DNA of 64,000 bases from an uncultured Flavobacteriaceae bacterium (lineage in GTDB: Bacteria > Bacteroidota > Bacteroidia > Flavobacteriales > Flavobacteriaceae), in NCBI GenBank assembly GCA_947500445.1, contig CANMSB010000005.1, forward strand, positions 124,001 to 188,000, in the 5' to 3' direction. This document shows positions 1 to 64,000 of the stretch, in pieces. The position numbers and the translations under genes were made by a program. The stretch's first letter is position 1. Every line of letters starts with the position of its first letter. The notes under the pieces were generated by a model. It searched no databases. It was not told the DNA's origin and saw only the letters and a program-made list of their open reading frames with translations.

Positions 1-315
1 CAGGGAATCTCCGGCCGGTATTCCGGCATGGTCGGTCACCCCATATCTGCCGTCGGTGGCCAAAACCAGATGAACGTTGCTACTGTCCGCATATTTTGCC
101 AATAAGGGACTTACGATCGTTTCATCGTCCGGATGCGCAAAAATGGCCATAATGGTTTTTGGAGGGGCATTCTTGATTGTAGGCTTCAGTTCGTTCACAG
201 GTGCGTTGCCTTGTTGGCAAGCACCAAAGAAGAGCAGTAACGCGCTAACAAGGGCCGATTGCCCTTTTCTTAAGGACGCCCATTTTTGCATTTGGGCGGT
301 AGAGAGGATGCTCAT
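1..315 (-). CDS. PIG-L/LmbE-family deacetylase lipoprotein, 3' end outside window
   Basis: The reverse strand reads open from an ATG at 315 to the window edge (105 codons), so only the N-terminus is present. A lipobox-like stretch ending LLFFGAC near residue 38 suggests a lipoprotein. The motif AHPDDE follows about 25 residues later; this is the zinc-binding signature of the PIG-L/LmbE family, which removes acetyl groups from N-acetylglucosaminyl or related substrates. The next segment, VLATDGRYGVTDHAG, fits the family's second motif (TDG). Substrate cannot be told. A second in-frame ATG lies eight codons in, so the exact start is uncertain. The forward-strand reading frame here is an antisense shadow. 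Confidence 0.8.
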   Translation of the reverse strand, partial: MSILSTAQMQKWASLRKGQSALVSALLLFFGACQQGNAPVNELKPTIKNAPPKTIMAIFAHPDDETIVSPLLAKYADSSNVHLVLATDGRYGVTDHAGIPAGDSL

Positions 316-340
316 GGGTTTACGGCGTTTTTTAAAGTAA

Positions 341-501
341 TACCATTTTAACTTCGAAATAGCACTAATAAATCGTTTCTTTTTCAGCTGTTCTTCGTTA
401 AAAAAATAGAACCGTAGCTAAGGCTATGCTTCCATTTTTTGCCTCGAACAACTAAAAAATAATTCAATTTCTATACGCGCGATTTCAAAGTTAAAATGGT
501 A
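341..501. repeat. 161-bp palindromic MITE-like repeat, copy A1
   Basis: The element begins TACCATTTTAACTT and ends with its inverted complement; the outer 20 bp match with one mismatch. It is flanked by direct TAA triplets (338-340 and 502-504), as expected for a 3-bp target duplication. The two halves can be folded on each other along most of their length, with a CGTAGC/GCTATG stem (413-418 and 423-428) exactly at the centre. About 97% identical to copy A2 at 2251-2410. It lies 5 bp after the stop codon of the first PPK2 gene, so its transcript could form a long 3' hairpin. No coding capacity. Confidence 0.9.
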
Positions 502-506
502 TAATG

Positions 507-1283
507 CTATTCGTTATAGGGAATGTTTTCGAGCACGTGGTCGATCGTTTTTAAACGTGCTTTCCACTTGTCATTGGCATCTATAATGAGCCAAGGGGCA
601 TGGGCGCTATTGGTACGCTCGAACATTTTGGTCTTGTATCGGCTGTAGTCGTCCCATAGTTCTTGTGCCCGCTCATCCACAGCGGTCATTTTCCAGCGCT
701 TTAGCGGGTTCTTTTTAATTTCCCTAAACCGTTTTGCCTGCTCTTCCTTGTTGATGGAAAAATAAAATTTGATCAAGTGGGTATCCGATTCGATGAGCAT
801 TTTTTCGAAATCGTTTACATGCGACATAAAAATTTCATATTCGCGCTCCGTACAAAATTGATTCACCGGCTCTACTACGGCACGATTGTACCAACTTCGA
901 TCAAAAAGAACGATTTCCCCAGGTTTGGGCAACTGGTTGATGTACCGCTGAAAAAACCATTGCTTGCGTTCGTCATCCGAAGGTACGTCCAAAGCCACGA
1001 TTCTAAAATGTCTTGGGTTGATGTATTCCGTAAGCCTGCGAATGGCACCGCCCTTTCCCGCGGCGTCACGACCTTCAAAAAGGATCACTACCTTTTTATC
1101 GTTGTCGATCACCCAGTTTTGTAGCGTAATCAACGCCTCTTGCTTTTTTTTCAGCGTAGTAAGGTATGTTGCCTCCCGTAATGCGTTCTGGAGGTTTACC
1201 TTTTTATTTTTTAAGAGCGCATGAAGTCCTACTTTGGAATTGAGCAGTTGTACTTCCGCTTCGGTCAATTTTTTTATCGGCAT
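507..1283 (-). CDS. ppk2: Polyphosphate kinase 2 family protein (paralogue 1)
   Basis: A 258-residue PPK2-family kinase, which transfers phosphate between polyphosphate and nucleotides (class I enzymes use nucleoside diphosphates). Walker A is GRDAAGKGG at residues 71-79 and the Walker B region is IVLFDRSWYNR around 124-134, with the catalytic Asp in FDRS. A lid region with Lys/Arg (KNPLKRWK) follows near 190. Length and motifs fit single-domain PPK2. It starts 3 bp after the stop of the paralogue at 1287-2135, so the two form one operon. Cytoplasmic; no signal peptide. Nucleotide preference cannot be read from the sequence. Confidence 0.93.
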   Translation of the reverse strand: MPIKKLTEAEVQLLNSKVGLHALLKNKKVNLQNALREATYLTTLKKKQEALITLQNWVIDNDKKVVILFEGRDAAGKGGAIRRLTEYINPRHFRIVALDVPSDDERKQWFFQRYINQLPKPGEIVLFDRSWYNRAVVEPVNQFCTEREYEIFMSHVNDFEKMLIESDTHLIKFYFSINKEEQAKRFREIKKNPLKRWKMTAVDERAQELWDDYSRYKTKMFERTNSAHAPWLIIDANDKWKARLKTIDHVLENIPYNE

Positions 1284-1286
1284 GGC

Positions 1287-2135
1287 TTAAGTGTCTATTT
1301 GGATAACGCTCCTGTGGTAGCGCATAATAATGTTCGGGTCGGGCAGTAGGGCAATATCCGAAGCCCCTTTTCCTTCATAGTCGAACTGCGATAGTACATA
1401 TCGCATGCTTTCCAACCGGGCCTTTTTTTTGTTATTGGCCTTTACAATGGTCCAAGGACTAAAATTGGAGTGCGTTTTGCTGAACATTTCCTCCTTGTAA
1501 TGGGTGTAATCGTCCCAAAGCTCCTGTCCTTTCTTATCGACGGGACTGAACTTCCATTCTTTTAAGGGATTGTTCAAGCGCGCTTCGAAGCGTTTGTGCT
1601 GTTCGGACTTGGATATGGAAAACCAAAACTTGATGATCTTCAGGTTGTCCTCGTAAAGCAAGTGTTCAAACTCGGGAACTTGGGCGATAAAACGAGCGTA
1701 CTGTTCCTTGGTACAAAAGCCCATAACCGGCTCTACCACCGCCCTATTGTACCAACTGCGATCAAAAAAAACGATCTCACCGGGATTGGGCAACATTTTG
1801 ATGTACCTTCTAAAATACCATTGTCCTTTTTCTACCGCCGTTGGCTTACTAAGTGCGACAACTCTTGAAGATCGGGGGTTCAGATGTTCCTTGAACCGTT
1901 TAATGGCCCCGCCCTTTCCTGCGGCGTCCCTTCCCTCAAAAAGGATGACCACACGCATTTTATGCCGGGCGATATGTTTTTGGAGGTTTACAAATTCCGA
2001 TTGCAGTAGGGAGAGCTCCGTTTCGTACCTGATTTTTTTTAGGGTCTTCCCCACGGCCCCATCGTCCTCATTGGCCAAGGCTAGAAGCGCTTTGCGGGTT
2101 TTGGCTTTTTCCAGATCATTTCCATCAAAGGTCAT
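1287..2135 (-). CDS. ppk2: Polyphosphate kinase 2 family protein (paralogue 2)
   Basis: A 282-residue PPK2-family kinase, first gene of a two-gene operon. Walker A is GRDAAGKGG at 68-76 and FDRSWYNR lies at 124-131. Compared with its neighbour it has a longer N-terminus and a C-terminal tail ending after a short Asp/Pro-rich stretch (LLPDPNIIMRYH). The two proteins are clearly related through the core (shared ELWDDY and lid NPLKxWK motifs) yet diverged well beyond recent duplication, so separate substrate ranges are plausible but not shown. The gene pair is bracketed by the two copies of repeat A. Confidence 0.93.
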   Translation of the reverse strand: MTFDGNDLEKAKTRKALLALANEDDGAVGKTLKKIRYETELSLLQSEFVNLQKHIARHKMRVVILFEGRDAAGKGGAIKRFKEHLNPRSSRVVALSKPTAVEKGQWYFRRYIKMLPNPGEIVFFDRSWYNRAVVEPVMGFCTKEQYARFIAQVPEFEHLLYEDNLKIIKFWFSISKSEQHKRFEARLNNPLKEWKFSPVDKKGQELWDDYTHYKEEMFSKTHSNFSPWTIVKANNKKKARLESMRYVLSQFDYEGKGASDIALLPDPNIIMRYHRSVIQIDT

Positions 2136-2250
2136 ACGTAGTCGGTTTATCTCTTTTTGGTGCCCAGTGCTTTCGAACCGAACCGATTTTTACATCGGTA
2201 TGCGAAAAACGAAAAGGCTTTGGTGCAGGCTTATCTACCCTTGCACCTTA

Positions 2251-2410
2251 TACCATATTAACTTTGAAATAGCACTAATAAATCGTTTCTTTTTCAGCTG
2301 TTCTTCGTTAAAAAATAGAACCGTAGCTAAGGCTATGCTTCCATTTTTTGCCTCGAACAACTAAAAAATAATTCAATTTCCATACGCGCGATTTCAAAGT
2401 TAATATGGTA
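2251..2410. repeat. 160-bp palindromic MITE-like repeat, copy A2
   Basis: Starts TACCATATTAACTT and ends with the exact inverted complement (20 of 20 bp). Flanked by TTA triplets at 2248-2250 and 2411-2413, a different target duplication from copy A1. Central CGTAGC/GCTATG stem at 2322-2327 and 2332-2337. It differs from copy A1 at only a few positions, including position 7 of both ends (A here, T in A1, each with its complementary partner). It sits about 100 bp downstream of the stop of the lipoprotein gene at 2507 and upstream of the PPK2 operon. The rest of the 2136-2506 gap holds only short hairpins, for example ACCGAT/ATCGGT near 2180-2200. Confidence 0.9.
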
Positions 2411-2506
2411 TTAATTTTTTGGGGAACTGGTTTGGGCTTGGCGTATTTTGCATAAAAATGCCCTATGTCATGGGTGGTTTTCGGGTTTTGTCGTCCCGTT
2501 TTGCAT

Positions 2507-3157
2507 TTACTCTGCCAACTCCGTAATCTTTTTTTCGTACAGTTTCTTGCTTTCCACAACGGCCACGTTCAACTCCTTCATAATACCTTCTACCCGGCCT
2601 TCGATACTTTTCATTTCATTGTTGATGTTATCAAAGCTGTTTAGGGCCGCCGCGACTTCCAACGCCTTGACCACTTCAACGGCATCGCCGTGTAACAGGC
2701 GTAACTTTTCGATGGCCTTGGAAGTATTGGCCAAGGTGCCGTTATACTTGGTACGCGCTTTTTCAATAGCACCCAAAAGGGTTTTTTTACTGTTTTCGTC
2801 GCTCAAACTATTGGTCTGGGTCTCCATCGCGGTAAAAAGGTTCGCGGCCTTGGTCTTCAGGTCTTCATATTCCTTGTTCAAACGTTCTACCCGTTTGTTT
2901 ACTTTTTCCCAATCACCATATACTTTGGCAAATTCCTTGTCCTCGTTCTTGGTTTCTTCCAACGCGGTCTTTAGGGCACCTAGCGATGCCAATCCTTTGC
3001 CTACGTTTTTGTTGGCGGTTTCTTTGCGTTTTTCAAAGGTCGCTACTTGGGATTTAAATTGTTCCTTTAGCCGGATGAGGTCTTCCGGGCTTTTGTCTTT
3101 CCAACAGGAGACCAGGAAAAGCGAAAAAAAGAATACTAAAAAAGCGTTTTTGTTCAT
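2507..3157 (-). CDS. Coiled-coil lipoprotein of unknown function
   Basis: A 216-residue protein with a signal peptide and lipobox FLVSC (Cys18), so probably anchored in the inner or outer membrane facing the periplasm. The mature part is almost entirely charged and helical, rich in Lys, Glu and Ala with heptad-like spacing (for example EKVNKRVERLNKEYEDLKTK, about residues 85-105), suggesting one long coiled coil. No catalytic motif is seen and I do not recognise a named family. It is transcribed in the same direction as the PPK2 genes but separated from them by repeat A2, and lies after the metallophosphoesterase gene with a 70-bp gap. Confidence 0.75.
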   Translation of the reverse strand: MNKNAFLVFFFSLFLVSCWKDKSPEDLIRLKEQFKSQVATFEKRKETANKNVGKGLASLGALKTALEETKNEDKEFAKVYGDWEKVNKRVERLNKEYEDLKTKAANLFTAMETQTNSLSDENSKKTLLGAIEKARTKYNGTLANTSKAIEKLRLLHGDAVEVVKALEVAAALNSFDNINNEMKSIEGRVEGIMKELNVAVVESKKLYEKKITELAE

Positions 3158-3227
3158 AAGGTCGGTGTTCGGATTTGCAGGTTAAATATACAATTTCTCT
3201 TTTGGAGTTGCCCGCTTCAGGGTGCCA

Positions 3228-4127
3228 CTATTCGTCAGGGCGATACGCACTGAGCTTTTGTGGGCCTTCCAACACGGAACGGGCCACTCTAAGGGTGCCA
3301 TCTTCCGAAGTTATAATGTTCCATTTGATCAACGCTATGGCACCGTTCTCGATTTCGATTCCGGTAATGCTCCTGGGATGCACACAGCTGCCATCGTTGA
3401 ACAATGGGATGTCGCCCGGTTCGGGAAATCGGGGGCGGTGGGTGTGCCCCACGATGGTAATCAACAGCTTTTTGCCCAAGATCCATTTTTTGATGCGCCG
3501 TTCTACCTTTATCAGTTCCTTGTAGTTTTTGGCGGGGCTTGTGGGGTCCGCTATTCCCCAAACCTGTAAGGGTTTCCAGAGTACCCGTACCAAAAAACGC
3601 CCCCAACGCCAAAAAGTGTAATTCCACCAATCCGCTTGATGGCCGTGTGCCAAAAAAAGTTCCTGGCCGGTTGTAACATGTTTGAGTACCACACCTTCTT
3701 GATACTCGATACCTGAAAGCAACGGTTTTTCCCGACCTTCTACGGGGTCAAAAAAACTCCAGAGGTTCTTTTTTACGTATTCCCGGTCTTTGTATACCAT
3801 ATCGTGGTTGCCCCAGATGAGGTGCAACCGTTCCTGCAGGTGAAACTTTTGAAGTAGTTTAAAAACGTTTTTATGTGCCTTAAAAATAGATTCAAAATGA
3901 AGGTTTTCCCAAAGTTCGTCTCCGTCGCCCAATTCGCAATAATGAAAGCCTTCGTTAAAGTAATGTTTGAGGGCATGAAAGTAAATATTGCGGTTGTTCG
4001 CAAAATCATCGGCAAAACTGTTGTCCCCACGGTGGCAATCGCTAAAAAGGATGAACTTGGAGTTGTCGTCAAAAGGCACCGTTTTGGCATGTTCGTAAGC
4101 TCTGGAGAGGCGCTTTTTTGAGGACAT
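3228..4127 (-). CDS. Calcineurin-like metallophosphoesterase
   Basis: A 299-residue binuclear metallophosphoesterase. All five family blocks are visible: SDCHRGD (Asp30, His32), GDGDE (67-71), GNHD (106-109), HGHQ (161-164) and GHTH (227-230). These residues bind two metal ions and hydrolyse phosphoesters. An aromatic-rich insert (WWNYTFWRWGRF) follows HGHQ, as seen in membrane-associated members of the UDP-2,3-diacylglucosamine hydrolase-like group, but there is no signal peptide and the substrate is unknown. It is divergent from the GAF gene at 4369; the 241-bp gap between them holds no convincing promoter match. Confidence 0.88.
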   Translation of the reverse strand: MSSKKRLSRAYEHAKTVPFDDNSKFILFSDCHRGDNSFADDFANNRNIYFHALKHYFNEGFHYCELGDGDELWENLHFESIFKAHKNVFKLLQKFHLQERLHLIWGNHDMVYKDREYVKKNLWSFFDPVEGREKPLLSGIEYQEGVVLKHVTTGQELFLAHGHQADWWNYTFWRWGRFLVRVLWKPLQVWGIADPTSPAKNYKELIKVERRIKKWILGKKLLITIVGHTHRPRFPEPGDIPLFNDGSCVHPRSITGIEIENGAIALIKWNIITSEDGTLRVARSVLEGPQKLSAYRPDE

Positions 4128-4368
4128 AGGAATACGATGCGTTATAAACTATTGGAAAGAAAGGTATGTTGGTTACAAGTGGCTTTTAATCGGGTGACTT
4201 TGGCCGATTTTATGGTAGTTCAATGATTTTTTTGATGCCGAACAAAGCACTTTTCCTTTCTTTGGGTAAATATGCGAAAAAAGCCAAAGATGGCATAAGG
4301 TTTCCTTTAACAAAATTTGGGGAGATGTTTTGTAACTTTATCCCTTCAAAGACGTCTAATACTTTTGA

Positions 4369-6744
4369 ATGACTACAGATCAACAACGGGACAGCCCATT
4401 ACTACAATGTATCAGTTTCAACAAGCTGTTGGAGCAATATGATGTTATGGCCCAAAGTGACGATGTGTTTTTGGCCAAAAAGGCAAAACGCATTCTGAAG
4501 GCCCAGGAGCCCTATCCGGAACTTCGGGAAGGGTTTACCGATACGGCCCTGTTGAAAAAACATGAAGATGTCATTCGGATTATCCTACAGGATACGTTTT
4601 CCGAAGTACTGACCCATAATGAAATAAAAACAGCTTCCCTAGCTTTTGACGATACGGTATTTAATTCGTCCAAACGCTTTCAAAAAATTTTAAGGGACGC
4701 CGGAGGTGAGGCCTTTAAACCGCAATTGCGAAGCTTATCGGACCATATGTATTACGTGTTGGCGTCTACGGTTGTCCTAAGCTTGTATTATGATTGCCCC
4801 GTCGATTTTAAAAAACCGATGTTCTATGATATACCGGATAGCAAAGGGGTTATGCGGCATTATCGCATTTTATATAACGCCGATTTTATAGAAATTCTGC
4901 CGACGGATAAGGCAAAAGAACTTTCTAGCGCGGAAATCGACAGCTTGTTGGAAAACTATAACGACCTTGACCTTTGGAAGGAGAAAATTCCTCCGGGTAG
5001 TTTTATATCAAAAGGGTTTGTTATCTCCAACATGTTCGATGTTACCCTGGAACATTCGATTTCGGAAATAAAGTCCGGTTTGATCGCCAATGACAAACGG
5101 GGTGACACCAACTTTATGGAGGAGTTGGATCAAACCTTCCGGTCTTTTTTCAACATCAAGGATATTTCGTCCGGTTTTGCCACCTACAATCCAAAGGAAA
5201 AACGGTTTGAACGGGTGCATGGGCATGGTATTGAAAGCGTATTGCTCAGTAACGAGGAATCGGCCAGTTGCGAAACGGTGCTCTGTTCCAGTTCGTACAG
5301 TAACCTGTTGGACGACAATATCTATTTTGCCGTTTCGGACGTGGACAAGTATTACAAGCTGTCCGGGGGAAAGGCACCTTATAAAAACCTTAAAGAAGCC
5401 GGATACCAGAGCGCTATTTTTGCGCCGATAGCCAACAATGGGGAACTGTTGGGTGTTTTAGAACTAGGTTCTCCGAACAGGAACGAACTGAATAGTGTTA
5501 ACGCTAACAAGCTGGAAGACATTATGCCGTTTATCGTAACGGCGGTACTACGGTCGAAAGCGGAAGAAGAAAACCTGATCGATGCGGTAATCCAAAACGA
5601 ATGTACCTCTGTGCATTCCTCGGTATATTGGCGCTTTCAGGAAGAGGCAAAGAATTTTATAAAGGACAGCCTTCAAGGCCTACAACCCTCATTTAAGGAA
5701 GTAGTGTTCAAGGATGTAAATCCCTTATACGGACAAATCGATATCAAGGACTCCTCCCACGCAAGAAACTTGGCCATACAGCGCGATTTAATGATCCAGC
5801 TATCCGAGATCAATACGGTACTGGCCTTGGCCTTGGATAAAACAAAGCTTCCCATCTATGACGAACTGATCTTCAGGGTGCAAAACCATGTAGATGCGGT
5901 AAAACATACCTTGCATACCAATAGTGAACAGGCCATCTTTAATTTTGTTACCGAGGAGATCAACCCCGTGTTCGGGCACTTAAAAAAATTGGATGCGGAC
6001 TTGTACCATGCGGTGCAGACCTATGAAGCGAAAATCAGTTCGGAAACACTCAGTTATTACGACCATCGTCGAAATTATGATGAAAGCGTAATGACCATCA
6101 ATAAAAAGCTGGCTTCTTTGATCGATAAAAAACAGGAAGCGGCACAGGAAATGTTCCCACATTTTTTTGAACGATATAAAACCGATGGTATCGAGCATAA
6201 TATGTATATCGGGGAAAGTATCGCCGAGGGTGTCGATTATGATCCGTTGTACCTGAACAATCTACGGTTATGGCAATTACAGGTGATGTGCGAGATGGAG
6301 AACACCCATTATGCCCTGAAACCTTTATTGCCCGTACCTTTGGACGTTGCCTCGCTCATTTTGGTGTACAATACCTCGCTCTCCATTCGCTTTCGAATGG
6401 ACGAAAAGCGTTTCGATGTCGATGGCACCTACAACGCGCGCTATGAAATTATAAAGAAACGGATCGATAAGTCCTACGTTAAGGGCACCAACGAGCGGCT
6501 TACGCAAACCGGTAAAATGGTTATCGTGTATTCCCAAAAAAGCGATGAAATCGAATACCTACGGTACATCAAGTTCCTGAAATCAAAAGGATACTTTACC
6601 GGAAAGGTCGAAATTGTGGAGCTTGAAGGGCTGCAGGGAGTGGCGGGACTTAAAGCGATTCGAGCGGAAATTTTATACAAAAAGGATAAAGAATCCGAGC
6701 GCACCTACACTTACGACGATCTTATGGAGGAGCTGAAAGTGTGA
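4369..6744 (+). CDS. Large GAF-domain protein
   Basis: A 791-residue soluble protein. A GAF-like sensor domain covers roughly residues 240-400: it shows the typical end pattern SAIFAPIANNGELLGVLELGSP followed by a helix leading out (LEDIMPFIVTAVLRSKAEEE). The N-terminal 200 residues and the C-terminal 390 are helical, with no kinase, cyclase, EAL/GGDEF or DNA-binding motif that I can see. Such proteins are common and uncharacterised in Flavobacteriia. Its stop is only 3 bp from the stop of the convergent HD/PycTM gene, and the arrangement could cause transcriptional interference. A sensing role is inference from the GAF fold. Confidence 0.75.
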   Translation: MTTDQQRDSPLLQCISFNKLLEQYDVMAQSDDVFLAKKAKRILKAQEPYPELREGFTDTALLKKHEDVIRIILQDTFSEVLTHNEIKTASLAFDDTVFNSSKRFQKILRDAGGEAFKPQLRSLSDHMYYVLASTVVLSLYYDCPVDFKKPMFYDIPDSKGVMRHYRILYNADFIEILPTDKAKELSSAEIDSLLENYNDLDLWKEKIPPGSFISKGFVISNMFDVTLEHSISEIKSGLIANDKRGDTNFMEELDQTFRSFFNIKDISSGFATYNPKEKRFERVHGHGIESVLLSNEESASCETVLCSSSYSNLLDDNIYFAVSDVDKYYKLSGGKAPYKNLKEAGYQSAIFAPIANNGELLGVLELGSPNRNELNSVNANKLEDIMPFIVTAVLRSKAEEENLIDAVIQNECTSVHSSVYWRFQEEAKNFIKDSLQGLQPSFKEVVFKDVNPLYGQIDIKDSSHARNLAIQRDLMIQLSEINTVLALALDKTKLPIYDELIFRVQNHVDAVKHTLHTNSEQAIFNFVTEEINPVFGHLKKLDADLYHAVQTYEAKISSETLSYYDHRRNYDESVMTINKKLASLIDKKQEAAQEMFPHFFERYKTDGIEHNMYIGESIAEGVDYDPLYLNNLRLWQLQVMCEMENTHYALKPLLPVPLDVASLILVYNTSLSIRFRMDEKRFDVDGTYNARYEIIKKRIDKSYVKGTNERLTQTGKMVIVYSQKSDEIEYLRYIKFLKSKGYFTGKVEIVELEGLQGVAGLKAIRAEILYKKDKESERTYTYDDLMEELKV

Positions 6745-6747
6745 GCC

Positions 6748-7932
6748 TTATCGCACCGGTCCGTAAAAGTGGAACGCTACCGCAAAAGCGATTACCGATA
6801 TAATGATGCCCATCATAAAAATGGTATAGGTAAGCCGTAGGATATTGTACTTCCGGTTCAGTACCAGTCCCAAAAAGTAAAGGTCTTTGGTAAGGCTGGT
6901 ATAAATATAATCCTTGTCCCTGACCAATTCCTGAATGGCCCACTCATAGTCGGGCAAGCTCATTTTATGAAAGTTTCCGAAAAATAGCAGGTTTACCTTT
7001 TTATTGCTGACATCCTCCTTATTAAATTTACCGCTAGTGACGTTAGGGCGCGTGGCCAGAACGGCCAAAATCATCGATATGACGCTAAAAACAACAAAAA
7101 TTACCGTAGGGTAGATCAAATAGCCGTTGGACGGGTTATCCAGTTTGGGAATCAGGTTCGATAGTACCACCGAAATAATAATGGCATTTACGGATAACAG
7201 AATGTTTGCCTTAGTATCGGCAATGTCACTAAGTGTCAAATGGTTTTTTAAGGTAACCCTGAACAGGGTTTGAATGCCCCTGTCCGGACTTTCGCTTTTG
7301 TATTTCGCCTTTAGTTTTTCTTTTTTGGCGATCTCTTTTTCGCTTTTGCGGTCCTTTTTAAGTTTTTTTAAATTCTTTTCCTTTCTGGGTTGCCAATGTT
7401 CCTTGGCATAGTCGGTATAGAACTGGTGTTCCGCCTCGAACATTTGAATGTTGGCGTTCCGCCAGGAACTTGTGCTGAAATCGGCAATTTTTAATAAGGA
7501 AAGTTCTTCTCTTAACTGCTCCGATGTTTGCGCATAGGTATCATTGCCAAAATGTGATGCGTCGGCGTCCCTGATGATCTGTTCCGCCAAATTTTTTGGT
7601 TCGTAATACCGTTTGGTGGCCATGATCAGCTCACTTACTTTCTCCATGCTTTCCGCCGGATATCCTTCCTTTGCCAAAAATGCGCTAGCAATTGAACAAC
7701 TTTCGGCTTCATGGTTTTCCGGCCCTTTGGTATACCCTGTATCATGCAGCCAAGCGGCCAATAAAATAGATTCCTCTTCTTTAGCATCCAGTTTGTAAAA
7801 ATCCAGTAATTCTTTAGTATTTTTAACAACCCTTTGCGTATGACGAAGGTTGTGGTAGCGGAATTTTGGGTCTAATTGATGTGTAAGGAGGTCGGTGGCA
7901 AAAAGTTTGGTTTTTTCAACAATGTTCGACAT
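6748..7932 (-). CDS. HD phosphohydrolase fused to Pycsar-effector-like transmembrane domain
   Basis: A 394-residue two-part protein. The N-terminus is an HD domain with His31, the pair His63-Asp64 (WLHDTGY) and Asp122/124 (RDAD), the expected metal ligands for a nucleotide or cyclic-nucleotide phosphohydrolase. A highly charged linker (about 183-212, Lys/Glu repeats) leads to a membrane part with segments near 243-263, 271-293 and 365-390. The block NHLTLSDIADTKANILLSVN at 230-249 is the hallmark of the PycTM/DUF5706 effector fold known from Pycsar anti-phage systems. No pyrimidine cyclase gene is adjacent. It is divergent from the phosphatase-barrel gene (58-bp gap). Confidence 0.82.
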   Translation of the reverse strand: MSNIVEKTKLFATDLLTHQLDPKFRYHNLRHTQRVVKNTKELLDFYKLDAKEEESILLAAWLHDTGYTKGPENHEAESCSIASAFLAKEGYPAESMEKVSELIMATKRYYEPKNLAEQIIRDADASHFGNDTYAQTSEQLREELSLLKIADFSTSSWRNANIQMFEAEHQFYTDYAKEHWQPRKEKNLKKLKKDRKSEKEIAKKEKLKAKYKSESPDRGIQTLFRVTLKNHLTLSDIADTKANILLSVNAIIISVVLSNLIPKLDNPSNGYLIYPTVIFVVFSVISMILAVLATRPNVTSGKFNKEDVSNKKVNLLFFGNFHKMSLPDYEWAIQELVRDKDYIYTSLTKDLYFLGLVLNRKYNILRLTYTIFMMGIIISVIAFAVAFHFYGPVR

Positions 7933-7990
7933 AAATTATTGGCGCTAAGGATAGCTGAAAATACAAAATTCTATACTTAGGACCCTGAAT

Positions 7991-10900
7991 ATGAAAAAAT
8001 ATTGTGTAATAATCGCAACGGTACTTTTCTTGACCGGTTGTGCTACCTACAAATCCAAATATAAAACGGAGCGGAAAACGGTAGCGGATTCCTCGAAAAA
8101 AACGGTGGCCCATACCTATTACTTAATAGGGGACGCCGGTAAGTCGCCTATCGGGGGAATGAATCCAGTGCTCGAAGCGTTCCGATCGGAACTGGGAAAC
8201 GCCAAAGCGAACAGTACCGCTATTTTTTTGGGCGATAACATTTATCCGGCAGGCCTTCCCTCAAAAAAAGATTCTACGATAGCGTACCGTATCGCGAAAA
8301 GCCACTTGAACGCCCAGCTGAATACTTTGGAGAACTTTAAGGGGCGCCCTTTGTTCATTCCCGGTAACCATGATTGGTACAATGAAGGTTTAAAAGGCTT
8401 GGAACGGCAGGAGAATTACATCAAGAAAAAACTCGCTCAGAAAAACCCTTTTTTACCGGAAAATGGATGTCCCTTGGAAGTCGTGAAGGTCAGCGACGAA
8501 ACGGTAATGATCGTTATCGATAGCGAATGGTACCTGGCCGACTGGAACAGGCATCCGACTATGAACGATAAATGTGCGATAAAGAGCCGAACCGTTTTTT
8601 GGGAGGCGGTAGAGGGCGCCATTAAAAAGAATATTGGGAAAACGACGATTATTGCCACCCACCATCCCATGTTTACCTATGGCCCGCACGGGGGGCAGTT
8701 TTCCGTTAAAAAACAATTGTATCCCAGCAGTAGCAAGATTCCGCTTCCCATTTTGGGGTCATTTGTAAACCTATTGCGTAAAACCTCGGGAGCCTCGCGG
8801 GAAGACGTACAGAACAAACGGTACCGAGAGTTTAAAAACCGCTTGGTCACCCTTGCACAATACTCCGATAAGGTCATCTTTACATCGGGCCACGAGCATA
8901 CGCTGCAATATGTTGTCGAAAACAATACCCCGCAGATCGTAAGTGGTTCCGGTGCTAAAAAAGGAATATCGCGACTGCTCGGCGGAAGCCAATTTTCAAC
9001 GGGAAACCGCGGGTACGCCGTTTTGGACGTATATACCGACGGGTCTTCCAAGGTAGACTATTTTGGTGTTTCCGATACGGCGGAGAAAAGCCTTTTGTTC
9101 CAAACGGATGTATTACCACCAGATCGTTTTTTTAACGAAAACCAATACGATACCATTTTTCCGCCAACGGTTAAGGCATCCGTATACACGCCCGAGGAAA
9201 TCGATAAAAGTAGTTTTTTCAAGACCTTATGGGGCGAACGTTATCGCAAGTATTATGGTACCGAGGTTACCGCCCCTACGGTACGATTGGATACGCTTTT
9301 CGGCGGACTGGTTCCGGTTCGCAAAGGAGGGGGGCACCAGTCCAAGTCATTGCGGTTGCGCGATAAGGACGGTCGGGAGTACGTGATGCGGGCATTGCGA
9401 AAACAGTCCGAACTCTACCTGCAGTCCATGGTGTTTCAAGACCAATACATTATCAAGGATCTAGAGGATACCTACCTACAGGAATTTATGGAGGATTTTT
9501 ATACCGGTGGGCACCCCTACGCACCCTTTACCGTAGGGCCCTTGGCCGATGCTATCGATATCTACCATACCAACCCGGTACTTTACTACGTACCCAAACA
9601 ACCGGCATTGGAAGATTTTAACCTTCTTTTTGGCGATGAACTATACATGATCGAAGAACATACGGGGGACAAGCACGGAGACCAAAAGTCCTTTGGCTTT
9701 TCCGATAAACTTATCGGTACCGATGATATGCTTAAAGATCTTCGGGACGATGAGCGGTATTCCGTAGATGTGGAAACCTATATCCGCGCACGGCTTTTTG
9801 ATATGGTGCTGGGCGATTGGGACCGGCACGTGGATCAGTGGCGTTGGGCGCGGTTCAAGACGAAGGGTAGCGATAAGGTAGTGTATAAGCCTGTACCCCG
9901 AGATCGTGACATGGCCTACTCCATTATGGGCGACGGACTTTTCATGGGCCTGGCCACACGGTTCGTTCCGCCACTTCGGCTTATGGAAGGGTTTGATGAC
10001 CATATTAGAAATGTAAAGGGATTTAACGCCTCCCCAAAAACCTATGTGCTCGATAATGCATTGCTTTCCGAAACCACTAGGGAACAATGGTTGGAGCAGG
10101 CCAAAGCCATCAAATCAAATTTGACGCCGGAAGCTATTGACAAGGGACTTGAAGCCTTTCCCGAAGAAATCAGGGGGAAAACGGTATCGGAAATCAAACG
10201 GATGTTATTGTCCAGGGCCCAGGACATTGAGGAGACCGCAGAAACCTATTTTCGGATTTTGAACAAGTATGGCGTGGTGACCGGAACGGATAAGGACGAT
10301 TGGTTCGAAATCGAATATTTGAGTCCTACCCAAACACAGGTAAAAGCCTATCGAACCATTGATGGGGAAAAGAAAAAGAAATTTTTTGATAAAGTGTTCC
10401 ATGCCGATGTAACCAAGGAAATATGGATCTATGGTTTGGACGATGAAGATCGTTTTGAGGTAAAGGGAACCCGTCGGAGCAAAATAAAAGTACGTTTGGT
10501 CGGTGGTCAGAACAACGATATTTATGAAGTGGGCGAGGGTGCCAAAACCTTGGTGTACGACTATAGGTCAAAAAAGAACACCTTTAAAGATGTGAGCAGG
10601 GCAAAGGTGAAGCGCACCGACGATTATGTGCTGAACACTTACCAGCCTTTGGCCTTACGGGCGAGTACCAATCAAATGCTACCCATTATCGGGTTTAATC
10701 CGGACGATGGGCTTAAAATTGGGGCAACCAACACCTACACCTATAATGGGTTTTCGCAAAATCCCTTTACCCAACAACACCAGTTCGATGGGGCGTTGTA
10801 TTTTGCTACCGCCGGGTTCGAACTGGGATATAAAGGGGAGTTCGCCAATATTTTAGGAAAGGCCAACCTCGAACTTGCCGCTAGGTTTACCAGTCCCAAC

Positions 10901-11704
10901 TTCTCCGTCAACTTTTTTGGTTTTGGAAACGAAACCGGCAACGTTGACGATGATTTGGGCTTGAATTTTAATAGGGTAAAGATCCAGAGCCTATCCTTTT
11001 CTCCGGCTTTGGTATGGAGAGGGGCGTTAGGGGCAAAATTTAGAACGGGCGTATCCTACGAGTCCATCGATGTAGAAGAAACGGCAGATCGTTTTATCAA
11101 TACCTTTTATCAGGAAAACGGTGCGGAGACCCAGAACGATTTCTTTGGCGCTGCGGCCGAGTATTCCTATGAGAACAGGGACAACGTTGCCTTCCCCACC
11201 ATGGGGATGGCCACTTCGTTATTGATCGGGTACAAAAGTAACCTTACGCAGTCGGGTAACACTTTTGGTTATGTAAACCCATCGTTGTCCATAGACCATC
11301 GGTTGTCGGGCAATGGGCGGTTGGTATTGGCCGCGAAATGGAAGGCACACTTTAATATCGGGAACGGATATGAATTTTACCAAGCGGCAAGCATTGGCGG
11401 TACCGACGGCCTAAGGGGATTTCGGAACCAGCGCTTTACCGGAAAAACGGCCTACTACCAAAATACCGATCTACGCTACAGTCTTGGTCGTTTGAACACG
11501 GGAATCCTACCTACCGCCTATGGTATCTATAGCGGTTTTGATTACGGTAGGGTGTGGCAGCCGAACGATGATTCAGGGCGATGGCAAACGTCCTACGGAG
11601 GCGGTTTTTTTCTGAACGCCGCAAATGTCGCCTCCATACGGGCCGCCTTGTTTAGGAGTGACGACGGTCTGCGCTTCGCATTCGGACTTGGTTTTGGATT
11701 TTAA
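7991..11704 (+). CDS. Metallophosphoesterase / kinase-like / outer-membrane beta-barrel fusion lipoprotein
   Basis: A 1237-residue envelope protein with lipobox FLTGC (Cys17). Residues 40-360 are a calcineurin-like phosphoesterase: GDAG (47-50), GDNIYP (81-86), GNHD (125-128), ATHHP (222-226) and SGHEH (299-303). Residues about 440-720 contain a Gly-rich GGGHQSKSLRLRD, then EYVMRALRK, then LGDWDRHVDQW (607-617) and PRDRD (636-640), an order reminiscent of atypical kinases of the HipA/Fam20 type; this is inference. After a linker the last ~340 residues form a BamA/surface-antigen-like beta-barrel ending GLGFGF with a terminal Phe, consistent with outer-membrane insertion. Probably membrane-embedded with periplasmic or surface enzymatic domains. 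Confidence 0.85.
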   Translation: MKKYCVIIATVLFLTGCATYKSKYKTERKTVADSSKKTVAHTYYLIGDAGKSPIGGMNPVLEAFRSELGNAKANSTAIFLGDNIYPAGLPSKKDSTIAYRIAKSHLNAQLNTLENFKGRPLFIPGNHDWYNEGLKGLERQENYIKKKLAQKNPFLPENGCPLEVVKVSDETVMIVIDSEWYLADWNRHPTMNDKCAIKSRTVFWEAVEGAIKKNIGKTTIIATHHPMFTYGPHGGQFSVKKQLYPSSSKIPLPILGSFVNLLRKTSGASREDVQNKRYREFKNRLVTLAQYSDKVIFTSGHEHTLQYVVENNTPQIVSGSGAKKGISRLLGGSQFSTGNRGYAVLDVYTDGSSKVDYFGVSDTAEKSLLFQTDVLPPDRFFNENQYDTIFPPTVKASVYTPEEIDKSSFFKTLWGERYRKYYGTEVTAPTVRLDTLFGGLVPVRKGGGHQSKSLRLRDKDGREYVMRALRKQSELYLQSMVFQDQYIIKDLEDTYLQEFMEDFYTGGHPYAPFTVGPLADAIDIYHTNPVLYYVPKQPALEDFNLLFGDELYMIEEHTGDKHGDQKSFGFSDKLIGTDDMLKDLRDDERYSVDVETYIRARLFDMVLGDWDRHVDQWRWARFKTKGSDKVVYKPVPRDRDMAYSIMGDGLFMGLATRFVPPLRLMEGFDDHIRNVKGFNASPKTYVLDNALLSETTREQWLEQAKAIKSNLTPEAIDKGLEAFPEEIRGKTVSEIKRMLLSRAQDIEETAETYFRILNKYGVVTGTDKDDWFEIEYLSPTQTQVKAYRTIDGEKKKKFFDKVFHADVTKEIWIYGLDDEDRFEVKGTRRSKIKVRLVGGQNNDIYEVGEGAKTLVYDYRSKKNTFKDVSRAKVKRTDDYVLNTYQPLALRASTNQMLPIIGFNPDDGLKIGATNTYTYNGFSQNPFTQQHQFDGALYFATAGFELGYKGEFANILGKANLELAARFTSPNFSVNFFGFGNETGNVDDDLGLNFNRVKIQSLSFSPALVWRGALGAKFRTGVSYESIDVEETADRFINTFYQENGAETQNDFFGAAAEYSYENRDNVAFPTMGMATSLLIGYKSNLTQSGNTFGYVNPSLSIDHRLSGNGRLVLAAKWKAHFNIGNGYEFYQAASIGGTDGLRGFRNQRFTGKTAYYQNTDLRYSLGRLNTGILPTAYGIYSGFDYGRVWQPNDDSGRWQTSYGGGFFLNAANVASIRAALFRSDDGLRFAFGLGFGF

Positions 11705-11818
11705 TATGCACCGTCCTATGTATAGCGCAACAATGTTTTCCAAAATACCTATATTTTTTTCTGGTCGCACTGCTTCCTCTGATAGGGTTAAAAAAACAAT
11801 TCAATACGGGTTCGGTGT

Positions 11819-12721
11819 ATGAGAAGGTGGTTTTACTTTAAAAAGACGTTTTTTATCGGCTGCTTTTTGTTGTTTCCCGGTTTGTTTTGGGGACAGCTGT
11901 CCGATTTGGCCAGAATCGAATATACCAATCTTCCTTCCCTGTCTTCCGAACTTGAATTTGTCCGCACTCGGGCATTGTTCAACTACCCGATCCAGCTGGA
12001 CGGTAAGGGAAGTTATTTGCTCCTCGGTCTCGATTATAGTAATATCAACCTCATTTTGGGCGATGAAGAACGTCCTTTTGACAAAGAACAGATCGATGGG
12101 TTTCAAATTTTTGATTTTAACATCGGCTACACGACCAAAATAAATGAGGATTGGCGTTTTGGCGCACGTATCGTTCCAGGATTCAGTAGTAATCTTTCGG
12201 CAAAAAAAATAGGATTCGATGATGCGGTGCTGTCGGGAGACTTGGTCTTTATAAAGGACAAAAAAGCAGATGAAACCATCGAAAAACCGTTCCGCCTAAT
12301 TGTAGGGTTATCATACGGTGGCAACAGGGGGTTCCCGTATCCGCTACCGTTTATAAGTTACTACAGAAAAATTCATCCGAAGTGGTCCTATAATTTGGGC
12401 GTACCGAGGACCAATTTACAATACCACCTTTCCGAACGGCAACGGTTAAAGGCCAATCTGCAATTGGATGGATTTACGGCCAACATCCAAGACGGGTTGC
12501 CATTGCTTTCCGGACAAAATGCCGAGAGCATTAATATGTCCCTGGTTTTGGCGGGACTCCAGTACGAGTTTCATTTTAGCGAACATCTGGAATTTTTTCT
12601 GCGTTCTTCCTATATTATTTCGAGGAACCTCCAACTTCGCGACGGTGATAAGGACAATATTCTTTTATTGGACGACTCCCATGGCCTATCCTTGCGTACC
12701 GGGCTCCGTTTTAAAATTTGA
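11819..12721 (+). CDS. DUF6268-like outer-membrane beta-barrel protein
   Basis: A 300-residue protein with an N-terminal signal peptide ending near FPGLFWGQ (about residue 26). The mature part alternates hydrophobic and polar residues in strand-length blocks, with recurrent aromatic-ended strands (RFGARIVPGF, RLIVGLSYGG, FFLRSSYIIS), and finishes SLRTGLRFKI, a typical outer-membrane barrel end. It resembles the DUF6268 family of Bacteroidota; that match is from memory of the pattern. It follows the phosphatase-barrel gene by 114 bp in the same direction and could be co-transcribed. Function unknown. Confidence 0.7.
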   Translation: MRRWFYFKKTFFIGCFLLFPGLFWGQLSDLARIEYTNLPSLSSELEFVRTRALFNYPIQLDGKGSYLLLGLDYSNINLILGDEERPFDKEQIDGFQIFDFNIGYTTKINEDWRFGARIVPGFSSNLSAKKIGFDDAVLSGDLVFIKDKKADETIEKPFRLIVGLSYGGNRGFPYPLPFISYYRKIHPKWSYNLGVPRTNLQYHLSERQRLKANLQLDGFTANIQDGLPLLSGQNAESINMSLVLAGLQYEFHFSEHLEFFLRSSYIISRNLQLRDGDKDNILLLDDSHGLSLRTGLRFKI

Positions 12722-12758
12722 GTCGGAAAACCGGTATTCCATTGCGACAGATAGGTCT

Positions 12759-13616
12759 TTAATCAAGGGGGTAGGAGTATAGGTTTCTCCCGGTTTTGGA
12801 ACGTTCTTCATCGGAAATAAGCAGGGTGTTTTCATTTAGGAAACAAATGGCCTCCAATTGTGAGGTTGCTTTTAGATCGATGGTCTTTAAGGTACCTTTG
12901 GAGAAATCGTCGCCCGTAAAATCGGTGAATACCCATAGCTTTCCGCTGCCCAATAGCACAATGGTTTTGCCGTCATCGGATATGGTCGCGGCGGTTACGC
13001 GGCATTGCGCTTCGGAATCGCAGGTTTTAAAGGCTCCTACGAATTCAGCTTTGTGATTGCCTTTGTGTGCGGGAATCTTATAAATTCTTGCCATTCCCGT
13101 AAAAGGGGAGCTTCGGTTTTTGGTAATGATATACAGAAAACCCTTTCTATAAAAAAGGGCCTCCGCATCGAATTGGGGCTTTTTTGCTTTGGGTGGGAAT
13201 TTTTTTTGATCGGGGTACCGAAAACGAATTTTTTTGGCATCTATTTTATCGCCTTTCTCGATCTCGGGATTGGGAACCTTGTACACTACGAGGTTTTTAC
13301 GGTCACTGTCGTTGTTGCCGAAGTCGCCGATATACACGTTTCCCTCATCGTCTTTTGTCAGGTCCTCCCAATCGGTGTTTTTAGCATTTTTTACTTCCAA
13401 TTCGTTCCGAATATCCCCTTCAAAATCTACTTGGTACAATTTGTCCGAGTTCCCGCCGTCCTGTATGAACCACACGGTACTGTCTTTCATATGGATGATA
13501 CCTGAGTTCTCGTCCAGTTTTTTGGGAAGTTTGGTGACAAAAGTCAGTTGGCCGTAGTTGGTACAGCTGGCACAAACGGTCAAGATGAACACAAGAAAAA
13601 GTGATTTTTTCATCAT
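12759..13616 (-). CDS. Beta-propeller-type lipoprotein (SdiA-regulated/esterase-like)
   Basis: A 285-residue lipoprotein (lipobox region TVCASC, Cys18). The body has repeated short strands separated by Asp/Gly turns, such as TDWEDLTKDDEGNVYIGDFGNND near residues 82-104 and EAICFLNENTLLISDEE near the C-terminus, a pattern of SdiA-regulated and phytase/esterase-like propellers. The paired phrases (EDLTKDDEGNVYIGDFG and AATISDDGKTIVLLG) look like successive blades. No catalytic residue can be assigned. It is convergent with the DUF6268-like gene and followed upstream by the short-repeat island at 13.6-14.1 kb. Confidence 0.72.
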   Translation of the reverse strand: MMKKSLFLVFILTVCASCTNYGQLTFVTKLPKKLDENSGIIHMKDSTVWFIQDGGNSDKLYQVDFEGDIRNELEVKNAKNTDWEDLTKDDEGNVYIGDFGNNDSDRKNLVVYKVPNPEIEKGDKIDAKKIRFRYPDQKKFPPKAKKPQFDAEALFYRKGFLYIITKNRSSPFTGMARIYKIPAHKGNHKAEFVGAFKTCDSEAQCRVTAATISDDGKTIVLLGSGKLWVFTDFTGDDFSKGTLKTIDLKATSQLEAICFLNENTLLISDEERSKTGRNLYSYPLD

Positions 13617-13847
13617 ATGGTAAGTATGGAAACGCAGAACAATGGCAAAGTTAGCGGTTTTTTCAATTGGCAGTTAACAATGACCAATAAGCAATCAGCA
13701 GTTAACAATAAACAGTCGCAGTTGGCGGTAATTAGTGGTGAGTAAAAAGTGGTTAGTGGGTATTTCTAGTTTTGAGTTTGAACTTGACACTTGCACTTGA
13801 ACTTTTTTGTCTTTTATCCTTGTTCTTTCAGCGCAGCGGTCTTCTTT

Positions 13848-13896
13848 CAATTAGCAATTAGCAATTAGCAATTAGCAATTAGCAATTAGCAATTAG
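13848..13896. repeat. Heptamer array (CAATTAG)x7
   Basis: Seven perfect head-to-tail copies of a 7-bp word, 49 bp. The spacing is direct with no spacers, so it is a microsatellite and not a CRISPR. It begins a few bases after unit 1 of the larger duplication. Confidence 0.95.
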
Positions 13897-13950
13897 CAGT
13901 TTACAGTAATTAGTGGTGAGTAAAAAGTGGTTTGTGGGTATTTTTCTTAT

Positions 13951-13992
13951 TTTGAATTTGAATTTGAATTTGAATTTGAATTTGAATTTGAG
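13951..13992. repeat. Hexamer array (TTTGAA)x~7
   Basis: Six perfect TTTGAA copies plus a partial seventh that grades into GTTTGG. It lies inside unit 2 at the position where unit 1 has a single degenerate TTTTGAGTTTGAA. Confidence 0.93.
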
Positions 13993-14070
13993 TTTGGCAT
14001 TTGGGTTTGAACTTGACACTTGAACTTTTTTGTCTTTTATCCTTGTTCTTTCAGCGCAGCGGTCTTTTTT

Positions 14071-14119
14071 TAACTCCTAACTCCTAACTCCTAACTCCTA
14101 ACTCCTAACTCCTAACTCC
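14071..14119. repeat. Heptamer array (TAACTCC)x7 abutting a stop codon
   Basis: Seven perfect copies, 49 bp, following unit 2. The last base is the first base (on the + strand) of the reverse-strand stop codon of the gene at 14119-15009, so the array starts directly behind that gene's coding sequence. Confidence 0.95.
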
Positions 14120-15009
14120 TATTTAACCGGCATATACACCTCCGCTTCCCACGTAAGCTCCGGGTCGCCCATATTGGGGTTGTTGTTGAAAATCTCGAAG
14201 GGCTTGCGCTCCAGGGTGATTCCCTTTTTTTCGGCGTATTCCAAAAGGTGGTACCACGCCCGATCCGAGGTAATGTAGTTTCCGTTATACAAGGCCTTTA
14301 CCGCTTTTCGAGCAGGAATTTTTTTATAAAACAATTCTTGCAAAGGGGGGAGGCTGTCCTTTTCGATGATCGGGTTGCAGAAGTTGTAGGTTATGGAATC
14401 TTTTTCCATCTGCCAATCGGTAATCTCGACGAACGGATGTCCCTTCGGAACAAGTTTGTTTTGTGCTACGACTCCCGTTAAATAGGAGTAGTTGCGCATC
14501 ATTCCGCCGGCCTTGCTTTGTTGGCTGCCCTGTAACGCGATACATACGCAAAAAGCAGCAGGCTGTTCCGCTTCCCCGACAATCGCTACCTTAAAAGCTT
14601 CCAAATGGTCGGCAAGGATATTCATGGCCTCCAATATGGTTTCTTCGCTGCGTCGTACAAAGGTATTTTTGGTAAATGGAACGACTAGCTTGTTGTAGAA
14701 ACTGTTTTGAGGTTCCGTAACGTACACCTTTACTTTGGAAAGTGAATCGTTGACGCGGTCAATGTGCCACTGGTAGGTAACCAGCGAATCATTATGATTT
14801 TGTTCGTAGGTGAAGTCCGTAAGACTTTCCTGGCCCAAGAAGGTGCTTTCCGGAATGGTAGCGTTCCACTTTTTTAGAGTCTGGTTGATCGTGCCGGGTA
14901 TGGCCTTGGTCTTAAAGGTGATCAGATAATCATAAGGTTTTAGGAAAAGATACCATCCTAAGCCTGCAAGAAGCAACAGACCAATACCCCAGGTAATTTT
15001 TTTCCCCAT
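14119..15009 (-). CDS. Membrane-anchored protein with GyrI-like effector-binding domain
   Basis: A 296-residue protein with one N-terminal membrane segment (about residues 6-24, GIGLLLLAGLGWYLFL). The first half resembles the SRPBCC-like region found in such proteins (YDYLITFKTKAIPGTINQTL). The C-terminal half (about 215-295) has the pattern of GyrI-like/AraC effector-binding domains: RKAVKALYNGNY, AWYHLLEYAEKKG, and a closing TWEAEVYMPVK. No DNA-binding domain is present. It begins directly after the stop codon of the haloperoxidase-like gene (stop at 15010, start at 15009), so the two are translationally coupled. Ligand unknown. Confidence 0.78.
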   Translation of the reverse strand: MGKKITWGIGLLLLAGLGWYLFLKPYDYLITFKTKAIPGTINQTLKKWNATIPESTFLGQESLTDFTYEQNHNDSLVTYQWHIDRVNDSLSKVKVYVTEPQNSFYNKLVVPFTKNTFVRRSEETILEAMNILADHLEAFKVAIVGEAEQPAAFCVCIALQGSQQSKAGGMMRNYSYLTGVVAQNKLVPKGHPFVEITDWQMEKDSITYNFCNPIIEKDSLPPLQELFYKKIPARKAVKALYNGNYITSDRAWYHLLEYAEKKGITLERKPFEIFNNNPNMGDPELTWEAEVYMPVK

Positions 15010-16368
15010 TTAGTTCTCGTTTGCCGCTATCGGTTGTTTGGAAGTCATTTGTACTTTGTCCATGATATAGGTACCCAGATTTCTACCTTGTTCAACGCCT
15101 ACTTCAACAGCGGCCCTGTAATGGATGCCACCATACATGCGACTGATCGCCGCTTCATCGGCGGCCGCCTCGAAGGATTCGAAACTACGTACCGGAAGGC
15201 CATATGGCACCTCGGTATCATCATCGAATTGAAAACCGTCTCCAAAAATATCCGTCAACGCAATGGAGGCCGCACCGGATACGACACTGTGTCCGCTCGT
15301 ATATTCGGGAAACGGAGGCGTTTGTAATACCGGTTTCCAGTTTTCATCGATATGCTGGTTGATCAGCGTTTCCGGCCGTATCAGGTTGCTGCGGTACTTT
15401 TCGTCCCAACAACTGATAAAGGCGTCCGCAATTGCCATGGAGGTCTTGGTATAGGCATATACGGTTTTGTCAAAATCACTATCGGTTTTTTTAGCGGAAA
15501 TTTTGGTAATCCCGATCCAATGGGCGCCGGGGGTTATCTTTTTTGTAGCGAACATCAAATGTCCTCGTGTAACCGATACATAGGGGTTACAGTCCCAAAA
15601 TTGCGCAATTTGAATTTCTTCGGAGGCGTCGCCATCCTTTTCTATTTTTTTACTGATGTCATACACCTCCTCTAGTTCTTTATAAAAATCAGCGGTTTTT
15701 TCCATGGAAAAGGGTGGGGGCGGTACCGGTTTAAACTGCGCTGCAGAATCGATCAAAAAGGGGCGTATTTTGCTCCAATGCGGTTCTATACCTGCCATAT
15801 AGGCCGGTGGTGTCGGCTGCCATCGTGTTTCGTCTTCCATACGTACGGTAAACTGGGGCATGGTACGGGTCTGCGCATAATTGTCTTTTTTCATCCAGTC
15901 CGCAATATGTGCCGCTACCTGTAACCCGTAGGTTTTTGAGGTATTGAAAAGGGAGGCATCCTTAGTCTCCCAAGAGGTATACAGGCTATCGCGAAAGTGC
16001 TCCATTTCCTGTTCGGAAAAAATAAGCTGTTTGCTCAATTCCATATGGGCAACGAGTGCGGCCATGGGATAATGGATGGTCTGCTCCGCATTAGGTTTGG
16101 GTATGGGCGTTAGATCGGTCACCTGTCCCGAGAGCGTGCGGTAGGTGTCGTTTTGTAAGGCGATGATCTCATAGGCCGCAATGTTGGGATAGGCAAAAAT
16201 ACGGCTCGCTACGGGCGGCGAGAAAATATCGTGGATCATTATTTCCGTTACCTTGTCTATGGCGGCATGTAAGGCATCCGGGGAAATGGTAATGGGTTCC
16301 TTTTTTTGTGTCTCCTCGCAAGACCATACCAATAGCATTCCGCCGAAAAATAATAATACTTTTTTCAT
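15010..16368 (-). CDS. Vanadium-dependent haloperoxidase/PAP2-like lipoprotein
   Basis: A 452-residue lipoprotein (lipobox LVWSC, Cys17). It carries the three vanadate/phosphate-binding blocks of the vanadium haloperoxidase/PAP2 superfamily: KYRSNLIRP near residue 326, TSGHSVVSG near 356 and SRMYGGIHYRAA near 409 (the catalytic His is the one in IHYR). The family contains true haloperoxidases and phosphatases, and the sequence does not decide which. Exported to the envelope by its lipobox. Upstream gene of a two-gene unit with the GyrI-like protein. The family's usual Asp four residues after the last His is replaced here (HYRAA). Confidence 0.85.
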   Translation of the reverse strand: MKKVLLFFGGMLLVWSCEETQKKEPITISPDALHAAIDKVTEIMIHDIFSPPVASRIFAYPNIAAYEIIALQNDTYRTLSGQVTDLTPIPKPNAEQTIHYPMAALVAHMELSKQLIFSEQEMEHFRDSLYTSWETKDASLFNTSKTYGLQVAAHIADWMKKDNYAQTRTMPQFTVRMEDETRWQPTPPAYMAGIEPHWSKIRPFLIDSAAQFKPVPPPPFSMEKTADFYKELEEVYDISKKIEKDGDASEEIQIAQFWDCNPYVSVTRGHLMFATKKITPGAHWIGITKISAKKTDSDFDKTVYAYTKTSMAIADAFISCWDEKYRSNLIRPETLINQHIDENWKPVLQTPPFPEYTSGHSVVSGAASIALTDIFGDGFQFDDDTEVPYGLPVRSFESFEAAADEAAISRMYGGIHYRAAVEVGVEQGRNLGTYIMDKVQMTSKQPIAANEN

Positions 16369-16905
16369 TGTCCTTACGCTTTTGCTTATAGTTGGGAACG
16401 ATTATAGTTTACTTAAAACGTAAAAGCAAAAATACGGAATTTCAATGTTTTATTGGTAAGAGGAGTGCTATATAAAAACATCCCTTTTTATAGTGGCTTC
16501 CGTTTCCCTTTTTCGCAAATCCCTAAAAAAGACAGTTTTTTCTTCGGTTCCGTTTTTTGGGAATTGAACAAAAGAAATGAACAGGAAGCTGAAACAGTGC
16601 TTAAAAGATTGATTTGCAATATTTTTTTGTCGAAATGAAAATGTATCGTATCTAATCCCATGAACTCATTTAGACTTTTTTAATTGGCTAAAAAATTGTC
16701 CTTTACAGCCCTGTTTTTGCCTTTTTTTCCTCTCGTAGCCCTGCTATGAAACTCAAAAAAGTCTTCAACAGGCCTTTAAATCACTAATTTTCGCTTCAAT
16801 CCAAAAAGTCTAAATGAGTTCAGTAAGAAAAACCGAATACGTCTAATCCGACTTTGTATGTTTTCTAACGTGATATTAAAAAAGGTTTAGCCAATTGGAA
16901 AAAGT
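16369..16905. other. Intergenic region with palindromic repeat B
   Basis: 537 bp between the start of the haloperoxidase-like gene and the end of the BIG2 gene. Positions 16661-16822 hold repeat B. The rest (16369-16660) is AT-rich with no convincing gene; a 61-codon forward frame at 16453-16638 has no start context, no homology cue and biased Phe/Lys content. Confidence 0.7.
16661..16822. repeat. 162-bp palindromic repeat B
   Basis: Begins TGAACTCATTTAGACT and ends with its exact inverted complement (20 of 20 bp). The two halves also match inward of the ends (ATTG, AAAATT, CCTGTT, CTTTTTT blocks), so the whole element can fold into one long hairpin. At the exact centre lies CGTAGC-CCT-GCTATG (16734-16748), the same stem words as in repeat A, although the ends are unrelated. 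No clear target duplication (flanks CCA and GTA). It lies 84 bp past the stop of the BIG2-repeat gene. Confidence 0.88.
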
Positions 16906-19812
16906 CTAATTGGGTGTTGCCGTAACAAAACCGCTGTTGCCACTGGTGCCATTAAAGCTGCCACTTAGTGTATAGTTGTATACTCCAGGGGCATAAACAT
17001 TAGAGTCGTTGGTAGCGGACTCTCCAGCGTTCGCGGTGACCGATGTAGAATCCCCGTCAATATTGAATGTGACCGAAGAGCCACCACTTCCCCCAAACGC
17101 AGATACCGTGAAAAATGAGCTTTCACAATAAATTGTTATCGTCCCTGATATTGAAGGTACGCTGGGACTGATAGTTTGGTTATTTCCAATTGTAGTGCCT
17201 CTTTTTTCGACAAATACAGTTGCCATATCCTCACCACCGTTTCCGTCGGAAATAGTATAGGTAAAAGTGGTGTTGCTACAACTGGCATCCGGGGTGTACT
17301 CTAAGCCATTACCGGTTTGAGTTACAGACCCAAGTAAAGGGTCGGTAAAACTTAATATGGAGATGGTGTCATTGTCCGGGTCATTATCGTTCCCAAGTAC
17401 ATCAATGAAAATAGAATTATTACTGGTAACTCTAGCTGAATCATCAACGGCATTTGGTGTTTGATTCGTACCTGTAACGGTCAGCTGTTTGGATCCACTC
17501 ACGCCCGACCCGTCGTTTGCCGTGGCAATAATGTTGGTGGTTCCTGCTGCTACAGCGTTCACTAGCCCCGTGGTTGCATTTACGGTGGCCACCGCGATAT
17601 TGGAACTGCTCCAGGTCACTGAGGAATTCGTCGCGTTTGCCGGCATGACCTGTTCAGAGAATTGTTCTGTCGCGTTGTCGGGTATGGAGTTGTTTGGGCT
17701 GGTTACCGTAATGGAGGTCACCGGAACATTGCTTGCCGTTACGGTCAGCTGTTTGGACCCGCTTACGCCCGACCCGTCGTTTGCCGTGGCAATAATGTTG
17801 GTGGTTCCTGCCGCTACAGCGGTCACTAGCCCCGTGGTTGCATTTACGGTGGCCACCGCGGTATTGGAACTGCTCCAGGTCACGGAGGAATTCGTTGCGT
17901 TTGCCGGCAGTACCTGTTCGGAGAATTGTTCTGTCGTGTTATCGGCTATGGAGTTGTTTGGGCTGGTTACCGTAATGGAGGTCACCGGAACATTACTTGC
18001 CGTTACGGTCAGCTGTTTGGACCCGCTTACCCCTGACCCATCGTTTGCCGTGGCGATGATGTTGGCGGCTCCTGCCGCTACGGCGGTTACCAGCCCCGTG
18101 GTTGGATTTACGGTGGCCACCGCGGTATCGGAACTGCTCCAGGTAACGGAGGAATTCGTCGCGTTTGACGGCATGACCTGTTCGGAGAACTGTTCTGTCG
18201 CGTTGTCGGGTATGGAGTTGTTTGGGCTGGTGACCGTAATGGAGGTCACCGGAATATTGGACGCGGTAACAGTAAGCTGTCGCGACCCGGTTACCCCTGA
18301 CCCATCGTTTGCCGTGGCGATGATGTTGGTGGTCCCAGCCGCTACGGCGGTTACTAGCCCCGTGGTCGCGTTTACGGTGGCCACCGCGGTATTGGAACTG
18401 CTCCAGGTTACGGAGGGGTTTGTCGCATTGGCCGGTAGTACCTGTTCGGAGAACTGTTCTGTTTCGTCGTCGGGAATCGAATTTCTGTTACTGGTCACTG
18501 TAATGGAGGTCACGGAAACAACGTTCGTCATTACTTCTATCGAAATAGTGCCCGTTGCGTCGTTTCCAACAGTTCCGTCATTGATGGTGTATTCAAACGT
18601 CGCCGTTCCCGTAAAATCGGTTGCCGGTGTAAAGGTCAAGGTATTGCCATTTTGTGTTACCGTTCCCGCATTTTCAGGCGCTACTACCCCCACGGAAACG
18701 ACCGATAACACATCGTTTTCGGGATCGATATCGTTTAAGGTAGGGTCAAGTTGGCTCGCGGTATTGGTATCGGTTGTCCTTTCATCGTTGACTGCGGTCG
18801 GCGCCTCATTAACGGCATTGTCGGCAACGTTTATGATACGGATTTCAATTGCCGTATTTCCCGCGTTATCGCTTACACTATACCGTACTTCATAGGTTCC
18901 CTCGGTACTTGTATCCACTTCGGTAGCGTCGATCGTAATGGAAGTGGTAAGATCGCCATCCACTTCGTCCACAGCGGTAGCACCCAATTCTTGATAAGGG
19001 TCATTTAGCGCAATGTTCTGGGGATTCGCTCCATTCAATTCGAGCTCGGGAGCACGTTCATCCGTTACTTCGGCAAGCACTTCAAAGGTAACTTCGGCCG
19101 TGGTTTCCTGCCCATTACTATCCCGGACTACAAAGGAGAGTATGGTCTCCCCTAGCGCACTAGGGGTAAAATTGAGCGTGTAGCTTCCGGGAACGATGGC
19201 TTCGAATTCGTTTTGTGGTATCGCGCTACCTTGCTCCGATGTTAGCGTGCCTTCCCCAGAAATAATGGTGTAGCGGTATTCATAAACCAGTTCTGGAGCG
19301 GTATTTTCTGTATTCAACACCACGGTAATTGCGGTGGGTTCATTCACGGCCACTTGAACGGCGGTACCCGAAGCCGTCCAGGTAATGGGGATTTCCGACA
19401 ACGTATAGATCAATTCCGAACTAACGGAAAAACCAAAACTGTCCGTAACGGTAACGACAACTTGCTGTTCTCCTTCCGATGTTCCCATAAAATCGAGCGA
19501 TAGGGAAAGATTATCCAATGGTAGCCCCGTATTGGGAGGGAGGATCTCACCGTCCGGTTTCAAAAAGACACCTTCACCCGACTCCAAGCGATACGAAAAA
19601 CTGTAGGTATAGTCTTCCATGATTTCTTCGGGTACCACGGTAAAGCCCGAAGCAAGCGGTTGGTTGATAAAACCTTCATCATCATATTGCGTCAGCACTT
19701 CAAATTCAACCTCGGTAAAAAGGGTCACGTTTTTTGTGCAGGAATAGATTAGACAAAAGGCAAACAACACTTTTAATAGGCTAATGTTGGTTTCTTTCGC
19801 GAAAGGTTTCAT
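16906..19812 (-). CDS. Surface lipoprotein with DUF5011, cadherin-like and four BIG2 domains
   Basis: A 968-residue protein with lipobox LIYSC (Cys25). Domains in order: N-terminal Ig-like region to about 250; DUF5011-type domain about 253-325 (ELGATAVDEVDGDLT); a cadherin-like/VCBS-type domain 333-430 (NDIDPENDVLSV); four tandem BIG2-type Ig repeats about 430-780, each 88 residues; a second cadherin-like domain 785-870 (VLGNDNDPDNDTISIL); and a C-terminal beta-rich region. No enzyme motif and no type IX sorting domain. Probably an adhesin-like or stalk protein on the cell surface, by analogy. The four BIG2 copies are near-identical, suggesting recent expansion or homogenisation. Confidence 0.85.
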   Translation of the reverse strand: MKPFAKETNISLLKVLFAFCLIYSCTKNVTLFTEVEFEVLTQYDDEGFINQPLASGFTVVPEEIMEDYTYSFSYRLESGEGVFLKPDGEILPPNTGLPLDNLSLSLDFMGTSEGEQQVVVTVTDSFGFSVSSELIYTLSEIPITWTASGTAVQVAVNEPTAITVVLNTENTAPELVYEYRYTIISGEGTLTSEQGSAIPQNEFEAIVPGSYTLNFTPSALGETILSFVVRDSNGQETTAEVTFEVLAEVTDERAPELELNGANPQNIALNDPYQELGATAVDEVDGDLTTSITIDATEVDTSTEGTYEVRYSVSDNAGNTAIEIRIINVADNAVNEAPTAVNDERTTDTNTASQLDPTLNDIDPENDVLSVVSVGVVAPENAGTVTQNGNTLTFTPATDFTGTATFEYTINDGTVGNDATGTISIEVMTNVVSVTSITVTSNRNSIPDDETEQFSEQVLPANATNPSVTWSSSNTAVATVNATTGLVTAVAAGTTNIIATANDGSGVTGSRQLTVTASNIPVTSITVTSPNNSIPDNATEQFSEQVMPSNATNSSVTWSSSDTAVATVNPTTGLVTAVAAGAANIIATANDGSGVSGSKQLTVTASNVPVTSITVTSPNNSIADNTTEQFSEQVLPANATNSSVTWSSSNTAVATVNATTGLVTAVAAGTTNIIATANDGSGVSGSKQLTVTASNVPVTSITVTSPNNSIPDNATEQFSEQVMPANATNSSVTWSSSNIAVATVNATTGLVNAVAAGTTNIIATANDGSGVSGSKQLTVTGTNQTPNAVDDSARVTSNNSIFIDVLGNDNDPDNDTISILSFTDPLLGSVTQTGNGLEYTPDASCSNTTFTYTISDGNGGEDMATVFVEKRGTTIGNNQTISPSVPSISGTITIYCESSFFTVSAFGGSGGSSVTFNIDGDSTSVTANAGESATNDSNVYAPGVYNYTLSGSFNGTSGNSGFVTATPN
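17473..18530 (-). repeat. Four in-frame 264-bp repeats encoding BIG2 domains
   Basis: Matching landmarks (TCAGCTGTTTGGA-like) recur at 17481, 17745, 18009 and 18273, exactly 264 bp apart. 264 bp is 88 codons, so copy number can change without a frameshift. The three copies nearest the gene's 3' end are the most alike; the 5'-most copy is more diverged (NRNSIPDDETEQ). Confidence 0.93.
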
Positions 19813-20422
19813 AAATCGGAATCAGTTTGGTCGGGACCATTGTATGTTGCAATGCATCCATTCGGGGTCAATACCCCCAGTATTACGGTTCTTATTTTAA
19901 TAACATGGCCAAGATGATATTTCATGCATACAGAACAGTCAAAAGCTTTGAAGCTTTTGTTCGAATACATTCGAGGACTTTTCGTTGCTCAAAACGAGGT
20001 CTCGACTGCGCTCGACCGGACATGCATAGTATACCTCAGCTTCTTCTTATTTAACTACTCACCTTGCCTATCTTCTGTCAACGGGAAAAACCTAACTTTA
20101 TTGAATGTTCCGCTGTATTTGTGCTATTTCAAGGTTAAAATGGTATTATTCTTGTAATATTATTGCCGCCTTTTAATCCCTTCTTGATATTTGGTTTCCA
20201 CTGACGGCATTGTATCGTTGACGAAATGTTTGAGTGCGCTTGGCATTCATAAGACGGGTTTTAGGAGGCGCTTCGACGGGCTCAGCGTGACAGTGGTATT
20301 TACTATTGGCATTTTCTCTAATAAAGTTTTGATAATCAATTCGATAGATGCCCAAACTGTATGTTTCCTTGTAACCCCTTCTATTTTTCATAAAGGGATA
20401 GGACATCGAATCGCGTCGGTTT
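19813..20422. other. 610-bp intergenic region with repeat remnants
   Basis: No convincing gene. It contains a 9-bp inverted repeat CAAAAGCTT/AAGCTTTTG at 19940-19959, a repeat-A-like end at 20105-20145, and at 20269-20292 the word CTTCGACGGGCTCAGCGTGA, a sequence type dispersed in many flavobacterial genomes. A 77-codon reverse frame at 20173-20406 and several forward frames cross these repeats and are not supported as genes. Confidence 0.65.
20105..20145 (-). repeat. Solitary end related to palindromic repeat A
   Basis: Read on the reverse strand it starts TACCATTTTAACCTTGAAAT and goes on AGCACAAATACAGCG, matching about 35 bp of the left end of copies A1/A2 with a few changes. The similarity then stops, and no partner end was found within the preceding 300 bp. 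The adjacent bases at 20146-20148 are TTA. It may be a truncated copy or the end of a decayed larger element. Confidence 0.7.
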
Positions 20423-23400
20423 TTAACGGATTTGATACACTTCCGCTTTTTGGTTATTAATGGTCACCAGAAGATACGATTTATCTTGGAACGATATGAT
20501 ATTCAAGTCTCGGACTGCCTTATGGGAGAGTTCCAACCCCAGCATATCTCCAAGAACAATGTTTTGGTCCGTTTTGATCAGGGCACCGGGAAAGGAATCG
20601 AACCTACCGTGATAGGGTTTTACCCCAAAGTAATTTCCCGCTGTCAATACTTCGGTTTTTCCATCGCCATCAAAATCATACTCCGCAAAAGCCGTCAGCG
20701 GAGCTATTTGCAAGGTTTTTGGAAACGGTATAAAAGAGAATGTTCCCCCTTCGTTTTTCAGATATCCCGATCGTAATTGGTGTACTTCCAATACCTCGGC
20801 TTTTTCAAGTTCTTCCGAAGTGAATAGGGCATCGATTGTTTTTCCTGCAAAGTCCTTGTTCCGGAGAAACCGTTTTTTGAGAAAAATGAGCTGGGAAGCA
20901 AGGCCGCCCAAGGTCTCGATGGGGTAATACCCCCCGTTCTTATTGATTGCGGTAATGGTTTCGGTTTGGCCGTTATCGTCCAAATCGCCATAATATAAAT
21001 GCAACGGTCGCTTTTCGGAAGCCTTGAACTTGGTGTTTTCCCCCCAATTGCCGAGCAAATAGTCCGTGTCCCCATCCCCGTCAATATCATAGGGCTGTAT
21101 GGCCTGCCATAGGCCGTTCAAACGGTCGATGCCAACATCGGTCTTTTTTAGCCTACCATTTGTATTTTTAAAAAAAACGGGGGCCATCCATTCCCCCACT
21201 ACGATCAGGTCTATTTGACCATCGCCGTTAAAATCGTTCCAGATAGCGTCGGTTACCATCCCAACGGTATTCAATTCGGGTTGTTCGGCCAAACGCAGAA
21301 CACCCTTGTCGTTCTCTAATAGCGCGGAGTAAGGGGTGCTGCCAAAATCGTTGGTCATTGCCTGGTTCCCTACAAAAAGATCCATATCCCCATCGCCATC
21401 AAAATCGTAGGGTGCTACTACGGAGGCGTTTTGAAAGGTTTCGGGTAAAGGGGCCTTTTGGTAGCTGCTATCGGTAGCACTATAATAACTGTCCAAAAGC
21501 GGCGCCATTTGGTCGAAAAAATCCCCACCGCCGGAACCTATATAGAGGTCATTTTTGCCGTTTCCGTTGATATCGACAATGGCCGCGGCAACATCTTCCT
21601 TCACCGAATCCTTGGCAATCTCGTCAATGCGTAAGGGCACAAAAGCACTGTCGGTCTGTACGAATATCTTGGAAGCCGCAAACTTGCTGCCACCAAAGAA
21701 TACGTCTGTTTTTCCGTCGGAATTCAAATCGCCGATAGCCGTGGCCGGCCCACGATCGGATACCTGATACGGAATCAGTTTTTGTCTGTTGAAATCGGTG
21801 TAACGGTCCTCACGGTGTTCAAAAGATATCCCAATATTGTTCGGTACTTTCCGGAAAAGTTGCTGATTTTTGATGCGTTGTGCCGGATACTTATAGGCAA
21901 TGGTGTTTTCGGGTACCAACGTTAGCGTTTGGTCCGTTTGGATGTCCGTTAAGGTTTGGGCAGTGCCATTTGGCCATACGACCCGTAGGGAGTCTATTTT
22001 TGCGGTTTTTCCATAACCGAAATGGATGATGGGTTCTGAAGAGGATTGAAACCCTCTGGCGGTATAGAGTTCTTTATACTGTAAGACTTTGTTGTGATAG
22101 GAATAAACTTTGGTACCGATACCGAGTTGGTTTCCTTTGTCGTATTTGAATTTCAGCTTAAGGTAATGCGCCGTATCGTCCGTTTTGTTCACATACAATG
22201 AAGCCGGGCTGTTCAAGTTGTTGACCACAAGGTCCAGGTCGCCATCGTTATCGAGATCTCCCCAAGCCGTGGCCCCTGAAATCAAGGAATCTTTTACCGT
22301 CCAATCTCCCGAACGATTTTCGAATTGCATTGGATTGCCGCCTTGAAATATATAGTTGTATATTTTTCCATCGGGCATCAAGTCCAGCGCCTCTTGGTCC
22401 ACAAGTTTGGTGTCGTTTATTTTTTGTTTGATTTTTTCATCGGACACAAAATTGATGTAATCCAAATCGTTGGGACGTTTGGGAATGCCGTTCGAGACAA
22501 AAAGATCTTGCTCGCCATCCTGATCGTAGTCGGCGAAAAGGGCGCTCCAGCTCCAGTCCGTTGCCGCAACACCGCTCATTAACGCCGTTTCAAGATAGGG
22601 ATGTCCCTTTCTGTTCATGTGTAGCATGTTTCTTGAAAATTGATAGTGATAGCCATAACGGTCTACCCGAAGCTGTTGGGTCTGTAGGTCGCCATCTCCA
22701 TCCGAGGCCTTTAAGACCGATTCTTTTTCGGGTAGCATATCCAACGAAATCAGGTCGGGCCAGCCATCGTGATCGATATCGGCCGCATCGTTTCCCATGG
22801 AGAACCGTGAGGTATGTCCAAAATAGTCGCGCAATTTGTCGCTAAAGGTTCCATCGCCATTATTGATGTAGTAGTAATCGTCTTCATGAAAGTCGTTGCC
22901 GACATAGATGTCGGGGTGGCCGTCTTGGTTAAAGTCGGCGACTGACACTCCCAGCCCGTAACCCGTAATGCCCCCAAAAATCCCCGCCTGTTCGCTAACA
23001 TCCGTAAAGGTGTCGCCGTCATTGCGCAACAATTTGTCACCGGATTGTTCGTTGCGTTGCAATCGCAGATCGGCCTTTCCAAAAGATTCCTGGGTATGTA
23101 CGGCATGGTTCAGCAGGTAGATGTCCAAATCCCCATCGCCGTCATAATCCAAAAAAGCCGCCGAGGAACTATAGGAGTCGAAATCGAGCCCATACGCGCG
23201 GGCACTTTCGGTAAAGGTGGTATCCCCATTGTTGATAAACAGTTCGTTGTATCCGTTAAAACCATTGATGCCCACAACGGCACAAACATAAATATCCAAT
23301 AGCCCGTCGCCGTTGACATCGCCCATAACGGCACCGGTATTCCAATCACTTTTACCGGAGACCCCGGCTTTTTCGGTGATGTCCTCAAAGGTCATGTTGC

Positions 23401-23668
23401 CCTTGTTCAGATACAGTTTGTTCTTGACCCTATTGCCGGACAGGTAAATGTCGGGCAAGCCGTCCGTATTGATGTCCCCTATGGCTACGCCGCCACCATT
23501 ATAGAAATAGAGGTAATCCAGAATGTTCAGGGCGTCCGAATCGTTCAAAGCGTTTTCAAAATGAATTCCCGTCTCTTTTGGAGTTGGATTTTTGAAAAGA
23601 CTACCTTCTTTCTGGCTACAACTGCAAACCAAGGTAATGGCTATCAAAAAAGCGAGGTGCTTACTCAT
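20423..23668 (-). CDS. VCBS/FG-GAP repeat lipoprotein with ASPIC/UnbV domain (2nd of pair)
   Basis: A 1081-residue lipoprotein if started at ATG 23668, which places the lipobox VCSC (SKHLAF signal) correctly; a longer frame to 23710 would overlap the upstream gene by 50 bp. Many calcium-binding propeller loops of the form DxDxDGxxD are present (DYDGDGDLDIYLLN, DINTDGLPDIYLSG, DFDGDGDMDLFVGN). An ASPIC/UnbV domain sits near the middle (RGFQSSSEPIIHFGYG...RVVWPNG). These exported proteins accompany SusC/SusD pairs in Flavobacteriia and are thought to act at the surface; the role is unknown. The start overlaps the upstream stop by 8 bp (ATGAGTAA), so translation is coupled. Confidence 0.88.
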   Translation of the reverse strand: MSKHLAFLIAITLVCSCSQKEGSLFKNPTPKETGIHFENALNDSDALNILDYLYFYNGGGVAIGDINTDGLPDIYLSGNRVKNKLYLNKGNMTFEDITEKAGVSGKSDWNTGAVMGDVNGDGLLDIYVCAVVGINGFNGYNELFINNGDTTFTESARAYGLDFDSYSSSAAFLDYDGDGDLDIYLLNHAVHTQESFGKADLRLQRNEQSGDKLLRNDGDTFTDVSEQAGIFGGITGYGLGVSVADFNQDGHPDIYVGNDFHEDDYYYINNGDGTFSDKLRDYFGHTSRFSMGNDAADIDHDGWPDLISLDMLPEKESVLKASDGDGDLQTQQLRVDRYGYHYQFSRNMLHMNRKGHPYLETALMSGVAATDWSWSALFADYDQDGEQDLFVSNGIPKRPNDLDYINFVSDEKIKQKINDTKLVDQEALDLMPDGKIYNYIFQGGNPMQFENRSGDWTVKDSLISGATAWGDLDNDGDLDLVVNNLNSPASLYVNKTDDTAHYLKLKFKYDKGNQLGIGTKVYSYHNKVLQYKELYTARGFQSSSEPIIHFGYGKTAKIDSLRVVWPNGTAQTLTDIQTDQTLTLVPENTIAYKYPAQRIKNQQLFRKVPNNIGISFEHREDRYTDFNRQKLIPYQVSDRGPATAIGDLNSDGKTDVFFGGSKFAASKIFVQTDSAFVPLRIDEIAKDSVKEDVAAAIVDINGNGKNDLYIGSGGGDFFDQMAPLLDSYYSATDSSYQKAPLPETFQNASVVAPYDFDGDGDMDLFVGNQAMTNDFGSTPYSALLENDKGVLRLAEQPELNTVGMVTDAIWNDFNGDGQIDLIVVGEWMAPVFFKNTNGRLKKTDVGIDRLNGLWQAIQPYDIDGDGDTDYLLGNWGENTKFKASEKRPLHLYYGDLDDNGQTETITAINKNGGYYPIETLGGLASQLIFLKKRFLRNKDFAGKTIDALFTSEELEKAEVLEVHQLRSGYLKNEGGTFSFIPFPKTLQIAPLTAFAEYDFDGDGKTEVLTAGNYFGVKPYHGRFDSFPGALIKTDQNIVLGDMLGLELSHKAVRDLNIISFQDKSYLLVTINNQKAEVYQIR

Positions 23669-26600
23669 GCAATGCAAAAATTTTAGGTTTGCTATCATTG
23701 ATGGCGGCAAAAAGGAAGCGGGTTCCCTTATTATCCCTGAACTCCTTTAAGTGTTTGACCTCTTCTCGGATGAAAAAACCACTTTTGGAATAGTCCTGCC
23801 ACTCAAAGTTCAATTGGCCATCCCCTAACAGCACATTGCCATAACTGGCATCCAAGCGGGAATACTGGGGTTTGAATTCAAAATCGTTCCCTGCCATGAC
23901 CAGATCGATGTTGCCGTCGCCGTTCACATCCGAACAACTGATGCCGCATACGCAGGAGAGCTGTACCCTGCTCGGTAGGGTTTTTATGGTGAATTTTCCG
24001 TTTCCTTCGTTGATGGCAATGATGGATTCCGAAATCGAAACGGTCTTTACGATGGCATTGGCGACCACATTCTCGGGGAACAATTGGGAAATGGATCTTT
24101 TTGCATAATCGGAAGCTTTTAAGTTTTGCTTTTTTAGGGTGACGAGTTGACTGGTGAGCTCCTGTTTCTGATGTATGGGAAAATCTTCCTTGTTGGCGTA
24201 TTGGGTTACAATTTGTTCCAAACTACCGTTGTTATCAAAATCGTTGACCCACATTTTCATGGGATTTTCAGTAGAGGGTCTATAGTGTAAATTGCTGCCT
24301 TGGTTGCCTATAATAAGGTCTTGATCACCGTCATTGTCGAGATCTGCCGTTGCTACGGTATTCCACCATCCGTTCAGGCTATCCAAAGCTGAAACGAATG
24401 GTTGTAACCTTCTTCCATTATTTTTGAAGACCTGCGGTGTTCCCCAGTCCGATACCGTTACCAGATCTTTTATGGCATCCCCGTCGATATCGGTCCAAAT
24501 GGCATCGGTGATCATCCCTGCGGTTTTGGTATCATAGGCCAACCTTTCGGTAGCGTCCACAAAACTTCCATCTCCTTTGTTTTCCAAAAACAAATGGTCG
24601 GGGTCGGCCCCGTAGGTGCCCACAATACTGCGCGAGCCTACAAAAACATCGATATCTCCATCATCATCAAAGTCGTGGGGAGCGATTACGGCAATGTTCC
24701 TGAAGGTGGAGGGTAGTTTGCTTTCCGATGGTGTAAAGTTTCCGGTTCCATCGTTCAGGTAAAGGCGTACCCGAAATTTTTTTTCATCACCGACCTGATT
24801 GCCGCCACTGCCTACCATCAGGTCTTGGTCGCCATCATCGTCCACGTCCAAGAACGCTGCGGCGGTATCTTCAAAATAGGCATCTTCAACAAATATCGGT
24901 TGAGGGACGTTTCCCACTTTTCCCTTTCCTTTATGACGGTATAGGGAACCGGGCTGTCCTTTGGCACCACCTACGAACACGTCCTCGTTGCCGTCCTTAT
25001 CGACATCGCCAACGGCCAGGGCCGGCCCTTCCTGTGAGAGTTGTTTGTAGATCAGGCCTTCATAATCAAAATCGTTGTAATTGTTTTCCTCGTGGCTTAA
25101 AAGCGTGCTATTCGGGAGTACGTTTAATAGGGTAGGGGCCGCTTTCTCTTTTTTGTACAAAAAGATATCCACGGCATCCGTTTGCTTCATTTCAAGGGTC
25201 TGATTGGCCGGCACATTCGTCAAGAGTTGGGTTTTGGAGTCCGGCCAGATAATTCTGACCGAATCGAGCTGTTCGGTTTCGCCCAACCCCAAGGTCATGG
25301 TATATTCCATAGAGGATTGAAATCCTCTGGAGGGTACCAGTTCTTGCAGCAGTTGGTTGTTGCCATAATAGGCCCTTACGGTTGTTCCTATGGCAAAGCT
25401 GTTTTTATCGGAGCCCTGAAGCCGCAGTTTGAGATACTTGTTTTTGGTAAGTTCCCTGGCATTGTTGCGGAATACGAAAGACTCCATATTTACATTGTTC
25501 ACCACTAGGTCCAGATCCCCGTCATTGTCCAAATCGCCATAAGCGGCACCATTGGAAAGGCTTGGAATACCCAGTCCCCAATCGGCACCGGTGTTGGAAA
25601 AGGTAATGTCCCCATTGTTTTTATAGGTATAGTTGGGTTGTGGTCGTATGGGCATTTTGTTGAGTATGGAGTCGATGGACTCCTTTTTTCCGGTCAACGC
25701 CATTTTTTGGATAATCTCATTGGCAAAAAAGTCTATAAAATCCAAATCGGTCAGATCGTGGTTGACCCCGTTGGTTACATAAATGTCCCGTAGTCCGTCG
25801 TTATCCATGTCGAACAACAGTCCGGCCCAACTCCAATCGGTAGCATCGACACCACTGAAGTAGGCGACTTCGGAAAAGGAGCCGTTGCCATTGTTGAGCT
25901 GTAAGGTGTTTTGGATGTATTGTTGGTAGAAATCCTTGCTCTGTTTTAACTTGAAGGTATTGTAACCGTCGAAGGTCATTACCGATTTTACCCGTTCATC
26001 CGGTTCCGGGAGCATGTCGGTAATAAAAATATCGGCATTTCCGTCGTTATTGATGTCGGCCATATCGATACCCATGGCGGAGAGACTCAAGTGCGAGGTC
26101 CATTGTTTAATTTCCTCGCTAAAGGTGCCGTCCCGTTGGTTGATATAAAGATAATCGCGTTCATAAAAGTCGTTGGACACATAAATATCGGGGTATCCAT
26201 CTTGATTTACATCGCTGACGAGTACACCCAGTCCAAACCCGATCAAACTACCATAGATGCCGGCTTCCTCGCTTACATCTATAAATTTACCATCGTCGTT
26301 GCGCAGTAGCATATCTCCCACACCCCTAAATATGCTAGGAACGCCTTCCCAATCTTGGGCCCGAACGTTCCGTTGTTCGGCAAAACCAAGGCTACTTACC
26401 GGTATGTTGCTATTGTTTAAAATATAGGCGTCCAAGTCACCGTCCTTATCGTAATCAAAGAAAGAGGCATGTGTAGAAAAGCCGGTCTTGGCAAGATTGT
26501 ATTCTTCGGATTTTTCGGAAAAAGTCAAATCCCCATTGTTGATGTAGAGATCGTTGTCGTGGTTGTCACCTTTCATGTTACCGGCATTGCTCACGTAGAT

Positions 26601-27032
26601 GTCAAGAAAACCATCGGCATTGATGTCCACCATGGTCACACCAGTAGACCACGGTTTGTTTCCTTCGATTTGTGCTGATTTGGAAATATCTTCAAATTGA
26701 AAATTCCCTTTGTTTAAATAAAGTTTGTTGGGTTCCATATTGCCGGTCAGGTAAATGTCGGCAAGTCCGTCATTATTGATGTCCCCTATGGCGACTCCAC
26801 CACCATTATAAAAGTTGCGGTATTTGAAAATATTAAAGTTTTTTTGATTTTCTACCTTGTTTACAAAAGTTACTCCAGTTGTATCCGAGGGAAGTAGTGT
26901 AAACATTTTTAAGGTATTCGATACATCGGTACTAGAGTCTTTTTTTTCATTTGTACAGGAATGAAACAAAAGGAACAATGAAAACAAAAAACCAAGTTTT
27001 TTTAAGATGACATTGCACATAAATGATAGCAT
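23661..27032 (-). CDS. VCBS/FG-GAP repeat lipoprotein with ASPIC/UnbV domain (1st of pair)
   Basis: A 1123-residue lipoprotein with lipobox LFHSC. It has the same plan as the following gene: repeated DxDxDGxxD loops (DINNDGLADIYLTG, DYDKDGDLDAYILN, DVDDDGDQDLMVGSG), and a mid-protein ASPIC/UnbV domain (RGFQSSMEYTMTLGLG...RIIWPDS). The two are clearly paralogues but well diverged. An alternative start four codons in (MCNVILKK) gives an equally good signal peptide. It lies downstream of the SusC/SusD pair, separated by a strong terminator and 351 bp, so it may have its own promoter or rely on read-through. Confidence 0.88.
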   Translation of the reverse strand: MLSFMCNVILKKLGFLFSLFLLFHSCTNEKKDSSTDVSNTLKMFTLLPSDTTGVTFVNKVENQKNFNIFKYRNFYNGGGVAIGDINNDGLADIYLTGNMEPNKLYLNKGNFQFEDISKSAQIEGNKPWSTGVTMVDINADGFLDIYVSNAGNMKGDNHDNDLYINNGDLTFSEKSEEYNLAKTGFSTHASFFDYDKDGDLDAYILNNSNIPVSSLGFAEQRNVRAQDWEGVPSIFRGVGDMLLRNDDGKFIDVSEEAGIYGSLIGFGLGVLVSDVNQDGYPDIYVSNDFYERDYLYINQRDGTFSEEIKQWTSHLSLSAMGIDMADINNDGNADIFITDMLPEPDERVKSVMTFDGYNTFKLKQSKDFYQQYIQNTLQLNNGNGSFSEVAYFSGVDATDWSWAGLLFDMDNDGLRDIYVTNGVNHDLTDLDFIDFFANEIIQKMALTGKKESIDSILNKMPIRPQPNYTYKNNGDITFSNTGADWGLGIPSLSNGAAYGDLDNDGDLDLVVNNVNMESFVFRNNARELTKNKYLKLRLQGSDKNSFAIGTTVRAYYGNNQLLQELVPSRGFQSSMEYTMTLGLGETEQLDSVRIIWPDSKTQLLTNVPANQTLEMKQTDAVDIFLYKKEKAAPTLLNVLPNSTLLSHEENNYNDFDYEGLIYKQLSQEGPALAVGDVDKDGNEDVFVGGAKGQPGSLYRHKGKGKVGNVPQPIFVEDAYFEDTAAAFLDVDDDGDQDLMVGSGGNQVGDEKKFRVRLYLNDGTGNFTPSESKLPSTFRNIAVIAPHDFDDDGDIDVFVGSRSIVGTYGADPDHLFLENKGDGSFVDATERLAYDTKTAGMITDAIWTDIDGDAIKDLVTVSDWGTPQVFKNNGRRLQPFVSALDSLNGWWNTVATADLDNDGDQDLIIGNQGSNLHYRPSTENPMKMWVNDFDNNGSLEQIVTQYANKEDFPIHQKQELTSQLVTLKKQNLKASDYAKRSISQLFPENVVANAIVKTVSISESIIAINEGNGKFTIKTLPSRVQLSCVCGISCSDVNGDGNIDLVMAGNDFEFKPQYSRLDASYGNVLLGDGQLNFEWQDYSKSGFFIREEVKHLKEFRDNKGTRFLFAAINDSKPKIFALHE

Positions 27033-27298
27033 GATTTTATAAGATTTGTATAATGGTATATCGTATGATAAGGTTTAAGCTTTGCTTGGATATGTTCTTT
27101 TTTGATTTCGTAGCCGCGTATAAAGTTATTCAAAAGAATAATTGATAAAATTAATTCATGAAATGCGTTCTTCCTATCCTTTGCTCTGAAATTTAATCCT
27201 GGTTTAAGGCTTGTTGTTCTATGATTAAATGAGTTTTTTGAGCATTTGATCGAGAATCACTTTCTGTAAACAAAATGGACATAGATGTTCAGTTTTTA

Positions 27299-27324
27299 TA
27301 CCATATTACTATAGTAGTATGGTA
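27299..27324. repeat. 26-bp palindrome with repeat-A-type ends
   Basis: TACCATATTACT is followed almost at once by its imperfect complement AGTAGTATGGTA. The outer 10 bases (TACCATATTA) equal those of repeat A2. The flanks TTA and TAA extend the palindrome. It could be a collapsed repeat A or an independent operator. Confidence 0.6.
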
Positions 27325-27330
27325 TAAGTG

Positions 27331-27362
27331 AAAAAAGGCCGTTCAATTGAACGGCCTTTTTT
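27331..27362 (-). terminator. Rho-independent terminator after susD
   Basis: AAGGCCGTTCAATTGAACGGCCTT is a perfect inverted repeat of ten-plus bp flanked by A and T runs on both sides, so it can end transcription in either direction. It lies 22 bp past the susD stop. Confidence 0.93.
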
Positions 27363-27383
27363 TAATACTGGTATCGAGGTTGA

Positions 27384-28985
27384 TTAGTATCCTGGATTTT
27401 GTACTATGTTGGGATTAGCCAATACATCTGCGTTAGGAACCGGGAAAATTTCCAAATGCGGGTCACCGGCCTCTTTTAGATTCCATGCACGTAGATATTG
27501 ACCGAATCGAATCAAATCTTGTCGTCTAGTTACTTCTCCGTACATTTCTCTTCCGCGTTCTGCTAGCAGGTCAGCTTCCATAATCGCGGGCAAATCTGAA
27601 GCACCACGTATTTGACGTAGTTCGTTGATCATAGCGGTAACATCCATACCCATACGGAACATGGCTTCTGCTTTCATCAAAAATGCATCAGCATATCTGT
27701 AATTTACGATATGTCTTCTGCGATCTCCACCCTCTTCGTTTGGGTGGTACTTGATTACCCTAGTTCCTGCGGTTTCTAAAATCGAATTGTCGGCAGGGGC
27801 AACGAACTCAGGTTGTTCAACTTCTTTTGAGAAAACTAGTGGAGGAGAACCTACATCTTCCCTGGCATCGGCCGGAGTTCCATCTCTGTTGAACTGCTGA
27901 CCAATGAGGAAACCATACCCTATGGCCAAGTTTTGATCGTCTATGGTCGCCGGGTCTGGAACAAAACCTCTGCGCTCTTCTTGCCCATCTCCTACATAGT
28001 TGGTCTCTGGTGCACCTTCAAATAGGTCATAAAACTCAGCCAAAGTGGAGAAACCGTTCCATCCTCCTTGCTCGGCGTCCTGCCCCGCTACCGGAACAGT
28101 TTGAGAATAATGTAGGGTATTCCATGTTCTTGGGCCGGTGTCCGCCGGCGACCACCAAATGGTTTCCACATCATTGCTAGGTCTGAAAATATCGAAGAAT
28201 TCTCCAGAGGCGGCAAGGCTGTAGCCATCAGCGGCGATACCATCTACAGCATCTACGACTGCTTGCATATCGGCCGCTTCAGGAGAGCTATCCAAATACA
28301 CATGCTTATTCAAATATACCTTGGCCAATAAATGCCGGGCAGCAGCTTGGGTAGGAGATGATTTACTTGAAATACCATCGCCAGAGGTTACCTGGGGTAA
28401 GTCCAGAATAGCAGCATTTAAATCGGAGACTATACTGTCTATAGCTACTTGACCGGTCAATACCACAGGGATTGCGCTATTTGGTAGATTTACGTCCCTA
28501 TATGGAACTTGTCGCCACATGTCTAAAATCCAATGCATTGCCCAAGCTCTATAAAAACGGGCTTCCGCTTTGAGCTGTGTAACGTCACCACCAGCGGTAT
28601 TAACGCTCTGTGGATTAATGATTCTGGTAGCGTTTATAGTGACACTGTTCAGCGCTTGCCAAGAGTTTTGAATATCGGAAAGTTCCGAATTCCAAGTTTG
28701 TCGATGAATGGATAACCAACGGCCATTATCTCCCCAATCCGATGCTCTTGTGGGAACAATGAACTCATCTGTAGACACTTCATTGAGGGCATAAAGGCCA
28801 TCTTGGTTGCCCAAGTTTCCTCCAGCTATAATGTTGGAAATATTTGCTACTTCTCCTTGAACGTTTGCCACTCCGGCAAAGCCATCACTGATAAACGAAT
28901 CCGTAGGTTCGATCTCCAGGTCGGAACAGGAGACCAAAGCTGCAATCGGAAGCGTTAAACTTAAATACTTTACTATTTTTTTCAT
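27384..28985 (-). CDS. susD: SusD/RagB-family outer-membrane lipoprotein
   Basis: A 533-residue SusD-like nutrient-binding lipoprotein (lipobox ALVSC, Cys20). Typical features are the N-terminal IEPTDSFISDG, the TPR-like helix block RAWAMHWILDMWRQVPYRD near residues 145-165, and the C-terminal block ERGREMYGEVTRRQDLIRFG followed by FPVPNADVLANPNIVQNPGY, the standard family ending. It caps the SusC channel at the cell surface. It starts 13 bp after the SusC gene. The substrate is unknown; no glycosidase is in the same transcription unit. Confidence 0.95.
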   Translation of the reverse strand: MKKIVKYLSLTLPIAALVSCSDLEIEPTDSFISDGFAGVANVQGEVANISNIIAGGNLGNQDGLYALNEVSTDEFIVPTRASDWGDNGRWLSIHRQTWNSELSDIQNSWQALNSVTINATRIINPQSVNTAGGDVTQLKAEARFYRAWAMHWILDMWRQVPYRDVNLPNSAIPVVLTGQVAIDSIVSDLNAAILDLPQVTSGDGISSKSSPTQAAARHLLAKVYLNKHVYLDSSPEAADMQAVVDAVDGIAADGYSLAASGEFFDIFRPSNDVETIWWSPADTGPRTWNTLHYSQTVPVAGQDAEQGGWNGFSTLAEFYDLFEGAPETNYVGDGQEERRGFVPDPATIDDQNLAIGYGFLIGQQFNRDGTPADAREDVGSPPLVFSKEVEQPEFVAPADNSILETAGTRVIKYHPNEEGGDRRRHIVNYRYADAFLMKAEAMFRMGMDVTAMINELRQIRGASDLPAIMEADLLAERGREMYGEVTRRQDLIRFGQYLRAWNLKEAGDPHLEIFPVPNADVLANPNIVQNPGY

Positions 28986-28998
28986 AATTCTATTTTTT

Positions 28999-31900
28999 TT
29001 AAAAGGTAACGTTTACACCTAAGGTATAAGTTCTTGGCCTTGGATAGGCAAGGTAATCGATAGAAGCGGAAGGCAATCCGTTCAATGGAATATCCGAAGT
29101 GCTTACTTCAGGATCGATTCCGCTGTAGTCGGTGATTAAAAACAGGTTCTGCCCTGTGGCACTCAATCGCATGCTCTTGAACGTGCCTTCACCACTCAAA
29201 GGTACATTATAAGAAATGGAAGCGTTTTGAAGCCTTACAAAATCTCCTTTTTCTAAAAAGAATGTACTAGGGTTTTGAGAGGAGGGAGCTATACCGCTAC
29301 TTACGATACTTTCTAAGTTGTTTCTACCTCCGATTTGAGGAGTAGCGAATAAGGCATTTGCCGTATTGTTGTATACATAAAAGCCAAATTGTCCAGAGAA
29401 ATATAAGGATGCGTCCCAGTTTTTGTATCGTGCACTGGTGCTAAACCCAGAAATGATGGTAGGAAGCCCGGACTTGTCCAATATGGTCGGGTCGGTTTCT
29501 ACATTTAGATTCTCGTCTACCAAACGCAATTCATAAGTATAAAGCGACTTACCATTGGTCAGCACCTGTGAGGTGGAATTGGTCAAACCTTGTCCATAAA
29601 GATTTCCAGCTTGAATGTTAGGACCATTGTAATCGGTAAGTTCGTTGTCGTTAAAGGAGATGTTGAAATTGGCATTCCAATCAAAATCTTCTGCGCGAAC
29701 GAGGTCATAATCCAACCCAAGTTCAAGACCCTGGTTGACAATGGTGCCATCAATATTTTGGAATACAAAGGGCGAAGTCGCCGGTTGTACCGCTGGTAGG
29801 TTCAGCAAAATATCGGTAGTCTCTTTACGGTATACATCAATAGTACCACTAAAACGATCGCTGTCGAAACCAAAATCAAGTCCGAGCCCAAACTGAGTGG
29901 TCTCTTCCCATTTTAAATCAGGATTCGCGAAGGATACTTCCGCTGTCGCAGGAGCGGTCAACTGCGAGTTGGAAGAAATACCCAAAGCATTTCCTGCAGG
30001 TCCATTCCTCCATCGTGTACGATTAACAAAGTTTCCGTAACCCAAACCGTCTTGGTTACCGGTAATACCCCAACTCAAACGCAATTTTAACGTAGAAAAG
30101 GTTTCGTCACTAATGAAGTCTTCCTGGTTTAACTTCCAAGCAAATGCGGCAGAAGGGAAGTAGCCATATTGATTGTTGCCACCAAATCGGGACGAACCAT
30201 CCGCCCTAAAAGTAGCGGTAAACAAATATTTGTCCTGTAGGGTATAATTCAAACGTCCAAAAAAGGATTGCAGCTCATCGGTATTGTCAAAAGTATCTAC
30301 CGCAAAGGCAATAATCGGAATACTAGGTAAGCTTCCAGTAGTTTCGTTAATACCGGGGAACAAGCCTAAAATTCGAAAAGCGTTGCCCGCTTCCGGTTGG
30401 TCCTCAAAGGTACCGATACCGTATGCCTGATAATTGCTCGCCAAATTACGGGTTGCATTATACGTCTGATCGGTAACATTGATGATGTCGTTAAGGTCGG
30501 TTCTTCCTCCATATCCCTGACCTAAAATATTGGCGCCAGAACGGTTGAAATCCTGAAAAGAATACCCAGCAAGTACGTCAAATTTTGAATTTTCGTTTTC
30601 CTTTTTATAGTTCACGGTAAGTTCGACCAGTTTATTTTCGGTATCCAGATTACCTATAGCAGCACGTCCATTTCCAGGAGCGCCATTCGCGAAACCATTA
30701 ATCCTTGGTCCAACTACCTGCCCTCTAAAGGAATCGGAAGTATCCAAACCTAGGTTCAATTTTGCGGATAACTCATCGGTGAAAGCATAATCAAAAGAAA
30801 GGTTTCCTAAAAAACGGTTAGTGTTGGTATTGTCGTCATAGAAGGCTAATAGGTTCGCTGGATTTCGATCAGGATCGGCACTTGACAAAGGGTCTGCTGG
30901 CCTGGTCGGATTAGAATAATATGCTGCTGCCAAAAGGTCACCGGTACTTCCCGAAGTTCTACTTACGAAAGGAGCTCTGTCGTTAATTCGGGAGATAGTT
31001 GCTTGTAAACCTACTTTTAACTTATCGTCCAAAAAGCGGTGGTTGGCGTTTATTCTTCCCGTAATCCTTTCCAGATCCGTGTTTTCAATAACACCGAACT
31101 GTTTGGCATAACCAAAGGTAGCCCGGATGTTTCCTTTTCCGTAGTTTAAGGAATAGGATAGGTTGTTGTCCGTAGAGGCACTGGTACGGAAAATATATTC
31201 CTGCCAGTCCGTAGAGGAACCTAAGTCCGCTCCACCTCTTTCCCGAAACTCATCGGCACTGAGCAAATCATATTGATTGGCTACTTGCGCGATGTTCAGG
31301 TTGGTGCTAAAATTAAATTGTCCTTTTGCGCCGCCGGCCTTACCGGATTTGGTGGTGATTACTACAACACCATTGGCACCCCTGGAACCGTAAATTGCGG
31401 TTGCAGATGCGTCTTTCAAGACACTCATGCTTTCAATATCGTTCGGGTTCAAGAAGTTCAACGGGTTTTTGGAACCACTGGTTCCTGCCCCAACATCGGC
31501 ACCGGAAGCGGAAACGCTTTCGTTCGATACGGGAACTCCATCAATTACGAAGAGTGGGCTGTTGTTTCCACGTACGGAACCGGTACCACGAATTCGCAAT
31601 GAAATTCCGGCCCCTGGCTCACCACTGGACTGTGTAATCTGCACACCAGCGGTCTTACCTTGTATCAACTGTTCCGGAGATGATATGATACCGCCGTTAA
31701 AGTCTTCCGCGGTTACGGAGGAAACCGCTCCCGTTGCATCTTTTACAGTGGTGGTACCATAACCGATGATTACAACCTCTTCCAGTTGTTCGGCATCTTC
31801 CTGTAAGGTAACCGTAATGTTGGTTTGGCCATTTACCGCTACTTCTTGCGAGGTGTACCCGATGTAGCTGATCACCAATGTGGCGTCACTTTCGGCACTG

Positions 31901-32082
31901 ATGGTGAAATTTCCATCAAAATCGGTTTGTGTACCGGTGGTCGTACCCTTTACAACGATACTGGCTCCTGGTAACGGGCCGCTAGCGTCTGATACAGTAC
32001 CGGACACTTCCTGTGCCTGCGTTAGTCCGAAGCACAAAAATGCCCCTACCAACAGCAAACTTTTTAAGAGTGTAATCTTCAT
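28999..32082 (-). CDS. susC: SusC/RagA-family TonB-linked outer-membrane transporter (locus 1)
   Basis: A 1027-residue TonB-dependent transporter. A signal peptide (to about QAQE, residue 24) is followed by a carboxypeptidase-regulatory-like domain (GTVSDASGPLPGASIVVKGT) to about 105, a TonB-box-like EEVVIIGYG, the plug domain (about 115-225) and a 22-strand barrel ending YPRPRTYTLGVNVTF. It imports oligomers captured by SusD. It is divergent from the LacI gene at 32435, with a 352-bp control region between them. Paralogous to the SusC at 42870-45941. Confidence 0.95.
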   Translation of the reverse strand: MKITLLKSLLLVGAFLCFGLTQAQEVSGTVSDASGPLPGASIVVKGTTTGTQTDFDGNFTISAESDATLVISYIGYTSQEVAVNGQTNITVTLQEDAEQLEEVVIIGYGTTTVKDATGAVSSVTAEDFNGGIISSPEQLIQGKTAGVQITQSSGEPGAGISLRIRGTGSVRGNNSPLFVIDGVPVSNESVSASGADVGAGTSGSKNPLNFLNPNDIESMSVLKDASATAIYGSRGANGVVVITTKSGKAGGAKGQFNFSTNLNIAQVANQYDLLSADEFRERGGADLGSSTDWQEYIFRTSASTDNNLSYSLNYGKGNIRATFGYAKQFGVIENTDLERITGRINANHRFLDDKLKVGLQATISRINDRAPFVSRTSGSTGDLLAAAYYSNPTRPADPLSSADPDRNPANLLAFYDDNTNTNRFLGNLSFDYAFTDELSAKLNLGLDTSDSFRGQVVGPRINGFANGAPGNGRAAIGNLDTENKLVELTVNYKKENENSKFDVLAGYSFQDFNRSGANILGQGYGGRTDLNDIINVTDQTYNATRNLASNYQAYGIGTFEDQPEAGNAFRILGLFPGINETTGSLPSIPIIAFAVDTFDNTDELQSFFGRLNYTLQDKYLFTATFRADGSSRFGGNNQYGYFPSAAFAWKLNQEDFISDETFSTLKLRLSWGITGNQDGLGYGNFVNRTRWRNGPAGNALGISSNSQLTAPATAEVSFANPDLKWEETTQFGLGLDFGFDSDRFSGTIDVYRKETTDILLNLPAVQPATSPFVFQNIDGTIVNQGLELGLDYDLVRAEDFDWNANFNISFNDNELTDYNGPNIQAGNLYGQGLTNSTSQVLTNGKSLYTYELRLVDENLNVETDPTILDKSGLPTIISGFSTSARYKNWDASLYFSGQFGFYVYNNTANALFATPQIGGRNNLESIVSSGIAPSSQNPSTFFLEKGDFVRLQNASISYNVPLSGEGTFKSMRLSATGQNLFLITDYSGIDPEVSTSDIPLNGLPSASIDYLAYPRPRTYTLGVNVTF

Positions 32083-32434
32083 AAACTGTTAATTTAAAGT
32101 TGAGTTAATTTAAAATTGAGCTAATTCCAAGCGTTAAAAATATGTAAATTGTTTGTTAATACTAGGTTTGGTCAGTGTTAAGGAGTTACGCAAACGGTTT
32201 CGTGTTGATAACTTTCTTAATTTAACACAATATCAATCACATCTTATTATAATTATGGTATTCGTATTTAGGGCACACCGCAATTAGGTAATTCGCAATT
32301 AACGACAAATATAACATTTTTTCCCTTTGTTCAGGGTTTTGCTTAATTTGTTAAACCAAATAACGAAAGTAGGAAAAGTATGCTGTGCCATAGAAATGTT
32401 TACTTTTACGATTACTACCAATGACTTTTAGATT
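32083..32434. promoter_or_regulatory. Divergent susC-lacI control region (locus 1)
   Basis: Two blocks are shared with the matching region of locus 2: TATGTAAAT at 32141-32149 and a 24-bp block AAACGGTTTCGTG...ATAACTTT at 32192-32215. The distance between the blocks is 51 bp in both loci. The 24-bp block resembles a LacI-family operator half (AAACGGTTT). The rest is AT-rich with no other structure seen. Confidence 0.65.
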
Positions 32435-33457
32435 TTGAAACAAAAAATAACATTAAAACACATTGCTAGGGAATTGGATGTTTCGATCTCTACCGTTTCC
32501 AAGGCATTAAAGAACAGCGAGGAAATCGGCAGGGATACCAAAGAGAAAGTTCAGGCGTTCGCCAAGCTTTACAATTACAAGCCGAACAACATCGCGATCA
32601 GCCTTAAAAACAAGCGTACAAAAAACATCGGGGTTATTATCCCGGATATCGTCCATCATTTCTTTACCACCGTTTTTAGGGGCATCGAGAAATATGCAAA
32701 TGAACAAGGCTACAACGTCATCGTTTGTGTTTCCGATGAATCTTTTGACAAGGAGGTCATTAATATGGAATTGTTGGCCAACGGCAGTATTGACGGTTTC
32801 ATTATGTCGCTATCGGCCGAAACACAACAAAAAAACGACTTCAACCATTTAAAGGAAGTTACGGAGCAGGGCGTACCATTGGTATTGTTCGATAGGGTTA
32901 CCGATGAGGTGGCTTGCGATAAAGTGGTCATCGACGATTTTGAGATATCCTATAAGGCAACCAAGAACCTGATCAAAAACGGTAGAAAAAGGATTGCGCT
33001 GGTAACGACCGAGAATTACTTTAACGTAAGTAAAAAAAGAGCCGAAGGATACACAAAGGCCTTAATGGACAATGGTATAGCGGCGAACGAGGCTTTGGTT
33101 TTAAAACTGCCCTACAATGGAGAGAGCGATACCATTATCGATGCTTTTTTTGATGCGCATGACATTGATGCCGTACTTTGTGTGAACGAAATTTTTGCGA
33201 TTACCTGCATGCGGGCGGTCCAAAAAAAGGGCCTGCGGATACCGGAAGATATTTCTTTTATCGGTTTTACCAATGGTATTTTATCGCGCTATGCGACACC
33301 TACGCTGACCACGGTGGAACAGCATGGCGAGATAATGGGCGAGGTCGCCGCGAAAATGTTGATCGAAAGGGTGGAGGACGATATCGATGAGGAGGAGGAG
33401 AACTTTAAAACGGAAGTGATAAAGGCAACATTGATAAAAAGGGATTCTACCTCTTGA
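32435..33457 (+). CDS. LacI-family transcriptional regulator (locus 1)
   Basis: A 340-residue LacI/GalR-type regulator. The DNA-binding helix-turn-helix is residues 4-25 (ITLKHIARELDVSISTVSKAL) with the hinge to about 58, followed by a periplasmic-binding-protein-like sensor (IGVIIPDIVHHFF onward). The start is TTG: the paralogue at 46267 aligns exactly with an ATG there, and no in-frame ATG lies upstream. A five-codon ATG...TGA frame (32421-32438) overlaps this TTG and could lower or couple initiation. It probably controls the adjacent divergent susC and/or the glucan genes. Confidence 0.92.
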   Translation: MKQKITLKHIARELDVSISTVSKALKNSEEIGRDTKEKVQAFAKLYNYKPNNIAISLKNKRTKNIGVIIPDIVHHFFTTVFRGIEKYANEQGYNVIVCVSDESFDKEVINMELLANGSIDGFIMSLSAETQQKNDFNHLKEVTEQGVPLVLFDRVTDEVACDKVVIDDFEISYKATKNLIKNGRKRIALVTTENYFNVSKKRAEGYTKALMDNGIAANEALVLKLPYNGESDTIIDAFFDAHDIDAVLCVNEIFAITCMRAVQKKGLRIPEDISFIGFTNGILSRYATPTLTTVEQHGEIMGEVAAKMLIERVEDDIDEEEENFKTEVIKATLIKRDSTS

Positions 33458-33477
33458 GTTGAACTTACCTTACAATG

Positions 33478-35334
33478 TTATTCCAGTTCAATGATCAGGC
33501 AACTGTTCGGTTGAATGCTCAACACACCTTCCGCTTCGATCCATGTTCCCGATAAAATGGCAGTCCCCTTGATGTTCGGTGGGATGATTTCCGAATACGT
33601 ACTAAGGTCGAGTTGTACCGTTTTTGGATTTTTATTGAAAGCGACCATCACCTTTTCGGTGTCGTTATAGCGAAAAAAGACATATACTTCTTCCTCCCCT
33701 TTGGGAGCAAAGTGCAGTAAGTCGCCTTGGTGTACTACAGTGGCGTTTTTTCGCCAACTTAAAAGGGTTCGTACGAATTGTTGGGTCTCTTTTTGTATAT
33801 CGGACAGGCCTTTCCCATTAAAAGCATTCACCGTGTCGCCTTCCCACCCACCGGGAAAATCGGAACGGATGACCCCGTGCCCGGTCGTTCCCGGGTTTCC
33901 CATTAAAATTTCCGTACCGTAATAGAACTGGGGAATGCCCCTTACGGTAGCGGTATACACCAACGCCATTTTAAACTTGTTTAGGTCCTCGTTCACTTGG
34001 GTGTAAATCCGGCTCATATCATGATTGTCGGGAAAGACAACCAAATTGTTCGGATCGGGATACAGATAGTCCTGTCCCAAGGCCTCATAAACATCGATCC
34101 ATGACGATTGCCAGGTTTTTTCATTGTTCAGGGATGTGACCAGCGCGTTTTGTAAGGGGAAATCCATCAAGCTTTTTAGGGAGGAGGTATAGTTATTGGG
34201 ATTTTCTTTTCCTGCCTGCCAATACGAGACCATGGTGGGGCGGATGACCCATTCTTCCCCGACAATAGTAAAGTTAGGGTACTCGGTCATCACAGCTTTG
34301 CTCCAATCACTCATAAAATACATGTCGGGATAGGGGTAGGTGTCCATGCGAATACCGGAAATACCGGAGTATTCGATTCACCATAAGGTGTTTTGAATAA
34401 GGTATTTGGCCAAGCTGGGATTGCGTTGGTTCAAGTCGGGCATTGTAGGAACGAACCACCCATCAAAAAACTGTTTACGGTCCAAGGCGGACGCATGGGG
34501 ATCTAGAATTACGGTCTTTCTATGATTGGTCCCCGTATATTTCGGCCATTGGTTGATCCAATCCTCAGAGGGAAGGTCGTTCATCCACCAATGATCCGAC
34601 CCACAATGGTTGACGATCATATCCATTATTACCTTAAGGCCTTTTTCCTTTGCATTGGTACAGAGCGCCTGAAAACTTTTGTTGTCACCAAAGCGCGGGT
34701 CTACCCGATAAAAATCGGTGGTTGCATAACCGTGGTAACTGTACTCCTTCATATTATTTTCAAGGAGCGGGTTGCTCCAGAGCGCGGTAAACCCCAGGTC
34801 TTTAATGTAATCCAGATGGGCCGAAATTCCAGCGATATCGCCACCATGTCGTCCGTTGACGTTGGTACGTTCCGCTTTTTCTTTCATCTCCCCTATCGAA
34901 TCGTTCATGGGGTTTCCATTGGCGAAACGATCTGGGGTAATCAAGTAAATGGCATCCGAACTATCAAAGCCTTGTATTTGATCTTGTTCCGGTTTTCTTT
35001 TTAATATGGGATAGGGGACTGTCTTTGGTGAGGTCCCTTTTTTGGAAAGGACAAATTCTAGGTTTCCCGGTAGGGTGCCATTTTCGATTATTATGGTCGC
35101 AAAAATATAATTTGGGTTGGAGGGCCGGGCTACCGCTTTCAACTGTATACCAATATAATCTTCAAGGGTAAGGTCGTAGGTGCCTATGTCAGCTCCGTAA
35201 AACATGATTTCCACTTCGTTATGGACCATGCCCGACCACCAATTGGGAGGTTCTACCCTTATCTTCCCTTGCCCAAAAATAGAGAGACAGCACATTGCAA
35301 AAATGGCAAAAAGTACGCCTCTCGGTAGTGCCAT
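33478..35334 (-). pseudogene. GH13 neopullulanase/SusA-like gene interrupted by an in-frame TGA
   Basis: The frame runs from ATG 35334 (signal peptide MALPRGVLFAIFA...FGQ) to a stop at 33478, 618 codons, but codon 319 (34380-34378) is TGA. The codon before it is TGG and homologues of this family carry WW here, so a single G-to-A change of TGG to TGA explains it. Region I (DMIVNHCGSDHWW) lies before the stop; region II with the nucleophile (GIRMDTYPYPD), region III (FTIVGEEWV) and region IV (VVFPDNHDMSRI) lie after it, all in the same frame. The N-terminus resembles the cyclomaltodextrinase-type domain. A truncated product would lack the catalytic Asp. It starts 4 bp after the Fn3-like gene. 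Confidence 0.88.
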
Positions 35335-35338
35335 TCTT

Positions 35339-36046
35339 TTAATCTGCCTTAAACTGAAACACTTCGGAAGGAGCTCTGTTCCCCGCTGCGTCGGTGGTAA
35401 CGACCCTCCAGTAATACACCGTGCCCGCAGCGGCTTCAAAGGTGTAACTGCTCTCCGCGGTATTTTGCAAGGAGGTTGCGGGAGGATTATTTTGATCGAG
35501 CACCAATTCGTAAGAAACAATGTCATCGTCAATATCGGTCGATTCCCAACTTAAAACGACCGCACCCGCGGCAACACTTTCCCCTACCCGTGGGGTTATT
35601 GCCTCAGCGGGAAAAGGGGAGTGGTTCGTTACAGGAACGCCGGCATTATAAAATTTGTAAACACTGCTTTCCCCTATTTCAGCCGTGCCTGCCGCTCTAG
35701 AGGTTACAAACCAGGAATAGGGAACACCACGTTCGATAATGATTCCCGTTTCAGCATTTCTGGTTTCCACGTCCAGCGTATTCCCCGTATTCAGATTTTT
35801 TACGCTAACGGTGTAAAAATCGGTGTTTTCCGAAGCGTTCCACTGAAAGACCACCTCACTTTGGGTTTCCGATATCAGGGTGCCTTCATTACATTCGGTA
35901 TTGTCCTCGGGAAAAATGAGGGAAGCTGCCGATGGGGGCAAAGTAGCCTCGGGGGGAGTTACCTCTCCGCCATCATCGCTTCCGCCACAGGCAATACATA
36001 AACTTATTGCCAGTATTTCCAGAACTGTATTTTTAAACTTTTTCAT
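35339..36046 (-). CDS. Fibronectin-type-III-like lipoprotein of the glucan locus
   Basis: A 235-residue lipoprotein (lipobox CIACGG, Cys20) with an acidic linker after the Cys, as used by Bacteroidota for surface export. The mature part has two Fn3-like beta-sandwich domains of about 85 residues (the first ending FYNAGVPV, the second with VVLSWESTDIDDDIVSYELVLDQ and YYWRVVTTDAAGN). No enzyme motif. Its place between two GH13 genes and near SusE suggests a carbohydrate-binding or surface-scaffold role, which is inference. The gene is followed within 4 bp by the broken GH13 gene. Confidence 0.78.
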   Translation of the reverse strand: MKKFKNTVLEILAISLCIACGGSDDGGEVTPPEATLPPSAASLIFPEDNTECNEGTLISETQSEVVFQWNASENTDFYTVSVKNLNTGNTLDVETRNAETGIIIERGVPYSWFVTSRAAGTAEIGESSVYKFYNAGVPVTNHSPFPAEAITPRVGESVAAGAVVLSWESTDIDDDIVSYELVLDQNNPPATSLQNTAESSYTFEAAAGTVYYWRVVTTDAAGNRAPSEVFQFKAD

Positions 36047-36097
36047 TTGTCTAATTTTTTAAAAGGTAAGATGTCTTCAATGGCCAAAGTCGGTCCC

Positions 36098-39000
36098 TTA
36101 TTTTACTATTTTTAAAAATACCGTTTCATCGGGCATTTGAATTTTTGCCAGATACACGCCACGGCTCAAACGGGAAACGTCGATTTCAATTTCTCCGTTG
36201 CTTGTTGGGTACGTATCCGAAAGAAGCACCCGTCCGTCCAGGCTGCTCAATTCCAAAAGCGCATCAACGGGAAGCTGTCTTCCTAAGGAAACAAACAATT
36301 TATCCCCTTTGATCGGGTTGGGATAGGCACGTACTTCCTCGCCCAAAACCAAGCTTTTTTCGTAAATGCCCTGGCAGTCTTTCCCCGTTTTGACCTGAAG
36401 TTTGTTGGCCCCTGACTTTAGATCAAGGGTATACGTGGAATCCGTGGTCGTAAAAACGATATCGTTCAAAGTAATCCAATAGCGGTTTCCTCCTTTAAGT
36501 TCCAAGGTAAGTTGTTTCGATGCCGTATTCACTTTTGACAATACCGAAAGATCTTCGGGTTCGGAAACCGTCAACTCAAAACACTGCTCATACCCATCAA
36601 TGCCGGCTACCGTAATGCAGGCCTTATAATCGCCAGCGGGCAAATCGTTAACGCTGGCTTCTTCGGTAAAGGCCGTTGTGACTTCTTGTGCCCCGCTAAG
36701 GCTAAGGGTGTAGTCGTAGGTGGCGGCAGCAGCAATAGCGATGCTGCCATTGTTGCTGTTTCTACAGGTTTCATCGGTTACGATTACGGTAAAGTTATCC
36801 GCCGCTAGGCTAAATATTTCGCAGCCCGTCACATCAACAGTAGTACCAAAAGGTGTATCGGGGCAACTATCATTTAGGTCGGATACCCCATCTTCATCGG
36901 CATCCGGGGGATTGTTGTTGGGAAATACACCGGAAGGGTTGTTACCGAAAATTCGGAACGCGCCCGGCTGTAACAGTATTTCCTTGTTGGTGTCCGTGAC
37001 GTAGTATTTTTTATTGTCCTCCAAAAATTCATACCATACCCCGCTTTCTTGAAACGAAGGGGCGATGCGTTGTGGTGTGGTTCCAAAGTTCCCGATAATG
37101 GTCACAAATCCTATTTCGGTATCGGAGGCATTGGGATCGGTCAATTGGATTTTCTTTAGGCCGCTGGCCTCACCGAGGTCCAAAGTGAAGTCGGTGGTCT
37201 CAAAAATCGGTTCGTTCGTACGAAGACGGATAAGATCGGACCAAACATCGTAAATTGCTTTTCGGGCGGGAACATCAAAATATTCCCAGCGGATGGGTTT
37301 GTTGCCTACCCTTCCATTAAAGTCAATGGAAACCTCGTAACCAAGTTCACCAAATTGCCAGATCATCTTAGGGCCGGGAACGGTAAAGAAAAAAGCCCCC
37401 GCGGTCTGCATGCGTTCCAATGCGGTATCGAGTAGCTTTACGTCGTAGTCTCCCTCGGCATTTCCGAACTCTAAATTTTTGAACATTAAACGTTCCTCGT
37501 CATGACTTTCCATATAGGAAACCGCGGCAGGGTTGTCAAAACCTTTCTCTTGGGAGGAAACCGCTGAAAAATTGGAACTGTTTCCTGCATGAAAGCCCAA
37601 TGTTGCCTCGTTATATGGCCCTGTTTGTTTGTTCCATAGCATGATGCCCTTACCTTCGTCCAAACGGTAATCGGCCCATTGCTTTTCTTCTTCTATACCT
37701 CCCAAATGTTCGAAGATGACGTAGAAGTCTTCATCGGCTTCCCATTGGTTGTCGGCATATCCCTGCAGTACTTCAATACGGTCGTTTTGCGTTGCACTGG
37801 TACAGGCATCGTCCGAGGCGGCACAGTTCTGGGTGAAACCTTTGGTGAGGTCCCAACGCATCCCATCGATGTTGAATTCCTCAATCCAATAGGTTACCGT
37901 GCGGTTTACGTAGTCTTTTGTTGCTTGACTTTGGTGGTTGAAGTCGTTAAAAACGCTGAACGAATGTGTAGCAACGGGATTGAAAAACGGATTTTCCGCT
38001 GACGCCTGGCCTCCCGTTCCGCCGTTGTCGGTATTCCACATTCGGTAATAGGGATGTTGCCCCGTAGCATGGTTGTAGACCACATCGATAAATACCGCTA
38101 TTCCCCTGGAATGGCATTCGTCTATAAATGCTTTAAAAGCATTTTTGGTGCCGTAGTACTTGTCCAGTGCCATGTGAAAAGAGGGGTTGTAGCCCCAGCT
38201 TTCATTGCCGTCGAATTCGTTCACCGGCATCAATTCGATGGCGTTGATGCCCATATTTTCAAGATAGTCCAACCGCGCGCTTACCGCATCAAAGCTGTGT
38301 AGTTCATCAAAATCCCGGATAAGCAGTTCGTAAATGACCAAATCGGTCTTTTTTGGCCGCTCATAATCCGTTGCCTGCCAAATGTAAGGCGCCTCTCCGG
38401 TACGAAGCACGGTTATGGCCTGCGATTGGCCCGCGGGATATTCGGGAATGTTGGGGTATGTGGTTTCGTCGATAAAGTTGTCGTTTCCAAAGCCATCCAG
38501 GACCAAGGTGGAATAGGGATCCGCAATTTTCAGGCTGAACTCGACGGCAAATTGGTACAAATGATCAAAATCGGGCACAAGGCCGTTCAAGGTGATCCAA
38601 AAACGGTCCTGCGAAGGGTCTTTTTGCATCAAATAACTATCGTCGATCTGCCAATCGTTAAAGTCGCCGATGACATGCACAAAATCCTTGCCCGGGGCAT
38701 ACAACACCAAGGTGGCCGTGGTAGGGTCGTTGGGGTCGAGGTTGAGCCCGTCCAACAGACCGGAAGGTACGGGCGCCTCTTGTACCTGTGGTCGAATAAC
38801 GACCTGAAAACTGTTGTTTACCGTTTGGCCATTATTTGTCGTTTCCAGCTCAAAAACCGTGTTTTCCGTGATGTTGGTAGCAGTATAGCTATACTCGGTA
38901 GCGGCGGCCGTGCTGCTGTTGATCTGGAGCCCATTGGCGTTTAAAACAAAATCGGAGGCGAGCGAGGCAGTGGCGGTAATAAGCACACTTTCTCCCGCGT

Positions 39001-39460
39001 CCAATACGACCGGGTTTTCGGTAGGACTGGTCAGATTGACCTGGAACGCACCGACCGAAACAACATTGTCCTGGGTCTTTTTATCGCCATTGCCGTCTTT
39101 TGCCTTTACCAGCATTCCTATACGGTCGATACCAGTAGCATTGTAAAAGGTTGTCGGGGTAATAGTGATGCTAAAGGTGCCATCTCCGTTATCGGTCATT
39201 TTTTGTTGCTCGTCGGAATCTCCCCATTCGCCATTAGTAGGGGAATTGATGGCGTTGGTGGCGGTAGGACTGTCGTAATACCATGCCCATAGGTACACAT
39301 CGGATACTTCCCACAGGTCGGTATCGATACCCGCAACGGTAATCGTTATTTCTTGATCTTCATCAAAAGCGGTAGGGACTATGGTAAAGGTCCCTTCCTG
39401 TTGTTGGGCATATGAAAACCCTATGAAGGATAGTAGACAGAGAAGTATTGCTTTTTTCAT
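36098..39460 (-). CDS. Secreted multidomain GH13 alpha-amylase with type IX sorting domain
   Basis: 1120 residues from ATG 39460, chosen because it gives a signal peptide (MKKAILLCLLSFIGFSYAQ); a longer frame upstream lacks one. An N-terminal beta domain (about 22-145) and an E-set/CBM48-like domain (about 235-320, VHVIGDFNDW) precede the GH13 barrel: region I DVVYNHATG near 457, region II GMRWDLTKG near 533, region III FEHLGG near 583, region IV SHDEER near 653. A thrombospondin-3-like calcium stretch (DADEDGVSDLNDSCPD, about 860), a PKD-like part and a C-terminal type IX domain (YPNP...GVYLAKI) follow. It probably cleaves extracellular starch or glycogen. Confidence 0.92.
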   Translation of the reverse strand: MKKAILLCLLSFIGFSYAQQQEGTFTIVPTAFDEDQEITITVAGIDTDLWEVSDVYLWAWYYDSPTATNAINSPTNGEWGDSDEQQKMTDNGDGTFSITITPTTFYNATGIDRIGMLVKAKDGNGDKKTQDNVVSVGAFQVNLTSPTENPVVLDAGESVLITATASLASDFVLNANGLQINSSTAAATEYSYTATNITENTVFELETTNNGQTVNNSFQVVIRPQVQEAPVPSGLLDGLNLDPNDPTTATLVLYAPGKDFVHVIGDFNDWQIDDSYLMQKDPSQDRFWITLNGLVPDFDHLYQFAVEFSLKIADPYSTLVLDGFGNDNFIDETTYPNIPEYPAGQSQAITVLRTGEAPYIWQATDYERPKKTDLVIYELLIRDFDELHSFDAVSARLDYLENMGINAIELMPVNEFDGNESWGYNPSFHMALDKYYGTKNAFKAFIDECHSRGIAVFIDVVYNHATGQHPYYRMWNTDNGGTGGQASAENPFFNPVATHSFSVFNDFNHQSQATKDYVNRTVTYWIEEFNIDGMRWDLTKGFTQNCAASDDACTSATQNDRIEVLQGYADNQWEADEDFYVIFEHLGGIEEEKQWADYRLDEGKGIMLWNKQTGPYNEATLGFHAGNSSNFSAVSSQEKGFDNPAAVSYMESHDEERLMFKNLEFGNAEGDYDVKLLDTALERMQTAGAFFFTVPGPKMIWQFGELGYEVSIDFNGRVGNKPIRWEYFDVPARKAIYDVWSDLIRLRTNEPIFETTDFTLDLGEASGLKKIQLTDPNASDTEIGFVTIIGNFGTTPQRIAPSFQESGVWYEFLEDNKKYYVTDTNKEILLQPGAFRIFGNNPSGVFPNNNPPDADEDGVSDLNDSCPDTPFGTTVDVTGCEIFSLAADNFTVIVTDETCRNSNNGSIAIAAAATYDYTLSLSGAQEVTTAFTEEASVNDLPAGDYKACITVAGIDGYEQCFELTVSEPEDLSVLSKVNTASKQLTLELKGGNRYWITLNDIVFTTTDSTYTLDLKSGANKLQVKTGKDCQGIYEKSLVLGEEVRAYPNPIKGDKLFVSLGRQLPVDALLELSSLDGRVLLSDTYPTSNGEIEIDVSRLSRGVYLAKIQMPDETVFLKIVK

Positions 39461-39505
39461 AGATAGTGTGCTAACGGGGTGTTTGAACTTTTTCAATGTG
39501 GAAAA

Positions 39506-39545
39506 GGGAAACGTTCCACTTTTCCGGATTTGGCTCCAAAACGTT
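39506..39545 (-). promoter_or_regulatory. Two AACGTT boxes 30 bp apart upstream of the secreted GH13
   Basis: GGGAAACGTTCC at 39506-39517 and CCAAAACGTTCCC at 39536-39548 share AAACGTTCC; the AACGTT cores start at 39510 and 39540. They lie 50-80 bp upstream of the GH13 start and beyond the susE terminator. They resemble the AACGTT of the conserved block in locus 2 and may be LacI-family operators; this is inference. Confidence 0.45.
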
Positions 39546-39619
39546 CCCGAAACCATTAGGAGGCCATTTATAGTGTAACATCGGCTCCGCTTAGGCGCGC
39601 TCGATCGTTTCAACTTTAA

Positions 39620-39642
39620 AAAGGGCCGCACAGCGGCCCTTT
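39620..39642 (-). terminator. Rho-independent terminator after susE
   Basis: AAAGGGCCGC-ACA-GCGGCCCTTT forms a GC-rich hairpin 14 bp past the susE stop and is followed on the reverse strand by a T run. It separates the susCDE unit from the GH13 genes. Confidence 0.9.
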
Positions 39643-39655
39643 GTTTAACTCAATC

Positions 39656-41239
39656 TTAGTTTTTTACCAAGGTATAGGAATAAGCTCTTGGATTGCTTAG
39701 GTCGAGGGTTACGGTATAGTTGCCATCTTCGGGAATGGTGATGTTCCTTCCGTTGAACTGTAATGATCCATTTTCGTCGTTATCACCCAGATTAAGTGAC
39801 CAAGCATCGTTAGCTCTAAACTTTAAACCGTTGTCGGGAGCTTCTTGTGCTACGAGGTCAATGGTTATCGACCAGGTTTGTGACGTAGCATCGTATGTCA
39901 TATCATGGTCTTGACCTGGTGTGCCGTCAGGACCTGCAGGCCAACTTAAAGGAGTTGCGTTTCCGGTTACCGCCCAAGAGGTTTTCTCCAAAGAATAGGT
40001 GAGCGCTTCCAGATCGGCTTTAACAAGATAGTAACCAGCGGTACCATCCGGGGTGCTGCAGTTTACTTCTCCCTCTTGTTCTATGGTTCCGCTGTAAGAC
40101 CCGTCAGTTTCTCCGGTATCGCCATAATCCCCATCAAAGTTTTCGTTCGTTGGCAAGAACTTGTACTGGGCATTTTCGGCATCGATGTTTACAAAACCTT
40201 CAAAATCGGATGCTCCTTCAGAGGAAGGTGCCAAGGGTACAGCATTGGCGGGGGTCCAATCATCGCCGTATCCACTGGCATTTAGGAAGCTTCCGACGAC
40301 GTATAGCATTTCTGGTACCATCGCCTCCGGCTCTTCCTCCTCTTCCGGTTGTTCTTCACCGCCGGTGCCCTCACCGGAACCTTCGCCCAAAACAATTGTT
40401 TTGTTAACGGTATCCACTGTTAGCAAGTAGGTCCCCGGAGTACCGATAAATCGGAAGTTGTTATCACCGTCCAAACCGTCTTCGAAATTTTCGTTGATGG
40501 TATAGCCTTCGCCTGCGTAGAAAGGATAGTTTTGTCCTGAGGCCCAATCGCCTTCCGTCAAAAAGAAACGGAACGTATCGTTGGTAAGGTTAATGTTTGC
40601 GCTATATACTTGGTCAACACAAGTAAATTCGATCGGGCTGTCCCAGTTCCAACCTGCATCTACGGCACCCGCTCCTACTACCCAAATGGAAGGACAGTTT
40701 GGTACCGGAGTACCTTCTTCGGCGGTTTCGATCAAGGTAATGTTCAGCGTAACGGTTTCGGAAATGGAACTTGTAGTAGTTTGTCCTTCTCCGGTACCTG
40801 CAAAGGCTTTTACCCTAAAATGGACCTTGCCCGTATTTCCGGCCTCACTATCCGGATCTTCATCCAGTCCGAGGTCGTTTTTGGCAATCTCCATCAAGGT
40901 GCCTACGGAAACGGCATAATTGGTTTCGGAAAGGCTACCTGAAACAAAATCTTCCCGATTTTCGTCAAAGTTACCGGTGGTCGACCATTCGACGCGATAA
41001 CTTACTTCGGTGGGAACATTAAAAGCGACCGGACTCCATACCAGCCGTTCCGCCACATTTCCTGCGGTTTCTGCGGAAAGGAGGTACTCATCGGAAACCG
41101 TTGAGGTAAGTGCTACGGTATTGCCGGGTTGCTGAAGGGTGAATTCAGGGACCACATCATCATTTTCACAAGCTCCGATAAACAATGCCATCAGAAAAAG
41201 CGAGCAATACGTAAAGGTGTTTTTGATGAAAGTTTTCAT
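39656..41239 (-). CDS. susE: SusE/SusF-type starch-binding outer-membrane lipoprotein
   Basis: A 527-residue lipoprotein (lipobox FIGAC, Cys24). The N-terminal SusE domain shows the usual pattern (FTLQQPGNTVALT ... SYRVEWSTTGNF). Three carbohydrate-binding-like modules follow, each with a motif of the kind WVVGAG/YVVGSF and aromatic residues (IWVVGAGAVDAGWNWD, LYVVGSFLNASGYGDDW, WAVTGNATPLSWP). It would bind starch or maltodextrin at the surface. It starts 14 bp after the SusD stop and is the last gene of the susCDE unit, ended by a strong hairpin. Confidence 0.9.
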   Translation of the reverse strand: MKTFIKNTFTYCSLFLMALFIGACENDDVVPEFTLQQPGNTVALTSTVSDEYLLSAETAGNVAERLVWSPVAFNVPTEVSYRVEWSTTGNFDENREDFVSGSLSETNYAVSVGTLMEIAKNDLGLDEDPDSEAGNTGKVHFRVKAFAGTGEGQTTTSSISETVTLNITLIETAEEGTPVPNCPSIWVVGAGAVDAGWNWDSPIEFTCVDQVYSANINLTNDTFRFFLTEGDWASGQNYPFYAGEGYTINENFEDGLDGDNNFRFIGTPGTYLLTVDTVNKTIVLGEGSGEGTGGEEQPEEEEEPEAMVPEMLYVVGSFLNASGYGDDWTPANAVPLAPSSEGASDFEGFVNIDAENAQYKFLPTNENFDGDYGDTGETDGSYSGTIEQEGEVNCSTPDGTAGYYLVKADLEALTYSLEKTSWAVTGNATPLSWPAGPDGTPGQDHDMTYDATSQTWSITIDLVAQEAPDNGLKFRANDAWSLNLGDNDENGSLQFNGRNITIPEDGNYTVTLDLSNPRAYSYTLVKN

Positions 41240-41253
41240 AGTGTAATTTTTAT

Positions 41254-42789
41254 TTAGTAACCAGGGTTTTGCTTTAAGTTAGGGTTGGCTTCCAGCGCCT
41301 GCAGCGGCACCGGAAAAAGTCTGTAGGTATCGGGAATGGCGGTACCTTGTTGGGTATTCCCCTTCCAGGGCCATATATAGGTACTCCCCGTAAATCTTCC
41401 AAAACGAATAAGGTCCGAACGTCGGTGTCCCTCTAAGTTGAGTTCTCGGGCCCGTTCGTCGATAATAAAATCGAGGGTAAGGTCTTCCATGGCGATGGTG
41501 CCGGCGTTCGAACGTTCGCGAACGGCATTCACATATCCAAGGGCCGTTGCCATATCGCTACCCGTTGCATTGCGCAACGCACATTCGGCATACATCAAAT
41601 AGGTATCGGCAAGCCTAAATAAAGGAAAGTCGGTACTAGAGAAATCCGTTTCTGGCAATGAAGCTGTAAATCCGGAATTTCTAAATTTTACCGAAGGGTA
41701 GCCGTCGGTCCATTCCCGGTAGTCGTTCATTTCAAAATTGTGGCCTTCCGTCCAAAAGAGGGATGCACGGTCGTCCGTTGCGGTTTCCAAATCACCATAA
41801 AGACTATACCATGCCTTGGAGGAACGGTGGCCTGCCCATCCCTGGGTGGCGCCAAATTCCCCGATAGGTACGGTGGCGGTGTTCAAACTTCCGTTTACGA
41901 TGTAAGTGGTGTTTCCAAAACTTTGACTGCTTACCGCGTCCGCGATCAATGGAAATATGATTTCTGGGGAAGTTTCATTATCGCCGGAGAAAATGCTTCG
42001 GAAAGAGGGTGCAAGGGTGTAACCGCCATCGTTGATTACCTTGGTAAGAACGCTTACCGCATCGGTATATCTGGCCTCGCCTACATATACCTCTGCGTTC
42101 ATATACAGTTTGGCCAATAGCATTTGAACGGCCGACTTGTTCGCCCTGCCGTATGAATTGGTCTGGGCAATGTCGAGTTCGGCGGCCAATAGTTCGCTTT
42201 CCACAAAATTGAAGAGCTCGGTACGTGTGGCCTCTGGAAGCGGGGCCGATGTTCCGATGTTTTCCTCAGTGGCCAAAACCCCTTTTCCAAAACAATCGAT
42301 CAGGTAATAATAGGCCAAGGCCCTTAAAAATTTTACTTCGGCGATGACCCCTTCCTTATTTTCGACATCTACCGATCCTAGTACGGAGAGCAGATTGTTG
42401 GCTTGGGGAATGGTATAATAGATACGGTTGTACAGGTAGCGAAAGAACTTGTTGTTTTCGTCCCAGTTGGAAGTGGTGGTCAGTTGATCCAGACCATCGT
42501 CCCCCCAACGGTTTTTCATGGCATCGGCCGTAAAATCCTGTAGGTTGATAATACCACGAAGAAATGGTGATTCCCCCGCATTATCGCTAATGTCGGAAGA
42601 TGTTGGCCCAGTAGGTCCCGATAGGGCAAAGGACGCGTACAAACGCGATAATATTCCCGAAACCGCATCTGGATCTTGTGCGAGCAAATCTTCCAAAGAG
42701 AGCTCTACCAAAGGCTCCGTATCCAGGTCGTTCGTACAACTTTGAATGAACGTACAAACGCATAAAAGGGTTAAGACTATTTTTTTCAT
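41254..42789 (-). CDS. susD: SusD-family starch-binding lipoprotein (locus 2)
   Basis: 511 residues from ATG 42789; the longer frame (to 42855) adds 22 residues before a clean signal peptide (MKKIVLTLLCVCTFIQSC, Cys18), so the inner start is preferred. Family features are RALAYYYLIDCFGKG near residue 160, the C-terminal ERARELNLEGHRRSDLIRFGRF and the ending FPVPLQALEANPNLKQNPGY. It should cap the SusC at 42870 and bind maltodextrin, as the neighbours suggest. The gap to susC is 80 bp. Confidence 0.95.
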   Translation of the reverse strand: MKKIVLTLLCVCTFIQSCTNDLDTEPLVELSLEDLLAQDPDAVSGILSRLYASFALSGPTGPTSSDISDNAGESPFLRGIINLQDFTADAMKNRWGDDGLDQLTTTSNWDENNKFFRYLYNRIYYTIPQANNLLSVLGSVDVENKEGVIAEVKFLRALAYYYLIDCFGKGVLATEENIGTSAPLPEATRTELFNFVESELLAAELDIAQTNSYGRANKSAVQMLLAKLYMNAEVYVGEARYTDAVSVLTKVINDGGYTLAPSFRSIFSGDNETSPEIIFPLIADAVSSQSFGNTTYIVNGSLNTATVPIGEFGATQGWAGHRSSKAWYSLYGDLETATDDRASLFWTEGHNFEMNDYREWTDGYPSVKFRNSGFTASLPETDFSSTDFPLFRLADTYLMYAECALRNATGSDMATALGYVNAVRERSNAGTIAMEDLTLDFIIDERARELNLEGHRRSDLIRFGRFTGSTYIWPWKGNTQQGTAIPDTYRLFPVPLQALEANPNLKQNPGY

Positions 42790-42869
42790 TGTGCTGTTTT
42801 TATTTGTTTTTAAGGTTGGATTCCCTGAAACAGAAAGTTTCCAACAGTTTTTCATAGCATTATAAGGTA

Positions 42870-45800
42870 CTAAAAGTCAACGTTCAACCCAAATGTTATC
42901 GAACGCGGTCTGGGATAAAAGTTATTGTCGATCGCATTAAAGTTCTCAGGGTCTTGTCCGGAATAGTTGGTAACGATAAACGGATTGTTGACCACACCGT
43001 AGATGCGTATGGAAGCATCTTTGATCACTTGGTCCAGTCGATAGCCCAACACAATGTTCTCGCACCGGAGAAAAGTGGCATCCTCTAAAAAGTAATCCGA
43101 AAAGGGTACATTTCCTTGAATGTCGACAAAGTTAAAATTGGCGGCACCGGAATAGAAGTCCAATACATTGTTCAAGCTATTGGAATTAAGGGGTATGGCA
43201 CGGTTCACCCATCCTGAGGTGAGCCTTCTGGCGTTGTATACCTGACCACCGATCTGACCTCTGAAACTAGAGGAAAAATCGAACTTTTTCCAGTTGAAGT
43301 TAAATCCAAAACCATAGGTCCAATTGGGGCGCAACGGTTTAAAGTAGCGATCATCGTTATCAACGGTACCATCGCCATTAAAATCGGCAAAAGCGCCATG
43401 GATCGGGTTTCCGGAACTATCGTAAAGCTGGCGGAACACCCAAGCGGAATACGGTTGAAAACCTACGGCATGGTAACCGATATTTACCCCGGTACCGGTA
43501 GGGATTCCCGAATCCGTGGCAATGATCCTGGTAACATCTTGCAGGTCGGTTACTTCGGCCCGGCTGTAAGCGAGGTTGGAAAAGATTTCCAAACTGGTAT
43601 TTTCGGTGTCAATGGCCTTTATGTTCAAATTGGTCTCAAAACCTTTGCTTTCCGTTTCGCCTACGTTTTTGGCAAATTGATCTGTCAATCCTTGTCCCGG
43701 GGCTACGGGAACCAGTGCCAGCAAATCCGAGGTTTCCCGGTAAAAAATATCAAAAGAACCATTGATCATACGGTTTTCCAACAGGCCAAAGTCCAAGCCC
43801 GCATTATAGGTGGTGGTCTTTTCCCAGGTCAGATCTTCGTTAAACGGGGTCGCAGAGTAAATATTGGTGCCGGGAAGATACTGGCTGGTGCCCGAACCTA
43901 CTTGAAAAAGAGGAATGGAAGGGTAAAAGCCGACCCCTGCGATTCCGGTAATGTCCTGTTGCCCGGTCTGTCCCCAGCCCAATCGCAATTTCATGTCGTA
44001 AAAGAACTTGGAGTCTGCCAGAAATGCCTCCTCGTTCAACTTCCAGGCAATTGCCGCGGCGGGAAAAATGCCCCATCGATTGTCCTTGGTGAAAAGTGAG
44101 GAGCCATCCGCCCGAACGGATAGGGTAACCAGGTACCGATCCATCAGATTAATGTTCGACCTTCCAAAAAAGGATTGTAGGTTCAACTCGTTAAAATAAC
44201 GGTTGGAGGGGTTTTGTTCGTTTATTTGAAGCCGGCGCAGACCGGTTTCCGTATCGTATAAAAACTCGTCCTTGTTCCCATCGTTCCTAAAGTTCTGGTA
44301 CAAGTATCCTCCCTGAACATCATAACTTTTCAGGAATCCCTTTTCAGGGTTTTTGGCGTATACCAAATACGCATCCATGGTCTTGTTGGTAATGCTCTGT
44401 CTTTCCCGATAGTTGACACCGGGGTTGAATACAAAGTTGGAATCGATGTCGTCGTTGCCATCTTCAAAACGGTAGGTGGCAAGGGCATTATCGGTAAAAA
44501 CCTCTTCAATGTCCGCATCGGAAACCTCTAGGCCAAGATTTAAAACGGCCCTAAGTTCCGGTAAAAAGTGCATTTTGTAGTCTAGCTCAATGTTTCCCAA
44601 TAGTTTTCGAACCTTCTCGGGGCGCGATCTTTGCAGTAAAAGCGCTAGAGGGTTGGTCTGTCCGTCTATTAAAACACGGGTGGGATCGTCCGCATCGTTA
44701 AGGATGGTGTTTTGATAGAACCCTCCAAATCGGTTGCCCGGGGAATTGTCAAATATCGGCTTGGTCGGATCCATATTTACGGCACCACCAAGGGCGCCCC
44801 CTTCATCCACGGCATTTTTTTCGGCGGCAATACCCTTTGCGTTGAAATCGATTTTAAGGTGGTCGTCGAATAAGGTGGGGGTCAATTTTAGAGAGGCGGT
44901 GTACCTTTCATAATCGTTGGTTTTTACCAATCCTTCCGTATTGTTGTACCCTGCGGAGAATCGTATCGGCAATTTTTCAAAGGCATTGGCGCGCACGCTG
45001 AACGAATGATCCGACGAAAAAGAGGTTCTGTATATGGCATCTTGCCAGTCGGTGTTATAAATGGTACGTTGCCCACCATTGTTTGGGTCGGGGGCACCGA
45101 GCAAGTTGCTGAACGTAGGGTGGAATTCGTTGATGAACCGGGTGAATTCCGTTCCGTCCATCAAATCGATTTTCCCGCTTACTTCCGATACGGTAACGTT
45201 AGTGGTAAAATTGAATTTAGGGGCGCCCGATGTCCCTCTTTTTGTGGTGATGATAATAACCCCGTTGGAAGCCCTGGAACCATAGATGGCCGAAGCGGAA
45301 GCGTCCTTTAAAATGGAAAAACTCTCCACATCGTTAGGGTTGATCAACGATAAGGGGTTTTGTACGCCCGCAGGATTTGTGTTGTCTATCGGTACTCCAT
45401 CGATCACAATGAGCGGGTTGTTGTTGGCGCTCAATGAGGCACCGCCCCGAATTCTGATGTTCGGTGCCGAATCCGGCGCTCCTCCTGCACTGGTAATGCG
45501 AACGCCGGCGGCCTTACCGGTCAGTAATTGGTCAGTGGATACGATAGCCCCCTTGTTAAAATCTTCTACGCTTACGGCGGTCAACGAACCTGTAGCATCC
45601 TTCACGGTAGTGGTTCCATAACCGATGACCACCACCTCGTCCAACAACTGTGAATCTTCTTCGAGCACCACGTCCAATTGTGTTGCACTGCTCACCGCTA
45701 CTTCTTTGGTTTTAAATCCTAAATAGGAGAATTGAAGTATGTCCCCCTCATTGGTGGTAATCTCGTAAAGTCCGTCGAAGTCACTGGTCGTTCCCGTCGC

Positions 45801-45941
45801 CGTTCCTTTTACCACAACATTTACCCCAGGCAGTGGTTCCCCAAGGTTATCCGTTACGGTACCGCTTACTTTTAGCTGCGAAAAAACCGCGATAGGAAGC
45901 GTTAAAAGTACTAGAAAAAGGTACTTTTTAGGTGATTTCAT
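42870..45941 (-). CDS. susC: SusC-family TonB-linked maltodextrin transporter (locus 2)
   Basis: A 1023-residue TonB-dependent transporter with signal peptide (to about AVFSQ), carboxypeptidase-like domain (GTVTDNLGEPLPGVNVVVKGT), DEVVVIGYGTTTVKDATGS leading into the plug, and a barrel ending YPRPRSITFGLNVDF. The context (SusD, SusE, GH13 enzymes, maltose phosphorylase across the control region) points to maltodextrin uptake. It is divergent from lacI at 46267. The plug region (TTTVKDATG) is closely similar to SusC of locus 1. Confidence 0.95.
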   Translation of the reverse strand: MKSPKKYLFLVLLTLPIAVFSQLKVSGTVTDNLGEPLPGVNVVVKGTATGTTSDFDGLYEITTNEGDILQFSYLGFKTKEVAVSSATQLDVVLEEDSQLLDEVVVIGYGTTTVKDATGSLTAVSVEDFNKGAIVSTDQLLTGKAAGVRITSAGGAPDSAPNIRIRGGASLSANNNPLIVIDGVPIDNTNPAGVQNPLSLINPNDVESFSILKDASASAIYGSRASNGVIIITTKRGTSGAPKFNFTTNVTVSEVSGKIDLMDGTEFTRFINEFHPTFSNLLGAPDPNNGGQRTIYNTDWQDAIYRTSFSSDHSFSVRANAFEKLPIRFSAGYNNTEGLVKTNDYERYTASLKLTPTLFDDHLKIDFNAKGIAAEKNAVDEGGALGGAVNMDPTKPIFDNSPGNRFGGFYQNTILNDADDPTRVLIDGQTNPLALLLQRSRPEKVRKLLGNIELDYKMHFLPELRAVLNLGLEVSDADIEEVFTDNALATYRFEDGNDDIDSNFVFNPGVNYRERQSITNKTMDAYLVYAKNPEKGFLKSYDVQGGYLYQNFRNDGNKDEFLYDTETGLRRLQINEQNPSNRYFNELNLQSFFGRSNINLMDRYLVTLSVRADGSSLFTKDNRWGIFPAAAIAWKLNEEAFLADSKFFYDMKLRLGWGQTGQQDITGIAGVGFYPSIPLFQVGSGTSQYLPGTNIYSATPFNEDLTWEKTTTYNAGLDFGLLENRMINGSFDIFYRETSDLLALVPVAPGQGLTDQFAKNVGETESKGFETNLNIKAIDTENTSLEIFSNLAYSRAEVTDLQDVTRIIATDSGIPTGTGVNIGYHAVGFQPYSAWVFRQLYDSSGNPIHGAFADFNGDGTVDNDDRYFKPLRPNWTYGFGFNFNWKKFDFSSSFRGQIGGQVYNARRLTSGWVNRAIPLNSNSLNNVLDFYSGAANFNFVDIQGNVPFSDYFLEDATFLRCENIVLGYRLDQVIKDASIRIYGVVNNPFIVTNYSGQDPENFNAIDNNFYPRPRSITFGLNVDF

Positions 45942-46266
45942 AATTTTAAAAAATTAATGGTTGTTTGTAATTTGATATTGTCACTGTCACTACTTCTCGG
46001 CGCCGAATGTATGTAAATATTATGTTAAATTACGGCTAAGTCATTGAGATACAGTTATTACAACGTTTTCATGTGAATAACTTTTGGTTTTGTTTAATCT
46101 TTTTAAAAAAGCACTCGTCATTGCCATTTTTCTATTTTTCGCTATAATTTTTGATAGCTTTGTAGTTTTTGAGCGCCGAAATTCGCAATACTGACAATAC
46201 GTGTAGGCCGAAAAAGCAAGTGGGGAAGGTTCCCTCCGAACCTAAAACGAACGAAGATATTTTGTT
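45942..46266. promoter_or_regulatory. Divergent susC-lacI control region (locus 2)
   Basis: Contains TATGTAAAT at 46010-46018 and CAACGTTTTCATG...ATAACTTT at 46061-46084, aligned with locus 1 at 19 of 24 positions and with the same 51-bp spacing. The second block includes the palindrome AACGTT. No other structure seen. Confidence 0.65.
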
Positions 46267-47307
46267 ATGAAACCTAAAATGACCCTTAAACGGATTGCAA
46301 AAGAGCTCGATGTATCGATTTCAACGGTGTCCAAAGCGCTGCATGACGACAAGGCCATAAGCAAGGATACCCGCGAGAAAATACAGGCTTTCGCCAAGTT
46401 TTATAATTACCGTCCCAATAATATAGCGCTGAGTTTAAAGAACAAACAAACAAAGACGATCGGGCTGATCATTCCGGAAATCGTCCACTATTTTTTTGCC
46501 AAGGTCATTGCCGGTATTGAAGCCGTTGCCAGCGCCAAAGGGTATAACGTAATTATAGGGGTGTCCAACGAATCGTTCGATAAGGAGGTGATCAACATGG
46601 ACATGCTGGTGAACGGCAGTATCGATGGTTTTATCATGTCGCTGTCCAAGGAGACGCTTTTAAAACAGGACTACCATCATTTAAAAGAGATCATCAGCCA
46701 GGGAATTCCTATAGTAATGTTCGATCGGGTAATGCATGAGATCGCCTGCGATAAAGTGGTGGTCGATGATCGGGACAGTTCCAAAAAAGCGGTACAAAAA
46801 CTTATCGATACGGGCAGCAAAAAAATATTGTTGTTGACCACGCAGGATTATATTAACATTGGTAGGTTGCGTACCCAGGGATATTTGGATGCATTGAAAG
46901 AAAACGATATGATGGCTAGCCCCGAGCTTATCGTAAAGATAAAGGACCAGACCGATGCAGAGCTATTGCGAAAAACGCTGGAGTCGGAGTTGAATCAAAT
47001 TTTTGACGAAATCCCCGATATTGACGGTATTTTCGCCGTGAACGAAATATTTGCGATTACGGCCCTGAACGTGGCCCGGCAAAAGGGGATACGGATTCCG
47101 GAGGACGTTTCGGTCATCAGTTTTTCCGATGGGGTGCTTTCTCAAAACTCACGTCCCACCCTTACCACTATTAGTCAACACGGCCTGGAAATGGGCAAGA
47201 ACGCGGCGAATATGTTGATACATCGCTTGGAAGTGGAGGAGGAGGAAGAGCAGTTTGAACTAAAGGTGATCAAAACCGAATTGATAGAAAGGGATTCCAC
47301 CAAATGA
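46267..47307 (+). CDS. LacI-family transcriptional regulator (locus 2)
   Basis: A 346-residue regulator, paralogue of the one at 32435. HTH at residues 4-25 (MTLKRIAKELDVSISTVSKAL), nearly the same recognition helix as locus 1, then hinge and sugar-binding fold (IGLIIPEIVHYFF). Its place beside pgmB, maltose phosphorylase and susC matches the flavobacterial maltose locus where a LacI protein, in place of SusR, responds to a maltodextrin-derived ligand. ATG start with a clear fit to the paralogue. Confidence 0.93.
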   Translation: MKPKMTLKRIAKELDVSISTVSKALHDDKAISKDTREKIQAFAKFYNYRPNNIALSLKNKQTKTIGLIIPEIVHYFFAKVIAGIEAVASAKGYNVIIGVSNESFDKEVINMDMLVNGSIDGFIMSLSKETLLKQDYHHLKEIISQGIPIVMFDRVMHEIACDKVVVDDRDSSKKAVQKLIDTGSKKILLLTTQDYINIGRLRTQGYLDALKENDMMASPELIVKIKDQTDAELLRKTLESELNQIFDEIPDIDGIFAVNEIFAITALNVARQKGIRIPEDVSVISFSDGVLSQNSRPTLTTISQHGLEMGKNAANMLIHRLEVEEEEEQFELKVIKTELIERDSTK

Positions 47308-47415
47308 CTTCATGTCTTGGAAATCAAAAAGTGCTCCAAACCGTCCAAAAATGTTAAACACGGAACAAACTGCTAATTTGAATGTTCCAAAGAAGGGAGC
47401 AGATCGATTTTTTTT

Positions 47416-47423
47416 TATATTTG
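47416..47423 (+). promoter_or_regulatory. Possible -7 element upstream of pgmB
   Basis: TATATTTG matches the Bacteroidota -7 consensus TAnnTTTG and lies 178 bp before the pgmB ATG. No good TTTG -33 partner at 19-21 bp was seen. An imperfect inverted repeat GGAACA...TGTTCC lies just upstream (47362-47389). Confidence 0.4.
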
Positions 47424-47601
47424 ACCCATCAACGACTTTAACTACTTCTCACTAGTACTGTTTTTTTCAGATTGGCGCTAACAAAAAATGTATCCCTTTG
47501 GATTGCATGTGCACCATCAGGTAGAAAACTTCTCGAAAACTAAAATGGGGTCTTCCTTTCAAACAGTGTCGACCTACAGTAATAATCTAGAACAATAGTA
47601 C

Positions 47602-48258
47602 ATGAACACCACCGGATTTATATTCGACTTGGACGGCGTTATCGTCGATACTGCCAAATACCATTATTTGGCCTGGAAAAAATTGGCCGATGAACTCGGT
47701 ATCGAATTTACGAAAGAAGATAATGAACAGTTCAAAGGGGTAAGCCGAAAACGTTGCCTTGAAATTTTATTGGAAATGGGCGGCCGTAGCGTTTCCCAAG
47801 AACAGTTCGATGCATGGATGGTCGAAAAAAATGAAGATTATCTGGCGCATATCGAAAAGATGGACGCGTCGGAAATTTTACCCGACGTCGCTAAAGTATT
47901 GGAACATCTGAAAAGCAATAAAACGCCCATAGCATTGGGGTCGGCGAGTAAAAATGCCAGGCCGATACTGGAAAAAGTGAAGCTTTTATCGTATTTTGAT
48001 ACCATCGTGGACGGCAATTCGGTTAGTAAGGCCAAACCGGATCCAGAGGTGTTCTTGATCGCGGCACAACAGCTGAATGTAGCTCCCGATCGTTGTGTGG
48101 TTTTTGAAGATGCCGTGGCCGGTATCGCTGCTGCCAATGCGGCGGAAATGGTAAGTATCGGTATCGGGGAATCCGACGTATTGCACGAGGCCGATCATAA
48201 CTTCACCGATTTTACGGAAATAGACCTAACGTTTTTAGATGCGTTGGCAAATAAATAA
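47602..48258 (+). CDS. pgmB: Beta-phosphoglucomutase
   Basis: A 218-residue HAD-superfamily mutase converting beta-glucose-1-phosphate to glucose-6-phosphate. The catalytic DLDGVIVD is at residues 9-17 (Asp9 nucleophile, Asp11 acid/base), SGSASKNARP-like motif II near 115, Lys in KAKPDPE near 137 and the acidic EDAVAGI near 160. It acts directly after GH65 maltose phosphorylase, whose gene follows 72 bp downstream, so the two enzymes form a cytoplasmic maltose-to-glucose-6-phosphate route. First gene of the forward operon after lacI. Confidence 0.94.
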   Translation: MNTTGFIFDLDGVIVDTAKYHYLAWKKLADELGIEFTKEDNEQFKGVSRKRCLEILLEMGGRSVSQEQFDAWMVEKNEDYLAHIEKMDASEILPDVAKVLEHLKSNKTPIALGSASKNARPILEKVKLLSYFDTIVDGNSVSKAKPDPEVFLIAAQQLNVAPDRCVVFEDAVAGIAAANAAEMVSIGIGESDVLHEADHNFTDFTEIDLTFLDALANK

Positions 48259-48330
48259 CAGCATATAATCAATTGACGGCATGTCATGGGCAAAACGGTT
48301 AGCCGTAGGTGCCCACTTATTTTTAAGCGT

Positions 48331-50637
48331 ATGAATCAAGACTATATAAAAGCGGATGCTTGGAGTATCATAGAAGAGGGGTTCGATAAGGAACAGGTAA
48401 AATCATCGGAAAGTTTGTTCAGTATCGGTAACGGTGCCATGGGGCAACGTGCCAATTTTGAGGAACGGTATTCCGGTGATACCTTCCAAGGAAGTTATAT
48501 TGCAGGAGTCTATTACCCTGATAAGACCCGTGTGGGTTGGTGGAAGAACGGCTACCCCGAATACTTCGCAAAAGTACTGAATGCCCCCAACTGGATCGGA
48601 ATAGATGTGGTAGTGAACGGAACCGCTTTGGATCTGAACAGCTGTACGGAGATTTCGAATTTCCGAAGGGAGCTCAATATGAAAGAGGGATGGTATTCCC
48701 GTAATTTTCGGGCCACATTGCCGAACGGCATTGCGGTGCAAGTAGCGGTAACCCGTTTTTTAAGTTTGGAAATCGATGAAATAGGGGCGATCGCCTTTGA
48801 GGTAACTCCTTTGAATGACGATGTTGAGGTAGTCTTTGAACCGTATTTGGATAGTGGTATCAAAAATCATGACACCAATTGGGACGATCAGTTTTGGAAC
48901 ACCACCAAGGTAACTTCTATTGGAGCGCAGGCCTTTATCGCCGCGCATACCATGAAAACGAACTTTGACACCTGTACCTTTATGGAGTCCAAGGTGTATT
49001 ACAACGGGCGCCATACGGACACTCCTTTCGAGAAAACCACGAAGGACACCTATGTTTCCCATCGCTATACCCAAAAGGTATCACAGGGCGATACCGTGGC
49101 GTTGCATAAATTTGGAGGGTACACCGTTTCCCGCAACTATGGAACGGGCGATTTGATCGAAGCGGCACAAGAAGCCCTTCAAAAGGCGACCGAATTGGGT
49201 TTTGAGTCCCTTTTAGAACTACAGCGCAACGCGTGGGCGACCATATGGGAAATGAGCGATATTACCATATCGGGGGATGTAAAGGCACAACAAGGTATCC
49301 GGTTCAATATTTTTCAACTCAACCAGACCTATCTCGGTACCGACAGCCGCTTGAACATTGGCCCAAAAGGGTTTACCGGGGAAAAGTATGGAGGAAGTAC
49401 CTATTGGGATACCGAAGCCTATTGCATACCGTTCTACATGGCCACCAAGGACCAAAAAGTGGCCCGTAACCTGTTGCAATATCGCTACAACCATTTGCAA
49501 AAAGCCATTGAAAATGCCGAAAAGCTCGGCTTTTCCAATGGTGCGGCCCTATATCCTATGGTAACCATGAACGGGGAGGAGTGCCATAACGAATGGGAAA
49601 TCACCTTTGAGGAAATACATCGGAACGGCGCCATAGCCTTTGCCATTTACAACTATTACCGCTTTACGGGCGACTATTCCTATATTCCCGAAATGGGACT
49701 GGAAGTGCTTATCGGTATCGCCCGTTTTTGGCAGCAAAGGGCTACCTTTTCTAAGGATAAGGACCAATATGTAATTCTTGGCGTAACCGGTCCGAACGAG
49801 TATGAAAACAATGTGAACAATAATTGGTATACCAATTATACGGCAAAATGGTGTATTTCCTACGCTTTGGAACAATTGCAAAAAGTAAAGGAGGAATACG
49901 CCCAAGACCATGCGCGTATCGTTACAAAAACCGGCATCACCGATTCGGAGACCGCTTTAATGAAAAAGGTTGCAGACAACATGTACTTCCCGAGATCCAA
50001 GGAGCACGATGTATTTTTACAGCAGGACGGGTTTTTGGATAAAGAACTGATTACCGTTGCCGATCTGGATAAAACACAACGGCCCATCAACCAGAAATGG
50101 AGTTGGGACCGAATTCTGCGATCGCCCTACATCAAACAGGCCGATGTGCTACAGGGCTTTTATTTCTTCGAAGACCATTTTACCGTTGAAGATCTGGAAA
50201 AACACTTCGATTTTTATGAACCCTTTACCGTACACGAGTCCTCCCTGTCACCTTGCGTGCACAGTATTCAAGCGGCGAAGTTAGATCGGATGGACCAGGC
50301 GTACGAATTTTACCTTCGAACGTCGCGTTTAGATCTTGACGATTACAACAAGGAGGTGGAAGAAGGCTTGCACATTACTTCAATGGCCGGTACCTGGATG
50401 AGTATCGTAGAAGGGTTTGGCGGCATGCGGATTGTTGACGATATGCTGTCCTTTGCCCCTAAAATTCCGGAGCAATGGGAGTCCTATTCGTTCAAGGTAA
50501 ATTTTCGCGATCAAATCGTAAAAGTGATGGTCGAAAACCAAGAGGCCAGCTTTACCTTGGAAGGAACCCGGCCGTTGACCATACTATTGCACGGGAAACC
50601 TTTACATTTGAACCCGGAAGAAGTATCCACCCTGTAA
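48331..50637 (+). CDS. GH65 maltose phosphorylase-like enzyme
   Basis: 768 residues from ATG 48331; the 15 residues a longer frame would add lack family likeness. Glycoside hydrolase family 65 phosphorylase, which splits maltose and phosphate into glucose and beta-glucose-1-phosphate. The general-acid Glu is Glu490 in GPNEYENNVNNNWYTN, close to Glu487 of the Lactobacillus brevis enzyme. Other family landmarks are FSIGNGAMGQRANFEERY at the N-terminus and NGEECHNEWEITFEEIHRNGAI. The pgmB neighbour supports a beta-G1P product. No signal peptide, so cytoplasmic. Kojibiose or trehalose specificity cannot be fully excluded. Confidence 0.92.
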   Translation: MNQDYIKADAWSIIEEGFDKEQVKSSESLFSIGNGAMGQRANFEERYSGDTFQGSYIAGVYYPDKTRVGWWKNGYPEYFAKVLNAPNWIGIDVVVNGTALDLNSCTEISNFRRELNMKEGWYSRNFRATLPNGIAVQVAVTRFLSLEIDEIGAIAFEVTPLNDDVEVVFEPYLDSGIKNHDTNWDDQFWNTTKVTSIGAQAFIAAHTMKTNFDTCTFMESKVYYNGRHTDTPFEKTTKDTYVSHRYTQKVSQGDTVALHKFGGYTVSRNYGTGDLIEAAQEALQKATELGFESLLELQRNAWATIWEMSDITISGDVKAQQGIRFNIFQLNQTYLGTDSRLNIGPKGFTGEKYGGSTYWDTEAYCIPFYMATKDQKVARNLLQYRYNHLQKAIENAEKLGFSNGAALYPMVTMNGEECHNEWEITFEEIHRNGAIAFAIYNYYRFTGDYSYIPEMGLEVLIGIARFWQQRATFSKDKDQYVILGVTGPNEYENNVNNNWYTNYTAKWCISYALEQLQKVKEEYAQDHARIVTKTGITDSETALMKKVADNMYFPRSKEHDVFLQQDGFLDKELITVADLDKTQRPINQKWSWDRILRSPYIKQADVLQGFYFFEDHFTVEDLEKHFDFYEPFTVHESSLSPCVHSIQAAKLDRMDQAYEFYLRTSRLDLDDYNKEVEEGLHITSMAGTWMSIVEGFGGMRIVDDMLSFAPKIPEQWESYSFKVNFRDQIVKVMVENQEASFTLEGTRPLTILLHGKPLHLNPEEVSTL

Positions 50638-50638
50638 T

Positions 50639-52504
50639 ATGGGACGGCAACTAGGATACATGGTGCTGTTGGGCTGTATACTGGCCTTGGGCTGTAAAAC
50701 CGAAAAAGACAAGATGCAAAAGGAAGTTCCCGGCAAAAAAAAGCAGGTCGTTTACCAAGTGTTTACCCGTTTGTTCGGAAATACCAATACCGCCAACATC
50801 CCATGGGGAACCTTGGAGGAAAATGGGGTCGGTAAGTTTTCCGACTTTACCGAGAAGGCCTTACGGGAAATAAAGGCATTGGGCGTCACCCATGTTTGGT
50901 ATACCGGTGTGCCGCACCACGATGTCATTACCGATTATTCGGAATACGGAATTTCCAATGACGACCCCGATATCGTAAAAGGTCGGGCAGGCTCCCCGTA
51001 TGCCGTTAAGGATTACTACAACGTAAATCCCGATCTGGCCGAGAACCCTGCAGAACGACTTGCCGAGTTTGAAGCCCTGATCCAAAGAACGCACAAGGCG
51101 GGATTAAAGTTGTTGATCGATATCGTACCCAACCATGTCGCCCGAAATTACGAAGGTACTTCCACTCCCGAAGGTCTGGAACCTTTCGGTGCCAAGGATG
51201 ATACCGGAGTAGCATACGCTAGGGACAATGATTTTTATTACATTCCCGATACCGTTTTTCAAGTGCCGGAATGGCGTAACGGCTATCGCCCACTTGGAGG
51301 GAAACCGCACCCCTTGGCAGATGATCGATTCAATGAAATTCCTGCCAAATGGACCGGAAACGGTTCCCGGTTGGCACGGCCCGATAGTAACGATTGGTAC
51401 GAGACGGTAAAAATAAATTATGGGGTACGGCCCGATGGTAGCTATGATTTTGACGTGCTTCCCGATGGATACGATACCGAAAATGTAGCGGCACACTACC
51501 AATTTTGGTCGGATAAAAAGGTGCCGGGATCCTGGGTGAAGTTCAAGGATATCGCATTGTACTGGTTGGATAAAGGAGTGGATGGGTTTCGGTTCGATAT
51601 GGCCGAAATGGTTCCCGTGGAATTTTGGTCCTACATGAACTCCCATATCAAAAATAAAAACCCCGAAGCTTTTTTATTGGCCGAGGTATATAACCCCGCC
51701 GAGTATCGAAATTATATTAAAAAGGGGAAAATGGATTATCTGTACGATAAGGTGGAAATGTACGATTCCCTAAAACATATCATGCAGGGCCATGGGTGGA
51801 CGGACCATATTCCCGTTGTCAAGAGAAATACGGAGGATATCGAACACCATCTTTTGCATTTTTTGGAAAACCATGACGAGCAACGGATCGCCAGTCCCGA
51901 TTTTGCCGGGGATGCGCAAAGGGGAAAACCGGCCATGGTGGTTTCCGCTACCATGACCACCGCCCCGATCATGATCTATTTTGGTCAGGAAGTAGGGGAA
52001 CCCGCAGCGGAAGATGCCGGGTTCGGAAAACCCACAAGAACTTCTATTTTCGATTACATCGGGGTTCCGCACCATCAGCGATGGGTGAATAACAAAGCGT
52101 TCGATGGCGGACAGCTACACGAAAACGAAAAAGCGCTACGGGATTTTTACAAGCGTCTCTTGAACGTTACCCTTCAGAGCGGTGCATTGATGGGAGCCTA
52201 TCAAGAACTTCATTTTTTTAACAAGGATCATACGGCCGGTTATGATCATCGGTTGCTTTCCTATGCCCGGTGGTCTTCAGAAGAAAAATTGATCATACTG
52301 TCCAATTTTGACGCCGAGAAGACCTATGATCTCGAATTTAAAGTGCCGGGCGACCTTCTTGAAAAATGGGATATGGCGGAGGGTACCTATGAAGTTGAAG
52401 ATGCGCTGTATCACGGAAAAAACGAACTTGTCGTTGCTGACGGGGTCGGAAAGATCACCGTACAGATCGCTCCCCTGGAATCCTTTATTTTTACCATTAA
52501 ATAA
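50639..52504 (+). CDS. GH13 alpha-amylase family lipoprotein
   Basis: A 621-residue lipoprotein (lipobox LALGC, Cys19), starting 1 bp after the GH65 stop. GH13 regions are all present: DIVPNHV (I), GFRFDMAEM (II, nucleophile Asp), LLAEVYN (III, acid/base Glu) and FLENHDEQR (IV, transition-state Asp). The long insert between I and II (EWRNGYRPLGGKPHPLADDRF) is typical of the flavobacterial periplasmic amylase in maltose loci. It likely trims maltodextrins imported by SusC to shorter sugars. Unlike the broken GH13 at 33478, this copy is intact and could cover its role. Confidence 0.92.
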   Translation: MGRQLGYMVLLGCILALGCKTEKDKMQKEVPGKKKQVVYQVFTRLFGNTNTANIPWGTLEENGVGKFSDFTEKALREIKALGVTHVWYTGVPHHDVITDYSEYGISNDDPDIVKGRAGSPYAVKDYYNVNPDLAENPAERLAEFEALIQRTHKAGLKLLIDIVPNHVARNYEGTSTPEGLEPFGAKDDTGVAYARDNDFYYIPDTVFQVPEWRNGYRPLGGKPHPLADDRFNEIPAKWTGNGSRLARPDSNDWYETVKINYGVRPDGSYDFDVLPDGYDTENVAAHYQFWSDKKVPGSWVKFKDIALYWLDKGVDGFRFDMAEMVPVEFWSYMNSHIKNKNPEAFLLAEVYNPAEYRNYIKKGKMDYLYDKVEMYDSLKHIMQGHGWTDHIPVVKRNTEDIEHHLLHFLENHDEQRIASPDFAGDAQRGKPAMVVSATMTTAPIMIYFGQEVGEPAAEDAGFGKPTRTSIFDYIGVPHHQRWVNNKAFDGGQLHENEKALRDFYKRLLNVTLQSGALMGAYQELHFFNKDHTAGYDHRLLSYARWSSEEKLIILSNFDAEKTYDLEFKVPGDLLEKWDMAEGTYEVEDALYHGKNELVVADGVGKITVQIAPLESFIFTIK

Positions 52505-52511
52505 GTAACTT

Positions 52512-53261
52512 ATGGGCAGGTATGCACATTGGGTCATTGCCGCCGTATTCATATTAAACAGTTGTATGGACGTACATCGACCATTGGTTATCGGACATCG
52601 TGGTGCCATGGGGCACGAAACGGAAAATACCCTGGCCTCCGTACAAAAAGCATTGGATTTGGGTGTGGACGGCATAGAAATCGATGTGTTTCGCATCTCC
52701 ACCGGTGAAACCGTGGTTTTTCATGATGACACGGTCGACGACCTGACCGATGGTACCGGAGAAATTGAGGAATATACCCTAGAGAACCTTCAAAAATTGA
52801 CCTTGGAAGGTGGGCATTCCATTCCGCTTCTGGAAGCGGTGATGCAACTTATCGATAACAAGGTACTGCTCAATATAGAGCTAAAAGGTGCGGGTACCGC
52901 GAAAGAAGTACACCGTATCGTAAAAGTATTTGAAAAAGACCACGGATGGGATGCCCAAAACATCATCATCTCTAGTTTTAACTGGGACGAACTACGGGAT
53001 ATGAGAACCATCGATTCCGAAATTGCCATCGCCGTGTTGACCGAGGAAAATCCTCTGGATGCCATAGCCGTCGCGAAGACCCTGGGTGCAGTGGCCATAA
53101 ATCCTGATTTTACCACACTGGATCTAGAAATCTGCAATACCATCAGGGATGCTGGGTTTAAGATCTATACCTGGACCGTTAATACCGAGAACTACATCAA
53201 TGGCGCCAAACGATGGGGCGTAGACGGCATCATCACTAACTATCCCGAAAGGGTTCGATAA
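52512..53261 (+). CDS. Glycerophosphodiester phosphodiesterase lipoprotein
   Basis: A 249-residue GDPD-family enzyme with lipobox ILNSC (Cys18). Motifs: VIGHRGAMGHETENT (catalytic His/Arg), GIEIDV (metal-binding Glu/Asp), VVFHDDTVDDLTDG (second catalytic His), and LNIELKG. It hydrolyses glycerophosphodiesters such as glycerophosphocholine to glycerol-3-phosphate and an alcohol. It follows the GH13 lipoprotein by 7 bp, apparently as the tail of the glucan operon, though it has no obvious link to glucan use. Confidence 0.92.
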   Translation: MGRYAHWVIAAVFILNSCMDVHRPLVIGHRGAMGHETENTLASVQKALDLGVDGIEIDVFRISTGETVVFHDDTVDDLTDGTGEIEEYTLENLQKLTLEGGHSIPLLEAVMQLIDNKVLLNIELKGAGTAKEVHRIVKVFEKDHGWDAQNIIISSFNWDELRDMRTIDSEIAIAVLTEENPLDAIAVAKTLGAVAINPDFTTLDLEICNTIRDAGFKIYTWTVNTENYINGAKRWGVDGIITNYPERVR

Positions 53262-53274
53262 TGGACTGTTCCAA

Positions 53275-54561
53275 ATGAGTGCAAAGTACGATGTAATCGT
53301 TGTTGGTGGCGGAGCTGCGGGCTTTTATGCGGCCATTCATATTGCATCGGGAAATACCGGTTTAAAGGTCGCGATCTTGGAGCGGGGAAAAAGCGTACTC
53401 TCAAAAGTAAAAGTTTCCGGCGGAGGACGTTGTAACGTTACCCATGCCGAGTTCGACCCCGGAACATTGGTCAAAAACTATCCGAGAGGAGAAAAAGAGC
53501 TGCTCGGGCCTTTTCACACCTACTGCACAGGCGATACTATGGCCTTTTTTGAAGAACGTGGAGTTCCCCTAAAAATTGAGGAAGATGGAAGAATGTTTCC
53601 GGTTTCCGACAGCTCCCAGAGTATTATCGATTGCTTTACGGGCGAAGCCGACCGTTTGGGGGTACAGGTTTTAAAACACAGTTCGGTAACCGATATCGTC
53701 CAGCTCGGGGATAATGGAAATCCGATTTGGGAGATTACGACCATCAAACATGCCTATACCACCAAAAAAATTGTGATGGCCACAGGGAGCAATCCAAAAA
53801 TTTGGACGGTATTGAAAAATTTGGGACATACGATTGTAGCGCCCACCCCTTCCTTGTTTACCTTTAATATAAAGGACGAACGCATTAACGGAATTCCGGG
53901 TTTGAGTACGCCGGCCCGAGTGTCCATTATGGTGAAACGGGTATTCAACCCCAACATTACCATTACCTTGCGTAGCCAAAAGGCAACAGAAACGCTACTG
54001 GAGGAGGAAGGCCCCGTGTTGATTACCCATTGGGGGCTTAGTGGCCCCGCGATTTTACGACTGTCGGCATGGGGCGCAAAGGTTTTGAACGAGTACGGGT
54101 ATCGGTTTAAGATACGCGTAAACTGGCTTCCCGATTTTAATCCGGCGCAGGTGCTTCCCTATCTGATGAAGATAAAGGAAGTGGAAGCAAAAAAAACGGT
54201 ACTGCGTACAAAAGCGGTAAACGTACCGAGAAGATTATGGACCAACTTGGTGCAAAGCGCAGGACTGCAACGAACGACAACCTGGGCGGATGTGTCCAAA
54301 GTGCAATTGCAAAATTTAACGGAGCAACTGACGGCCTGTACGTTTCAGGTAGACGGCAAAAGTACTTTTAAAGAGGAGTTCGTTACCGCCGGCGGTGTCG
54401 ATTTAAAGGAAGTCAACTTTAAGACCATGGAGAGCAAGGTGTTGAAAAACGTTTATTTCGCCGGAGAGATCATGAACGTTGACGCCATAACCGGTGGCTT
54501 CAATTTTCAAAATGCTTGGACAAGTGCCTACGTGGCGGCCCAGGCAATTGTAAAGCGTTGA
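53275..54561 (+). CDS. BaiN/HI0933-family FAD-dependent flavoprotein
   Basis: A 428-residue flavoprotein. The FAD-binding GGGAAGFYAAI is at the N-terminus, KVKVSGGGRCNVTH near residue 45 is the family signature, and the C-terminus closes with GEIMNVDAITGGFNFQNAWTSAYVAAQAI. The family includes oxidoreductases of unknown substrate (annotated NAD(P)/FAD-dependent). It begins 13 bp after the GDPD stop and is followed by the DUF1697 gene after 1 bp, so these appear co-transcribed. Cytoplasmic. Confidence 0.9.
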   Translation: MSAKYDVIVVGGGAAGFYAAIHIASGNTGLKVAILERGKSVLSKVKVSGGGRCNVTHAEFDPGTLVKNYPRGEKELLGPFHTYCTGDTMAFFEERGVPLKIEEDGRMFPVSDSSQSIIDCFTGEADRLGVQVLKHSSVTDIVQLGDNGNPIWEITTIKHAYTTKKIVMATGSNPKIWTVLKNLGHTIVAPTPSLFTFNIKDERINGIPGLSTPARVSIMVKRVFNPNITITLRSQKATETLLEEEGPVLITHWGLSGPAILRLSAWGAKVLNEYGYRFKIRVNWLPDFNPAQVLPYLMKIKEVEAKKTVLRTKAVNVPRRLWTNLVQSAGLQRTTTWADVSKVQLQNLTEQLTACTFQVDGKSTFKEEFVTAGGVDLKEVNFKTMESKVLKNVYFAGEIMNVDAITGGFNFQNAWTSAYVAAQAIVKR

Positions 54562-54562
54562 G

Positions 54563-55102
54563 ATGGAAACCTATATTGCACTGTTAAGGGGGATAAACGT
54601 AGGAGGGCATAAGCGCGTTCCCATGGCGGAATTGAGAATGCTTTTTGCCAAATTGGGGTATGCCGATGCAATTACCTATATCCAGAGCGGAAATGTTGTT
54701 TTTAACGCACCATTGTCGCACGAAGGGCACTTGTCCGCTACTCTTGAAACGGGAATAAAGGAAACCTTTGGTTTTGACGTTCCGGTGCTATTGCGTAACA
54801 AGGGGCAGTTGCGCAGTATGATGACCGAAAATCCGTTTGTCGGTGCCTCCGATTTTATGGAATCCCAAATGTATTACCTCTTGCTGAAACAATGGCCCAC
54901 CGTTTCTTTTTCGGTACTCGAAAAAGCAGCCTATCCCAATGAAAAGTTTGCGCTGGGAACGGATTGTTTGTACCTCTACTGTACCAAGGGATACGGGAGT
55001 GCTAAACTGAATGCCGCCGTTCTGGAAAGAAAATTAAAAGTTGAGGTCACGGCACGCAATCATAAAACCATGCAAAAAATACTGGAGCTTTCCGGAATGT
55101 AA
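54563..55102 (+). CDS. DUF1697 family protein
   Basis: A 179-residue protein with the DUF1697 opening METYIALLRGINVGGHKRVPM and the block YIQSGNVVFNAP. The family is small, cytoplasmic and uncharacterised. It starts 1 bp after the flavoprotein stop, so it is the last gene of the operon. Convergent with the TspO gene 54 bp downstream; no clear terminator was seen between them. Confidence 0.9.
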   Translation: METYIALLRGINVGGHKRVPMAELRMLFAKLGYADAITYIQSGNVVFNAPLSHEGHLSATLETGIKETFGFDVPVLLRNKGQLRSMMTENPFVGASDFMESQMYYLLLKQWPTVSFSVLEKAAYPNEKFALGTDCLYLYCTKGYGSAKLNAAVLERKLKVEVTARNHKTMQKILELSGM

Positions 55103-55155
55103 CGGTCCGTGCATGTTAAAATCCGTATTCTTTTGCGGAACAACGGGCACCAGGA

Positions 55156-55629
55156 TCAATTCAATACCCATATCTTATAGTTAAGAAGGGCAGCAAAACA
55201 AACCCATGCCAGATATGGAATAAGCAACAACGCTGCGGGTTTGCTCACTACATTGAACCATTGTACGGTCAGTAATAGCACCACGATCAAAACGGTAATA
55301 ATAAGGAACGCCCAAAAAGGTTCCCGTAAACCAAAGAAAACAATGCTCCAACTTGCATTTAGGAGCAATTGGAATCCAAAATGGTACAATGCAGTTTTTA
55401 CCCACCTGTGGTAGAACCCTTTTGCCCAAACGATTCCCGCGGCAATGCCCATCATACAGTAAAGTGCCGTCCATACCGGGGCAAACAGATAGTTCGGGGG
55501 GTTAAAACTGGGCTTGTTCAAGGTAACGTACCAGGTGCCGACCGAACTTTGCGTGGCAAAACCGGACAAAAACCCTACCGCCAGGCAGATGATAACGGAA
55601 ATAACGATATAAAGTAGCTTGTTTTTCAT
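55156..55629 (-). CDS. tspO: TspO/MBR-family membrane protein
   Basis: 157 residues from ATG 55629; the longer frame (to 55686) adds a hydrophilic leader, so the inner start is preferred. Five hydrophobic helices are visible, and the family motifs WYVTLNKPSFNPPNYLFAPVWTALY and the WxxxFxxxxL-type ends (AWVCFAALLNYKIWVLN) fit TspO/translocator proteins, which bind tetrapyrroles and hydrophobic ligands. An inner-membrane protein. In other bacteria it links to tetrapyrrole or stress responses; nothing here shows its role. Confidence 0.92.
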   Translation of the reverse strand: MKNKLLYIVISVIICLAVGFLSGFATQSSVGTWYVTLNKPSFNPPNYLFAPVWTALYCMMGIAAGIVWAKGFYHRWVKTALYHFGFQLLLNASWSIVFFGLREPFWAFLIITVLIVVLLLTVQWFNVVSKPAALLLIPYLAWVCFAALLNYKIWVLN

Positions 55630-55861
55630 GTCCTGATCATCTTGGAAAACGTTTCGAAATACCGAAATTTTTATCCAAGGTAACATTTTTGTTTATGGTT
55701 CGTCAATATAATGAAATGGTCTTGGTTTTTTCTTCTCATTGGAACTTCGCATTTTGTACCATGATTTTGGCATGTGCACTAAAAGCGTTTTATGCAAACC
55801 GACCGAATGTAATTTCTCGGTGCTAAAAGGGAGGTACAACAACGGCTAATAAATTAAAGAA

Positions 55862-56980
55862 ATGAATATTAAAACAATCCTCCTATTAAGTCTTCTAGTA
55901 TATAGTGGCTGCAAACCTGCACAGACCGCTGCTATTAAAACAATCGATCCGATCGACCTTTCGATAAGTAAAAATGCCCGATCACTCCTTTCGGATCCCA
56001 AAATTACCGCCATATCCATCGGGGTGTATAAAGATGGAAAAAAGTATACCGGGCATTTTGGGGAACTCGACAAAGGGAAAGGAAACACCCCTACAGATCA
56101 AACGATATATCAAATTGCCTCGGTAAGCAAAACCCTTACCGGCGTGCTGGTCGCAAACGCTGTCTTAGAAGAAAAACTCCACCTTGAGGACGATGTTCGT
56201 ACATACCTTGATGAAACCTTCGAAAATTTTGAATACCAAGGAAATCCGATAAGGATTCGAGATCTTTTGACCCATACCAGCGGAATGTCCAAATTTTTGC
56301 CCGAAAGCATCAATGTCCTGTTTTCCGACTTTAATGAAGCCTTACCGTTCAAGGTGTACGAGATTCAAAAAAACTATAGTAAAAACGACTTTTTTGAGGA
56401 TTTGCACCAGCTACAAATCGATACGGTGCCGGGTACCGCATACGCCTATTCCAATGCCGATACCGAATTGATGGCCGTAGTATTGGAAGCAGTTTACAAA
56501 AAGCCCTTCAATACGATCCTAAACGACTATTTCAGTACGGCCGCTTCTATGAAGGATACCCATATCATCCTTCCGGAAAACAAGATAAACCGTTTGGCCA
56601 ACGGTTATGGGATTACCGGCAAAAAGGTGCCACATGAGGCCGTATTGTATGGCGCCGACGGTGGAGTTAAAACTACCATGCCGGATCTGGTAAATTATAT
56701 GGCCCTGCAGCTAAATAACGGGAATCAGGTAATTCAAGCGTCCCATAGTATCCTATACGAGGATGGCAATCGTAAAATGGGCTACTATATTCCCATACGA
56801 AACAATAGTGATTACGGAACATATTACAGCATGCATGGCGGCGCTTTCGGAAGTCAAAACTGGCTTTTTATACTTCCAAAGTACAATTTGGGAATACATG
56901 TGATCACCAATCAAAGTGATCTGGATACGGCGGACAAGTTAATGACAGTGGTCAATGGTTTGATAGCCGATCTGAAGTAG
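55862..56980 (+). CDS. Serine beta-lactamase-like lipoprotein
   Basis: A 372-residue lipoprotein (lipobox VYSGC, Cys17) of the class C beta-lactamase/DD-peptidase family. The catalytic SxxK is Ser87-Val-Ser-Lys90 (ASVSKTLTG), the YxN motif is YSN near 195, and a third-box HGG is near 324 (HGGAFGS). The family includes esterases and peptidases as well as lactamases; the HGG in place of the lactamase KTG argues for an esterase or peptidase. Monocistronic, with a 232-bp upstream gap that holds no strong promoter match. Confidence 0.85.
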   Translation: MNIKTILLLSLLVYSGCKPAQTAAIKTIDPIDLSISKNARSLLSDPKITAISIGVYKDGKKYTGHFGELDKGKGNTPTDQTIYQIASVSKTLTGVLVANAVLEEKLHLEDDVRTYLDETFENFEYQGNPIRIRDLLTHTSGMSKFLPESINVLFSDFNEALPFKVYEIQKNYSKNDFFEDLHQLQIDTVPGTAYAYSNADTELMAVVLEAVYKKPFNTILNDYFSTAASMKDTHIILPENKINRLANGYGITGKKVPHEAVLYGADGGVKTTMPDLVNYMALQLNNGNQVIQASHSILYEDGNRKMGYYIPIRNNSDYGTYYSMHGGAFGSQNWLFILPKYNLGIHVITNQSDLDTADKLMTVVNGLIADLK

Positions 56981-57126
56981 TATCGGTGCCTGCCACAATT
57001 TGGCTCTGCCGTAATAGTGCGGACCGCTTAAAAGTAATGGTATCTTTAATTATGTTGGGAAGCCGGCGACCTGCCATAAAACCATGATTTATTCAAGGGA
57101 CCGCTAGCGGGGAACAGCTTAAAAAC

Positions 57127-57134
57127 TATCTTTG
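57127..57134 (+). promoter_or_regulatory. -7 promoter element upstream of mvaD
   Basis: TATCTTTG is a perfect match to TAnnTTTG and lies 17 bp before the mvaD ATG at 57151, implying a very short leader. No TTTG -33 box was found 19-21 bp upstream. Confidence 0.5.
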
Positions 57135-57150
57135 CAAAAAATGATTTTTC

Positions 57151-58257
57151 ATGATCGCTACCGACTTTATTCCCTCGGCATATTCCCAAGAAAAGCGGGA
57201 AGGGACCGTAATCTGGAAATCTCCTAGTAATATTGCTTTAGTAAAGTACTGGGGTAAAATGGAAAATCAGATTCCGGCAAATCCGTCGATAAGCTTCACC
57301 TTAAATGCCGCAGCGACAACAACGGCGCTTACCTATAAAAGAAAAAATGCCCCGGCCGCATCTTTTGATTTTGATCTACTGTTCGAAGGTGAAGAGAAGC
57401 CGGACTTTCACCCGAAAATCGCCCAGTTTTTTGAGCGGATTTATCCGTACCTGCCTTTTTTAAAACAATACCGATTCAAAATAGAAAGTTCAAACTCCTT
57501 CCCGCATAGCAGCGGCATCGCTTCATCGGCAAGTAGCATGTCCGCCTTGGCGCTCTGTTTGGTGGATTTGGAACGTGAACTGTATCCTGAAATGGACAAC
57601 AGTTATTTTAAGCGTAAAGCATCTTTTTTGTCCCGCTTAGGATCGGGAAGCGCGTGCAGGAGCATCGAGGGTCCTTTGGTACAGTGGGGCTTACATTCGA
57701 GATTTGAAGGAAGTTCCGATCTTTTTGGGATTCCCCATACAGATGTGGTCCATCCTGTTTTTGAAAACTATATGGATACTATTTTGTTGGTGGACAAAGG
57801 TCAAAAGCAAGTGAGTAGCAGCGTTGGACACCAGTTGATGGAGGGCCATGCCTTTGCATCGTCACGATTTGAACAGGCGAACGCTAACCTTAGTAGACTC
57901 AAGGATATTTTGGCTACAGGTGATTTATCGGCGTTTATCAATATCGTCGAAAACGAGGCGTTAACGCTCCATGCGATGATGATGACAAGTATTCCATACT
58001 TTATTTTAATGAAACCCAATACCTTGGAAATCATTAATCGGATTTGGGAGTTTCGAAAAAGCACCGATATCCCGGTAGGTTTTACCTTGGATGCCGGCGC
58101 GAACGTTCATGTGCTGTATCCCGAAAAGGACAAAAAAGCGGTCTACGATTTTATAAAGGATGCGCTTTTGACCTATTGCGAAAATGGAGATCACCTTTGC
58201 GATGCCGTAGGGCAGGGTGCCAAAAAAATGGCCGATATAGAAAATCGGGATACGTAA
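57151..58257 (+). CDS. mvaD: Diphosphomevalonate decarboxylase
   Basis: A 368-residue GHMP-fold enzyme that decarboxylates mevalonate-5-diphosphate to isopentenyl diphosphate. Visible motifs are SPSNIALVKYWGK, the ATP-binding SFPHSSGIASSASS near residue 115, GSGSACRSIEGP near 167 and DAGANVH (catalytic Asp) near 310. It opens a cluster with a GHMP kinase and a prenyltransferase; this indicates isoprenoid supply by the mevalonate pathway, which many Flavobacteriia use. The first 20 residues before WKSPSN are longer than in typical family members. Confidence 0.93.
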   Translation: MIATDFIPSAYSQEKREGTVIWKSPSNIALVKYWGKMENQIPANPSISFTLNAAATTTALTYKRKNAPAASFDFDLLFEGEEKPDFHPKIAQFFERIYPYLPFLKQYRFKIESSNSFPHSSGIASSASSMSALALCLVDLERELYPEMDNSYFKRKASFLSRLGSGSACRSIEGPLVQWGLHSRFEGSSDLFGIPHTDVVHPVFENYMDTILLVDKGQKQVSSSVGHQLMEGHAFASSRFEQANANLSRLKDILATGDLSAFINIVENEALTLHAMMMTSIPYFILMKPNTLEIINRIWEFRKSTDIPVGFTLDAGANVHVLYPEKDKKAVYDFIKDALLTYCENGDHLCDAVGQGAKKMADIENRDT

Positions 58258-58349
58258 TTTAAAATGGGAGCGTTCCTATAGTAACCAATAAACGACCGTA
58301 TAACGAGCTTAGTCGTGTATGAACGCAATTTTGTTTATCTTTAACAGGT

Positions 58350-58364
58350 AATTGTTGAACAATT
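58350..58364. promoter_or_regulatory. Perfect 7-bp inverted repeat upstream of the GHMP kinase
   Basis: AATTGTT-G-AACAATT, 55 bp before the kinase ATG, just after a TATCTTTA -7-like word. Candidate operator; no regulator can be assigned. Confidence 0.4.
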
Positions 58365-58418
58365 TTGTAAATTCGTAAAACAAAATCAAGGGTTTTGCCC
58401 TTGTCGCAGTACCAAACA

Positions 58419-59357
58419 ATGAAAGGACCATTATTTTACTCAAAAATTCTTCTTTTTGGAGAATACGGCATTATCAAGGATTCCAAAGGGCTATCCATTC
58501 CCTATAACTTTTTTAAGGGAGCCTTAAAGTCGGATACGAACGCCGACGATAACGCTAAAACATCCAATCGTGCCCTTCGGGATTATGTTCGATATCTTGA
58601 AGGTATGCAGCAGGAGTTTCCCGATTTGGTGAACTTTGATATGGAGGCCATGGAGCACGATGTGGAACAGGGAATGTATTTTGACAGTTCAATTCCGCAG
58701 GGATATGGTGTAGGGAGTAGCGGGGCACTGGTTGCCGCCATTTATGATAAGTATGCCAATGATAAGATTACCGTATTGGAAAACCTTACCCGGGAGAAAC
58801 TGTTGAAATTGAAACGGGTTTTCGGAAAAATGGAGTCTTTTTTCCATGGAAAATCTTCCGGATTAGATCCGTTGAACAGCTATTTGAGCCTGCCCATTTT
58901 AATCAATTCCAAAGACAATATAGAGTCGACCAGTATTCCATCGCAGAATACCGATGGTAAAGGTGCCGTATTTCTTTTGGACAGTGGGGTAACCGGTGAA
59001 ACGGCCCCTATGGTACAGATTTTTATGGAGAAAATGAAGCAGGAAGGCTTCCGAAGCATGCTAAAGGACCAATTTATAAAACATACCGATGCCTGTGTTG
59101 ACGATTTTGTAGGAGGAAATTTCAAATCCCTTTTTGGAAACCTCAAACAATTATCAAACGTGGTGTTGGACAATTTTAAACCGATGATACCTGCCAAGTT
59201 CCATGACCTTTGGAAAAATGGTATCGACACCAACGATTATTACTTAAAACTTTGCGGTTCCGGTGGTGGTGGCTATATTCTCGGATTCACCCAAGATATC
59301 GAAAAAGCAAAAAAAGCGTTGAAGGACTACAATTTAGAGGTGGTATACAACTTCTAA
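58419..59357 (+). CDS. Mevalonate kinase-like GHMP kinase
   Basis: 312 residues from ATG 58419; the longer frame adds eight residues (MPLSQYQT) without family likeness. The GHMP motif is SIPQGYGVGSSGALVAAIY near residue 95, and the C-terminal LCGSGGGGYILGF fits motif 3. The N-terminal FYSKILLFGEYGI matches mevalonate kinases. It probably phosphorylates mevalonate or phosphomevalonate. The other GHMP kinase of the pathway is not in the window. It follows mvaD by 161 bp and precedes the prenyltransferase by 10 bp. Confidence 0.88.
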   Translation: MKGPLFYSKILLFGEYGIIKDSKGLSIPYNFFKGALKSDTNADDNAKTSNRALRDYVRYLEGMQQEFPDLVNFDMEAMEHDVEQGMYFDSSIPQGYGVGSSGALVAAIYDKYANDKITVLENLTREKLLKLKRVFGKMESFFHGKSSGLDPLNSYLSLPILINSKDNIESTSIPSQNTDGKGAVFLLDSGVTGETAPMVQIFMEKMKQEGFRSMLKDQFIKHTDACVDDFVGGNFKSLFGNLKQLSNVVLDNFKPMIPAKFHDLWKNGIDTNDYYLKLCGSGGGGYILGFTQDIEKAKKALKDYNLEVVYNF

Positions 59358-59367
59358 TCAAAAATTC

Positions 59368-60288
59368 ATGCTCAGCAGAAAGAATAGGCTCTTACTTTTA
59401 AAAGTATTGAGCCTTTTTTCGGTCGTTAGGGGGTATAATGTGCTCATGATCTTGGTAGCACAGTATTTGGCCTCCATATTTATTTTATCGCCGGACCTGC
59501 CTTTGGGTAAAATTATTTTTGACCTCAATCTCTTTTTCATCGTTTTGGCCTCTTCGTTGGTTATCGCAAGTGGCTACATCATCAATAATTTTTACGATGC
59601 GGAAAAAGACTTGATCAACAAGCCCCGCAAGAGTATGTTAGATCGCCTGGTTAGCCAGCGGTTTAAATTGACGACCTACTTTTTGCTCAACCTGCTGGCC
59701 GTTTTTGTCGCCAGTTATGTATCCTTTAGGGCGGTGCTGTTCTTCTCCGCGTATATTTTTGGAATATGGCTGTATTCGCATAAGTTAAAAAAAGTGCCGT
59801 TTGTCGGTAATGTCGTTTCCGTAACGCTGTCCATCGCTCCTTTTTTTGCGGTTTTTGTGTACTACAAAAATTTTCAGACCGATATTTTCGTTCACGCCCT
59901 TTTTCTTTTTTGTTTAATGTTGGCACGGGAAATTATCAAAGATTTGGAAAATATTGCCGGTGATCTGGCCCACGGGTATCGTACCATACCCATCATTTAC
60001 GGTACGGTAATCTCTAAGGTGGTCATCACCGTTGTCGTTTTGTTGACCTTGGTTCCCTCATGGTTGTTGATCGAAAATTTTAATGTCGGTCGAATGGACT
60101 ATTATTTTAAGGCATGCATGGGCGTACTCTTACTTTTTTTGGTTTTGTTATGGCGTTCCAACACAAAAAAGGAGTATGTTTGGTTGCATAACATTTTAAA
60201 GCTCATCATTGTTTTTGGAGTTTTCAGTATTGTTTTAATAGACCTAGATCTCGTAATAGACCGATTGCATATATGGAAAATCACTTAA
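59368..60288 (+). CDS. UbiA-family prenyltransferase
   Basis: A 306-residue integral membrane enzyme with eight to nine hydrophobic segments. The two Asp-rich, Mg-diphosphate-binding motifs are present: NNFYDAEKDLINKP near residue 72 and DLENIAGDLAHG near 192. In Bacteroidota this group is often labelled geranylgeranylglycerol-phosphate geranylgeranyltransferase, but the acceptor cannot be read from the sequence. The neighbouring mevalonate genes would feed it prenyl diphosphate. It overlaps the nitrilase start by 16 bp. Confidence 0.9.
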   Translation: MLSRKNRLLLLKVLSLFSVVRGYNVLMILVAQYLASIFILSPDLPLGKIIFDLNLFFIVLASSLVIASGYIINNFYDAEKDLINKPRKSMLDRLVSQRFKLTTYFLLNLLAVFVASYVSFRAVLFFSAYIFGIWLYSHKLKKVPFVGNVVSVTLSIAPFFAVFVYYKNFQTDIFVHALFLFCLMLAREIIKDLENIAGDLAHGYRTIPIIYGTVISKVVITVVVLLTLVPSWLLIENFNVGRMDYYFKACMGVLLLFLVLLWRSNTKKEYVWLHNILKLIIVFGVFSIVLIDLDLVIDRLHIWKIT

Positions 60289-61223
60289 AGGTAGCCCTAG
60301 CTCAAATTACACCCGTTTGGTTCGACAAAAAAGGAACCCTGCATAAAATTGAGGAGCATGTAATTGCCGCTGCGGCAGAAGGTGCCGAGCTTATCGTTTT
60401 TGGGGAGGCATTGCTGCCCGGATATCCCTTTTGGTTGGCATGGACCGAGGGCGCCAAATGGGATTTGAAGGTAAACAAGGAACTGCATGCGCATTATGTG
60501 CGCAATTCCATACAGATCGAGGCCGGAGAGCTTAATGGGCTATGTGCATTGGCCAAAAAGCACGGAATCGCCATTTATTTGGGAATGATGGAACGTCCTA
60601 AAGATCGGGGCGGACATAGCATTTACTGTTCCTTAGTGTATATCGACCCGACCGGTTCAATAAAGTCCGTACATCGTAAACTACAGCCTACCTACGACGA
60701 ACGGTTAACATGGGCTCCGGGCGACGGAAATGGACTTCAAGTACACCCGCTCAAGCAATTTACCGTGGGCGGCCTCAATTGTTGGGAAAACTGGATGCCG
60801 TTGCCCCGCGCCGCCTTGTACGGCCAGGGTGAAAATCTGCATGTTGCCGTATGGCCGGGCAGTGATCATAATACCAAGGATATTACCCGTTTTATAGCAA
60901 GGGAGTCGCGCAGTTTTGTGCTATCCGTTTCGTCGTTGATGACAAAAGCGGCCTTCCCCGAAAACACGCCACACCTTGCGCAACTTAAAGAAAACGCTCC
61001 CGAGGTTTTGGCCAATGGCGGTAGTTGTATCGCCGGACCCGATGGGGAATGGATCGTGGAACCTGTGCTCCATACCGAAGGGTTGATCTATGAAACCTTG
61101 GATTTTAACCGCGTTTATGAGGAAAGGCAAAACTTTGATCCGGTGGGCCATTATTCACGACCGGATGTTACCCGTTTATCAGTAAATCGGGAACGGCAAA
61201 GTACCGTAAGTTTTAAGGATTGA
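60273..61223 (+). CDS. Nitrilase-superfamily carbon-nitrogen hydrolase
   Basis: A 316-residue enzyme of the nitrilase branch with the triad Glu (FGEALLPG, about residue 45), Lys (VHRKLQPTYDERL, about 130) and Cys170 (GGLNCWENWMP). RKLxPTxxERLxW is typical of nitrilases that act on nitriles, more so than of amidases. Its ATG lies inside the 3' end of the prenyltransferase gene, so the two are coupled, though no shared pathway is known. Cytoplasmic. Convergent with the S9 peptidase gene 29 bp away. Confidence 0.9.
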   Translation: MENHLKVALAQITPVWFDKKGTLHKIEEHVIAAAAEGAELIVFGEALLPGYPFWLAWTEGAKWDLKVNKELHAHYVRNSIQIEAGELNGLCALAKKHGIAIYLGMMERPKDRGGHSIYCSLVYIDPTGSIKSVHRKLQPTYDERLTWAPGDGNGLQVHPLKQFTVGGLNCWENWMPLPRAALYGQGENLHVAVWPGSDHNTKDITRFIARESRSFVLSVSSLMTKAAFPENTPHLAQLKENAPEVLANGGSCIAGPDGEWIVEPVLHTEGLIYETLDFNRVYEERQNFDPVGHYSRPDVTRLSVNRERQSTVSFKD

Positions 61224-61252
61224 ATTATCTCCTGAGAATAAGATAATAAGCG

Positions 61253-64000
61253 CTATGGCTTTTTCGTTTTTTCGGCATTTTGGTAGCCTTGTAAAATGCC
61301 TTTTTCAATAGCCGGAACACCGCGTTTCATCCAACTCGGTTGGGGCGCACCTTTTAGATAATGGTCAAAGAACTGTGCCATCCGGATATTGAAGTCCTTA
61401 CGATTTTGCAGTTTTAATGGCCAATGCGGTTCTCCGTTATAGTTTAGGAACCAAGATGGTTTTCCTAGTCGCCGCAATCCTACGAAAAATTCAATACCCT
61501 GGTACCAAGGTACATGACCGTCCGCATCGTTATGCATGATCAATAAAGGAGTGTTTATTTTATCCAAGTTAAAAATAGGGGAATTTTCGATATAGCGTTG
61601 TGGGTATTCCCAAGGGGTACCCCCGATACGACTCTGGGTATGCTCGTATTGAAATTGACGGCTTAAACCGGAGCCCCAACGAATACCCCCGTAAGCGCTA
61701 ATCATGTTTGGAACGGGGGCACCCGACTCCGCAGCTTTAAAGATATCCGTTTTAGTGACTAGGTATGCTATTTGATATCCTCCCCAACTATGTCCTTGGG
61801 TACCAATATTATCTTCATCTATAAAGCCTTTTTCAATCAGCGAGGTAACGCCGGGAATGACACAGTTGTAGGCGCTTTCTCCTGGATAACCAATACGGTA
61901 ATGGACATCTGGATTAAAAATAACGTAACCCCTACTGGTATAAAAACTGTAATTAATGGAGGATCGTTCCGCTTTAGGTGCCCGGTGTTTGTTCAAATTG
62001 TCCGAACTGCGTTCATAAAAGTTCACCAACAATGGATATTTTTTGGTAGCATCAAAGTTCTCCGGCTTTACTAAAAGTCCCTGTAACGGTTTGCCATCGA
62101 GCGAGCTCCATTCAAACAATTCCACGGTACCCCAATTATAGTTTTCTTGTTGTGGATTTGCATTGCTGAGCTGTAGCTTGTTGTTAAAGTTCAAGGAGGA
62201 AAGCCACAAATTAGGAAACTCTTGAAAGGATTCTTTGGTAAAAATCAGGTCATCCGAAAATAGTGCTTTTTGTGGTGAAGAATACTGAAACGGGCCGGTA
62301 ACGAGTTGTGTCAATTCTTTGCTCTTAGGGTCAAACGAAGCGTAGCCGCCGTCCTTGGTCGCTTCATTAAAGGTGGTCAATATCCATTTTGAACGAGAAG
62401 GTAAATGCCGCAGTTCATCGTTTAGGGTATTGTACCGGTACGATGTTTTCTTCATACGACCATCGGTGATTTTTAAACGGGCGCCGGTATCGGGGTCGAA
62501 TTGCCAAATGTCAAAACGATCATAAAGATAGAGGTGCTCATCGTTTTTGGTCCAACCCACGGCCCCATAGGGGTATGGATAAAAAGGTATGTCGTTCAAC
62601 TCATCATAGAAGACTTCTCCCTTTGTGAGGTCGATGCGTTTTTTTGTTTTTAAATTGACCGTAAACCATGTAGTATCCACTGAATTATAGCCGTAGGCAT
62701 ACCTGCCTTTTGGACTTAATTTTACATACGGTACCTTTTTGATTTCAAAATGAGCCTTTCCCGTTTCTGTATCGATAATGCGATAATCAGAATCCACACG
62801 AGCGTTCCATTGACTCTCTAATTCATAAGGTGTCTGCGTACTGGTTAAGGCAAACCTACAGTTTCCTTCATCTGCTAATTCGATATTTGGATATATGGTA
62901 TCTGCAAGTTGTACCGTTTTGAGCTTCTTTAGGTTAAGAAAAGCGGTATATGATTTAATGGTGTCATTTTTTAACTGAAATTCTTGTACCGTGTAGAGTC
63001 TGGGTTCATTATAGGTCCAAACTTCCACATTTACAATTTCCTCATCGGTCAAGGTGGTGTCTTTTCGGATGGGCGGAGTTGAAAAACCGAAAAACATCTT
63101 GTCTTCCTTCTCCGAAAAATGAACTTTTCCATGGGGAGAAACTTGATAACCCTTTGGACTAGATCGGGTACTCATGATTTTTCCGGCAATCGTATCACCT
63201 TCTTTCCAGTAGAACAAGGTATTCGGGCGCATTTGTATCTTCGTGGTATCGGTATCGACAACAAAGCCGACATGTTTTCCCGAACTGCTCACTTGTAGTT
63301 GATGATATTTTCCTTTTAGGGAGTTGTGTAGGTTTACGCTATGGCCCGACTCCAAATTTTTCACAAAAACTCCTGTTTTACTTGCCTCATGCGGCCCTGT
63401 GGAGGTATACACGAGTTTCTTTGACTTTTCGGCAAAATGATAGTCGGTAACGAATTTGATGGTATCTTCTTTATAAGTCAAAAGATTCCTGATTACCAAA
63501 TGATATCCATTTGATTTACTGGGTTTCTTTTGTTTTTTGCGTACAAGAAGGGTATCCTTCGGTGTTTTAGTATTGGCCTTCTGCTTGTGGAGTTGATAGG
63601 CGGCATAACCCGACCATCTTTTTGGAATTTTATACGACTTTAACGAGGCTTTTTTAGTTAACACTCCGTCATTAAGGTTTAAAATACCTAATGAATCTTT
63701 GGGTAAATCTTTTTTCTTCGTTTTTCGACTTTTAAGTACCCTAAGACTATCGCTCCATGGTTTAATTGTGAATAGGACAAAGTTGGAGTCAAAAGTGAAT
63801 TTTGCATTTTCCGAGCGGTCGTGTTTGAATAGGATTTTTCCGTTTTTACGATGTACCCTCAAAGAATTATCGCGCTCCCCTTTTTTCAAGGAGTAGGCTA
63901 CATAGTTGCCATCCGGTGAAATGACCTCTCCTTCGATGGTGTTCCAAATGTCAAAATCGGAATGGTCCAATGGCTTCTTTTGTGCAAAAAGGGATGTTGA
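61253..64000 (-). CDS. S9-family prolyl oligopeptidase-like peptidase, 5' end outside window
   Basis: The frame is open to the window edge: residues before the ORF-style start read STSLFAQKKP, the end of a signal peptide, so the true start lies beyond 64000 and the TTG at 63970 is only Leu. The C-terminal alpha/beta-hydrolase part has GHSWGGYQ (nucleophile Ser), HNDADGHVPW (Asp) and NGEPHWP (His), the S9 triad. The first ~550 residues form the beta-propeller. Exported, probably periplasmic, degrading peptides. At least 915 residues are visible. Confidence 0.9.
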   Translation of the reverse strand, partial: STSLFAQKKPLDHSDFDIWNTIEGEVISPDGNYVAYSLKKGERDNSLRVHRKNGKILFKHDRSENAKFTFDSNFVLFTIKPWSDSLRVLKSRKTKKKDLPKDSLGILNLNDGVLTKKASLKSYKIPKRWSGYAAYQLHKQKANTKTPKDTLLVRKKQKKPSKSNGYHLVIRNLLTYKEDTIKFVTDYHFAEKSKKLVYTSTGPHEASKTGVFVKNLESGHSVNLHNSLKGKYHQLQVSSSGKHVGFVVDTDTTKIQMRPNTLFYWKEGDTIAGKIMSTRSSPKGYQVSPHGKVHFSEKEDKMFFGFSTPPIRKDTTLTDEEIVNVEVWTYNEPRLYTVQEFQLKNDTIKSYTAFLNLKKLKTVQLADTIYPNIELADEGNCRFALTSTQTPYELESQWNARVDSDYRIIDTETGKAHFEIKKVPYVKLSPKGRYAYGYNSVDTTWFTVNLKTKKRIDLTKGEVFYDELNDIPFYPYPYGAVGWTKNDEHLYLYDRFDIWQFDPDTGARLKITDGRMKKTSYRYNTLNDELRHLPSRSKWILTTFNEATKDGGYASFDPKSKELTQLVTGPFQYSSPQKALFSDDLIFTKESFQEFPNLWLSSLNFNNKLQLSNANPQQENYNWGTVELFEWSSLDGKPLQGLLVKPENFDATKKYPLLVNFYERSSDNLNKHRAPKAERSSINYSFYTSRGYVIFNPDVHYRIGYPGESAYNCVIPGVTSLIEKGFIDEDNIGTQGHSWGGYQIAYLVTKTDIFKAAESGAPVPNMISAYGGIRWGSGLSRQFQYEHTQSRIGGTPWEYPQRYIENSPIFNLDKINTPLLIMHNDADGHVPWYQGIEFFVGLRRLGKPSWFLNYNGEPHWPLKLQNRKDFNIRMAQFFDHYLKGAPQPSWMKRGVPAIEKGILQGYQNAEKTKKP

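Follow-up and report, generated by a model that had tools for sequence, protein, structure and literature searches.

Known Structured Repeats and MITEs

The closest described systems are the IS5-family MITEs of Porphyromonas gingivalis (MITE239, MITE464, MITE700, and BrickBuilt), which resemble the elements reported here by their occurrence in Bacteroidota, their intergenic location, and their ends similar to those of IS5-family ISPg elements (PMC4596501). ISPg4 and MITE464 begin with GAGACTGTTGCA, a start that one of the end types described below (type III) resembles. According to the sections of the same source devoted to these families, BrickBuilt is without transposase remnant, is made of 23-nt repeats, and is known from P. 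gingivalis and P. gulae; these sections do not mention a central hairpin common to families with different ends.

BOX elements of Streptococcus pneumoniae and S. suis are also small, structured, MITE-like repeats, those of S. suis carrying two kinds of ends with shared modules (PMC3049150). By the description given there, BOX elements consist of tandem modules and span 67 to 637 bp, whereas the present elements include one central hairpin, are mostly about 160 bp long, and have IS5-type ends. Correia/NEMIS and ERIC elements are of comparable size (107-155 and 127 bp) and form stem-loop transcripts with effects proposed to occur via RNase III or RNase E, orientation being of importance for ERIC; they differ by TA at their termini and by their hosts, Neisseria and enterobacteria, in the account of PMC2229807. 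REPs tagged with GTAG or CGTC are palindromic and present in many copies as well, but they measure 20-40 bp and bear the tag at one end, and no IS5 ends are seen in the text of PMC3733652 devoted to them. In the literature searched (titles, abstract openings, and passages, mostly outside subscription journals), no description of the present elements was found.

Repeat B and the Two Copies of Repeat A

The window, i.e., the whole stretch of 64,000 nucleotides analysed, lies on contig C5 of the 5.2-Mb source genome (G000). Repeat B, a 160-bp palindromic element with type II ends, is located at 16662-16821 between two minus-strand ORFs (15010-16368 and 16906-19812) and is given here on the minus strand, which reads CATAGC...GCTACG. 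Its ends are GAACTC...GAGTTC, or TGAACTC...GAGTTCA if the element is taken as 16661-16822. The left terminal inverted repeat, GAACTCATTTAGACTTTTT, occupies 16662-16680 on the plus strand, and the right one 16803-16821 on the minus strand. The conserved core hairpin CATAGC-AGG-GCTACG (16734-16748, minus strand) reads CGTAGCCCTGCTATG on the plus strand, with CGTAGC at 16734-16739, the loop CCT, and GCTATG at 16743-16748, and it is included in a match of the inner-domain covariance model at 16703-16778 (minus strand, E 2.9e-8). The original prediction of an element of about 160 bp, folding along its entire length and centred on CGTAGC...GCTATG, is borne out by the centre at 16741 and by folding z scores of -9.9 (plus strand) and -8.0 (minus strand) over the whole length. 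The flanks read from the sequence are CAT on the left (16659-16661) and AGT on the right (16822-16824), i.e., an intact 3-bp duplication is absent from this copy. At 16886-16909 on the plus strand, 65 bp beyond the B copy, stands a fragment closely resembling, without being identical to, one end of a B element, which is probably the remnant of a second insertion. The large ORF 16906-19812 also contains four 264-bp tandem repeats (17474-18565) that are 100 to 74% identical.

The two copies of repeat A, both on the minus strand with type I ends TACC...GGTA, carry the same central words, as had been claimed. Copy 1 (341-501) is bordered by a 3-bp duplication, TAA, at 338-340 and 502-504, with its core hairpin at 413-428 (minus strand); copy 2 (2251-2410) is bordered by TTA at 2248-2250 and 2411-2413, with its core hairpin at 2322-2337 (minus strand). 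Copy 2 is missing from the orthologous spacer of one congener (G007), a spacer too diverged for the exact site to be aligned. Two adjoining ORFs at 507-2135, with the A copies on either side, are putative polyphosphate kinase 2 paralogues. Both A copies and repeat B are thus imperfect palindromes of about 160 bp centred on CATAGC-N3/4-GCTACG on the minus strand. The pattern CGTAGC-N2-6-GCTATG occurs exactly three times in the window and never in 100 shuffles, and the covariance model, at E up to 1, matches these three elements and no others in the window. No window match to Rfam 15 exceeded the gathering score, and when eight element loci were compared with Rfam at E up to 1, the only match was MIR2670, with 22.5 bits versus the 117 needed.

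Distribution of the Core

Absence of the central words from other copies was the outcome that would have spoken against the original prediction. That outcome did not occur: in the source genome, the word pair with a spacer of 2-6 is found 116 times, versus 7 for a reversed-pattern control, and a few of these pairs stand outside any palindrome (L060, L088, L091). The core also recurs in related genomes: the longer form GCATAGC-N3-5-GCTACGG is present in 67 of 397 Flavobacteriaceae genomes and 56 of 237 genera, amounting to 396 places in these 397 genomes (91 in the source genome) versus 10 for the control (summed by hand). A sample of the phylum yielded a core match in 23 of 395 genomes, with many matches outside the family (47) in G554 only; clear elements outside the family belong to G554 (type I-like) and G506 (type IV). 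Among the 19 loci L184-L202, clear paired ends are displayed by five (L184, L186, L191, L192, L194), only L184 and L186 being from outside the family, while L201 is doubtful and the remaining loci look like chance matches. A total of 137 elements was retained at an end score of 9 or more. In the set of 30 loci L154-L183, five failed this score (L161, L163, L167, L172, L180), the palindrome being missing by eye only in L167.

No match was obtained in plasmids with repeats B and A, in phages with repeat B as sole query, or in viral contigs with the 18-base exact core, records near the source genome being possibly excluded from the plasmid and phage searches. Any given flanking gene family was present at 3 of 134 loci at most, which argues for dispersed elements rather than for a domesticated switch of one gene. 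None of the 120 elements with enough flank was recorded within an ORF (119 placed and 1 unplaced, out of 137). The gene downstream on the CATAGC strand is co-oriented in 77 of the 119 cases and not in 42, as counted from crude ORF calls and non-independent copies. Replichore bias, judged by eye, is inconsistent across genomes. At L330 in G133, two core words stand 184 bp apart in apparently adjacent or nested elements.

End Types and Architecture

At least four end types surround the one core, which mostly lies about 73 bp from either tip. Type I ends (TACC...), the commonest here, include repeat A, and type II ends (GAACTC or GAAGTG, followed by ATTTARACTTTTT) include repeat B. Type III ends (GAGACTGTTTTGAAAT) are found in congeners and other genera, and type IV ends (ACCCGGATTATGCATTAG) have the tip ACCCG. 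Correia/NEMIS and ERIC elements are not known to occur with several divergent ends. Measured from CATAGC, the left tip is 74 or 73 away in 72 of the 137 elements, and the right tip is 72 or 73 away in an equal number (72). The total length is 155-168 in 77 elements, 169-192 in 47, and other in 13. Additional hairpins occur inside many of the longer elements, and type IV elements are longer as a group. The loop varies between 3 and 5, and the elements tolerate inserted inner hairpins of about 22-50 bp. Some A copies (e.g., L027, L028, L031-L038, and L076) carry a further hairpin module beside the core, either GATCCCCGGTCAAGCCGGGGACAGGC or the complementary sequence; it is placed left or right at mirror-image positions and on both sides in L076. 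Other inserts were seen in L063, L080, L041, L044, L047, and L048.

The 45 innermost nt of both arms were compared among 49 dereplicated elements with recognised ends, seven of unclassified end type being left out; in 48 cases, versus a mean of 18 and a maximum of 32 after shuffling, the nearest neighbour was of the same end type. Ends are therefore inherited along with the inner arms, and the end types look, from sequence comparison, like diverged, old lineages rather than fresh end swaps. The original prediction of a modular class, a common core with swapped termini, is upheld for the common core, the similar length, and the different ends, which extend to many related genomes, and not for a free swapping of termini. 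The core shared by A and B is real without being limited to these two, since at least two further end types carry it.

Target Duplications and IS5-type Ends

Duplication of the target was scored in 114 of the 137 elements with tips fixed. Identical 3-bp flanks were found in 36 of 59 elements of type I (shuffled mean 18.9), 26 of 38 of type II (6.4), 12 of 13 of type IV (5.2), and 2 of only 4 of type III (1.0), and 4-bp flank identity amounts to zero in every end type. The duplicated target is TNA for types I and IV and mostly ANT for type II. A 5-bp duplication considered for type IV was dropped, the length being 3 bp with the tip ACCCG.

The source genome includes a truncated transposase of the IS5 type, with the type II end GAACTCATTTAAACTTTTT on its right side; it matches the NCBIfam model transpos_IS5_3 with E 3.8e-24 and 85.6 bits, below the cut-off of 110. 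Scanning this transposase against 84,980 genomes retrieved 29 loci from Flavobacteriaceae and other Bacteroidota. Paired type II ends were present in 14 of the 24 loci scanned, about 0.9 kb apart (904-945 bp in 13, one partial). Identical 3-bp flanks border 7 of the 13 scorable loci and are, by eye, mostly ANT as in the class of repeat B. In G133, an IS (L272) and a core element (L169) have the variant end GAACTCATCTTGACTTTTT in common (by eye). Type II ends thus look like IS5-group transposon ends. Because they match those of IS5-family IS of about 0.9 kb with the same 3-bp duplication, the elements that bear them can be regarded as non-autonomous IS5-type elements (MITEs).

Searches by tblastn with two IS5 transposases against 144 loci fetched by the core detected none encoded, so that the elements are not IS themselves and are only possible passengers. 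The core was not seen within type II-ended IS5 elements. Judged from their ends, the simplest view of type II elements is that they are MITEs of IS5-family IS, to which the core would have been added. Derivation of the core from an IS leader was considered and is unproven, the covariance model (E <0.9) finding nothing in 25 IS loci except L228 (Aquimarina sp. RZ0), in which it detects two separate core elements. The sequence GGGCTACGG occurs in 5 of 23 distinct IS left ends (L220, L221, L222, L237, and L247). In the first 100 bp of IS5 loci L220, L225-L232, and others, the leader can form a hairpin of its own (AGGGTTGCCGATATTTGYGTT...AACCCT) that ends just before the transposase ATG, as if hiding the start codon.

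For type IV, a candidate autonomous IS (L275) has flanks that are not duplicated, and the ends are suggestive of IS5-group ends. Searches for PF01609 in 15 genomes and an inverted-end scan of 30 loci gave no TACC ends, hence no autonomous partner of type I, and the inverted-end scan found no autonomous element for type III. The elements as a whole are short, present in many copies, devoid of a transposase gene, and bounded by terminal inverted repeats and a fixed 3-bp duplication, as MITEs are; an autonomous element with the same ends was found for type II only. Movement as an IS5-type MITE is the likely mechanism.

Twenty solitary-looking type I tips were also fetched, and no transposon was seen there when the longest ORFs were read by eye. 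They include 24-bp micro-palindromes, 13 exact and 3 near, the exact ones (TACCATTT-TAACTTTG-AAATGGTA) being located in the source genome at L279, L280, L282, L283, L285-L288, and L293-L297, at about position 200 of each locus as read on the tip strand. Their flanking 3-mers frequently differ. A second tip 844 bp away in L285 proved to be another short palindrome. These micro-palindromes may be A elements that have collapsed between AAAT repeats; alternatively, they may represent an operator-like site of the host or a micro-MITE.

Conservation and Covariation of the Core

Among 30 A copies retrieved by whole-element BLAST, the 14-nt core displays 3 mismatches in 420 (0.7%) versus 111 in 3179 (3.5%) for the arms, i.e., it is fivefold cleaner. 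The difference is small for 27 B copies belonging to several subfamilies, with 35 in 375 (9.3%) versus 345 in 2845 (12.1%). Aligning 49 inner domains of all types left 11 invariant and 3 nearly invariant columns, all within or beside the core, an invariance that is partly ascertained because the core words served as the search key for relatives, whereas the flanking stems were not selected for. Three loci (L129, L170, L181) with inserts or odd arms beside the core were left out of one core-region data set. The covariance model gave 61 hits in a set of 86 loci that had been retrieved by whole-element BLAST or end sequence, and the 12-nt core is exact in 49 of these hits (48 of 59 once two elements seen twice are removed).

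Covariation is expected in any DNA palindrome. In the flanking stems, 151 cells have changes on either side yet remain paired, versus 69 after shuffling, and 92.8% of cells are paired, versus 68.4% when shuffled and at most 59.7% when slid; double changes affect 8 of 13 pairs, which is not above shuffles. On the CATAGC strand, the core keeps A.C and G.G mismatches. Features by which a functional RNA is recognised are thus assembled here, namely, conserved core nucleotides (the core words being the search key), covarying stems, and strand specificity.

Strand Asymmetry

In a drifting DNA palindrome, G.T and A.C mismatches are expected to be equal on either strand. The arms, scored alike on both strands with the core words omitted, show 751 G.T versus 249 A.C on the CATAGC strand; among 35 dereplicated elements, G.T mismatches are more numerous in 31 and fewer in 3, with 1 tie. 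The predicted RNA fold is better on the CATAGC strand in 135 of the 137 elements. Outside the family, folds show no clear preference for this strand (L184, -51.2/-52.7; L186, -49.1/-48.7; the doubtful L201, -56.9/-61.9).

Changes among copies were summed for four families of the source genome (35, 9, 12, and 13 copies) over all positions and raw with respect to composition, giving 140 that make G.T (C>T, A>G) and 165 that make A.C (G>A, T>C). They are near-symmetric in families A and D and asymmetric in B (A>G 21, T>C 6) and C (G>A 19, C>T 6). As these changes do not lean towards G.T, mutation after insertion does not explain the G.T bias, which argues for selection on the single-stranded fold of one strand. 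Under this folding model, the selected molecule would probably be RNA, single-stranded DNA being a possible alternative.

Proposed Explanation and Alternatives

The elements are probably MITEs of about 160 bp moved by IS5-family transposases and built around one ancestral core, with the CATAGC strand selected as a single-stranded fold and a transcript hairpin that may aid persistence. In this scheme, IS5-family transposases would recognise the terminal inverted repeats, move the elements in trans, and duplicate 3 bp, types I, III, and IV presumably following type II. All types would derive from one ancestral element around GCATAGC-N3-5-GCTACGG with its G.G and A.C mismatches, the stems flanking the core being kept paired through compensatory change while one strand is selected as a single-stranded fold. 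The CATAGC strand would be transcribed, and the hairpin, recognised via its core, may help the element to persist, e.g., via the binding of a protein or RNase that limits harm to neighbouring transcripts.

The same MITEs could instead use their core as DNA, either as a cruciform or as the target of a host protein or transposase that helps to bring the two ends of a 160-bp element together. The midway position of the core at near-fixed distances from the tips would suit such a role, and the text of PMC2229807 describes in Correia elements an IHF site proposed to aid transposition. This is nevertheless unlikely, because a cruciform exposes both strands alike and does not predict the excess of G.T over A.C, and because the loop length varies and inner hairpin inserts are tolerated. 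Somewhat less likely still, the core would be a functionless relic in young copies of a few masters, the palindrome being kept by arm-to-arm copying. The absence of a G.T preference in the changes among copies, the B-copy core that is little cleaner than the arms, and the existence of collapsed copies are all in line with a relic, but the sharing of the core by four end types over dozens of genera despite diverged arms, the compensatory stems around conserved mismatches, and the strand bias are not.

Termini repeatedly swapped as modules onto one core would account for four end types around the same hairpin and have a parallel in S. suis, in which BOX-type elements have two end kinds around shared inner modules according to the part of PMC3049150 concerned; since inner arms follow the end type almost without exception, such swapping appears improbable. 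Most improbable of all is a REP-like nature, with movement in the form of single-stranded DNA through a RAYT or an IS200-type enzyme, even though the hairpin, the strand asymmetry, and a GTAG within the core on the other strand recall such elements. To our knowledge, REP/RAYT systems make no target duplication, whereas 3-bp duplications and IS5 ends are found here; the GTAG is in the stem and not at the foot of the hairpin, where the GTAG or CGTC tag of REPs is placed, and orientations are mixed in G002 (6 and 5), though not evenly so in G133 (13 and 2).

Significance

A MITE with IS5-type ends is already known, and what is new is a conserved structured core beneath divergent ends across genera. 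Going further than the proposed IS5-type MITE with a selected strand, it is suggested tentatively that the core may be a structured RNA motif absent from Rfam and carried by MITEs that have IS5-type ends of four or more kinds in Flavobacteriaceae and at least two other Bacteroidota genomes among those sampled, the RNA fold, and not the DNA ends, being the heritable identity of the element. The ends of MITEs are a requirement of the transposase and would be expected to remain unchanged. In the present elements, it is the ends that have diverged and the middle that is kept from genus to genus, in dozens of genera, with a fold specific to one strand. Should the core be an RNA motif under selection, these repeats would be a testable non-coding element whose spread depends on RNA structure. 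They would then provide these genomes with ready-made structured insertions in intergenic positions, numbering from a few to about a hundred, and would account for repeats left blank by annotation.
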